From Alphaproteobacteria bacterium (GTDB lineage: Bacteria; Pseudomonadota; Alphaproteobacteria; CAAHEQ01; UBA3637): DNA of 42,071 nt. Below are positions 1 through 42,071 of this stretch, one piece after another. The position numbers were made by a program, and so were the translations under genes. Each line of letters begins with the position of its first letter. Position 1 is the first letter of the stretch. The notes beneath the pieces were generated by a model. The model saw nothing but the letters and a program-made list of their open reading frames with translations. It was not told where the DNA came from and made no database searches. The stretch covers positions 1 to 42,071 of the forward strand of contig JAGCVC010000014.1 of NCBI GenBank assembly GCA_017962565.1, in the 5' to 3' direction.

Positions 1-156
1 ATCTTTGAGATTTTTTCGTTTTTTTACAAATATATTTATCTGTTCTTTTAGTTATAAATCACTTGTAAAACAGGCATTTCAAACACTTCTAATATACATC
101 TTGCTTTGGAAGAAAACACAAGGGTTCATAATTCTTGGATTATGTATCATTGGTCT

Positions 157-810
157 ATGACTAACGAACAAATTGTATCCAAGCAAAGAGTATCAGAACA
201 CGGAGAGGTTTTTACGAACCCTCGTGAAGTCAATGCTATGCTTGATTTAGTCAAACAAGAAACAGAACGAATAGATAGCAGATTTTTAGAACCAGCGTGT
301 GGTAAAGGAGCATTCATCTCCGAAGTGCTCCATAGAAAATTACGGATTGTAAGTGATAGATATGCCAAAAGTCCTGTTGAATATGAGAGATATGCTGTTT
401 TAGCAATTTCCAGTATCTACGGAATTGACATCTTGGAAGATAATGTTGCTGATTGCCGACAAGAAATGCTGAAAATCTTTAAGGATGAATATAAATCAGC
501 TCTAAAACAAGATTGTTCCCCAGAATGTGAAGCAAGTGTTCGTTTTATTTTGAGTAAAAACATTATTTGGGGTGATGCTTTAACATTAAAACGAGTTGAT
601 AACGATTTACCGATTGTTTTTTCGGAATGGTCTGCTGTCAATGGCAAAATGATGAAAAGACGGGACTTTTCTTTCAGCAATATACTGAATTGTTCCACAG
701 AAGGTTTGCCATTACTTTCCGATTTGAATGAAGATGTTTGGTTGCCTAAACCCATCAAAGATTTTCCTTTAACACATTATTTGGAGTTAGAAAATGCTGA
801 AAAACTATAA
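157..810 (+). CDS. Small class I SAM-dependent adenine DNA methyltransferase subunit of a restriction-modification operon
   Basis: The protein carries an N6-adenine methyltransferase motif I, FLEPACGKGAF (about residues 43-53), preceded by EHGEVFTNP, a sequence typical of restriction-system methylases near their N-terminus. No NPPY/DPPY catalytic motif is present, and the 217-aa length matches small stand-alone proteins I associate with this family, so it is probably not truncated. The next gene carries NPPY and overlaps this one by 17 bp, so the two may act as a heteromeric methylase or modify different strands; that is inference. An in-frame TTG at 106 and ATG at 142 are alternative starts. 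157 is preferred because the protein then begins MTNEQIVSKQRV, like relatives, but no clear Shine-Dalgarno sequence decides it. Confidence 0.75.
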   Translation: MTNEQIVSKQRVSEHGEVFTNPREVNAMLDLVKQETERIDSRFLEPACGKGAFISEVLHRKLRIVSDRYAKSPVEYERYAVLAISSIYGIDILEDNVADCRQEMLKIFKDEYKSALKQDCSPECEASVRFILSKNIIWGDALTLKRVDNDLPIVFSEWSAVNGKMMKRRDFSFSNILNCSTEGLPLLSDLNEDVWLPKPIKDFPLTHYLELENAEKL

Positions 811-2305
811 CCCCGATGTTTTAAGTTGTTTGGCAAACCTGTCAAATGATGAAGTTTTTACACCACCTACATTAGCAAATGCTATTTTAGATATGCTCCC
901 ACAAGAGTTATTTGAAAGCACAGAAACAACATTTTTAGACCCTTGTTGTAAAAGTGGAGTATTTTTACGAGAAATTGCCAAAAGGTTGATTAAAGGACTT
1001 GAAAAACAAATCCCAGACCTACAAGAACGATTAAATCATATCTATACCAAGCAGTTATTTGGAATTGCCATTACAGAATTGACAGCTTTACTATCAAGAC
1101 GGTCAATATATTGTTCTAAACACGCTAATGGTAAGTATTCTATTTGTAGTGCTTTTAAGGATGAAGATGGAAATATTCAATATAAGAGAACAGAACATAC
1201 TTGGGAATACGGAAGATGTATCTATTGTGGAGCAAGTCAAAGCGAATATGACCGAGATAAAACACTTGAAACCCACGCTTATCAGTTTATTCATAATCCA
1301 AAGGAGTTAAAGAAAATGAAGTTTGATGTTATTGTTGGAAATCCACCATACCAGTTGAGTTTATCAACTGATAATCAAAAAGAGGGGAGTTTGGCAAAAT
1401 CCGCAGCATTACCAATATATCAAAAATTTATAGAACAAGCACAAAAATTAAATCCCAGATATTTGACAATGATTATTCCTTCTCGCTGGTTTAGTGGAGG
1501 GCGTGGTTTGGATGAATTTAGAAAAAATATGTTAAATGATAATCGTATATCAGAAATCCACGATTTTTTTGATGCCAGCGAGTGCTTCCCAGGAATAGAT
1601 TTATCTGGAGGAGTATGTTATTTCTTATGGAGTAGAGATAGTAAAGGGAAATGTAAGTTTTGTTCTCATATTCATAATGATGTTATTATTTCAAATAGAT
1701 ACTTAAATGAATTTGGGGAGGATAAGTTTGTTCGGTTTAATCAAGCAATACCAATTTTGAATAAAATAAATTCTCTTAAAGAAGAGACATTAGATACATA
1801 TGTTAGCACACAAAATCCTTTTAGGTTAAACACTAATTTTAAGGATTTTTGTAAGCAAGATGTTAAAGATAGTGTCAAACTATATGCGTATCCAGAAAGT
1901 GGTTTTATAGAACGAAAAAAAATTACATTAAATCAATCACTCATTGACAAGTGGAAGGTCTTTACATCAAAAGCATATGGAGAACGAGGTGATTTTCCGT
2001 ATTTTGCTATTGCCAAACCATTTTTAGGAGAACCAAATTCAGCATCCACAGCAACTTATAGGATTTTAAGTATATTTGATAAAAAAGATGAAGCAATCAA
2101 TTTTATCACATATGTAAAAACCAAGTTTTTTAGATTTCTTGTTTTACTGCTTAAAAATACACAAGATGCTCCCAGAAGGGTTTATCAGTTTGTTCCATTA
2201 CAAGATTTTAATGAATCTTGGACTGATGAGAAGTTATACAAGAAATATGGTTTAACCCAAGAAGAAATTGACTTCATTGAATCAATGATACGACCAATGG
2301 AGTAA
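794..2305 (+). CDS. Eco57I-like adenine-specific DNA methyltransferase
   Basis: This 503-aa protein has a motif I-like FLDPCCKSGVF (residues 47-57) and the catalytic motif IV NPPY (183-186, in DVIVGNPPYQ), as in Eco57I-type N6-adenine methylases that protect host DNA from the partner nuclease. Between them lies a Cys/His-rich insert (C107, H110, C118, C142, C145) that could bind zinc; this is inferred from spacing only. The C-terminal half is probably the target-recognition region. The start overlaps the 3' end of the small methyltransferase gene and has GGAG about 8 bases upstream. The nuclease-helicase gene begins 5 bp after the stop, so the three genes are almost certainly co-transcribed. 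Confidence 0.85.
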   Translation: MLKNYNPDVLSCLANLSNDEVFTPPTLANAILDMLPQELFESTETTFLDPCCKSGVFLREIAKRLIKGLEKQIPDLQERLNHIYTKQLFGIAITELTALLSRRSIYCSKHANGKYSICSAFKDEDGNIQYKRTEHTWEYGRCIYCGASQSEYDRDKTLETHAYQFIHNPKELKKMKFDVIVGNPPYQLSLSTDNQKEGSLAKSAALPIYQKFIEQAQKLNPRYLTMIIPSRWFSGGRGLDEFRKNMLNDNRISEIHDFFDASECFPGIDLSGGVCYFLWSRDSKGKCKFCSHIHNDVIISNRYLNEFGEDKFVRFNQAIPILNKINSLKEETLDTYVSTQNPFRLNTNFKDFCKQDVKDSVKLYAYPESGFIERKKITLNQSLIDKWKVFTSKAYGERGDFPYFAIAKPFLGEPNSASTATYRILSIFDKKDEAINFITYVKTKFFRFLVLLLKNTQDAPRRVYQFVPLQDFNESWTDEKLYKKYGLTQEEIDFIESMIRPME

Positions 2306-2309
2306 GCAA

Positions 2310-4850
2310 ATGATAGATAACAATTTTTTTCCAGCAAGACCACAAGCAAACCCAACTATCTATGCTTATGCAGATAATAACCCACAATACAAAGGATTGT
2401 TAAAAGTTGGTTATACCATTAAAACCGCAAAAGAACGAGTTGCCGAACAATACCCAACTGCCAGACCAAATGAAGTTCCATACACAATTGTGCTGGATGA
2501 ACCCGCCTTAAAAGAAAATGGCACAAGTTTCACCGACCACGAAGTTCATAGATTATTGGAAAAAAATGGTTTTTACAGATTACCAGATGAAAATGGTAAG
2601 AAAACCGAATGGTTTAGATGTTCCGTTCAAGATGTAATGAATGCTATTCAGTCAATTCGTTTAGGAAAAGATTTGGAACTTGCCAGAACTGAAACTTTTT
2701 CAATGAGACCAGAACAAGAAGAAGCAGTCAATAAAACTGCAGAATACTTCACTCAATATCATGAAGAAAATCCAGATAAAATCCCACATTTCCTATGGAA
2801 TGCCAAGATGAGATTTGGAAAAACATTTGCTTCTTACCAATTAGCAAAGAAAATGGGGTGGAAACGGATTTTGGTTCTAACTTTCAAACCAGCAGTTCAA
2901 GATGCTTGGGAAACCGACCTAAATACTCATATTGACTTTGAAGGTTGGCAATTCATTTGTAATAGAGGTAAGAAAGCAGATGAATGTATTTTGGATGTAG
3001 AACACCTGAATAAGAGCAAACCGATTGTTTGTTTTGGTTCTTTCCAAGATTTTTTAGGAACAAACAAAGAAGGTGGTATCAAAACCAAAAATGAGTGGGT
3101 GCATACGACAAATTGGGATTGTGTGATATTAGATGAATACCATTTTGGTTCTTGGAGAGAGAGTGCCAAAGAATTGTTTGAAGCAGAAGGCAAAAAAGAA
3201 CAAGAATATGGTGAAGGTATTGGTATTGAAGATTTTGATGAAGAGATTATGCCAATTACAACCAAACACTATCTATACCTATCTGGAACACCATTTCGTG
3301 CTATCAACTCTGGTGAGTTTATTGAAGAACAAATCTATAACTGGACTTATGCTGACGAACAACGAGCAAAAGCAAATTGGAAAGGCAAAAATAACCCTTA
3401 TGCCAGTTTGCCAAGAATGGTGATGATGACCTATCAACTGCCAGATAGTATCAAAGAAGTTGCCAGTAAGGGTGAGTTCAATGAGTTTGACCTAAATGTG
3501 TTCTTTTCAGCAGATGGTGAAAAAGATAATGCCAAGTTCAAATATGAAACAGAAGTCCAAAAGTGGTTAGATTTGATACGAGGTGCTTTTGAAGAAACGA
3601 CCATAGATAACTTGAAAATGGGTGCTAAAAAACCACCTATGCCATTTGATGATAGCAGATTAAAAGATGTTTTAACACATACTTTCTGGTTTTTACCATC
3701 TGTTGCTTCGTGTTATGCTATGGCAAACCTGTTAAAAAGACGAACAAATAAATTCTACCACGATTATAAAGTGATTATTGCTGCTGGAACATCAGCAGGT
3801 ATTGGTGTAAATGCTTTACCACCTGTGTATCAAGCAATGGAGAACCCATTAGAAACCAAAACAATTACTCTATCTTGTGGTAAATTGACAACTGGTGTAT
3901 CTGTTAAACCTTGGTCTGGTATCTTTATGCTTCGTAATTCTTCATCACCAGAAACCTATTTCCAAGCAAGTTTTCGGGTTCAAACCCCTTGGGTTATTAG
4001 TAATCCAACAGGTAAAGACCCAAATGCAGTTCAGATTATGAAACCAGAATGCTATGTGCTTGATTTTGCACCAGATAGAGCATTAAAACAAATTGCTGAT
4101 TATAGTTGCCGATTGAATATTGACGAAAAATCAAACCCAGAAAAGAAGGTTGAAGAGTTTATCCAGTTCTTACCAGTTTTGGCATATGATGGCAGTTCTA
4201 TGAGACAAATAGATGCCGAAGGTATCCTAGATATAGCAATGAGTGGGACAACTGCTACATTACTTGCCAGAAGATGGGAGAGTGCTTTATTAGTCAATGT
4301 TGATAATGATACTTTACAGAGGTTGATGAATAATAAAGATGCTTTGGATGCTTTAATGAGTATTGAAGGATTTAGAAATCTGAATAAGGATATTGAAACC
4401 ATTATCAACAAATCCAATGCTGTAAAGGACTTAAAGAAGAAATCAGCAGATAAAGAACTAACCCAAAAAGAGAAGAAAGAACTAACAGAAGAAGAGAAAA
4501 AGTTTAAGTCAATGAGAAAGCAAATCCAAGAAAAACTTATCAAGTTTGCTACTCGTGTGCCAATCTTTATGTTCCTAACCGATTACAGAGAAAGAACTTT
4601 GCGAGATGTGATTACAAAATTAGAACCTCAATTATTCAAAAAAGTATGTGGATTAAAAATTAGTGATTTTGAATTATTAGTAAGTTTGGGTGTGTTTAAT
4701 GGTGCTTTGATGAATGATGCTGTTTATAAGTTCAAACGATATGAAGATAGTAGTTTAGAATATGCTGGTATCAACAAGCACGAGGGAGAAGATATAGGAT
4801 TGTATGATACGACAATTACTCGTGAAGAAGCAGAAATTGTTGGTATGTAG
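2310..4850 (+). CDS. Restriction subunit: GIY-YIG (T5orf172-like) nuclease fused to a DEAD-type helicase/translocase
   Basis: An N-terminal segment (residues 17-110) has IYAY, LKVGYT and a downstream DHEVHRLLEKNGFYR, matching the T5orf172 branch of the GIY-YIG nucleases. It is followed by a superfamily 2 helicase core: RPEQ (133-136), Walker A AKMRFGKT (165-172), DEYH box (275-278), SGTPF motif III (325-329), TTGVSV near 527-532 and QASFRVQ motif VI (552-558). A Lys/Glu-rich charged helix spans about 710-760. It is probably the endonuclease and DNA translocase of the restriction system modified by the two upstream methylases. GGAG sits about 9 bases before the ATG. The cleavage mode and recognition site cannot be read from sequence. 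Confidence 0.85.
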   Translation: MIDNNFFPARPQANPTIYAYADNNPQYKGLLKVGYTIKTAKERVAEQYPTARPNEVPYTIVLDEPALKENGTSFTDHEVHRLLEKNGFYRLPDENGKKTEWFRCSVQDVMNAIQSIRLGKDLELARTETFSMRPEQEEAVNKTAEYFTQYHEENPDKIPHFLWNAKMRFGKTFASYQLAKKMGWKRILVLTFKPAVQDAWETDLNTHIDFEGWQFICNRGKKADECILDVEHLNKSKPIVCFGSFQDFLGTNKEGGIKTKNEWVHTTNWDCVILDEYHFGSWRESAKELFEAEGKKEQEYGEGIGIEDFDEEIMPITTKHYLYLSGTPFRAINSGEFIEEQIYNWTYADEQRAKANWKGKNNPYASLPRMVMMTYQLPDSIKEVASKGEFNEFDLNVFFSADGEKDNAKFKYETEVQKWLDLIRGAFEETTIDNLKMGAKKPPMPFDDSRLKDVLTHTFWFLPSVASCYAMANLLKRRTNKFYHDYKVIIAAGTSAGIGVNALPPVYQAMENPLETKTITLSCGKLTTGVSVKPWSGIFMLRNSSSPETYFQASFRVQTPWVISNPTGKDPNAVQIMKPECYVLDFAPDRALKQIADYSCRLNIDEKSNPEKKVEEFIQFLPVLAYDGSSMRQIDAEGILDIAMSGTTATLLARRWESALLVNVDNDTLQRLMNNKDALDALMSIEGFRNLNKDIETIINKSNAVKDLKKKSADKELTQKEKKELTEEEKKFKSMRKQIQEKLIKFATRVPIFMFLTDYRERTLRDVITKLEPQLFKKVCGLKISDFELLVSLGVFNGALMNDAVYKFKRYEDSSLEYAGINKHEGEDIGLYDTTITREEAEIVGM

Positions 4851-4852
4851 AG

Positions 4853-5380
4853 ATGAAGAAAGTTCTACTATGTTTATTATTATTGTTTAGCACAACAGCA
4901 TTTGGAAAAATAGAAGTATATTTTTCTCCATCAACTGATTGTGAGGACAAATTAGTAGATTTAATCAACAATTCAACAGAGACAATAGATGTTGCTGTAT
5001 ATTCTATCAACAATGACAATATAGTAAATGCTTTGAAGAAAGCACAAGATAGAGGAGTTAGAATGAGAGTTCTAACAGATAGAACACAAGCATCAGGCAA
5101 ATCATCCAAAGTTAGAGAACTTTATGATAGTGGAGTAAATATTAAAGTTCATAGCAAACATAAGATAGAACATAACAAGTTTGCTATATTTGATGGCAAA
5201 ATGGCAAGCACGGGTTCATATAATTGGACTAATCCAGCATCTAATAAGAATAGTGAGAATTGTGTATTCTTTATAGAAGAGCAAGAAGTTATAGCGAAAT
5301 ATCAAGAACGATTTGATTATCTTTGGGAAATAAACACCAAAAATGCTTCTGATACTTGGTTTAACAAGTTTTCTAAATAA
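4853..5380 (+). CDS. Exported phospholipase D-family nuclease (single HKD motif)
   Basis: The protein of 175 aa begins with a Sec signal peptide (MKKVLLCLLLLFSTTAFG), so the mature enzyme should be periplasmic or secreted. It carries one HKD motif, HNKFAIFD, followed by GSYNWT and a conserved-type SEN, as in the plasmid nuclease Nuc family. Those enzymes dimerise to form one active site and cut nucleic acid without strong sequence preference; phosphodiesters other than DNA are possible. The ATG lies two bases after the restriction-subunit stop, indicating translational coupling. A signal-bearing nuclease as fourth gene of a restriction operon is unusual, because its product would not meet cytoplasmic DNA. 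Confidence 0.85.
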   Translation: MKKVLLCLLLLFSTTAFGKIEVYFSPSTDCEDKLVDLINNSTETIDVAVYSINNDNIVNALKKAQDRGVRMRVLTDRTQASGKSSKVRELYDSGVNIKVHSKHKIEHNKFAIFDGKMASTGSYNWTNPASNKNSENCVFFIEEQEVIAKYQERFDYLWEINTKNASDTWFNKFSK

Positions 5381-5390
5381 TAATAGAAGC

Positions 5391-5424
5391 AAATTATTAC
5401 ATTCATAAATAATTTTTAATTTTT
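5391..5424 (+). terminator. Possible A/T-only terminator after the nuclease gene
   Basis: AAATTATT (5391-5398) can pair with AATAATTT (5408-5415) and is followed by a long T-rich run. The stem has no G/C pairs, so it may be a weak terminator or chance in an AT-rich gap. It lies 10 bp after the phospholipase D-family gene and before the next ribosome binding site, which would make the restriction operon and the downstream trio separate units. Confidence 0.35.
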
Positions 5425-5486
5425 TTTAATAAATACATTTATGGATGATGCTTTATGTATCTTCTATATTAAATAAGGAGAATAAA

Positions 5487-5840
5487 ATGATGTGGGATTT
5501 TGACCCAGAATATGAGGATATGCCAGATGATTTAGCATTACTCATTTGTGAAACTACTTCAAAAGATAAATTAGAATACATAAAAAAAGTGAAAATGTTT
5601 GCTACTTGCTGCGGAATGTGTAGAGGTGAAGATGAGTTTTCTTTGGGGTGGTTAGATAAAAGTAGAAATTATTATTCAGAAATAACGGAAAAAAAAGAAA
5701 TGCCGACTGATAGATGTATTCGTCATTTGATTTGGAGATTACGAGAAGAATATGAAGATGATAGAGCAAGCAGTGATGTAATAAAGCGACTAATATATGA
5801 AGGTAAGAAACTTCTTGCCGATAAGAAATCTGCTAAATGA
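5487..5840 (+). CDS. Small hypothetical protein, paralogue A of a flanking pair
   Basis: The start at 5487 is chosen because AAGGAG lies 6 bases before it; an upstream in-frame ATG at 5445 has no such site. The 117-aa acidic protein is clearly related to the product of 6468-6839. Both contain the pattern L-x-Y-I-x-K-V-K, then G-x-C, then S-x-x-W-L-x-K-x(3)-YY, then MP-x(3)-C-I-x-H-L. The WL-x-K-x-x-x-YY block recalls short alphaproteobacterial proteins of the DUF6626 type; this is from memory and unverified. The predicted fold is small and helical, possibly nucleic-acid binding. It is first in a tight three-gene unit. Function unknown. Confidence 0.75.
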   Translation: MMWDFDPEYEDMPDDLALLICETTSKDKLEYIKKVKMFATCCGMCRGEDEFSLGWLDKSRNYYSEITEKKEMPTDRCIRHLIWRLREEYEDDRASSDVIKRLIYEGKKLLADKKSAK

Positions 5841-5850
5841 GGTATTTTTT

Positions 5851-6468
5851 ATGTTAAATGCTTTACCTATTAGTATTCCAAAAGATGTTATAAATGTTTT
5901 AGATAATTTGGATTTACTGAAAGAAAACCAGTTTTTAATAGATACTGATATTTTTTATCATAATGTTCCTGTAAGGGGAGCATTTATTGAAGATGACTTG
6001 AATAATCGTATAGATTTAAGTGTTGGTGATATATTGAATATACAAACACTGGTGAGAGAAAAAACATTAGATAGGCAAGTTCCAAACGATTTGTTTTTCT
6101 ATCAACTTCAATATAGTGGAATAAATCATATTGGTATTTTATTTGCAGTTGATAGAAACTTAAAAATATATGGAATCCCTGTGGATAGTATTTCTTTTAA
6201 GTTTAGTGATTTGTATAAACAATTGGGATTCAAGAACCTTTGTAATGGAAACGATGCTTTTTTTGGAGATTATATGACACCTTCGTTTGCTAATGTTTTA
6301 CAACTCGTATCATCATTAAACAAAAACATTCTGTTTAGCGAATATGTTTTCAAGCGATTAGGTAGAAGACCTCTATTTCCATATACAGAACAACCATTTC
6401 TATTTCCGACTGATACAGAAGGAAAATACATCATATCAACAATTAGAAATAAAATGAGGAAATTATAA
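5851..6468 (+). CDS. Hypothetical protein, 205 aa, between the two paralogues
   Basis: I do not recognise this protein. The start at 5851 is preferred over the in-frame ATG at 5797, because 5797 lies inside the upstream gene and GAGG sits about 9 bases before 5851. There is no signal peptide or transmembrane segment. The sequence looks like a mixed alpha/beta soluble protein with a central hydrophobic strand (HIGILFAV) and many aromatic residues, and ends in a basic tail (RNKMRKL). It begins 10 bp after paralogue A, and its stop shares one base with the start of paralogue B, so the three are translationally linked. Its AT-rich composition resembles the rest of the island. Confidence 0.65.
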   Translation: MLNALPISIPKDVINVLDNLDLLKENQFLIDTDIFYHNVPVRGAFIEDDLNNRIDLSVGDILNIQTLVREKTLDRQVPNDLFFYQLQYSGINHIGILFAVDRNLKIYGIPVDSISFKFSDLYKQLGFKNLCNGNDAFFGDYMTPSFANVLQLVSSLNKNILFSEYVFKRLGRRPLFPYTEQPFLFPTDTEGKYIISTIRNKMRKL

Positions 6469-6839
6469 TGGATATGAGTTTTTTATTTGATGATGAAGAA
6501 AAACAGATTGAAAATGATAATTCATTCTTAAATATGCCATCATCTAATGAATTGAGATACATAACAAAGGTAAAACAATATTTAATGATATTGGGTTTAT
6601 GTAAAAATAATTGTGATTATAGTATAAATTGGTTAGGAAAAGCGAAGCATTATTATGGAATGAGTGTTTGTGAGAACAGAATGCCAAGCATTTCTTGTCT
6701 TATTCATCTATTTGGTAAATTAGCAGATGAAAAAGAGAGATATGAAGAAATTGGAAAAAAGGGAATTGCTATAAAAATAGATAAATTACTTGATGAAGCA
6801 AGGCAACATTTATTCAAGAAAATAACAAAAAGATTGTAA
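6468..6839 (+). CDS. Small hypothetical protein, paralogue B of a flanking pair
   Basis: This 123-aa protein shares with the product of 5487-5840 the core L-R/E-YI-x-KVK, G-[LM]-C, S-x-x-WL-x-K-x(3)-YY, MP and C-[IL]-I/R-HL. The two genes probably arose by duplication and then diverged considerably. The ATG shares its A with the TAA of the preceding gene and has GAGGAAA upstream. No signal peptide or membrane segment is seen; the C-terminus is Lys-rich. A link to DUF6626-like proteins is possible but unverified. The gene ends 29 bp before the inverted repeat at 6869-6914. Confidence 0.7.
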   Translation: MDMSFLFDDEEKQIENDNSFLNMPSSNELRYITKVKQYLMILGLCKNNCDYSINWLGKAKHYYGMSVCENRMPSISCLIHLFGKLADEKERYEEIGKKGIAIKIDKLLDEARQHLFKKITKRL

Positions 6840-6868
6840 AAACAGAGTATAACCAGACCGAACACAAA

Positions 6869-6914
6869 AAAAGTGTAAAATCCAAGTTAAAATCCTTGGC
6901 AATTTTACACTTTT
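6869..6914. repeat. Strong imperfect hairpin upstream of the serine recombinase gene
   Basis: AAAAGTGTAAAAT (6869-6881) is the exact reverse complement of ATTTTACACTTTT (6902-6914). Inside it, CCAAG (6882-6886) pairs with CTTGG (6895-6899), leaving a 2-base bulge and an 8-base loop. The structure ends in TTTT on the + strand and may terminate the upstream trio. It could equally be a recombinase subsite, because related TGTAAA/TTTACA elements follow immediately. Confidence 0.6.
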
Positions 6915-6921
6915 ATGTTAT

Positions 6922-6953
6922 TGTAAAGTGATATTTAAGATTTACATTTTACA
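6922..6953. promoter_or_regulatory. TGTAAA-N13-TTTACA dyad, possible operator or resolution site
   Basis: TGTAAA (6922-6927) and TTTACA (6941-6946) form an inverted repeat 13 bases apart directly before the recombinase gene. ATTTTACA appears at 6902-6909, 6946-6953 and, beyond the gene, at 7574-7581; its reverse complement is at 6874-6881. Serine recombinases of this class usually bind dyads close to their own genes, so this may be a crossover or autoregulatory site. That assignment is inference. Confidence 0.4.
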
Positions 6954-6967
6954 GAAAGGCATAGAAA

Positions 6968-7513
6968 ATGGAGTTTGGTTATCAAAGAACAAGTAGCACA
7001 AGTCAAAATATTGAAAGGCAATTGGTAGATGTAAAATTGGATAGAGTGTTTGAAGAGCAACTATCAGGCAAAGATAGGAACAGACCCCAGTTGGAATTGT
7101 TGTTGTCAATTTTAAGAGAAGGAGATGTTGTCCATATCCATAGTATGGATAGATTAGCAAGAAACACCAGAGATTTACTCAATTTGGTTGAAGAAATTAC
7201 TGGTAAGGGATGTAAAGTCATATTCCACACAGAACATTTAACATTTGAACCTAATAAGAATGACCCATACCAGCAGTTGATGATGACTATGTTGGCAGCA
7301 GTTGCACAACTTGAAAGAAGTTTGATTTTACAGAGACAAAAAGAAGGTATTGCTATTGCTAAACAAAAAGGCAAATACAAAGGTGGAAAAAACAAATTAT
7401 CACCAGAACAAGTGCTGGAATTGAAAGAATTATCTAAAACAAAGAGTATTACTTCGTTGGCAAAAAAGTTTGGAATCACCAGACCAACTTGTTATGCCTA
7501 TTTGAAAAACTGA
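6968..7513 (+). CDS. Serine recombinase (resolvase/invertase type)
   Basis: The 181-aa length is standard for small serine resolvases and DNA invertases. The catalytic serine aligns to S9 in GYQRTSS. SMDRLARN matches the conserved arginine motif, and AQLERSLILQRQKEG matches the start of the long E helix. The C-terminus (from about residue 140) is a Hin-like helix-turn-helix, with SITSLAKKFGITRPTCYAYL as its recognition region. AGAAAGG lies about 9 bases before the ATG. The enzyme could resolve or invert DNA at the dyads just upstream. No large inverted segment is obvious in the window, so which reaction it performs is unknown. It marks the right end of the accessory island. Confidence 0.9.
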   Translation: MEFGYQRTSSTSQNIERQLVDVKLDRVFEEQLSGKDRNRPQLELLLSILREGDVVHIHSMDRLARNTRDLLNLVEEITGKGCKVIFHTEHLTFEPNKNDPYQQLMMTMLAAVAQLERSLILQRQKEGIAIAKQKGKYKGGKNKLSPEQVLELKELSKTKSITSLAKKFGITRPTCYAYLKN

Positions 7514-7598
7514 TGGTCGGATTAGAGAACAAAAATGTAGAATATATGTAGCAAGAGGAGTAATTAAAAAAATATTTTACATAAAAAAGTCAAAAAAT

Positions 7599-7634
7599 AA
7601 TCCTTATAACTCATTGAATTATAAGGATTTTTTT
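7599..7634. terminator. Bidirectional rho-independent terminator
   Basis: AATCCTTATAA (7599-7609) and TTATAAGGATT (7619-7629) form a perfect 11-bp stem with a 9-base loop. T5 follows on the + strand, and an A-run before the stem gives a T-run on the - strand. It can end both the recombinase transcript and the tRNA-fMet transcript. Confidence 0.85.
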
Positions 7635-7636
7635 AT

Positions 7637-7714
<78 letters not shown>

Positions 7715-7733
7715 ATAAAAAAATAATAGGGGT

Positions 7734-7761
7734 ATTATACAACCAAAAATCCTTTTGTCAA
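7734..7761 (-). promoter_or_regulatory. Sigma-70 promoter of tRNA-fMet
   Basis: On the - strand, TTGACA (7756-7761) and TATAAT (7734-7739) are separated by 16 bases. Both hexamers are perfect consensus. The -10 box lies about 20 bases before the tRNA 5' end, as expected for a stable RNA gene. Confidence 0.85.
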
Positions 7762-7813
7762 TACCCTTTTTGATATTTTATTTAATTTATATAAAACCGG
7801 TAAAATAAGCGAT

Positions 7814-8385
7814 TTATCTTTTATTTATTCTGTTATCATAAGCGGCTTGTTCACGGTAAATTTGAACTGTCCTGTTAAATTGAGCAATAACCTTGCGTTC
7901 ATTTAACTTATAGGCTTCATATTTTTTCCGTTTGACTCTTTTGCCTTGAATGTACCAACTTCTCTTCTTTAAATTCCCTTTTTCGTCGTAGCATTCCTTC
8001 ACGCCGTCTTTTTTACCGCCTTTAAATGAGCATTTAATCCATAAACTTTTGTCTCTGCGATAACGTCTGTATTCTCCATCAATCTTATCATCTTTAAAGG
8101 TAAATTCTCTTTCTACCCGATGATTACTGTGATAACGTACATATTTACCGTTTCTTTTGCCCTCTTTATAGAAGCATCTTACTCTTAAATTTCCTTTTTC
8201 ATCATATTCTTCATACAAACCATCAAGCAAATTATTTTTATAATTGCACCTTTTACGCAACGTACCATTTTCATCACATTCTTCATATGGGCCATCAAGT
8301 AAATTATTTTTATATTTGAACCTTTTACGCAATATACCATTTTATCATATACTTCATACGTACCGTTTTTTACTATTCCAGACAT
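7814..8385 (-). pseudogene. MORN-variant repeat protein (YwqK-like), frameshifted near its 5' end
   Basis: The main reading frame (below 8332) encodes repeated units of about 24 residues such as LLDGPYEECDENGTLRKR, typical of MORN_2/YwqK-like proteins, followed by a basic C-terminal tail. The start at 8385 (MSGIVKNGTYEVYD) has AAGGA upstream and encodes the same repeat, but in another frame. Comparison with the next repeat, 72 bp away, shows one base missing at 8343/8344, where TTTTCATCA became TTTTATCA. Restoring it joins the frames as YDENGILRKRF. The gene is therefore disrupted, phase-variable or misread in sequencing. The family role is not firmly known; some members are called antitoxins, but no toxin partner is seen. 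Confidence 0.75.
8221..8364 (-). repeat. 72-bp tandem DNA repeat inside the MORN gene
   Basis: CATCAAG followed by AAATTATTTTTATA recurs with a 72-bp period (at 8221 and 8293), and the neighbouring CCTTTTACGCAA blocks repeat with it. Each unit is one 24-residue MORN-like repeat. High DNA identity between units points to recent duplication. Confidence 0.7.
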
Positions 8386-8419
8386 TTATTTTTTCCTTTT
8401 TATCAGTGTATTCAATGAC

Positions 8420-8450
8420 ATCAATTTTGCCATGATACTATAAAATTGAT
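8420..8450. promoter_or_regulatory. 9-bp dyad over the -10 box, putative operator
   Basis: ATCAATTTT (8420-8428) and AAAATTGAT (8442-8450) are exact reverse complements 13 bases apart, and the -10 box lies in the gap. This geometry suits a repressor-binding site. The cognate regulator is not identifiable here. Confidence 0.5.
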
Positions 8451-8460
8451 TTTATGTCAA
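8432..8460 (-). promoter_or_regulatory. Promoter of the MORN gene
   Basis: TTGACA (8455-8460) and TATCAT (8432-8437) on the - strand are spaced by 17 bases. The expected transcription start is about 40 bases before the 8385 start codon. The promoter supports 8385 as the original start. Confidence 0.7.
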
Positions 8461-8517
8461 CTTTTTTTATTAATAATATTTAGTGAATACTTATTTTGCT
8501 ATTACAAAAAATTGTTT

Positions 8518-10332
8518 TTATTTGGATGTCAGACCGTTTTCAATCTTTTGGGTCAATTCATCCTTTAATTCCGGTGTCAAATTTTCCGTCAAACTGCTGG
8601 CATGAGCCCATTGGAAACGAGCTTCACGATAACGTCCCAATTGCCAATAAATGTCGCCCAAATGACTGTTCAAAACGGCATTTCCCGCCAGTAAAGTAAC
8701 AGCTTGTTCCAAAATCGGCAAAGCTTTATCATAGTCGCCCATTAAATAATATGCCCATCCCAAAGAATCCAAAATGCTGCCGTCATTCGGCATTTTTGCA
8801 ACTGCCTTTTGAATCATTTCAAAAGCGCGTGGAATATCTTTATTTTGTTCCAATAATGTGTATCCCGTATAATTTAAATAAATCGGATTTTCTCCGTCAA
8901 GGCTTAAAGCCTTTTTAAAAAGATCCAATGCTTCTTCTTTATTACCTAATGATTCTAAACAAACACCTTGATAAAAGTAAACCGGCGCGACTTGTTTATC
9001 TGATCGACCTAAAACCAACTGACCGGCATTCTGATATGACCTAAGGGCGTTTTCGTAATCTCCTTTTTCCCGGTAAGCATCCCCTAATGTCATATGAAAC
9101 AGGGCCACTTTTGGATTAACTTTAAGCATCTGCGTCAAAGCTTCAATCGCCGCATCGAATTGTTTCATTTTAATCTGGTTCATAATGGAACGTACCTTAA
9201 CCGATAAAAATATATTTTGATTTGGAGTTACGGTTGCATAAAGTTCGTTTGCCTGTTCCAACATATCCAATTCTTCCAAAATTTCCCCCATAAAAAGTTG
9301 CGTAATGGAAGATTTCGGGTTCAAATACAATGCCAAATTTGCAAAAAACAAAGACAAATCCAGATTCTTTACTTGCCCCATTGCACTACCCATATCAAAA
9401 AATACCCAAGAAGTACCCTGCGTTGGGTTCAGGACACGTTCTCCCTCTGCGGAAGAAGTCAGCATTTCTTTGGAAATAAAACTTTGTTCTTGAAATTGAG
9501 CATAACGTAAAGCAAATGTCTTTTTATCCGTCAAAGCATGTGTTCTGGTTTCAAAGTCCTTTAATAATAACAAAACACGTACATTTTTGGATTCTTCTGT
9601 TTTCATTAGGGAAGCATATGCTTCGGCAGCATTTTTTGTATCTCCGAAATAATCAAAAATTAATGCTCTATGCAAATAATATGCTGCTTGTAAATTCTTT
9701 TCATTCTTCAAAGGCTCTAACGAATTTAAGGCCTTTTTCTTGTTTTTTAATCCGACATAGACCCATGATTTTAATAACGGTTGCAACAAAAGTTTATAGT
9801 TACCGCCTATCTTTTCAATACTTTTTAAAGCCTCATCATACATACCCTGTTGAACTTCATCTGTCAAAACAACCAACAAAGGTAAAACATCAGATTCTTT
9901 TCCATCCAACGCTTGATATGCGTATGGAACCGATTGTTCAAACTGGCCGGCCAAAATAAAATATAAATATAAATTCTCTTTTATCTCTTTATTTTCCAAA
10001 TCGCTTTTTAAAACTTTTTCGAAAGAATTGGCCGTAGTTTTAAAATCACGATGACTTTTTGCATAAGAACCAACCAAAAAAGCGGAAAAATTAGCATCCT
10101 GAGGAACATCTCGAACAGGACGATTGGCAAAATATTCTTCTATGATATCATTCAAGTCCATTTCATTTTTTGCATCTTGCTGTGATATCTGTGTTTCAGA
10201 AACTTGTTTTGAAGAAGACTCCGTTTCCTTTTTATCACATGATGACGGAAGCGTTAAATAAACGCAGGCAGACAAAAACGCACACAACATAAACCAAAGG
10301 ATAATTGTCTTTTTCTTCATTTTAATAACCAT
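8518..10332 (-). CDS. TPR-repeat outer-membrane-type lipoprotein
   Basis: The 604-aa product has a lipoprotein signal ending in FLSAC, with the lipidated cysteine at residue 23, followed by a Ser/Gln/Glu-rich linker. The rest is mostly tetratricopeptide repeats, clearest at the C-terminal half (for example ALFHMTLGDAYREKGDYENA, then units containing GDYDKALPILEQA and GDIYWQLGRYREA). Similar long TPR lipoproteins are common in Alphaproteobacteria and are thought to act as scaffolds for envelope complexes; no substrate can be assigned. An in-frame ATG at 10320 would give a shorter, equally acceptable signal peptide. It is transcribed divergently from the uracil-DNA glycosylase gene. Confidence 0.8.
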   Translation of the reverse strand: MVIKMKKKTIILWFMLCAFLSACVYLTLPSSCDKKETESSSKQVSETQISQQDAKNEMDLNDIIEEYFANRPVRDVPQDANFSAFLVGSYAKSHRDFKTTANSFEKVLKSDLENKEIKENLYLYFILAGQFEQSVPYAYQALDGKESDVLPLLVVLTDEVQQGMYDEALKSIEKIGGNYKLLLQPLLKSWVYVGLKNKKKALNSLEPLKNEKNLQAAYYLHRALIFDYFGDTKNAAEAYASLMKTEESKNVRVLLLLKDFETRTHALTDKKTFALRYAQFQEQSFISKEMLTSSAEGERVLNPTQGTSWVFFDMGSAMGQVKNLDLSLFFANLALYLNPKSSITQLFMGEILEELDMLEQANELYATVTPNQNIFLSVKVRSIMNQIKMKQFDAAIEALTQMLKVNPKVALFHMTLGDAYREKGDYENALRSYQNAGQLVLGRSDKQVAPVYFYQGVCLESLGNKEEALDLFKKALSLDGENPIYLNYTGYTLLEQNKDIPRAFEMIQKAVAKMPNDGSILDSLGWAYYLMGDYDKALPILEQAVTLLAGNAVLNSHLGDIYWQLGRYREARFQWAHASSLTENLTPELKDELTQKIENGLTSK

Positions 10333-10415
10333 TTTTCAAATTAAGACTCGCTTTTCTTTAAAACTTGGTGTAGTATAAAGCAAAACAAAAAGATTGAAAA
10401 GTATTTTAAATAAAA

Positions 10416-11219
10416 ATGCAACTTGAAAAAGAAATTTTAAATTGGTATGTACAAGCCGGTGTTACAGAAACCACCGGAGAAACGTCGCAAAATCGTTTTA
10501 ATCCCAAACAGGAAACAATTTTGTTAAAAAAGGAATTGCCTCCGATGCCCTATGAAGCTGTTCCAGCTGAAAAAGTTTCTGTTCCGGATGACAATTTGTT
10601 GCAAACGGCAACACAAAAAGCGGCCAACGCAACTACTCTAGAAGAATTAAAAGACGCTTTGATGAGCTTTGAAGGTTGCTCATTGAAAAAAACGGCAAAA
10701 AATACGGTTTTCGGACAAGGTAACCCACATGCAGATGTCATGTTTATCGGGGAAGCACCGGGGGCCGATGAAGATCGTCTGGGATTGCCTTTTGTCGGGG
10801 TAAGCGGACAATTACTGGATAAAATGATGCTTGCCATTGGCCTATCCAGACAAACAAATGCTTACATATCAAACATCATTCCATGGCGACCGCCCGGGAA
10901 CAGAAACCCATCCGGTGTTGAAATAGCACTTTGTATGCCGTTCATTCAAAAACATATTGAATTGGTTGCTCCAAAGATTGTTATTGCTTTGGGCGGAACG
11001 GCTTTTTCAGCATTGATTAACACCCCTGAGACAATCAGCAAAGCAAGAGGAAATTGGCATTCGTATCAAAGTCCCGGCTTAGTTGCTCCTATTTTGTTGA
11101 TGCCGGTATTCCATCCCGCGTTTTTGCTTCGTACACCGGCACAAAAGAAAAATGCATGGCGTGACTTTTTAAATATTCGAAAAAAATTGGATGAACTTAC
11201 CACTACGATGGATTCTTAA
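10416..11219 (+). CDS. Uracil-DNA glycosylase, family 4-like
   Basis: This 267-aa protein has the family 4/5 uracil-DNA glycosylase signatures [17 protein letters not shown] (residues 112-128), [11 protein letters not shown] and [13 protein letters not shown] near the C-terminus. It would remove uracil arising from cytosine deamination and start base excision repair. Family 4 enzymes bind a 4Fe-4S cluster. Here a single cysteine is seen in the [10 protein letters not shown] segment, where others have CxxC, as I recall for alphaproteobacterial homologues, so cluster binding is not assured. The first 80 residues are a poorly conserved extension. Confidence 0.88.
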
Positions 11220-11274
11220 AAAAATTACTTGACTTTTAAATCAAAAACAAGCACTGTTTATGGACGGGAAGAAA

Positions 11275-12681
11275 ATGATAAAAAAGTATTTTTTGTCTGT
11301 TGCGCACCTATTGAAGCGCTTTTTTCACCGGCTTTTTTTATGGACAAAGCCGGCTTATTTGCGTCACAGAACAACTTTCCAAAAACAATTTGATTTAAAA
11401 TTAATTTATACTTTCTGGGGTTTCCTGTTCGGCATATTGGTTGTTATTGCCCTGTTTTTAATCCGACATACTTCTTCAACTAAAACAATACCCGAAGAAC
11501 CCGTTTTATCGGAAGAAACCAGTCTTGTTCAACCTCAAGAAACTGTCACAACAATTGTTGATGAAAATGATGCGCTAATTATTCAAGAAACAAACTCGAA
11601 AATTTCAACAACATCGTTGGTATTAAAGAAAAACGAAACACTTTCCAATTTACTGAAAAGAGGCGGACTTTCATTGCAAGAAGCATTAAATGTTTCAAAC
11701 GCACTGGACATTGTTTTCGATGTTCGAAAAATTCGACCGGGTCAAACATTCGACCTTTTCTTCATTGATAAAACAGATACTTTTATAGGATTAAAAACGG
11801 AAACCAGAAATGGAGACCTTGTTTCAGTTTTGAAAAATAAAAAAGGAGAATATATTCCACAATCCAAAGAAGGTGTTATTGAAAATAAACTCTTTGCTTT
11901 AAATGGAAAAATTAAAACAAATTTCTCAATGGCTGCTGAAGAAGCTCATGTTCCTTTAAATATTGCGAATCAGGTTATTCGAGCATTAGATGGACAAATT
12001 GATTTTAATAAAAATCTTAAAGAGGGAGATACCTTTAAAATTGTCTATGAACAAAAAATGACAGACACCGGGAAAGAAGTCGGGAAAAGTCAACTTTTAT
12101 ACGTTTCATTGACAACAAATAAAAAAACTTACCAACGTTATTTTTTCATTGATGGTGCAGGAACACAAGGTTTCTATGATGAAAACGGATCCAGTATGCC
12201 ACAAACTTTATTACAACGCCCGTTGGGCAATGCGAAGATTTCTTCAAAATTTGGAATGCGGCTTCACCCTATTTTAGGTTACAAAATTCAACATAATGGT
12301 ATCGACTTTGCCGCCAAAATAGGAACCCCAGTCCCTGCAGGTGCAGATGGCGTTGTTGTTAAAATAGGCAGAAATGGTGGATACGGGAAATATATTAAAA
12401 TTAAACATAATGAAACATATTCGACTGCTTATGGGCATTTAGATTCATTTAATTCTGATTTACACACGGGATCTTATGTAAAAAAAGGAGAAATTATCGG
12501 TTATGTCGGCAATACAGGACGTTCCACCGGACCGCATCTACATTACGAGGTAGTAAAAAACGGCACCCCCGTTACACCACTTAAAACTTACACTATTCCT
12601 CAACGAGTTTTAAAAAATGAAACATTAACTCAATTTAAAAAGAAAAAATCAGAAATTGATGCTTTTATAAATAAGCATTAG
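11275..12681 (+). CDS. Membrane-anchored M23 (LytM-type) peptidoglycan endopeptidase
   Basis: The start at 11275 is favoured by GGGAAG just upstream; an in-frame ATG at 11260 has no ribosome binding site. A single transmembrane segment (FWGFLFGILVVIALFLI, about residues 45-63) follows a basic cytoplasmic N-terminus. A LysM/OapA-like region (TTSLVLKKNETLSNLLKRGG) precedes the C-terminal peptidase domain. That domain has HNGIDFA (metal H and D) and GPHLHYEV (HxH), the zinc ligands and catalytic His of M23 enzymes, so it is probably an active cross-link hydrolase in the periplasm. Its stop overlaps the stop of the convergent binding-protein gene by four bases. Confidence 0.88.
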   Translation: MIKKYFLSVAHLLKRFFHRLFLWTKPAYLRHRTTFQKQFDLKLIYTFWGFLFGILVVIALFLIRHTSSTKTIPEEPVLSEETSLVQPQETVTTIVDENDALIIQETNSKISTTSLVLKKNETLSNLLKRGGLSLQEALNVSNALDIVFDVRKIRPGQTFDLFFIDKTDTFIGLKTETRNGDLVSVLKNKKGEYIPQSKEGVIENKLFALNGKIKTNFSMAAEEAHVPLNIANQVIRALDGQIDFNKNLKEGDTFKIVYEQKMTDTGKEVGKSQLLYVSLTTNKKTYQRYFFIDGAGTQGFYDENGSSMPQTLLQRPLGNAKISSKFGMRLHPILGYKIQHNGIDFAAKIGTPVPAGADGVVVKIGRNGGYGKYIKIKHNETYSTAYGHLDSFNSDLHTGSYVKKGEIIGYVGNTGRSTGPHLHYEVVKNGTPVTPLKTYTIPQRVLKNETLTQFKKKKSEIDAFINKH

Positions 12682-13733
12682 AAATTGCTGAACCTTGCAC
12701 TCTCAACAGCACTATTTCGAATAGCATCCAAATCCAATTGTTTCTTCTGTTCCTTCAAATATTCATCCAACGCCATGTCTTTTTTCGAATTTTCTTCATT
12801 TGTTTCCGGTTCATTTTCTGTTTCAAACATTAAAGATTTTTGTTTTATAAATTTATTTTCCCATTCGATTATTTGAGAAGATAAAATAGAAAGAACTAAA
12901 CTTTTATCGGCAGTAGCCTCTTTTAAATATTCTTCAAATTTTCCTTTCAAAGAATTTGCACACGGGTTATTCCCCTGGTAAGTCATAAAAATAACCGGCG
13001 ACATAATAGGTTTTTTACCATATACAAAATAATCACCCACTTTGAAACGTCTCATTTCTGTTTCATATGCGATTTGACTTGTTATCAAAAAATCCGCTTC
13101 TTTACGTAACAACAATTGAAAAGCACGTTTTGCCCCTTCAACTTTTTCCACCTGTACATCGGATGGAATTTTTGAATAAAGCAAATCAAAAATTCTTTCC
13201 TCTGAGCGCATTATTCCCTTTTTCCCCTTTAAATCTTCCCACGTTTCCGGAATAGGTGCATTTTCATCATCCGATTTCAATGTAACAATAATAAGCGGGT
13301 TAGCAATATACCCGGGATAAAAGTACTTCATTGATGAATAAGAATTTGCATTATAGTAATCGCCCAACAAAATATCAACATAACCATGTGATAAAGCATA
13401 CTGCACTTCTTCATGATTAAAAGCGTTAACATATTGATACCTTAGGTCGTATTTTTCTGCAAAACGTTTAAATAATTCAACACCTAATCCATAATAAATT
13501 GCATAAGGTATTGCATCCAATTTTCGTTCATAAACTTCCTTCCAACCAAAAGGAGGATAATTCATATATCCTGCCACACGTATAGGCTTTTCTGAAGATC
13601 CGCAAATCAAATTTCGTTTTTTATCAACAATGCGATGCAATGTTTTTTCTTCATACCCAACAGCATCTAAAGTAAAAAAAACAACTGCTATTGCAAAAAT
13701 GGCACATACTGCCCAAAAAAATTTTTTCTTCAT
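12678..13733 (-). CDS. Membrane-tethered periplasmic solute-binding protein (SBP family 3-like)
   Basis: An N-terminal hydrophobic segment ([19 protein letters not shown]) acts as signal or anchor. The body resembles family 3 amino-acid-binding proteins: [14 protein letters not shown] at the first strand, [15 protein letters not shown], then [12 protein letters not shown] and [10 protein letters not shown]. No transporter genes are adjacent. Its ATG overlaps the stop of the histidine kinase by four bases, so it is more likely a sensing partner of that kinase than an uptake component. About 60 charged residues follow the binding domain at the C-terminus. The ligand is unknown. Confidence 0.75.
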
Positions 13734-15991
13734 CTATTTAGCTCCTTTTTTCGACTTTTTGATAGCGTCTTCTTTTTGTTTGCTTTAGTAACTTTTTTAG
13801 TTTTCTTGCTTTTCTTTGTAACTTTCTTTTTTACTGACTTCTTCGAAACTTTCTTAGCAACGGATTTTTTAACTTTTTTTGATGAAGTATCATTTCTGGT
13901 TTCGACAGTTATTTTTTCAATTTGATCTTGAATAATTCTCTCCTGAGGGAAATAAATTGTCACTGTCGTACCCTGCCCTTCAGCACTGTCCATTTCAACA
14001 TGTCCCCCGTGTAATTCAATCAAGTGCTTTACCAAAGATAACCCCAAACCACTACCGGCATGAGCTCTTGTAAAAATATTTTCAACTTGCGTAAAGGGAG
14101 TAAATAGTTTTTTAATTTTATCCTTTGCAATACCGATACCATTATCTTTAACTTCAAAAGCCAATTGATTTTCAATTTCAAATACGCGTATTCCGATTTG
14201 ACCACCATCATGTGTAAACTTAATAGCATTAGACAGTAAATTTAATAAAATCTGCTTAAGGATTCTGTCATCGGCATAAAGAGATGTAAGCGGCGTTTCA
14301 ATTGAAATGTTAAATTGTTTTTTGTCTGCATCCGGATAATGAGAAACCAATGACATTGTTTCATCTATTGTTGCTTTAATATTGATATTCTTTTCATTCA
14401 AGTGCTGACGTCCGCTTTCAACACGTGACAAATCCAAAATATCGTTAATCAATGACAACAAATGAATTCCGCTGGAATGAATATAGTTAATATAGTCGGC
14501 ATACTGATCATTCCCGATATCCCCAAAAGTTTTCATTTGGATTGTTTCCGAAAATCCCAAAATCGCATTTAAAGGAGTTCTGAGTTCATGACTGACATTC
14601 GCCAAAAATTCACTCTTTGCCCGGTTTGCTTCTTCCGCCGCATCTTTTGCACTAATCAAATCGCCAATCATGACATTCATATCGGCCGCCTGTTGTTCCA
14701 TTATCTGCTTATTTGCTTCCAACTCTTGAATTTGTGCACGAAGTCTTTCTTCATAATTGCGAATAGCAGTTTGTGTCAAATGGTACGTACGTTGTTCTTC
14801 GATATTTTTACAAAGTTCAACTATCATATTTCCAAGTCGTTCCGGACGGGTATTGTTAAAATCATACGGACGAGATGAAAAAAAGCTGATTACACCTTCC
14901 ACAACATCGTTTATAATCATCGGAAAAGCATATGTGGAACGAAAAGCTTCTTTATCAATCGGATACCAATATTTTGTGTAATAGGAAAGGTTTTGAGTAT
15001 CCCCATAACCAAATGCTTTTTTCGATGTAAATGCTTTAACAACAGCTGATTCTTTGTCCTCCGGATCATCCATGTTCAAAAATTGAATGGAAGGAGTAAT
15101 TTTTTTATTCTTAATGGAAATCAATTCCAAATTAATTTTTCTACCATGCACTTTTCCATAAAAACCCAATGAAAAATCATAGGCGGATAAGATTGATTTT
15201 AAAACTTTATCAATCAAAAAAGTTTCATCATTGATTTCATTGGCACTGCGCAAATAAGAAAGAACGGAAAATAAAGCCGTATAGTCTTTTGCAAATTCAT
15301 CACGTTGTCTGAAATGCGTTTCATCACTGACTAACATCAAATATCTTTTTTCGGCAGGCTTCAAGGAAACAGCACGAACACGCGCATATAATGTGTCACC
15401 GTTTTTCTTTTTAAAATCTAAATTATATTCTTGTTCTTCATCGGACTTATTTTTTGACAATTCAGATAAAACCAAATTATCCGGTTTAATCAACAGGTCG
15501 TTCAACTGCATATTTTCAAAGTCTTTACTTGAATATCCGAGTAATGTTGCCATCATCGGATTGAAATAAATGATTTTTCTTTTATCTATTGTCAAAATAC
15601 CTATTTTAGCCCAATCTAACAAACGATAGGCTTCTGACAAACCTTCTTTTAAATTTTGGTTACGTTCGAATAATGCTTGCAGTTTTTTACGAATTATTTG
15701 ATTGACATCCGATGAATATATAAAACCGTAAATACGGGTTAAAGCAATAAACATCACGGCAACCAACAAGAAAATTGCGTACCAGATTAAAGCACGTGCG
15801 ATATTATAAACGGTCTGCTGTGCCGTATCAATATCCAACTCAATAACACGACAACTCCATTCATAGCTTAACACAACCATGCATACAAAAACTACTGATG
15901 CTAAGCAAAAGCCAATCAACCATTTTTTATATTGCCAAAAGAAAAAGTGTACCTGATCGGCTGCTTTATTACGTTTTTTTTCTTCTTTCAT
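13730..15991 (-). CDS. PAS/GAF sensor histidine kinase with a lysine-rich C-terminal tail
   Basis: The 753-aa product has two transmembrane segments (about residues 23-43 and 66-90) around a short periplasmic loop. These are followed by a PAS domain (125-225), a GAF-like domain (about 240-395), a coiled coil (405-455), a HisKA domain with the phospho-accepting H468 in [21 protein letters not shown], and an HATPase_c domain with [19 protein letters not shown] and [12 protein letters not shown]. The FSETI and [11 protein letters not shown] sequences are typical of PleC/DivJ-like alphaproteobacterial kinases. There is no receiver domain and no adjacent response regulator. From about residue 703 the protein ends in a Lys/Ser/Thr-rich tail resembling histone H1-like tails. 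Confidence 0.88.
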
Positions 15992-16054
15992 AGCTAGACT
16001 CCCTTGGCTATTTTATAGCATTAAGAGGTTAATAAAAAATAAATACTTTTTTTC

Positions 16055-16083
16055 TTGCAAAAAAAGAACAAAACGTGTACATT
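16055..16083 (+). promoter_or_regulatory. Candidate recA promoter
   Basis: TTGCAA (16055-16060) and TACATT (16078-16083) are spaced by 17 bases, each matching four of six consensus positions. The start of transcription would be about 90 bases before the ATG. The LexA-like site covers the spacer and -10 box. Confidence 0.5.
16066..16080 (+). promoter_or_regulatory. LexA (SOS) box-like site before recA
   Basis: GAAC-N7-GTAC at 16066-16080 differs at one base from the direct-repeat GAAC-N7-GAAC that alphaproteobacterial LexA binds. Its position over the -10 region of recA is where repression would be expected. No lexA gene is in the window, so the assignment is inference. Confidence 0.5.
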
Positions 16084-16090
16084 TGATTTA

Positions 16091-16108
16091 AAAGAAAAAT
16101 TTTTCTTT
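16091..16108. repeat. 18-bp perfect palindrome in the recA leader
   Basis: AAAGAAAAATTTTTCTTT (16091-16108) equals its own reverse complement. It lies about 70 bases before the recA start. It may be a protein-binding site or A/T tract bending element; it has no loop and would make a poor RNA hairpin. Confidence 0.5.
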
Positions 16109-16181
16109 CATAAAAACGGCAGAAAAGTTCGTTTTTTATAGATTTAAAAGATTCGTTTTAATAATAAAGGAAGGACGTAAA

Positions 16182-17228
16182 ATGTTAGATAAAGAAAAAG
16201 CTTTGGGTGCAGCACTCAGTCAAATTGAAAGAACATTCGGAAAAGGTTCAATTATGCGTTTGGGACAATGTGACAATGCTGTTGAAATTCCCGCCATTTC
16301 AACCGGTTCTTTGGGATTGGATTTGGCTTTGGGTATCGGGGGATTACCGCGCGGACGTATCATTGAAATCTATGGACCTGAAAGTTCTGGTAAAACGACT
16401 TTGGCTTTGCATGTGGTTGCAGAAGCACAAAAGACAGGCGGTGCATGTGCTTATATTGACGCAGAACATGCAATGGATCCTTCCTATGCTGCAAAATTAG
16501 GAGTTAACATCAATGACTTATTGATTTCACAACCGGATACGGGTGAACAAGCTTTAGAAATCGCAGACACATTGGTTCGTTCCGGTGCAATTGACGTGTT
16601 GGTTGTGGACTCTGTTGCTGCTTTGGTACCAAAAGCAGAAATCGAAGGTGAAATGGGCGATCAACACATGGGACTTCAAGCCCGTTTGATGAGCCAAGCA
16701 TTACGTAAATTAACGGCTTCCGTTGCTCGTTCAAACACTTTGATTATCTTCATCAACCAAATCCGTATGAAAATCGGTGTGATGTTCGGATCTCCGGAAA
16801 CAACAACGGGCGGTAATGCGTTAAAATTCTATGCTTCTGTTCGTATTGATATTCGTCGTATCGGTGCAGTCAAGGATCGTGAAGACACCATCGGCAACCA
16901 AACTCGTGTTAAGATTGTCAAAAACAAAGTTGCTCCTCCGTTTAAAACGGTTGATTTTGATATTATTTACGGCGAAGGCATTTCTAAAACAGCCGAATTA
17001 TTAGATTTAGGAGTCAAAGCCGGTATTGTTGAAAAATCCGGTTCATGGTACGCCTACCAAGGTGAAAAATTGGGACAAGGAAAAGAAAGTGCAAAAGCAT
17101 TCTTGAAAGCCAATCCAAAGAAAATGGAAGAAATCGAAAAAGCAATTCGTGCAGATGCTGGTGAATTATCACAAAAAATGATTTTGGATACGCCGAGCAT
17201 CGTCCCCGATGAAGTTTCTGCCGAATAA
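16182..17228 (+). CDS. recA: Recombinase RecA
   Basis: The 348-aa protein matches bacterial RecA throughout: Walker [41 protein letters not shown] including Walker B, loop L1/L2 residues [13 protein letters not shown] and [32 protein letters not shown]. It forms filaments on single-stranded DNA, drives strand exchange and triggers LexA self-cleavage. GGAAGGA lies 6 bases before the ATG. It is monocistronic, between its own promoter and a strong terminator. Confidence 0.99.
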
Positions 17229-17241
17229 TCTTTTAATGTAC

Positions 17242-17272
17242 AAAAAAGCCCGCCATAATGACGGGCTTTTTT
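17242..17272. terminator. recA terminator, usable from both sides
   Basis: AAAAAAGCCCG (17242-17252) pairs with CGGGCTTTTTT (17262-17272) around a 9-base loop. The symmetrical A and T runs allow termination of both recA and the convergent phosphatase gene. Confidence 0.9.
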
Positions 17273-17301
17273 TATTTTAATTGTTCTTAAAACAAAAAAC
17301 T

Positions 17302-17994
17302 TTATTTAACGTGATCTTGAATTTTCTTTTTAATTAAAATTTCTTTTTGATTATCCTGCAACAATAAAGAAGCCAGTATTTTCTTACAAACAACTAAATT
17401 TTCTGCACAATAATCCGGTTTAATATCTTTAAATTCTTTACTATTTGCATCAGTAAAGGTTAAAATAGCTATACCATCAGGATAATTGCGTGCCATTTTT
17501 ACATCAGAAAGCCCATCACCGATGGAAATAAGTAAATTGACATCCCAACCTTCTATTGCCTTATCCGTAAAGATCTTAGATGGTTTATCTTCCGGGGCTT
17601 CTTCCGCACCAATCATCTTATCAAATTTTTTCAAAATACCCATTTGATTGACTTCATTACATAAAATATCTTTGGCTTTGTTGCTTGCTAAAATATTTAT
17701 ATAACCGGCAGATTTTGCATAGTCCAACAATTCAACAGCACCTTTTTTTAACTTTAAATGACAAGCATTTTTTGCATATTGTTCCAAATAATATGCACGC
17801 GCTTCCTTTGCTTTTTCTTCGCCAACCAAATTTTTGATTAAATTTCGACCTGATTGATTCATGGCTGTTTTAGCTTCTTCTTTTGTCCACTCAGGTAATC
17901 CATAATGCACACGCATGGCGTTTTGAGCATTCCATATGGCATCAAACGTATCAACCAACGTATTGTCCCAATCCCAAAGAATAACTTTTACCAT
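17302..17994 (-). CDS. HAD-superfamily phosphatase (phosphoglycolate phosphatase-like)
   Basis: Motif I is DWDNTLVDT (nucleophile and acid/base aspartates at residues 8 and 10), motif II LASNKAKD, a lysine in EDKPSK, and motif IV IGDGLSDVKMA. The helical cap between residues 15 and 85 is class C1, as in Gph-like phosphatases acting on small metabolites. The substrate cannot be assigned. The gene begins 12 bp after the ankyrin gene and probably shares its promoter. Confidence 0.85.
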   Translation of the reverse strand: MVKVILWDWDNTLVDTFDAIWNAQNAMRVHYGLPEWTKEEAKTAMNQSGRNLIKNLVGEEKAKEARAYYLEQYAKNACHLKLKKGAVELLDYAKSAGYINILASNKAKDILCNEVNQMGILKKFDKMIGAEEAPEDKPSKIFTDKAIEGWDVNLLISIGDGLSDVKMARNYPDGIAILTFTDANSKEFKDIKPDYCAENLVVCKKILASLLLQDNQKEILIKKKIQDHVK

Positions 17995-18006
17995 ACCAAA
18001 ATCCTT

Positions 18007-18399
18007 TTAACTATCGCGACAATTTGCAGCTTCCATTTGCCAGAACATATCCCAAAAAGTTCTTTTAAAAATAGATGCTCTCTGTATAGGAATCTTATTT
18101 CCATCATCACGTATTTCCGTATTCGCATTTAATTGAATTAATGTTACAGCGGCATCCTTTTGATTGCTTTCGGCAGCTACGTGCAATGCTGTCTTACCAC
18201 CGCGCCCTTTTGTATCAACATCTATATGATGAGCCAAGAATTTAATTGTTTCCACATTTCCTTTTTCTGCTGCACGATGCAAAAGTGTATCACCATTGAA
18301 ACTAGCTTTTGCATTCGCACCTTGCTTAATCAATTCTTCTTCTTTTTTTACATCATCTTTTTCTACTGCTTCATAAAGCTTTTTGTTTAAATCGTCCAT
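18007..18399 (-). CDS. Ankyrin-repeat protein
   Basis: Starting at 18399 (GGGAAG 6-7 bases upstream; in-frame alternatives at 18441 and 18420 are less well supported), the 130-aa protein contains about three ankyrin repeats: NGDTLLHRAAEKGNVETIKFL, then GKTALHVAAESNQKDAAVTLI, and a degenerate third unit. The N-terminus is an acidic helix. Such repeats mediate protein-protein contacts. No signal peptide is seen, so it is probably cytoplasmic, or an effector if the organism is host-associated. The latter is speculation. Confidence 0.8.
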   Translation of the reverse strand: MDDLNKKLYEAVEKDDVKKEEELIKQGANAKASFNGDTLLHRAAEKGNVETIKFLAHHIDVDTKGRGGKTALHVAAESNQKDAAVTLIQLNANTEIRDDGNKIPIQRASIFKRTFWDMFWQMEAANCRDS

Positions 18400-18452
18400 T
18401 ACAGTCTTCCCTTTCTTCATGAAAATTCTTTTACCAATCAAACTACACAGGA

Positions 18453-18481
18453 CTTATATCATAAAAAATATTTTTTGTCAA
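18453..18481 (-). promoter_or_regulatory. Promoter of the ankyrin-HAD operon
   Basis: TTGACA (18476-18481) and TATAAG (18453-18458) on the - strand are 17 bases apart. It lies between the ftsH stop and the ankyrin gene, so this pair does not depend on read-through from ftsH. Confidence 0.75.
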
Positions 18482-18505
18482 TCTTTTTTATGATTTTAAA
18501 AAAAT

Positions 18506-20479
18506 CTACTTCTTTTTAGCTTTCCCGAATATCTTTTTGGAATCAGTTTTTTTCGTCAATTTCTTTTTGAAACTTTCGATATTAACAACATTATCCTCAG
18601 CGGCTTCAACAGTCGGCACAGAGGCACGAACAAATACTTCCCTCTTTGTTTTTACAGGCTCTATCTTCTTGCCCTTAATCACTAAAGCAATTTCTTCACC
18701 TGTTAAGGTTTCATATTCTTGCAATGCCTTTGCCAAATAATCCAACTCTTTTTTATTCTGCGTCAAAATTTGCTTTGTTTTGGCATATGCGGTATCAATA
18801 ATCTTCCGAATTTGTCTATCAACTTCTTCAGCAGTTTTATCAGCTATATTTTTCCGGCGAGCGATAGAATGTCCTAAAAACACTTCACTTTCCGGTTCTT
18901 CATAGGCAACTGGGCCCAAACTTTCGCTCATACCCCATTCGGTCACCATGCGTCTGGCAATAGACGTTGCAACGGCAATATCATTGGATGCCCCCGTTGT
19001 CACTTTGTCTTTACCAAAAATCATTTCTTCAGCAATACGACCGGCAAATAAAATCGATAATCTGGAATTCAAGTAAGTATAACTTTGCGAATATTTATCC
19101 TTTTCCGGTAACTGCATTGTTATTCCCAAAGCCTGTCCGCGCGGAATAATTGTTACTTTGTGAAGCGGATCAGATTCAGGCAAATGTAAAGAACAAACAG
19201 CGTGACCGGCTTCATGATATGCGGTCAACTCTTTTTCCTTTTCATCCATAACCATAGATTTGCGTTCTGCACCCATTAAAACTTTATCTTTGGCATCTTC
19301 CATATCACTCATAGTTACTTTAAATTTGTTGCGACGTGCGGCAAGCAAAGCCGCTTCGTTGACTAAATTTGCCAAATCAGCACCCGAAAAACCAGGTGTA
19401 CCACGTGCAATTACACGAATATCAACATCAGGAGCCAACGGAACTTTACGTACATGTACGGCCAAAATTTCTTCCCGGCCGTTCACATCCGGATTGGACA
19501 CAACAACTTGTCTGTCAAAGCGACCAGGACGGAGCAATGCCGGATCCAATACATCCGGACGGTTTGTTGCTGCAATTAAAATCACACCCGAATTTGTTTC
19601 AAAACCGTCCATTTCAACAAGCAACTGATTAAGTGTTTGTTCACGTTCATCATTACCACCGCCCAAACCGGCACCGCGTTGACGACCAACTGCATCAATT
19701 TCATCAACAAACAAAATGCAAGGTGCATTCTTTTTAGCTTGGTCAAACATATCACGCACACGGGAAGCACCGACACCGACAAACATTTCCACAAAATCAG
19801 AACCGGAAATTGTAAAGAAGGGCACATTGGCTTCACCGGCAATTGCTTTTGCCAGCAAAGTTTTACCGGTTCCCGGAGGACCAACCAACAAAACACCTTT
19901 TGGAATTTTACCGCCCAAACGTTGGAATTTGCCTGGAGATTTCAAAAAATCCACAATTTCTTCCAATTCTTGTTTGGCTTCTTCCACACCGGCGACATCC
20001 TTAAATGTCACTTTATCACGCCCGTTTAGTAATTTAGCTCGTGATTTACCGAAACTCATTGCTTTACCGTTTGTAGAAGCCATCTGTTTCATAAAGAAAA
20101 CCCAAATACCGATAAACAAAATCATTGGCAACCAAGATAAAACCATCGCACCGAAAGACATATTAGCATCTTCGACCGGTTCAGCAGTTACTTTTACTTT
20201 TTTTTCTTTCAACAAAGGAACTATTCCGGATTCTTCCGGAACATAACTGGAAAATAAAGTACCATCTTTTAATTTACCTGTTACTTCTCCGCCTTTTAAA
20301 TTAACCTGTTGAACTTCACCGGCTTCAATTTGCGTGTACAAATCTGAATAAGGTATAACCTTACTTTTCTGATGCATAGGCATATACCAAGAAAGCATAA
20401 GAACAACGGCGAAGATAATCAGCCAAGTAATGTAAGACATTTTTTTATTATTTGGATTTTTTTGAATATGATTTTCCAT
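18506..20479 (-). CDS. ftsH: ATP-dependent zinc metalloprotease FtsH
   Basis: The 657-aa protein has two transmembrane segments (residues 16-33 and 110-132) around a periplasmic domain. An AAA module follows, with Walker A GPPGTGKT (200-207), Walker [10 protein letters not shown] and the SRH region [20 protein letters not shown]. The protease domain has HEAGH at 422-426. It degrades misfolded membrane proteins and regulators. The C-terminus is a basic extension after residue 600. The gene follows tilS by 3 bp, an order common in Alphaproteobacteria. Confidence 0.98.
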
Positions 20480-20482
20480 TTT

Positions 20483-21691
20483 TTATTCCTTTATTTGAAT
20501 GCTCCCATTTATATATGTATTCTCTCGTTTATAATCAAGTGCGGGTATAAAAGCAAGTCCTTTTTTATCAAAAAATGCAGGGATAGTTCGACGCACTAAA
20601 GCCGGTAAGCCTTTCGGTCGATAAGCATCCATCAATGGTGCAACCGTAACTGCTTTATCACATACGACATCAAATCGTCCCCACGTAATCGGTTCACTTG
20701 GTTTTAATTTTACGGACTTTGGCATCTTCACCAATTCCGGACAGACATAAAATCCTTTTTTAACACAAACTACCTGACAATCATTTAAAGTTAATCGACA
20801 TGGCATTTTTTGCAAAAAAGATTCCAATTGTGACATACGCGGAATATAGCCTTGACCAACAACATATGCCAAACATTTATCCAAAATACGCAATTGAATT
20901 TCCTGCGGTTGTTCTGCAAAAGCTTTACCACTAACAAAAACAAATCCGGCCGAACTTTTCTTTACACAACTTTCCATAAACTGATTAGTCATCCATTCCA
21001 ATGCATTGCGTGCCCGCATTAATCGTTTTGCCGATAAAGCAACTGCTGAAGCTGTCAAACCCAATTCATCCAGTTGATTTTGGAATTGACGTAAACGCAC
21101 ACGTTCGAAAACCCTTTGTTGATTGGAAGGATCTTCCACCCACCCAACGTTAAAACGCTTTGTTAAAGTTTTTTGAATTTCAGCGCGTGAAAAATCCAGT
21201 AGCGGACGAAGCAAAAAAATCCCCTGGCGTTGTGCACTGGGGTGCATAGCCGACAAGCCATCCACACCACTGGAACGAATTAAACGCAGCCAAAATGTTT
21301 CGGCTTGATCATTTTGATGATGGGCCAAACACAAATATTCGATTTTATTTTTTCGACATGCATTAAACAACAAATCATATCGCGCCTGACGGGCTTTTTC
21401 TTCCACTGAAACAGCCGGTTTTTTACCCGTCCAAAGTAACGTTTGATGTTTTATTCCTTTTTGGGTCAATAACTGATGAACGTATTTTGCTTCATCGGCA
21501 GATTCTTTGCGCAAACCATGATCCACTGTAAAAGCATAAATTTGAACATTATTTTTTTTTGACCATTCACTTAATAAAAAAGTCAAACAAAGACTGTCCG
21601 CTCCGCCGGAAACAGCAACAGCAACTCTTGTCGGGCGAAGATCACCCAACAAATCTTTCATTTTTTGTTCAAATTCGATTGCTGTTATCAC
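20483..21691 (-). CDS. tilS: tRNA(Ile)-lysidine synthase TilS
   Basis: The N-terminal PP-loop AVSGGADSL (from about residue 24) binds ATP, and CLAHHQNDQAETFWLRLIRSSGVDGLSAM is the conserved TilS block. The enzyme converts C34 of tRNA-Ile(CAT) to lysidine so it reads AUA. The 402-aa length includes the C-terminal domains that bind tRNA. Its start overlaps the cpoB stop by four bases (ATGA), so it is translated with the Tol-Pal cluster. Confidence 0.95.
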   Translation of the reverse strand: MITAIEFEQKMKDLLGDLRPTRVAVAVSGGADSLCLTFLLSEWSKKNNVQIYAFTVDHGLRKESADEAKYVHQLLTQKGIKHQTLLWTGKKPAVSVEEKARQARYDLLFNACRKNKIEYLCLAHHQNDQAETFWLRLIRSSGVDGLSAMHPSAQRQGIFLLRPLLDFSRAEIQKTLTKRFNVGWVEDPSNQQRVFERVRLRQFQNQLDELGLTASAVALSAKRLMRARNALEWMTNQFMESCVKKSSAGFVFVSGKAFAEQPQEIQLRILDKCLAYVVGQGYIPRMSQLESFLQKMPCRLTLNDCQVVCVKKGFYVCPELVKMPKSVKLKPSEPITWGRFDVVCDKAVTVAPLMDAYRPKGLPALVRRTIPAFFDKKGLAFIPALDYKRENTYINGSIQIKE

Positions 21692-22530
21692 TTTTCACAA
21701 CCTAACTTATTACTTTCTTTTTCAGCTCTTGACAAAAGCGTATCTGATGCTTTAGGAAATTTCGATTTAAGGTTTTTAAATGCCGTACAAGCCTCTTTCT
21801 TTTTGCCTAATTGTTGCATTGACAATCCTAATTTTAACAAATTGTCTGGAGCTTTTGAGTTTTTTTCATACTTTTTGAAACCGGTTGCGAATGCCACTGC
21901 TGCCGCTTCATATTGTCCACGGACATAGTAAGTTTCCCCCAACCAATATTGGGCATTACCAGCCAATTCATTTTCCGGATAATCGGTTAAAAATGCCTGC
22001 AAAGCTTCCTCAGCCTCATCATACTTAAGTTGCTTCAATAAATTATATGCTTCATTATACGCACTCTGAGCATCTTTTGGTTCTTTTTTGACTTCCTTCT
22101 TTTCCTCTTCTTTCTTATCAGAAGGTGCCTGTGGTTCCGTAGTAACAGAAGATGCCATCGTATTTTTCATTTCATTTAAACGAAAATCAACATCCGAATT
22201 GATTCGTTTTAAATCTTCCTGCAAAACAGATAACTGATGTGAATTTTCTTCAATTTGAGATGTCATTTGAGCAACCAATCGTTCCAATTCATTTATTTTT
22301 GCATACAAGTGTTGAATAGACCCTTCTGGTAATTGAGACGAATCCGAAACAGTAGCCACATTTACATCTTGTCCGTTTTTATACAGTTTTCTTTGAATTA
22401 AAGTGATATCTCTTTCCAAACGATCCATTCTGTCGTACATAGCACGAGCATCTACATTCAAATCCGCCCTTGCACTAAATGCAAAAACAAAGCTGAACAA
22501 AAATAAAAATAATTTCAAATAAGTTTTCAT
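21688..22530 (-). CDS. cpoB: Tol-Pal system protein CpoB (YbgF)
   Basis: The start at 22530 gives the signal peptide MKTYLKLFLFLFSFVFAFSARA and has AAGGGA upstream; an in-frame ATG at 22584 lies inside the terminator hairpin and is rejected. A coiled-coil region (residues 25-125) is followed by a charged linker and TPR repeats (SAYNEAYNLLKQLKYDEAEEA, then AGNAQYWLGETYYVRGQYEAA). CpoB links peptidoglycan synthesis to Tol-driven outer-membrane constriction at the division site. The gene sits behind an intra-operon terminator-like hairpin. Confidence 0.93.
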   Translation of the reverse strand: MKTYLKLFLFLFSFVFAFSARADLNVDARAMYDRMDRLERDITLIQRKLYKNGQDVNVATVSDSSQLPEGSIQHLYAKINELERLVAQMTSQIEENSHQLSVLQEDLKRINSDVDFRLNEMKNTMASSVTTEPQAPSDKKEEEKKEVKKEPKDAQSAYNEAYNLLKQLKYDEAEEALQAFLTDYPENELAGNAQYWLGETYYVRGQYEAAAVAFATGFKKYEKNSKAPDNLLKLGLSMQQLGKKKEACTAFKNLKSKFPKASDTLLSRAEKESNKLGCEK

Positions 22531-22547
22531 CTTTTTTCCCTTCAAAC

Positions 22548-22589
22548 AAAAAATGCTCTGCCTTCTATCATAAAGGCAAAGCATTTTTT
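22548..22589 (-). terminator. Terminator or attenuator between pal and cpoB
   Basis: A 17-bp stem with one C-A mismatch (22548-22564 with 22573-22589) ends in a T-run on the - strand. It lies 18 bases after pal and just before the cpoB ribosome binding site, so it should reduce transcription of cpoB, tilS and ftsH relative to pal. Confidence 0.8.
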
Positions 22590-22607
22590 TGAAAAGCTTT
22601 TTTTAAT

Positions 22608-23105
22608 TTAATTTGCGATTGTTACGGCACGTCTGTTTTTAGCCCAAGCATCTTCTGTTGAACCAAAAACATCCGGTCTTTCTTTTCCGTAAGAAATCGT
22701 ACGAATACGAGCCGAATCAATACCTTTTGCAATCATATAATCTTTAACGGCACTGGCTCTTTTTTCACCTAATGCCAAATTATATTCACGCGTTCCGCGT
22801 TCATCACAATGACCTTCAACAACAATCATCGCCGATGGATTGTTTTGCAACCAAACAATTTGTTCGTTCAAAATATCCATAGCAGAAGCATTTAAGTATG
22901 CTGCATTAAAGTCAAAATAGATAATCGGACTGACCGCCTTATTAAATCTGGTTGTCATTTTAGTGTCTTCCAAATTGGTAATATCAGCATCACCCCATTC
23001 GTTCAGACGATCGGAAGATGTGGAAACATCCTCATCTTTACCGGTTGTAGAACAGGCACTTAAAAATGCACAAGCCATTAAGGCAATCAAAAGTATTTTT
23101 TTCAT
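22608..23105 (-). CDS. pal: Peptidoglycan-associated lipoprotein Pal
   Basis: The signal peptide ends in the lipobox FLSAC (Cys18). The OmpA-like domain contains YFDFNAAYLNASAMDIL, VEGHCDERGTREYNLALGEKRA, the diaminopimelate-binding block, and ends KNRRAVTIAN. At 165 aa it is normal for Pal. It anchors the outer membrane to peptidoglycan and is mobilised by TolB. A small lipoprotein gene ends 20 bp upstream, and a terminator follows the stop. Confidence 0.97.
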   Translation of the reverse strand: MKKILLIALMACAFLSACSTTGKDEDVSTSSDRLNEWGDADITNLEDTKMTTRFNKAVSPIIYFDFNAAYLNASAMDILNEQIVWLQNNPSAMIVVEGHCDERGTREYNLALGEKRASAVKDYMIAKGIDSARIRTISYGKERPDVFGSTEDAWAKNRRAVTIAN

Positions 23106-23125
23106 GCAATTATCCTTAAACTAAA

Positions 23126-23254
23126 TTATTTGTCTTCTGCTGGCAATGTTTCAGCTGCTGACGAACGTGTTTTTGCAGCGTCATCAGTGTTTGTAGAAGA
23201 ACAAGCTGATACAAATGCACAAGCGATTAATAAAGCAAAAATGATTTTTTTCAT
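23126..23254 (-). CDS. 42-aa Pal-like mini-lipoprotein
   Basis: The gene starts at an ATG preceded by AAAGGAGA, an excellent ribosome binding site. The signal MKKIIFALLIACAFVSAC has a lipobox and closely follows Pal's MKKILLIALMACAFLSAC. The mature part is only 25 residues, ends in a lysine (ETLPAEDK) and contains no globular domain. The last eight residues and the sequence just after the stop match the end of the neighbouring 288-aa lipoprotein (EVLPIEEK). It could be a functional small lipoprotein, loosely like Lpp in ending with lysine, or a remnant of recombination. It is probably co-transcribed with pal. Confidence 0.75.
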   Translation of the reverse strand: MKKIIFALLIACAFVSACSSTNTDDAAKTRSSAAETLPAEDK

Positions 23255-23297
23255 AATATATCTCCTTTAAAAAAATTTACACGTTTCTATTATTAAA

Positions 23298-24164
23298 TTA
23301 TTTTTCTTCAATTGGCAATACTTCTTTTTCATTTTTTTCGAAAGTTTTTATTTTTTCGTCAGTTTGAGCCGGTTTTTCTTCAGTTATTTCTTCATTTGCG
23401 GCTTTAACGACAACAGTTACATCAGGATTAATTTCCCTTGTTATTGTTCCCGACTCGATAGACATCGTCTTAGAAACAGCCACAGTTTCTTTCACTTCAA
23501 CATTACCCTTCTTTTCTCCTATTTCGACCACTGTTTCTGGCTCAGCAATAATCTCTGCCTTTACTTTAGTTCCCGGAGCTGAAACAATTTCCGTTTCGAC
23601 TATCGTTTCTGTTTTTGTAGCAGAACTTTTTTTCGATTCGTTTTTGTCTGTCGTTATATCCTCTACTTTATTTTCTATAACGGCTTCGACATCATCTTTG
23701 GAAATTTTAACAATTTCTGTTTCTTCCTGAGTGCTGGTCTTTGAAACTTCAACAATTGTTGTATTTTCTTCCGATTCCTCTGCCTCTTCGACTTTTGCCG
23801 GCAAAGCTTCTTTTGGAGCAGATCCGTCTTCTATAACAACTGACCTATCGTTAATGTCAACGCGTTCATATATACGACTTGTATCCATCATTGCTTCATC
23901 ATCATAGGTTCTCGGGATAACCAAAGTATCCTTCTTTGTAGTAATAATCGTTACAGTCTTTTTGTTTTCATCATCGTATGCCATACGGCTCTCTATACAA
24001 TTACGCAAACCTTCGTGCTGATAATCGGCTTCTGCACTGCAACCGCCTTCGACATTTTCATAATCGTTTTTATACCTAACTTCATCCATTTCAGGTGTCG
24101 TATAACAAGCAGTAACTGAAAAGAAAGATACTGAAGCAAAAAGAATTAAAAGTGTTTTTTTCAT
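23298..24164 (-). CDS. Thr/Glu/Val-rich lipoprotein of unknown function
   Basis: The start at 24164, after GAGG, gives a lipoprotein signal with lipobox SVTAC (Cys20); an in-frame ATG at 24197 would only add a basic leader. The mature 269 residues have a short Cys-containing region (two cysteines in GCSAEADYQHEGLRNC, possibly a disulfide). A long low-complexity stretch follows, rich in E, T, V, K and S, with recurring units like ETIVETEIVSAPGT and VEVKETVAVS. It looks extended and surface- or periplasm-spanning rather than enzymatic. Its place between tolB and pal suggests an envelope role, but I recognise no family. Confidence 0.75.
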   Translation of the reverse strand: MKKTLLILFASVSFFSVTACYTTPEMDEVRYKNDYENVEGGCSAEADYQHEGLRNCIESRMAYDDENKKTVTIITTKKDTLVIPRTYDDEAMMDTSRIYERVDINDRSVVIEDGSAPKEALPAKVEEAEESEENTTIVEVSKTSTQEETEIVKISKDDVEAVIENKVEDITTDKNESKKSSATKTETIVETEIVSAPGTKVKAEIIAEPETVVEIGEKKGNVEVKETVAVSKTMSIESGTITREINPDVTVVVKAANEEITEEKPAQTDEKIKTFEKNEKEVLPIEEK

Positions 24165-24208
24165 AGAGAGGCCTCTTTTTTTTATAGTTGTTAACAAATT
24201 ATGTTTTC

Positions 24209-24237
24209 AGTTTATTTCCTCAAATATTAATTTTCAA
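24209..24237 (-). promoter_or_regulatory. Possible internal promoter before the lipoprotein genes
   Basis: TTGAAA (24232-24237) and TAAACT (24209-24214) on the - strand are 17 bases apart. The site would allow the two lipoprotein genes and pal to be transcribed without tolQRAB. The -10 match is only four of six. Confidence 0.4.
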
Positions 24238-24245
24238 TTAAAATT

Positions 24246-25553
24246 TTATTTTTTTTCAAACAACAATGGCGACCAAGCAGGATCGGAAGCATCTGTCGGT
24301 GTATTTAAGTATTGTTCATTATGTCCGGTTACGTCAATAGTATAAATACCCGTTTTGGCATAATCATCAACATCATTCGGTGTTTGCTTGAAAAAGGCCA
24401 AAACCCGACCATTAGGTGCAAATGCCGGACCTTCCACTAAAAAGCCCTTTGCAATTAAACGTTCTGCACTTCCGTCCGGACGCATAATACCGATGTAAAA
24501 TGTACCATCTTGAATTTTTGTAAATGCAATATAATCACCTCTGGGCGACCAAACAGGAGTTGCATAACTTCCTTTTGCTCCAAAACTGATTCTCTTTACA
24601 TTCTTACCATCTTTATCCATAACATAAAGTTGTTGTGAACCACTGCGGTCGGAGTTAAAAACAATTTTTTGACCATCGGGTGAAAAACAAGGGGAAGTAT
24701 CAATTGCAGGATGATTGGTTATTTGTCTTTTTTTCCCGGTTGTCAAATCATACAAGTAAATTTCTGAATTACCATTTTTGGATAAAGACATTGCCAACGT
24801 TTGACTGTCCGGAGAAAAACGCGGAGCAAAACTCATTCCTTCAAAACGCCCCAAATCTTTTTGCTCCATTGTTTGCAAATCCATCACAAAAACACGCGGT
24901 TTTCCACCTTGATAGGACATATACGCTATTTTTTGCATATTAGGAGCAAAACGCGGAGTTAAAACCAATGTTTTACCGTCTGTTAAGTAGTGTTGATTTG
25001 CACCATCTTGATCCATCATAGCCAAACGTTTTTTACGTTTACCTGCGTGACCGGTTTCGGAAATATAAACAATACGTGTGTCAAAGTATCCGCTTTCGCC
25101 TGTAATACGGCTGTAAGCCATATCCGCCACAATATGCCCCAAACGTCGCCACTCATTTTCTGACAAAGTCAATGCTCGTCCGATCATAACTTGACCACCA
25201 TATACGTCCCATAAACGAAAAGCTATCTTCAATTTACCATCATCTGCTCGTTCAACATTTGCGACCAACAAAGCTTGAGCATTGATGGTTTGCCAATCCA
25301 CAAAATTCGGTGTTTCATTCACGTCTTTTATCTTTTGAATATAGGCATCTTTGTTAATAACACGGAACAAACCGGAACTTTCCAAATCATCAACCAAAAT
25401 TTGACGCACATCATTTGCTCTGCGAACGCCTGAAAAATCAGTGATAGCAATAGGCATCGGCTCTGAATGTCCTCCCGTAATATCTATTTTCAAATCCGCA
25501 AACACATCAAAAGAAAACAAGAAAATAAATAAGAATAAATAAACTTTTTTCAT
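24246..25553 (-). CDS. tolB: Tol-Pal system beta-propeller protein TolB
   Basis: A signal peptide (MKKVYLFLFIFLFSFDVFA) precedes the N-terminal domain with PIAITDFSG. A six-bladed propeller then carries repeats such as FAPRFSPDSQTLAMSLSKNG, SPCFSPDGQKIVFNSDRSG and TPVWSPRGDYIAFTK. TolB is periplasmic and shuttles between TolA and Pal, controlling Pal release. The 435-aa length is normal. It follows tolA by 18 bp. Confidence 0.97.
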   Translation of the reverse strand: MKKVYLFLFIFLFSFDVFADLKIDITGGHSEPMPIAITDFSGVRRANDVRQILVDDLESSGLFRVINKDAYIQKIKDVNETPNFVDWQTINAQALLVANVERADDGKLKIAFRLWDVYGGQVMIGRALTLSENEWRRLGHIVADMAYSRITGESGYFDTRIVYISETGHAGKRKKRLAMMDQDGANQHYLTDGKTLVLTPRFAPNMQKIAYMSYQGGKPRVFVMDLQTMEQKDLGRFEGMSFAPRFSPDSQTLAMSLSKNGNSEIYLYDLTTGKKRQITNHPAIDTSPCFSPDGQKIVFNSDRSGSQQLYVMDKDGKNVKRISFGAKGSYATPVWSPRGDYIAFTKIQDGTFYIGIMRPDGSAERLIAKGFLVEGPAFAPNGRVLAFFKQTPNDVDDYAKTGIYTIDVTGHNEQYLNTPTDASDPAWSPLLFEKK

Positions 25554-25571
25554 CTTTCACCTCTTTAAAAA

Positions 25572-26495
25572 TCAATTTTCCAACGGGGAAAATTTCAACT
25601 GTAAATTTTTCCATTCCGAATAGCGTTCCGGATATTTAACTGCCAACACTCTAAACGGAGATTCATCTGTCCCGTCACTTTTTAGCACAGCTCGTTTTGC
25701 ACTTTCTGCAATGGAACGAAAACTCGGATCTTGGTTAAAACGTCTTTGGTTTAAGAACTCAACTTTTTCAACACGCCCTTCACGCGTTAAAGAAATACGT
25801 AAATCAACGATCATGTTTTCTATACCTTCTATACCAGCATCAAAATTCCAATGTTTTCTGACTTCGGCAGAAATAAAGTCGATTTGACTAACTGTCAATT
25901 TATTATCGATAGACGTTTGCGCAGGTGCATTTTCAACACCATTCAACACGCCAGAAATTAAGTCAGATACATCGTCCGTCTTCTTTTTCGGTACAGGTTT
26001 AGTTGTCTTTGACATTTTTTCAACAGATGCTAATAAGCTGTCTAACCCGTCATCATCTTCTTTTGGTCTACTTTTGGGTTTTGGCTGTACTTGTTTTGGT
26101 TTTACCGGCGGCTTTTGCGGAATTTTTGGCTTTACTTTTGGAAGCGGGTCTGGCTTTTTTTCCGGTTTATTTACAACCGTCTTAACCGCATCCTTTATCG
26201 GTTCCACTTTTTGAACAGGCTCGACTTTCTCCGGGACCGGATCCGTTTTTTTTATTTTTGTTTCAATTTTTGCAGGTTCTTTATTTTCTTTTACTGCCGG
26301 CTTTTTTGTCTGTTCTTTTTTCACCACTTTTGGAGGCAAATTCGTTTTATCGGTAATTTCCATAGTTTTCAAATCAATAAAAACAGGGGCAGAACTCAAA
26401 GGTTCTTGCTCTTTTTGAAAAGTCGGTAACGATATCAGAAAAAGCAACCCTATTAATACATGTCCAAACAATGAATACCAAAAAGATGAACTCAC
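25572..26495 (-). CDS. tolA: Tol-Pal system protein TolA
   Basis: One N-terminal transmembrane segment (SLFGHVLIGLLFLISLPTF) is followed by a long Lys/Pro-rich periplasmic stalk (about residues 50-175) with KPKPK-type repeats. The C-terminal TonB-like domain (about 205-300) includes VRKHWNFDAGIEG and VEFLNQRRFNQDPSF. TolA transmits energy from TolQR to TolB and Pal. The stalk is shorter and more proline-rich than the alanine-rich helix of E. coli TolA. Its ATG overlaps the tolR stop by four bases. Confidence 0.93.
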   Translation of the reverse strand: MSSSFWYSLFGHVLIGLLFLISLPTFQKEQEPLSSAPVFIDLKTMEITDKTNLPPKVVKKEQTKKPAVKENKEPAKIETKIKKTDPVPEKVEPVQKVEPIKDAVKTVVNKPEKKPDPLPKVKPKIPQKPPVKPKQVQPKPKSRPKEDDDGLDSLLASVEKMSKTTKPVPKKKTDDVSDLISGVLNGVENAPAQTSIDNKLTVSQIDFISAEVRKHWNFDAGIEGIENMIVDLRISLTREGRVEKVEFLNQRRFNQDPSFRSIAESAKRAVLKSDGTDESPFRVLAVKYPERYSEWKNLQLKFSPLEN

Positions 26496-26947
26496 TTGCG
26501 CTTATTCCCCTTTGATGATTTCTCTGGTTTAACAACCTGATTATCCGTCTGCAATCCTACTTGTGTATAACCGGCAGAACGCAACAACGCCATTAACTCA
26601 ATAACATTTCCATAGGAAGTATTTTTGTCTGCACTGATAATCATACGGATATTCGGATTTTCAGTAACAATAGCCTTTATCTTTGGTAAAATTTCCTGCT
26701 GTTCCACCAAATTTTGACCAATAAAGACTTCGCCTTTTTGATTGACGGACAAATTCAATGTCTTTTCATCGCTGGATAAACTTTTTCCGTCTCCTCGTGG
26801 CAAATCCAAAGGTATTCCGCTTGTCAATAACGGAGCGGTAATCATAAAAATCGCCAACAAAGAAGTCATCACGTCAATCAAAGGTGTCAAATTGACATCT
26901 GTTTTAACACCAAAGCGACGACGTCTTTTACGTAATAAAAAAGCCAT
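26492..26947 (-). CDS. tolR: Tol-Pal system protein TolR
   Basis: The ExbD/TolR family signature VNLTPLIDVMTSLLAIFMITAP near residue 18 includes the conserved membrane aspartate used in proton flow. A periplasmic domain with IIMSADKNTSYG-like sequence (here MIISADKNTSYGNVIELMA) follows. The 151-aa size is typical. It forms the inner-membrane stator with TolQ and starts 2 bp after its stop. Confidence 0.96.
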   Translation of the reverse strand: MAFLLRKRRRRFGVKTDVNLTPLIDVMTSLLAIFMITAPLLTSGIPLDLPRGDGKSLSSDEKTLNLSVNQKGEVFIGQNLVEQQEILPKIKAIVTENPNIRMIISADKNTSYGNVIELMALLRSAGYTQVGLQTDNQVVKPEKSSKGNKRK

Positions 26948-26949
26948 TT

Positions 26950-27648
26950 TTATTCCTTTTCTGATACAGTTTCGATTTGTCTGCTGATAATTGCTTCCAA
27001 TTCACCGGCAAAAGTTTCCATCTTATTCGTATAACGGTCTATATCGTTTGCAAACTTATTGTACGCAACTACTGCCGGAATTGCGGCAATCAAGCCAACG
27101 GCAGTTGTTAACAAAGCTTCTGCAACGCCCGGTGCAACCGCTGAAATATTTGTATTTTTTGTAATTCCAATTGCTTGGAAGCTGGACATAATGCCCCAAA
27201 CAGTTCCAAATAAACCTGCCAAAGGTGCAACCGAACCCGTTGACGCTAAAAAGATAAGACGATTATTTAAATTTTCGACTTCCCTTTCGATTGTAATTTG
27301 CATTACTTTTTCAATCCGTTCTTGCAAATTAACACCTTTAAAATTGCCATCTTTATGCAAACGCATAGAACGTTTCCATTCCTTCATAGCAGAAACAAAA
27401 ATGGAAGATAACGGATCTGTCGGTTTTTCCTTTAATTCATTGAAAAGTGTATCCAAAGAACCACCCGACCAAAACTTACGTTCAAAAGCTGAAGAACGTT
27501 CGCGAATTCTTTTGAAAACACGCCATTTTTCAATGATGATCGACCACGACCAAACAGAGGCTGCCAATAACAATATAATTAAAATTTTCATAAATGAGTC
27601 GGAATTTTGAAACATTCCCCAAACCGACAAAGAAACTGCCTGCTCCAT
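26950..27648 (-). CDS. tolQ: Tol-Pal system proton-channel protein TolQ
   Basis: The 232-aa protein has the ExbB/TolQ topology: one early transmembrane segment (FMKILIILLLAASVWSWSIII) and two late ones around LASTGSVAPLAGLFGTVWGIMSSFQ and GVAEALLTTAVGLIAAIPAVVAY. It powers TolA from the proton gradient. The ribosome binding site AAGGAG is strong. It is the first gene of the Tol cluster here; ybgC is not upstream. Confidence 0.97.
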   Translation of the reverse strand: MEQAVSLSVWGMFQNSDSFMKILIILLLAASVWSWSIIIEKWRVFKRIRERSSAFERKFWSGGSLDTLFNELKEKPTDPLSSIFVSAMKEWKRSMRLHKDGNFKGVNLQERIEKVMQITIEREVENLNNRLIFLASTGSVAPLAGLFGTVWGIMSSFQAIGITKNTNISAVAPGVAEALLTTAVGLIAAIPAVVAYNKFANDIDRYTNKMETFAGELEAIISRQIETVSEKE

Positions 27649-27681
27649 TTAAAATCTCCTTTTGCTAAAACTTGATAATCA

Positions 27682-27710
27682 ATCATACCCTTGATTTATT
27701 TTTTTAACAA
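27682..27710 (-). promoter_or_regulatory. Candidate promoter of the Tol-Pal operon
   Basis: TTGTTA (27705-27710) and TATGAT (27682-27687) on the - strand are 17 bases apart, just downstream of the rpoC terminator and about 34 bases before the tolQ ATG. Confidence 0.6.
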
Positions 27711-27727
27711 GGAAAATTTTTTATTTA

Positions 27728-27763
27728 TAAAAAACCGCCTTGTCGAAACAAAGCGGTTTTTAT
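27728..27763. terminator. Terminator of the rpoBC operon
   Basis: An A-run followed by ACCGC-type sequence pairs across a CGAA loop with AAAGCGGT and a T-run, giving a stem of about 14 bp with one mismatch. It begins about 20 bases after the rpoC stop on the - strand. The symmetrical runs make it usable in both directions. Confidence 0.85.
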
Positions 27764-27783
27764 TAATCTTTAAAGCTTATTGA

Positions 27784-30700
27784 TTAACCATCTAAACCTA
27801 ATTCAGCATCTACGGCAGCCAACTCAGCCGGCTTTTCAGCATCTTTTTGAGCTTCTAAATAAGCTCTGTCACGCTCTGCAGCCAACTCACGCTTACTGTT
27901 TAACATAGAACCTGTACCGGCAGGAATCAATCGACCAACAATGACGTTTTCCTTCAATCCCGTCAACATATCTGTCTTGCCTTCTACAGCGGCTTCTGTT
28001 AATACACGAGTTGTTTCCTGGAAGGATGCAGCAGAAATGAAGGACTTTGTCTGCAAGCTGGCTTTTGTAATACCAAGTAATACAGGCATTGCCTTCGCTT
28101 CACGACCATCATTTGCCAAAGCTTTTTTGTTTTCGGCTTCCAAAGTATCCACATCAACTTGTTCACCGACCAACAATGTTGTATCTCCGGCATCCGTCAC
28201 TTCGACTTTCTGCATCATTTGACGAACAATAACTTCGATGTGTTTATCGTTAATACGCACACCTTGTAAACGATAGACCGCTTGAACTTCCTTAATCAAA
28301 TAGTGAGCCAAAGCTTCTACGCCCAAAATACGCAAGATATCATGTGGTACCATATTACCATCAACGATAACGTCACCTTTATTCACAAATTCGCCTTCAT
28401 GAACAGCAATGTGCTTGCCCTTTGGAATAACGTATTCCACTTTTTGGTTATCATTGCCAACAATGGAAATACGACGTTTGGATTTGTAATCCTTTCCGAA
28501 CTCAACACGACCTTCGATTTCTGCAATAATAGCAGCATCTTTCGGACGACGAGCTTCGAACAATTCAGCAACACGTGGCAAACCACCGGTAATATCTTTT
28601 GTCTTACCTGTTTCACGCGGCATACGAGCCAAAACGTCACCTTTTGCGACTTTTGCTTTTTCATCAACCGTGATAACAGCATCAACCGGCAAGAAGTAAC
28701 GAGCTTCAACATCCGCTGAGAACATCAAAGGCTTACCATCTTTGTCCATCAAAACAATACTTGGTTTGCGTTCGCCACCTTTGGCATTCTGACGCCAGTC
28801 CATAATCACACGAGATGTCAAACCGGTTGTTTCATTAACAACTTCACGGACTGTTTCGCCCAAGACCAAATCATCAAACTTAACAACACCGGCTTTATCA
28901 GCAATAATCGGCATTGTGTACGGATCCCATTCGGCCAAACGCGTACCTTTTTGAACTTTATCCCCGTTTTTAACCAACAAAACAGCACCATAAGGAATCT
29001 TATGACGTGCTTTTTCACGGTGTCCAGCATCAATCAATGAAATTTCGCAATTTCTGGATAAGACAATTTCTTCACCCTTAGAGTTCTTAATCGTTGTGCT
29101 GTTTTTCAAACGAATTGTTGCATCGAACACAGCATCAACTGTTGATTGTTCTGCACCACGTTGCGCAGCACCACCGATGTGGAATGTACGCATGGTTAAC
29201 TGAGTACCCGGTTCGCCAATGGATTGAGCCGCAATAACACCAACGGCTTCACCGATAGAAATCGGTGTACCATGTGCCAAGTCACGCCCGTAACATTTTG
29301 CACAAATACCGTTTTTAGATTCACAAGTCAAAACAGAACGAATTAACACAGATTCCACACCGGCTTCATCGATCTTTTCCACGTCATTTTCATCAATCAA
29401 ATGACCTTTTGGAACAATGATTTCACCAGTTTGAGGGTTCTTAATGTCTTCTTGAGCTGTACGACCCAAAATTCTTTCACCGGTTGTTGCAATCACATCA
29501 CCACCTTCGATAATCGGCTGAATTGTAATACCTTTTTCGGTACCGCAATCGTCTTCAACAATAATCGCGTCTTGTGCAACGTCAACCAAACGACGTGTCA
29601 AATAACCGGAGTTAGCTGTCTTCAAAGCGGTATCTGCCAAACCTTTACGGGCACCGTGTGTGGAGTTGAAGTATTCCATAACGGTCAAACCTTCTTTAAA
29701 GTTTGCGATAATCGGCGCTTCAATAATTTCACCGTTCGGTTTTGCCATCAAACCACGCATACCGGCCAACTGACGCATCTGAGCAGCACTACCACGAGCA
29801 CCGGAGTGAGCCATCATATAAACAGAGTTAACAGGTTTACCCGGTTCAATTTTTGAAATTTCTTTCATCATTTCGCCAGCAACTGCATCTGTACAAGCAG
29901 ACCAAGCATCAACAACTTTATTGTATTTTTCACCTTTTGTGATCAAACCTTCTTGATATTGATGTTCGAACTCTTTAACTTTTGCTTCTGTTTCGGCAAT
30001 CAATTTCTTCTTTGTTTCCGGAACAATCAAATCATCTTTACCAAATGAAATACCGGATAAAGCAGCTTGACGATAACCCAATCCCATAATCTTATCAACA
30101 AAGATACACGTTGCTTTTTGACCACAGTGACGATAAACCGTATCAATAATTTCGGAAACTTCTTTCTTTCTGATTTGACGGTTAATCAAACTGTACGGTG
30201 TTTTGTTATCATCCGGTAAGACTTGCGATAAAATAATACGTCCCGGAGTTGTTTCAACCAACTTCGTTACTTTTTCTTTTGCGCCGTCTTCCCAAATTGT
30301 CAAACGAGCTTTAATTTTAGAATGCAAAGTAACAACTTTTTCGTTCAAAGCATGCATAACTTCTGCTACGTCAGCAAAAATCATACCCTCGCCCGGTTCT
30401 TTGTCCAATGCCAATGTCAAATAATACAATCCCAAAATAATATCCTGTGTCGGCACAATAATCGGTTTACCGTTTGCCGGTGACAAAATGTTATTTGTTG
30501 ACATCATCAATACACGAGCCTCCAATTGAGCTTCCAAGAACAACGGAACGTGAACAGCCATCTGGTCACCATCGAAGTCGGCGTTAAACGCTGTACAAAC
30601 CAACGGGTGTAATTGAATGGCTTTACCTTCAATCAAAACCGGTTCAAATGCTTGAATACCCAAACGGTGCAAAGTCGGAGCACGGTTCAATAAAACAGGA

Positions 30701-31959
30701 TGTTCACGAATAACTTCTGATAAAATATCCCAAACTTCCGTGCGTTCTGCTTCCACCATACGTTTTGCAGCTTTAATTGTATTGGCCAATCCGTATTGTT
30801 CCAATTTTGCATAAATAAACGGTTTAAATAATTCCAAAGCCATACGTTTCGGCAAACCGCATTGGTGTAACAATAACTCTGGACCTACGGTAATAACGGA
30901 ACGACCGGAATAGTCAACACGTTTACCGAGCAAGTTTTGACGGAAACGACCTTGTTTACCTTTTAACATATCTGCCAAAGATTTTAACGGACGCTTATTT
31001 GTTCCGACAATCGCACGACCGCGACGACCGTTATCAAACAAAGCATCAACAGATTCTTGCAACATACGTTTTTCGTTACGGATAATGATATCCGGCGCAC
31101 GCAATTCAATCAAACGTTTCAAACGATTGTTACGGTTAATCACACGACGATATAAATCGTTCAAATCAGATGTAGCAAAACGACCGCCATCCAATGGAAC
31201 CAAAGGACGTAATTCAGGTGGAATAACCGGAATAACATCCAAAATCATCCATTCAGGACGAGAACCTGATTCGATAAATGCTTCTACAATCTTTAAACGT
31301 TTTACAATTTTCTTACGGCGCATATCGGAATTTGTATCTTTCAACTCAGCACGCATTTCGGCGGCTTCTTTTTCCAAATCCATTTGAGCCAAGTAATCTT
31401 TTAATGCTTCTGCACCGATACCGACATGGAAAGAATCTTCACCATATTCTTCCATAGCCTTTTCGTATTGTTCATCTGTCAATAATTCGTGCATTTTGAG
31501 TGGTGTCAAACCCGGTTCAACAACCATGTATTTTTCAAAATACAGAACGGATTCCAAATCTTTTAAAGGCATATCAACTAACAAACCGATACGGCTTGGC
31601 AAAGATTTTAAGAACCAAATATGTGCAACCGGACAAGCTAAATCAATGTGTCCCATACGTTCACGACGTACTTTGGATAAAGTTACTTCAACGCCGCACT
31701 TTTCGCAAACGATACCACGATATTTCATGCGTTTATATTTACCGCACAAACATTCGTAATCTTTAACCGGTCCGAAAATTTTAGCACAGAACAAACCATC
31801 TTTTTCCGGTTTGAATGTACGATAGTTAATCGTTTCCGGTTTTTTCACTTCGCCATAAGACCAAGAGCGAATTTTTTCCGGAGAGGCAATTTGAATCTTG
31901 ATATCATCGAAAGATTGAGGATTGCTCACTTGTCCAAACATTTTTACCAATTCATTCAT
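27784..31959 (-). CDS. rpoC: RNA polymerase subunit beta'
   Basis: The 1391-aa protein has the N-terminal zinc finger ([20 protein letters not shown]), the catalytic magnesium motif [12 protein letters not shown], the bridge-helix/trigger-loop region ([40 protein letters not shown]) and the second zinc site ([13 protein letters not shown]). The C-terminus is short and acidic. The gene follows rpoB by 24 bp and ends at a terminator. Nothing is missing compared with other bacterial beta' proteins. Confidence 0.99.
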
Positions 31960-31983
31960 TTTCTTTTCCTTCTCTTAATCTTA

Positions 31984-34900
31984 TTAAGCTTCTTTTTGAT
32001 TTAACTCAACGTCCAAGCACAAAGAACGCATTTCTTTGACCAACACGTTAAATGATTCTGGAATGCCGGATTCGAAGTTATCGTCACCGCGTACCAATGT
32101 TTCATACACTTTTGTACGACCCGAAACGTCATCGGACTTAACCGTTAACATTTCTTGCAATGTGTATGCGGCACCGTAAGCTTCCAAAGCCCAAACTTCC
32201 ATTTCACCGAAACGCTGACCACCGAATTGAGCCTTACCACCAAGAGGTTGTTGAGTTACCAAACTGTAAGCACCGATTGAACGGGCGTGGATCTTTTCAT
32301 CAACCAAGTGGTGCAACTTCAACATATACATATATCCGATTGTCACCTTACGATCAAAAGGTTCACCTGTTAAACCATCATACAATGTAACTTGACCGGA
32401 TGTCGGACAACCAGCTTTTTCAAGCATTCTGTTGATGTCATCCATTTTAGCACCATCGAAAACAGGAGTTGCAATTGGAACACCATCTTTTAAGTTATCT
32501 GCCAATTCCAACGCTTCTGTATCAGACATAGCCTCAATTTCTTTCTTATATTCATCTTTTTCGTAGATGTCTTCCATTTTGGATTTCAAATCTGCAACAG
32601 TTTTATTATTCTTGCGAACTTCATCCAACATCTTACCGATTTGAACACCTAATTCATGACAAGCATAACCTAAGTGTGTTTCCAAGACCTGTCCCACGTT
32701 CATACGAGAAGGAACGCCCAACGGCTTCAACACGATATCCATTGGTGTACCATCTTCTGTATAAGGCATATCTTCAATTGGTAAAACGCGGGAAACAACA
32801 CCCTTGTTTCCGTGACGACCGGCCATTTTATCACCCGGTTGCAATTTACGTTTTACAGCGATAAAGACTTTAATTGTCTTCAAAACGCCCGGCAACATTT
32901 CATCGCCGCGTTTTGCTTTTTCAACACGGTTTTCAAAACGTGCTTGCAAAGCTTTTTCGCCTTCGTCCAACGTTTTTGTCATTTGTTCCAATTGCTTCAT
33001 AACAGCATCATCGGCAACAACAATCTTCTTCAACGGACCAACTGTCAATTTAGCCATATTGTCTTCGTTTAAGACTGTTCCTTTTGACAAATGTTCAGAA
33101 GAAACAACCTTTTGACCAACTAAAATCTTTTTCACACGTTCTACAAAAGAAGCTTGTAAGATTTTGCGTTCATCATCACGGTCTTTTGCCAAACGATCAA
33201 TTTCAGCTTGTTCAATTGACAAGGCACGTTCATCTTTATCCAATCCACGACGTGTGAAAACACGAACGTCAACAACGGTTCCTTGAATTCCAGGTGGAAC
33301 ACGCAAAGAAGTATCACGAACATCAGCGGCTTTTTCACCGAAGATTGTACGTAACAATTTTTCTTCCGGTGTCATAACTGTTTCACCCTTTGGAGTTACT
33401 TTACCAACCAAAATATCGCCGGCTTTAACTTCGGCACCGATGTAAACAACACCTGTTTCATCCAATTGCTTCAAGGCTTCTTCACCAACGTTTGGAATAT
33501 CACGGGAAATTTCTTCCGCACCCAACTTTGTATCACGAGCCATTACTTCGAATTCGTCAATATGAATAGAAGTAAAGACATCATCACGAGCAATACGTTC
33601 GGAAATCAAAATTGAGTCTTCGAAGTTGTATCCGTTCCAAGGCATAAATGCGACTAAAACGTTACGTCCCAAAGCCAATTCGCCCAACTCTGTACATGGA
33701 CCGTCAGCAATAATATCACCTTTACGAACAATATCCCCAACTTTTACCAAAGGACGTTGTGTCATGCAAGTACTTTGGTTTGAACGTTGGAATTTTTGCA
33801 ATGTATAAATATCAACGGCAGATTGTGAAGCATCAATTTCACCGGTTGCTTTAACAACAATACGCGTTGCATCCACTTGTGAAATAACACCGTCACGTTT
33901 TGCTAAAATTGTAGCACCTGAATCACGTGCAACAGGAGATTCCATACCAGTTCCGACCAAAGGAGCCTTATTGTTTAACAAAGGAACGCCTTGACGTTGC
34001 ATGTTAGATCCCATCAAAGCACGGTTAGCATCGTCGTTTTCCAAGAACGGAATCAAAGCAGCAGCAACAGAAACCAATTGTTGCGGAGAAACGTCCATGT
34101 AATCAACTTCTTCCGGTGGAACCATTAAAACTTCACCGTCACGACGACATTGAATCAAATCATCAACCAACTTGCCGCCTTTTGTTTTCACATTTGCCTG
34201 AGCAATTGTATGACCAGCTTCTTCCATAGCAGACATATAAACAACTTCGTCTGTAATCTTGCAGTTTTTAACTTTACGATACGGACTTTCAATGAAACCG
34301 TATTTGTTAATTCTTGCATAAGTCGACAAAGAGTTAATCAAACCAATGTTTTGACCTTCCGGTGTTTCAATCGGACAAATACGACCATAGTGTGTCGGAT
34401 GAACGTCTCGGACTTCGAAACCGGCACGTTCACGTGTCAAACCACCAGGACCTAAAGCAGATAAACGACGTTTATGCGTAATTTCGCTCAACGGATTGTT
34501 TTGATCCATAAACTGTGACAGTTGAGAACCCGCGAAGAATTCACGAACTGCACTGGACAACGGTTTTGCATTGATTAAATCATGTGGCATAACCGTATCA
34601 ATTTCGACAGAACTCATTCTTTCACGAATAGAACGTTCCATACGTAATAAACCGATTCTGTATTGATTTTCCATCAATTCACCAACGCAACGAACACGAC
34701 GGTTACCTAAGTTATCAATATCATCTACTTGACCACGACCGTCTTTTAAGTCCAACAAAATTTTAATAATTGCCAAGATGTCTTCTTTACGTAAGACACG
34801 AACAGTATCTGGAACTTTATCTTTATCAAAGCCCAAACGAGCATTCATTTTTACACGACCGACAGCCGACAAATCGTAACGTTCCAAATCAAAGAACATA

Positions 34901-36156
34901 GAACGGAATAAGAAATCTGCTGTTTCTACGGTAGGTGGTTCACCCGGACGCATAACTTTGTAAATATCAATCAATGCTTCTTCACGGCATGAATTTTTAT
35001 CTGCTTCCAATGTATTGCGCAAATAACCACCGACATTGACGTTATCAATATGCAATGTATCGAATGATTTTAATTTCATTTTATCGAAAGCAGCCAATGT
35101 ATCGGCTGTAATCTCATCACCGGCTTCTGCAATAATTTCACCGGTACTTTCATCAATGATATCAGAAGCAACAAAACGTCCGATAACTTCTTCTTTTGGC
35201 AATAAAACTTCTTTAACACCGTCTTTTGCCATTTTTTTCAATTTAGCAGATAACAATTTTTCACCGGCCGGAATTAAAACTTTCTTGTCTTCTGCATTGA
35301 CCAAGTCAAAGTCCAATTTGCGACCTTTTAATTTTTCCGGATCAAAAGTTGTTTTATAAGCTTTTTTATCTTTTGTAAATGTATCTATTTCATAGAAACT
35401 GGATAAAATTTCTTCTTTGCTCATACCGGAAACTTCAGCAAAGTTCAATTCTTTACCTTTTTTAGCAGCTTTTGCACGTTTTTCTGCGGTTTCAGCACTG
35501 TCCAAAGCATACAATAACGTCGTGATGGGGAGCTTACGACGTCTGTCAATACGGACATAAACCATATCTTTGGCATCAAATTCAAAATCCAACCAAGAAC
35601 CGCGATAAGGAATAATACGAGCAGAGAACAAATACTTACCGGAAGTGTTTTTACCTTGATCATGATCAAAGAATACACCCGGAGAACGATGCATTTGTGA
35701 AACAACAACACGTTCCGTACCGTTTACAATAAATGTTCCGGTCGGTGTCATCATCGGCAAATCGCCCATATAAACATCTTGTTCCTTAATATCACGAATA
35801 GAACGGGCACCCGTTTCTTCATCAATATCCCACACAATTAAACGTAATGTAGCACGCACAGGCGCTGCAAATGTCAAACTGCGTTTGATACATTCGTCTA
35901 CATCATACTTCGGTTCGTCTAATTCATAACGAACAAACTCTAAATCGCCATGACCGGCAAAGTCATGAATTGGAAAAATCGACTTAAAAACTTCTTGCAA
36001 GCCGGTGTCTGTTCTGTCTTCCGGTTTAACATTTGCTTGCAAAAAATCGACATAGGAAGTCTTTTGGACTTCGATTAAATTTGGTAATTCAGCTACACTT
36101 TTAATTTCAGCAAAACTTTTTCTGATACGCTTGCGGTCCGTCAAGGATTGTGCCAT
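31984..36156 (-). CDS. rpoB: RNA polymerase subunit beta
   Basis: The start at 36156 ([18 protein letters not shown]) has GGGGAA about 6 bases upstream; an in-frame ATG at 36195 has no such support. The protein of 1390 aa carries the rifampicin-binding region around [26 protein letters not shown] and the following [20 protein letters not shown] block, plus the C-terminal clamp [23 protein letters not shown]. An insert near residues 240-390 is Lys/Glu-rich. The rifampicin cluster shows standard D, H, R and S residues, so no resistance change is evident. Confidence 0.98.
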
Positions 36157-36236
36157 GTTCTGTTCCCCATAATTAAAAAAATTCTTCTCCGCCAAAGGGA
36201 CGGAAACCTTGTTTACTCATAAAGACTGGTTTAGGC

Positions 36237-36267
36237 CGAGAGTGAAAAAAGCATTTTTCAACACTCG
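36237..36267 (-). promoter_or_regulatory. rplL-rpoB intergenic hairpin
   Basis: GAGTG (36240-36244) pairs with CACTC (36262-36266), extended by A5/T5 pairing inside, in the gap between rplL and rpoB. In other bacteria this gap holds an attenuator or RNase III site that lowers rpoB relative to rplL. The same role here is inferred from position. Confidence 0.45.
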
Positions 36268-36294
36268 ACCCAAAACCTTTATAACTTTCAAAAG

Positions 36295-36666
36295 TTATTT
36301 CAATTCTACCTTAGCACCGGCAGCTTCTAATTTCTTCTTCATTTCTTCTGCTTCGGCTTTAGCTACGTTTTCTTTCACTGTTTGTGGAGCACCTTCTACC
36401 AAGTCTTTAGCTTCTTTCAAACCTAAACCGGTAATTGTACGTACTTCCTTAATGACGTTAATCTTGTTTGCACCAGCTTCTGCTAAGACAACATTAAATT
36501 CTGTCTTTTCTTCAGCAGGAGCAGCACCAGCAGCACCGGCAGCAGCAACAGCAACCGGAGCAGCAGCAGATACGCCCCATTTTTCTTCCAACATTTTTGC
36601 TAATTCTGCAGCTTCCAAAACTGTAAGAGCAGACAATTCATCAATAATTTTATTTAAATCAGCCAT
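36295..36666 (-). CDS. rplL: 50S ribosomal protein L7/L12
   Basis: The 123-aa protein has the N-terminal dimer domain, an Ala/Gly-rich hinge ([20 protein letters not shown]) and the C-terminal factor-binding domain ([26 protein letters not shown]). It recruits translation factors to the ribosomal stalk. It follows rplJ by about 50 bp. Confidence 0.98.
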
Positions 36667-36716
36667 TTTATTTTTCCTTTATAAATATGTGCTTTACGCA
36701 CTGTTAAATTTCAAAC

Positions 36717-37202
36717 TTAAGCAGCTTGTTCCTTTTCGGAATAAGCCTTTGCCAAACGAGCCAATTGTCCCGCAGGTGCTTGCAACAAACCAACCAATTT
36801 TGCACGCAATTCGTCCAAAGACGGTAAAGCAGCCAAACTGGCGATCATTTTTGCATCAACTTTTTGACCATTCATGATACCGCCGACAACTTCCAGCTTA
36901 TCATTATCCTTGGCCATTTTCACCACTGCACGGGAAGCTGCGATTGCATCTTCCGAATATGCCAAAGCAGTCGGACCGACCAATAAGTCAGCCATTGCTT
37001 CACATGGTGTACCTGCAAGAGCAAATTTAGCTAAACGGTTTTTAGCAACACGATACTTTGCACCGTCTTTACGGATGTTGTTTCTTAATTCCGTAACTTC
37101 AGCAACTGTCATACCTTTATTCAATACGACAACAACCAAACCGGAATTTTTGAACACACCGTTCAATTCGGTAATCAGTTCTTGTTTTTCTTCACGTTTC
37201 AC
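36717..37202 (-). CDS. rplJ: 50S ribosomal protein L10
   Basis: The 161-aa protein begins MKREEKQELITELNGVFK and contains VTELRNNIRKDGAKYRVAKNRLAK and the C-terminal helix that binds L7/L12 dimers (ELRAKLVGLLQAPAGQLARLA). With L12 it represses its own mRNA by binding the leader upstream. GCGGAG lies near the start. Confidence 0.97.
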   Translation of the reverse strand: MKREEKQELITELNGVFKNSGLVVVVLNKGMTVAEVTELRNNIRKDGAKYRVAKNRLAKFALAGTPCEAMADLLVGPTALAYSEDAIAASRAVVKMAKDNDKLEVVGGIMNGQKVDAKMIASLAALPSLDELRAKLVGLLQAPAGQLARLAKAYSEKEQAA

Positions 37203-37214
37203 TTTTTTACTCCG

Positions 37215-37436
37215 CTTTTTATTTTTTAAGAATTAAGTTTCCCTAACTCTTGGTTTCGAACACACGGTTTTAAAAAATTTCTTTTTCAAAACCACCCTTA
37301 CCTGCCCAGAAACCTTGAAACCGTATTCCGTTTGGAATAACTGATTCTTGCTTTCCGTCTATGATGGCGAGGTGCTCCCCTTTCATTTAATCCCGTGATT
37401 AAAACCATCAGTCTTGGACAGGAATTTTCTTTTTAA
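37215..37436 (-). promoter_or_regulatory. L10 leader (autoregulatory mRNA element before rplJ)
   Basis: The 238-bp gap between rplA and rplJ is unusually long for this operon. On the - strand it contains CTGTCCAAGACTGATGG and later GGGAGCACCTC and GCAGGTAAGGG blocks, resembling the alphaproteobacterial ribosomal L10 leader. L10-(L12)4 binds such leaders to repress translation of rplJL. Conserved blocks are seen by eye; the fold has not been computed. Confidence 0.65.
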
Positions 37437-37440
37437 CAGC

Positions 37441-38133
37441 TTACACCAAGCTGGTCAAAGTCACTTTGACACCAGCACCCTGTGTAGAAGTAATAGATAC
37501 TTTCTTCAAGTAAACACCTTTTACACCGGCAGGTTTCGCTTTGTTAATTGCTTCCACAAATGCTTTGATATTTTCAACCAATTTGGCTGCATCAAAAGAT
37601 GCTTTACCAACAACAGCATGAACGATACCTTGAGCATCTGCACGGAATTGCACTTGACCGCCTTTAACGGCTTTCACGGCATTGGCAACATCCATTGTTA
37701 CCGTTCCCAACTTTGGATTTGGCATCAAGCCACGAGGACCTAATACTTTACCCAAACGACCGACAACACCCATCATATCCGGGGTTGCAACAACACGGTC
37801 AAAATCACTTTTTCCGTTTAAAATTTCATTCATTAAATCTTCATCACCGACAAATTCTGCACCGGCTTTTTTAGCTTCTTCAGCTTTTGGTCCTTTTGCA
37901 AAAACAGCAACACGGAAAGTCTTACCTGTACCGTTTGGCAAAGAAACCGCGCCACGAACGATTTGATCGGATTGACGAGGATCAACGTTTAAACCCATAG
38001 CAATATCAATACTTTCGTCAAACTTTGCTTTTGCATTATCTTTGACGATTTTGACTGCTTCTTCTAAATCATACAACTTATCTGCGTCGAAAGATGCGGA
38101 AATTGCTTTCATTCTTTTAGTTAATTTTGCCAT
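37441..38133 (-). CDS. rplA: 50S ribosomal protein L1
   Basis: The 230-aa protein shows the L1 signatures [38 protein letters not shown] and [19 protein letters not shown]1 binds 23S rRNA at the exit side and can repress the L11 operon. It starts 5 bp after rplK. Confidence 0.98.
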
Positions 38134-38138
38134 TTTCG

Positions 38139-38567
38139 TTATCCTTCCACATCAACACCCATTGAACGAGCTTGTCCAGCCACCATAGCCGCAGCGGCTT
38201 CAACAGTTGCACAGTTCATATCCGGCATTTTCTTTTCTGCGATTTCCATGACTTGAGCTTTTGTCAACTTAGCCACTTTTGTCTTACCAGGTTCTTTTGA
38301 ACCACTTTGAACTTTAGCAGCTTGTTTGATGAAATAACTGACCGGAGGCAACTTTGTAATAAAGCTGAATGTACGATCAGCATAAGCCGTAATCACGACA
38401 GGAATCGGCATACCCGGTTCCATTTTTTGTGTTGCAGCATTAAATGCCTTACAAAATTCCATAATGTTCAACCCACGTTGACCCAAAGCAGGACCAACAG
38501 GAGGAGATGGATTAGCTTTTCCCGCAGGAATTTGAAGCTTAATAAATCCAATAACTTTTTTTGCCAT
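38139..38567 (-). CDS. rplK: 50S ribosomal protein L11
   Basis: The 142-aa protein contains [20 protein letters not shown] and [17 protein letters not shown] at the N-terminus and the rRNA-binding C-terminal domain ([20 protein letters not shown]). It forms the GTPase-associated centre with 23S rRNA. The segment [18 protein letters not shown] is normal. Confidence 0.98.
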
Positions 38568-38610
38568 TTTGACTTCTATCCTTTTAAAATGTGGCTTCCT
38601 TTACCAGAAG

Positions 38611-38672
38611 TTTGTGGTACGAGATGGCGTCCCTTCCACAAAACAAAAGAACCGGAAACCGTTAAGTTCTTT
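38611..38672 (-). promoter_or_regulatory. Two hairpins between nusG and rplK
   Basis: TTTGTGG (38611-38617) pairs with CCACAAA (38636-38642), and AAAGAAC (38646-38652) pairs with GTTCTTT (38666-38672). They fill the 107-bp gap between nusG and rplK. They may act in attenuation, in processing, or as an L1-binding leader for rplKA. Which one is not decidable by eye. Confidence 0.4.
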
Positions 38673-38674
38673 CG

Positions 38675-39202
38675 TTAAACCTTTTCAACCTGACTGAATT
38701 CCAATTCGACCGATGTCGGACGACCGAAAATAGTCACAGAAACTTTCATACGTGTCTTTTCCAAATCCACTTCTTCGACAACACCAGTAAAAGAAGCAAA
38801 CGGACCTTCCGTCACACGAACTTGTTCACCGGCTTCATAAACAACACGAGCACGCGGTTTAGCCGTTCCTTCGGCCATTTGTTCCATTACCTGTTTTGCT
38901 TCTTTTTCTGTCATAGCAACAGGCTTTTTACCACCCAAAAATCCGGTTGTTTTCGGCGTTTGCTTTACCATGTGCCATGTATCATCATTCATTTCCATTT
39001 GAATCAAAACGTATCCAGGGAAAAACTTACGTTCCGTTTCGACTTTTTTTCCTTTTTGAATATCAACAACAGTTTCAGTCGGAACTAATACTTCACCAAT
39101 ACGATCCGTCCAACCTTTCTTTTGAGCTTGTTCTTTAATCGACTCGGCAACTTTCTTTTCAAATCCCGAATACACATGCAAAACATACCAACGCATAGCC
39201 AT
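38675..39202 (-). CDS. nusG: Transcription termination/antitermination protein NusG
   Basis: The N-terminal NGN domain (RWYVLHVYSGFEKKVAESIKE, FFPGYVLIQMEMND) and C-terminal KOW domain (GEQVRVTEGPFASFTGVVEEVD) are complete in 175 aa. NusG binds RNA polymerase and couples it to Rho or the ribosome. It follows secE by 3 bp. Confidence 0.98.
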   Translation of the reverse strand: MAMRWYVLHVYSGFEKKVAESIKEQAQKKGWTDRIGEVLVPTETVVDIQKGKKVETERKFFPGYVLIQMEMNDDTWHMVKQTPKTTGFLGGKKPVAMTEKEAKQVMEQMAEGTAKPRARVVYEAGEQVRVTEGPFASFTGVVEEVDLEKTRMKVSVTIFGRPTSVELEFSQVEKV

Positions 39203-39205
39203 TTA

Positions 39206-39397
39206 TTACGCTCCTAAAATAATACTGACAATCTTTGCCGACAAAGCATCTACAACCCCAAAGAAAGCCGCTAATATCAAACAGACAATAATAACAATCA
39301 CACTCACTTGTGTTGTTTCTTGACGTGTAGGCCACGTAATTTTAGCGAACTCTTGCTTAACTTGCCGTAAAAAAGCGGCCGGAGAAATTTTTGCCAT
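39206..39397 (-). CDS. secE: Preprotein translocase subunit SecE
   Basis: The 63-aa protein from 39397 (AAGGAAA upstream) is the short, single-helix SecE form. It has an amphipathic region with FAKITWPTRQETTQVS and one transmembrane segment (VIVIIVCLILAAFFGVVDAL). An in-frame ATG at 39421 is too far from the ribosome binding site. It clamps SecY in the translocon. Confidence 0.95.
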   Translation of the reverse strand: MAKISPAAFLRQVKQEFAKITWPTRQETTQVSVIVIIVCLILAAFFGVVDALSAKIVSIILGA

Positions 39398-39431
39398 TTT
39401 ATTTTCCTTACAATTGTACAATTTCTTTTTT

Positions 39432-39507
39432 TGGCAGGGGCGGTAGGATTTGAACCCGCGACCCTCGGTTTTGGAGACCGATGCTCTACCAGCTGAGCTA
39501 CACCCCT
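39432..39507 (-). tRNA. tRNA-Trp (CCA)
   Basis: The - strand gives AGGGGTG acceptor pairing with CGCCCCT, anticodon loop CTCCAAA (anticodon CCA), discriminator G and encoded CCA. The T stem shows a C-A mismatch and a G-T pair (GCGGG/CCTAC). It precedes secE and shares its promoter, as in many bacteria. Confidence 0.93.
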
Positions 39508-39551
39508 AATTCCAAGTGTCCGAATCTCTTTTATAAAAATTCAGACGCGTG

Positions 39552-39580
39552 ATTATACCTGCTTTAAAAATCATTGTCAA
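39552..39580 (-). promoter_or_regulatory. Consensus sigma-70 promoter for tRNA-Trp-secE-nusG
   Basis: TTGACA (39575-39580) and TATAAT (39552-39557) on the - strand are separated by exactly 17 bases, a perfect consensus promoter. It lies 45 bases before the tRNA-Trp 5' end and probably drives the whole ribosomal protein/RNA polymerase block, together with any internal promoters. Confidence 0.9.
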
Positions 39581-39719
39581 GCACTTTTTCAAAAAAATTT
39601 TAAGAATATGTTAAGAATTTAAAAAAGACTTAGCAATCTCTAATGGGGGCCTTTATTTTTACAGCCTTTTTAATTTTTTACCTTCTGTTTTTGTCTTGGA
39701 TTTTAAAAATAATTTCAGC

Positions 39720-39748
39720 TTTACCTTCCCCCAAAAAAGTGGTATAAT
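39720..39748 (+). promoter_or_regulatory. Promoter of the 410-aa hypothetical gene
   Basis: TTTACC (39720-39725) and TATAAT (39743-39748) are 17 bases apart, and the start codon is 35 bases downstream of the -10 box. The -10 is perfect and the -35 weak. Confidence 0.6.
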
Positions 39749-39782
39749 AATAAGGTAGCGTAAATTGAAAAGGAAGGATTTT

Positions 39783-41015
39783 ATGCCGGAAGAAAGTGGT
39801 CTAAAGCAATTTATACGTCAAAATACTCTACAGGAGCCGTCAACAGATACGAAGGTGCCTTTGAAGAGTAATGATCCGGCCGCTGAAATTAAACGTTTTG
39901 AAGATGCCGCAAGAGCAAGCGAAGCGGAAAGCAATCCTTATTTTTGGTTAGATAACGTATTATATGATGCAGAATATGTCAAATCCTTTTGCGAAACTTT
40001 AAATAATTCCGGTACAGAAAAGGATAAATTTATTTATGAAGTTTTAAAAGCTTCATCAAGAAAAGGAGAAAAAGGGGAATGTTTTGGAAAAAAATTTCCA
40101 AATGCAGAGGATTGTTTTAATGTCATGCGCCAAATTAGAGATTTAAGACGCATTTATTCTACTGTGCTTACTTCTGCACGTGATGCGGACGATAGCGATC
40201 TCGATAAATTTATTATGAAGGCATGGGCTTCAAGAGACAATAAAATTAAACTTAACGGGAGAAAGTATGATGTTTCATTAAAAGGCATGCCTCCGGAGAC
40301 ACAGTTTGAATGTACAAAAATCTTAGATGAAGAGTTGTTTCAAGATGTAGATTTAGATACAAAAAGATTTTTACATTCTCATATGCCGAAGGACCCTCAG
40401 CTTTTTTCCTGGAAACCAAAAGAAGAACAAAAAGATGTAAAATCACCTGAATATATCAGCAGATTATATAGATTGATGGAACTTAGTGGCAATCCCGGCA
40501 TTCGTAAAACAGAAGATTCCATGATCGAAAGTGTTGTCGGTGAAAATCGAGCTCATTTTATACCGGATTTGGATATGGTTGGCGGAACTTGTTACGCAAA
40601 CAATATAGATCACTATATTTCCGAATTGGCACATGCATTCAGAAATAAAAACAACTTTTTTGGTGAAACTTTACAATTTACCAGAGATGGCTTGTCGGAT
40701 ATCTTCTCTTTTAACAATTGGGGATTCACAACAAAAGCTGTTGATAAAAATTATAAGGATCCGGAAAAAATGGAGCATGATACCCACGAAATAGTTGAGC
40801 CGGAACTAAATAGATATTTGGACGGAAAGACACCAACAGTCGAACAAATGTATGCCCGGATTGATATGCAACGTAAAACAACCGGAAACACTTATTCACC
40901 TACCATTTCTGCCGGAAAAATGATCGAAGAAGGCTATAAGCAAATAAAAGCTGAAGAAACAGAAAAAGCAAAAAGGGAAGCGTTGGTCGGAGCTCTTCTT
41001 CCGGGGGGGCGTTAA
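39783..41015 (+). CDS. Hypothetical 410-aa protein, possible degenerate metallopeptidase fold
   Basis: The start at 39783 is set by AGGAAGG 5-6 bases upstream; a TTG at 39765 is less likely. The sequence is hydrophilic, mostly helical and has no signal peptide or transmembrane segment. The C-terminal part contains GGTCYANNIDHYISELAHAF, where SELAH (about residues 280-284) looks like a zincin HExxH with the first His replaced, followed by HDTHEIVEPEL about 50 residues later. This resemblance is weak and may be chance. An effector-like or regulatory role is possible but unproven. A run of seven or eight G just before the stop is prone to indels. Confidence 0.75.
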   Translation: MPEESGLKQFIRQNTLQEPSTDTKVPLKSNDPAAEIKRFEDAARASEAESNPYFWLDNVLYDAEYVKSFCETLNNSGTEKDKFIYEVLKASSRKGEKGECFGKKFPNAEDCFNVMRQIRDLRRIYSTVLTSARDADDSDLDKFIMKAWASRDNKIKLNGRKYDVSLKGMPPETQFECTKILDEELFQDVDLDTKRFLHSHMPKDPQLFSWKPKEEQKDVKSPEYISRLYRLMELSGNPGIRKTEDSMIESVVGENRAHFIPDLDMVGGTCYANNIDHYISELAHAFRNKNNFFGETLQFTRDGLSDIFSFNNWGFTTKAVDKNYKDPEKMEHDTHEIVEPELNRYLDGKTPTVEQMYARIDMQRKTTGNTYSPTISAGKMIEEGYKQIKAEETEKAKREALVGALLPGGR

Positions 41016-41029
41016 TTCAATTGCTTGTA

Positions 41030-41881
41030 TTACCGTTCAAGATATCCCCTTATTCTTTCAAGTTTGTTCATACAATCGGAAACGCCTAAATCGTATATAC
41101 TTTGCAATTTGTTTGTATTTTTTTCAACTCTTTTTACGTTCATTAATTTGGATGGACGCAGAACAATAATTTTATTTTCTTTTTCATACTCTTCAATTAA
41201 ATCCATTGTTTCGTTATAGATTTTGTGACGATTGCATCCAGCTTCAACAAAATTCGGAAATTTTTTATAGAAAAGCTTGTAAAAAGCACGAGGATGTAAG
41301 TTTTTCTTCCTGTACCCTAAAGGTCTTGTCAACACAACAATAATCTTGTCTGACTTGGCTTCAAGGACTTTTCTAAAAGGGACAGGGTCGCTTATTCCAC
41401 CATCTAAATACAAATTCTCATTTATTTCTACGGGTTTTGATACAAACGGCATAGAACCGGAGGCTCTGAAATATTCTATATCTTTCTCGGCATCATCAAT
41501 TTTGATGTATTCGGCTTTTCCTGTTTGCAAATTAGTGACAACGGCATAAAAATCAACGGGAGATTTTTTATATGTTTCAAAATCAAGCTTATCCAATTCA
41601 TAAACAAGCTTATTGAAACAAAATTCTTTGTTCATGATGTTCCCTGTTGTTATCAATGAATGCAAACCCATATAATTTTTGTTGTTTGCATACTTTAGAT
41701 TATATCTTAATGCACGACCTATTTGGCGAGATTTGTAATTCAAACCAAATAAAGCACCGGCTGACACAGCATATATGGCATCAACATTTATATTGTTTTT
41801 CATAAAAGTATCGAGGATTCCCGCAGAATACAATCCTCTCATACCACCGCCTTCAAGTATTAATGTTATTTTTCCAGACAT
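41030..41881 (-). CDS. Patatin-like phospholipase
   Basis: The 283-aa protein has the oxyanion-hole motif EGGGMRGLYSAG (residues 10-21), a nucleophile elbow AVSAG with Ser40 (first glycine of GxSxG replaced by alanine), and the catalytic aspartate in DGGISDP (Asp160). This is the bacterial YjjU-like group of patatins, which hydrolyse phospholipid or other acyl esters using a Ser-Asp dyad. No signal peptide is present, so it acts in the cytoplasm or is exported by a signal-independent route. It converges on the 410-aa gene, with 14 bp between stops. Confidence 0.9.
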   Translation of the reverse strand: MSGKITLILEGGGMRGLYSAGILDTFMKNNINVDAIYAVSAGALFGLNYKSRQIGRALRYNLKYANNKNYMGLHSLITTGNIMNKEFCFNKLVYELDKLDFETYKKSPVDFYAVVTNLQTGKAEYIKIDDAEKDIEYFRASGSMPFVSKPVEINENLYLDGGISDPVPFRKVLEAKSDKIIVVLTRPLGYRKKNLHPRAFYKLFYKKFPNFVEAGCNRHKIYNETMDLIEEYEKENKIIVLRPSKLMNVKRVEKNTNKLQSIYDLGVSDCMNKLERIRGYLER

Positions 41882-42014
41882 TTGTGTTTCCTTTTTAATT
41901 GCCGCATTTTAGCAATTTACCAAAACAAAAGCAAGGGCAAAAAAAACACCTCTCACCAAAAGGCGGCTGAAGTTACCTTTTTATTTCCGTCAGTTTCATT
42001 TTTAAGCATTAAAA

Positions 42015-42035
42015 AAGTCCCTTATTCAAGGACTT
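42015..42035 (-). terminator. Terminator after the right-edge tRNA
   Basis: AAGTCC (42015-42020) and GGACTT (42030-42035) form a 6-bp stem with a 9-base loop, followed by a T-run on the - strand. It lies about 10 bases past the CCA end of the tRNA. Confidence 0.7.
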
Positions 42036-42045
42036 AATATATCAT

Positions 42046-42071
42046 TGGAGCGGGTGAAGGGAATCGAACCC
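42046..42071 (-). tRNA. 3' end of a tRNA, probably tRNA-Gly (partial)
   Basis: On the - strand the last bases read as T loop TTCGATT within a GGG/CCC stem, then CACCCGC, discriminator T and CCA. A CCCGC acceptor arm with U73 is typical of bacterial tRNA-Gly. The anticodon lies outside the window, so identity is inferred. Confidence 0.7.

What the first reader, a model, noticed from the sequence alone, without database searches (positions are those of the whole stretch)
5487..6839. Paralogue-hypothetical-paralogue trio in the island
Two diverged small paralogues sharing the SxxWLxKxxxYY and MPxxxC[IL]xHL motifs flank an unrelated 205-aa protein, with a 10-bp gap and a one-base overlap. Such sandwiches often mark protein complexes, toxin-antitoxin-like sets or anti-phage modules. 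None of the three has a function I can name.
Basis: partly seen in the sequence, partly recalled or inferred. Interest (0 to 1): 0.6.

Follow-up and report, generated by a model that had tools for sequence, protein, structure and literature searches.

The report
Paralogue operon beside island recombinase
Two related small proteins of an uncharacterised family (DUF6626) and an unmatched protein between them form one operon in a gut bacterium's DNA island, and relatives across Alphaproteobacteria lie beside the enzymes that insert and excise such islands, so they probably help control island movement rather than act as a toxin or anti-phage module.

Summary
The trio is real: A 5487-5840 (117 aa), B 5851-6468 (205 aa), C 6468-6839 (123 aa), with a 10-bp gap and a 1-base overlap as stated. 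A and C are diverged paralogues (32% identity, E=1e-16) and belong to Pfam DUF6626; C passes the cut-off, A falls below it. B is an ORFan: no relative in four family libraries, phage and plasmid collections, or about 900 genomes. DUF6626 has no described function, but its company is clear. In 12 related genomes, 12 of 25 copies lie within 1 kb of a site-specific recombinase (0.4 expected, P about 2e-15). In a second order, all 8 copies examined do so within about 3 kb. In the window, C is 129 bp from a serine recombinase beside a tRNA gene. DUF6626 genes share a promoter/operator-like element (ATTCC-N7-AATC ... TAAATA), and degenerate versions head the A-B-C operon and a similar two-gene operon. 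The predicted fold and sequence weakly suggest a Cro/CI-like helix-turn-helix. Best reading: a self-regulating, DNA-binding accessory operon of a mobile island carrying restriction-modification genes. It may control recombinase expression or direction. Neither DNA binding nor the role of B is shown.

The parts
5395..5438 (+). degenerate copy of the DUF6626 promoter/operator-like element (TATTACATTCATAAATAAT ... AATAAATA) upstream of A
   Evidence: position-weight score 7.2 against 17-27 for the defining sites, followed by TAAATA, with a longer spacer; weak on its own
5487..5840 (+). gene A, DUF6626-like protein, 117 aa
   Evidence: PF20331 E=5.8e-05, 23.9 bits, below cut-off 27.3; paralogue of C
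5851..6468 (+). gene B, ORFan protein, 205 aa
   Evidence: no match in Pfam, NCBIfam, PHROGs, PADLOC, phages, plasmids, genome and viral contigs, or about 900 genomes
6468..6839 (+). gene C, DUF6626 protein, 123 aa
   Evidence: PF20331 E=1.5e-08, 35.4 bits, above cut-off; AlphaFold2 all-helical model, pLDDT 81.6
6825..6967 (+). intergenic region conserved with L046: inverted repeat AAAAGTGTAAAAT/ATTTTACACTTTT (6869-6881, 6902-6914) overlapping a promoter-like TTGGCA-17-TATTGT (6896-6924)
   Evidence: repeats, promoter-like match, alignment with L046; 77% identity over 670 bp including the recombinase
6968..7513 (+). serine site-specific recombinase, 181 aa
   Evidence: PF00239 E=8e-34; PHROG 125 DNA invertase E=2.5e-56
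7637..7714 (-). tRNA-Met, its 3' end facing the recombinase; possible attachment site, not shown
   Evidence: ARAGORN, Rfam tRNA

Best explanation
A-B-C is one operon at the end of a mobile genomic island whose cargo is restriction-modification genes (106-4850). A and C are DUF6626 proteins, which I infer to be small DNA-binding proteins with a Cro/CI-like helix-turn-helix that serve the island's site-specific recombinase. They would bind a palindromic operator at their own promoter and, in this locus, the repeats in front of the serine recombinase, setting when the recombinase is made or which direction it works. Having two diverged copies in one operon suggests a heterodimer or two-site regulator. 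B is translated with C and may be a partner or simply inserted cargo. Shown: operon layout, family, and recombinase association in two orders. Statistically supported: a shared promoter element at DUF6626 genes. Inferred: DNA binding, autoregulation, control of recombination, any role for B.
For: DUF6626 assignment. In 12 genomes, 10 of 25 copies lie within 500 bp and 12 of 25 within 1 kb of a serine or tyrosine recombinase, P about 2e-14 to 2e-15. In a second order, 8 of 8 loci have one within about 3 kb, and three further distant loci likewise. L046 shows the same order, small ORF - DUF6626 - near-identical serine recombinase, with conserved intergenic DNA. ATTCC-N7-AATC...TAAATA lies about 55 bp upstream in 16 of 23 DUF6626 genes against 5 other places in 522 kb counted on both strands. 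TAAATA lies upstream of 28 of 33 operons against 39 of 282 control ORFs, P=8e-17. The AlphaFold2 model has helix pairs at 48-55 and 62-69, and the family aligns to HTH_3 in the canonical register.
Against: The helix-turn-helix assignment is weak: hhalign P 0.02-0.05 with probability about 2%; Foldseek E 1.4-10; VIA-align Z 4-5 for XRE proteins, below ferritin-like helical bundles at Z 7. About half the copies in the window's order have no recombinase within 2.5 kb, some because contigs end nearby. The promoter motif was defined after looking, the loci share ancestry, and the window's own copy is degenerate (score 7.2; one-mismatch matches in the window are at chance level). No attachment site was found; in the same-genus genome the gene next to the window's tRNA-Met has other neighbours.
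Confidence: 0.5

Rival explanations
1. DUF6626 proteins are recombination directionality factors (excisionases): they bind attachment-site DNA and switch the neighbouring recombinase from integration to excision, with no main role in transcription.
For: Small proteins beside both serine and tyrosine recombinases. In L031, L034 and L048 the gene lies about 200-245 bp from a tRNA gene, and the DNA downstream is conserved between loci. Known factors are small helix-turn-helix proteins of integrative elements (abstracts of PMC11963761 and PMC5882170).
Against: One family serving two unrelated recombinase classes would be unusual for a directionality factor. Many copies stand alone without a recombinase. 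A is slightly acidic (22 K+R, 26 D+E). No attachment sites were mapped.
Confidence: 0.22
2. A-B-C is a toxin-antitoxin or anti-phage module, with the paralogues as antitoxin or regulatory subunits around a toxic or sensing protein B.
For: Tight operon beside restriction-modification genes; some DUF6626 genes elsewhere lie beside a 364-aa ORF resembling Fic proteins by eye or an ATPase-like gene pair; weak fold resemblance to HigA antitoxins.
Against: No fixed partner in most loci; no PADLOC match for A, B or C; B occurs nowhere else, so no conserved pair exists. Absence from PADLOC is weak evidence.
Confidence: 0.12
3. Two DUF6626 copies arose by duplication or by insertion of one element into another; B is incidental cargo or a decaying gene and the sandwich has no joint function.
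For: B is an ORFan and the trio was seen once. DUF6626 copies are multiplied within genomes (6 in G013, 4 in G004), including a convergent pair in L036. A sits on a long branch (2.98).
Against: The ORFs are intact, with coding-type codon bias and ribosome-binding sites, and are tightly spaced with translational overlap. L046 keeps a similar small-ORF + DUF6626 operon.
Confidence: 0.16

Closest known systems
Pfam PF20331 (DUF6626)
   Same: C passes the family cut-off; A is its paralogue; the core S-x-x-[FW]-L-x-K...PS motif is shared
   Different: Two diverged copies around an ORFan in one operon; A scores below the cut-off; no function is described for the family
Recombination directionality factors of integrative elements, such as RdfS of the Mesorhizobium japonicum R7A element (PMC11963761)
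   Same: Small helical protein encoded beside a site-specific recombinase in an alphaproteobacterial integrative element
   Different: No sequence link tested or found; DUF6626 goes with both serine and tyrosine recombinases and often stands alone; winged helix not indicated
Cro/CI (XRE) HTH_3 regulators, including C proteins of restriction-modification systems (C.EcoT38I), SinR and HigA
   Same: Helix order and register of the S...L..YY...PS..L core; palindromic promoter element; neighbouring restriction-modification genes
   Different: Similarity is not significant by profile or fold search, and Pfam HTH models do not match

Membership tests
Pfam DUF6626 (PF20331) | score above the curated cut-off of 27.3 bits | tested here: met
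   C 35.4 bits
Pfam DUF6626 (PF20331) | gene A above the cut-off on its own | tested here: not met
   A 23.9 bits, E=5.8e-05; linked to the family mainly through C (E=1e-16), so called DUF6626-like
Cro/CI (XRE) HTH regulators | significant profile match to HTH_3 or a related HTH family | tested here: inconclusive
   hhalign P 0.02-0.05, correct register; no HTH family among Pfam hits of 25 members
Cro/CI (XRE) HTH regulators | XRE fold | tested here: inconclusive
   XRE proteins recur at Z 4-5 but below helical-bundle background; Foldseek E above 1
Recombination directionality factor | gene next to a site-specific recombinase | tested here: met
   C is 129 bp from a serine recombinase; family-wide enrichment
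Recombination directionality factor | required for excision, binds attachment-site DNA | not testable with these tools
   needs experiment; attachment sites not mapped
Toxin-antitoxin module | conserved two-gene pairing of DUF6626 with a partner | tested here: not met
   neighbours differ between loci; most DUF6626 genes have no fixed partner
Known anti-phage systems (PADLOC) | A, B or C match a defence model | tested here: not met
   0 families for all three

The most novel reading that the evidence does not exclude
DUF6626 is a previously unrecognised family of mobile-element regulators in Alphaproteobacteria that controls both serine- and tyrosine-recombinase islands through a shared palindromic operator. 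The window holds a derived version in which two diverged copies and a new partner protein (B) form a heteromeric switch.
Probability: 0.25. Interest if true: 0.6.

Novelty: new variant of a known kind. Interest (0 to 1): 0.36.

Why it matters
DUF6626 has no described function and the held library contains no paper naming it. Its company, integrases and resolvases in separate alphaproteobacterial orders, together with a shared promoter-proximal palindrome, gives a first testable function: control of how genomic islands that carry restriction-modification and other cargo are expressed and moved. If true, it would also provide a marker for finding such islands in gut and rumen bacteria known mainly from metagenome assemblies.

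Tried and rejected
B: family libraries, PDB sequences, phages, plasmids, viral and genome contigs, and about 900 genomes gave nothing. The best remote hits (E 0.005, in DprA-like and other long ORFs) are chance. A weak similarity of B to the small ORF in L046 (E=0.003 for a single pair, 35 aa) is too weak to use. AlphaFold2 of B alone failed (pLDDT 33). Island boundary: the same-genus genome has a tRNA-Met with different flanks and other genes beside the homologue of the window's next gene, so no empty site or direct repeat was found. DUF6626 in viral contigs, phages and plasmids: no match to several members, although PHROG 33694 resembles it. TGTAAAA repeats before the recombinase could be recombinase sites rather than DUF6626 sites; not separable here.

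Full report
Three intact ORFs on the + strand, A 5487-5840 (117 aa), B 5851-6468 (205 aa) and C 6468-6839 (123 aa), are separated by 10 bp and a one-base overlap. They have ribosome-binding sites and a coding-type codon-position GC pattern. The quoted motifs are present. A and C are 32% identical over 90 residues (E=1e-16) and group together in a tree with moderate support, A on a long branch. The trio lies in a GC-poor stretch (28-29% against 32-38% for the surrounding sequence).

A and C belong to, or descend from, Pfam DUF6626: C scores 35.4 bits against a cut-off of 27.3, A only 23.9. B has no relative in Pfam, NCBIfam, PHROGs or PADLOC, in phages or plasmids, in genome or viral contigs, or in about 900 genomes from relatives to phylum level. 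The few remote hits are at chance level.

The surroundings tell most. Left of the trio are restriction-modification genes (methyltransferase ORFs 106-810 and 794-2305; a helicase/nuclease 2310-4850 resembling type IIG restriction enzymes) and a PLD-family nuclease. To the right, 129 bp after C, is a 181-aa serine recombinase (6968-7513), then tRNA-Met at 7637-7714 with its 3' end facing the recombinase. The window is a whole contig whose left end is cut, so the island is incomplete. The genome is 1.34 Mb; named close relatives of its DUF6626 genes come from rumen and gut Alphaproteobacteria assemblies.

Relatives of DUF6626 show a consistent setting. Twelve of 43 genomes searched in the order carry it, 25 copies in all. 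Ten copies lie within 500 bp and 12 within 1 kb of a serine or tyrosine recombinase, against about 1-2% expected per copy (P about 2e-14 and 2e-15). Arrangements include tyrosine integrase followed by DUF6626 (L031, L034, L035, L039-L041), serine recombinase followed by DUF6626 (L033, L042), and, in L046, a small ORF overlapping DUF6626 followed by a recombinase nearly identical to the window's. In a second order, all 8 loci with DUF6626 have a recombinase within about 3 kb, several beside a gene I read as guaA; three other distant loci are alike. In L031, L034 and L048 a tRNA gene lies 200-245 bp beyond the DUF6626 gene, and the DNA downstream of the gene is conserved between some loci, as expected near the end of integrating elements.

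A shared non-coding element was found. Upstream of the DUF6626 start, typically beginning near -55, lies ATT(C/A)C-N6/7-AATC followed by TAAATA near -31. It is present at 16 of 23 genes and at only 5 other places in 522 kb counted on both strands. One of those five is simply further upstream of the L031 copy, and three precede similar genes (ankyrin-repeat-like by eye) in related islands. Outside the element the upstream DNA is unconserved (31% mean identity; the fixed columns were selected by the pattern, so they do not count as evidence, but TAAATA was not). TAAATA itself occurs upstream of 28 of 33 DUF6626 operons against 39 of 282 control ORFs (P=8e-17). In L046 a copy precedes the first gene of the two-gene operon, and in the window a degenerate copy lies at 5395 before A. 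Caveats: the pattern was chosen after seeing the sequences, the loci are related by descent, and the window's copy would not be significant alone.

Between C and the serine recombinase, the window and L046 share conserved intergenic DNA with an inverted repeat AAAAGTGTAAAAT/ATTTTACACTTTT that overlaps a promoter-like TTGGCA-17-TATTGT. This could be a regulator's operator or the recombinase's own site; the data do not separate the two.

Structure. The AlphaFold2 model of C (25-sequence alignment, pLDDT 81.6) is all-helical, with short helices at 48-55 and 62-69 followed by a long helix from 75. This is the arrangement of a Cro/CI helix-turn-helix. XRE regulators (HigA, SinR, C.EcoT38I, Aca2) recur among fold matches, but at scores that helical bundles reach by chance. 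Profile comparison with HTH_3 gives the canonical register with P 0.02-0.05, and no HTH family appears among Pfam matches. DNA binding is therefore an inference, not a result.

Verdict. The trio is most likely a regulatory or accessory operon of a mobile island, not a toxin-antitoxin or anti-phage module. Layout, family and recombinase association are shown. The promoter element is statistically supported. DNA binding, autoregulation, control of recombination and the role of B are inferred. No paper in the held library names DUF6626.

Noticed in passing
106-4850: Restriction-modification cargo: two adjacent methyltransferase ORFs (106-810 lacks an NPPY motif; 794-2305 is Eco57I-like with NPPY) and a 846-aa T5orf172/ResIII protein that together resemble a split type IIG enzyme.
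   Followed up: partly
4853-5380: PLD-family nuclease with an apparent signal peptide (NucT/DrmC-like) between the restriction genes and the trio.
   Followed up: no
L031:9278, L034:6661, L035:9261: Ankyrin-repeat-like genes in related islands carry the same ATTCC-N7-AATC...TAAATA element as DUF6626 genes, suggesting a small shared regulon.
   Followed up: partly
L214, L215, L216: In another order DUF6626 elements sit beside a guaA-like gene, with a tyrosine integrase next to it; in L214 and L216 DUF6626 is divergent from a small protein with H-x-H motifs that could be a replication initiator. No Pfam match for those small proteins.
   Followed up: partly
L036:3856-5150: Two DUF6626 genes face each other tail to tail, 425 bp apart, each preceded by its own copy of the promoter element.
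   Followed up: no
7594-7634: A 14-bp-stem terminator-like hairpin sits between the recombinase and tRNA-Met and could serve both.
   Followed up: no
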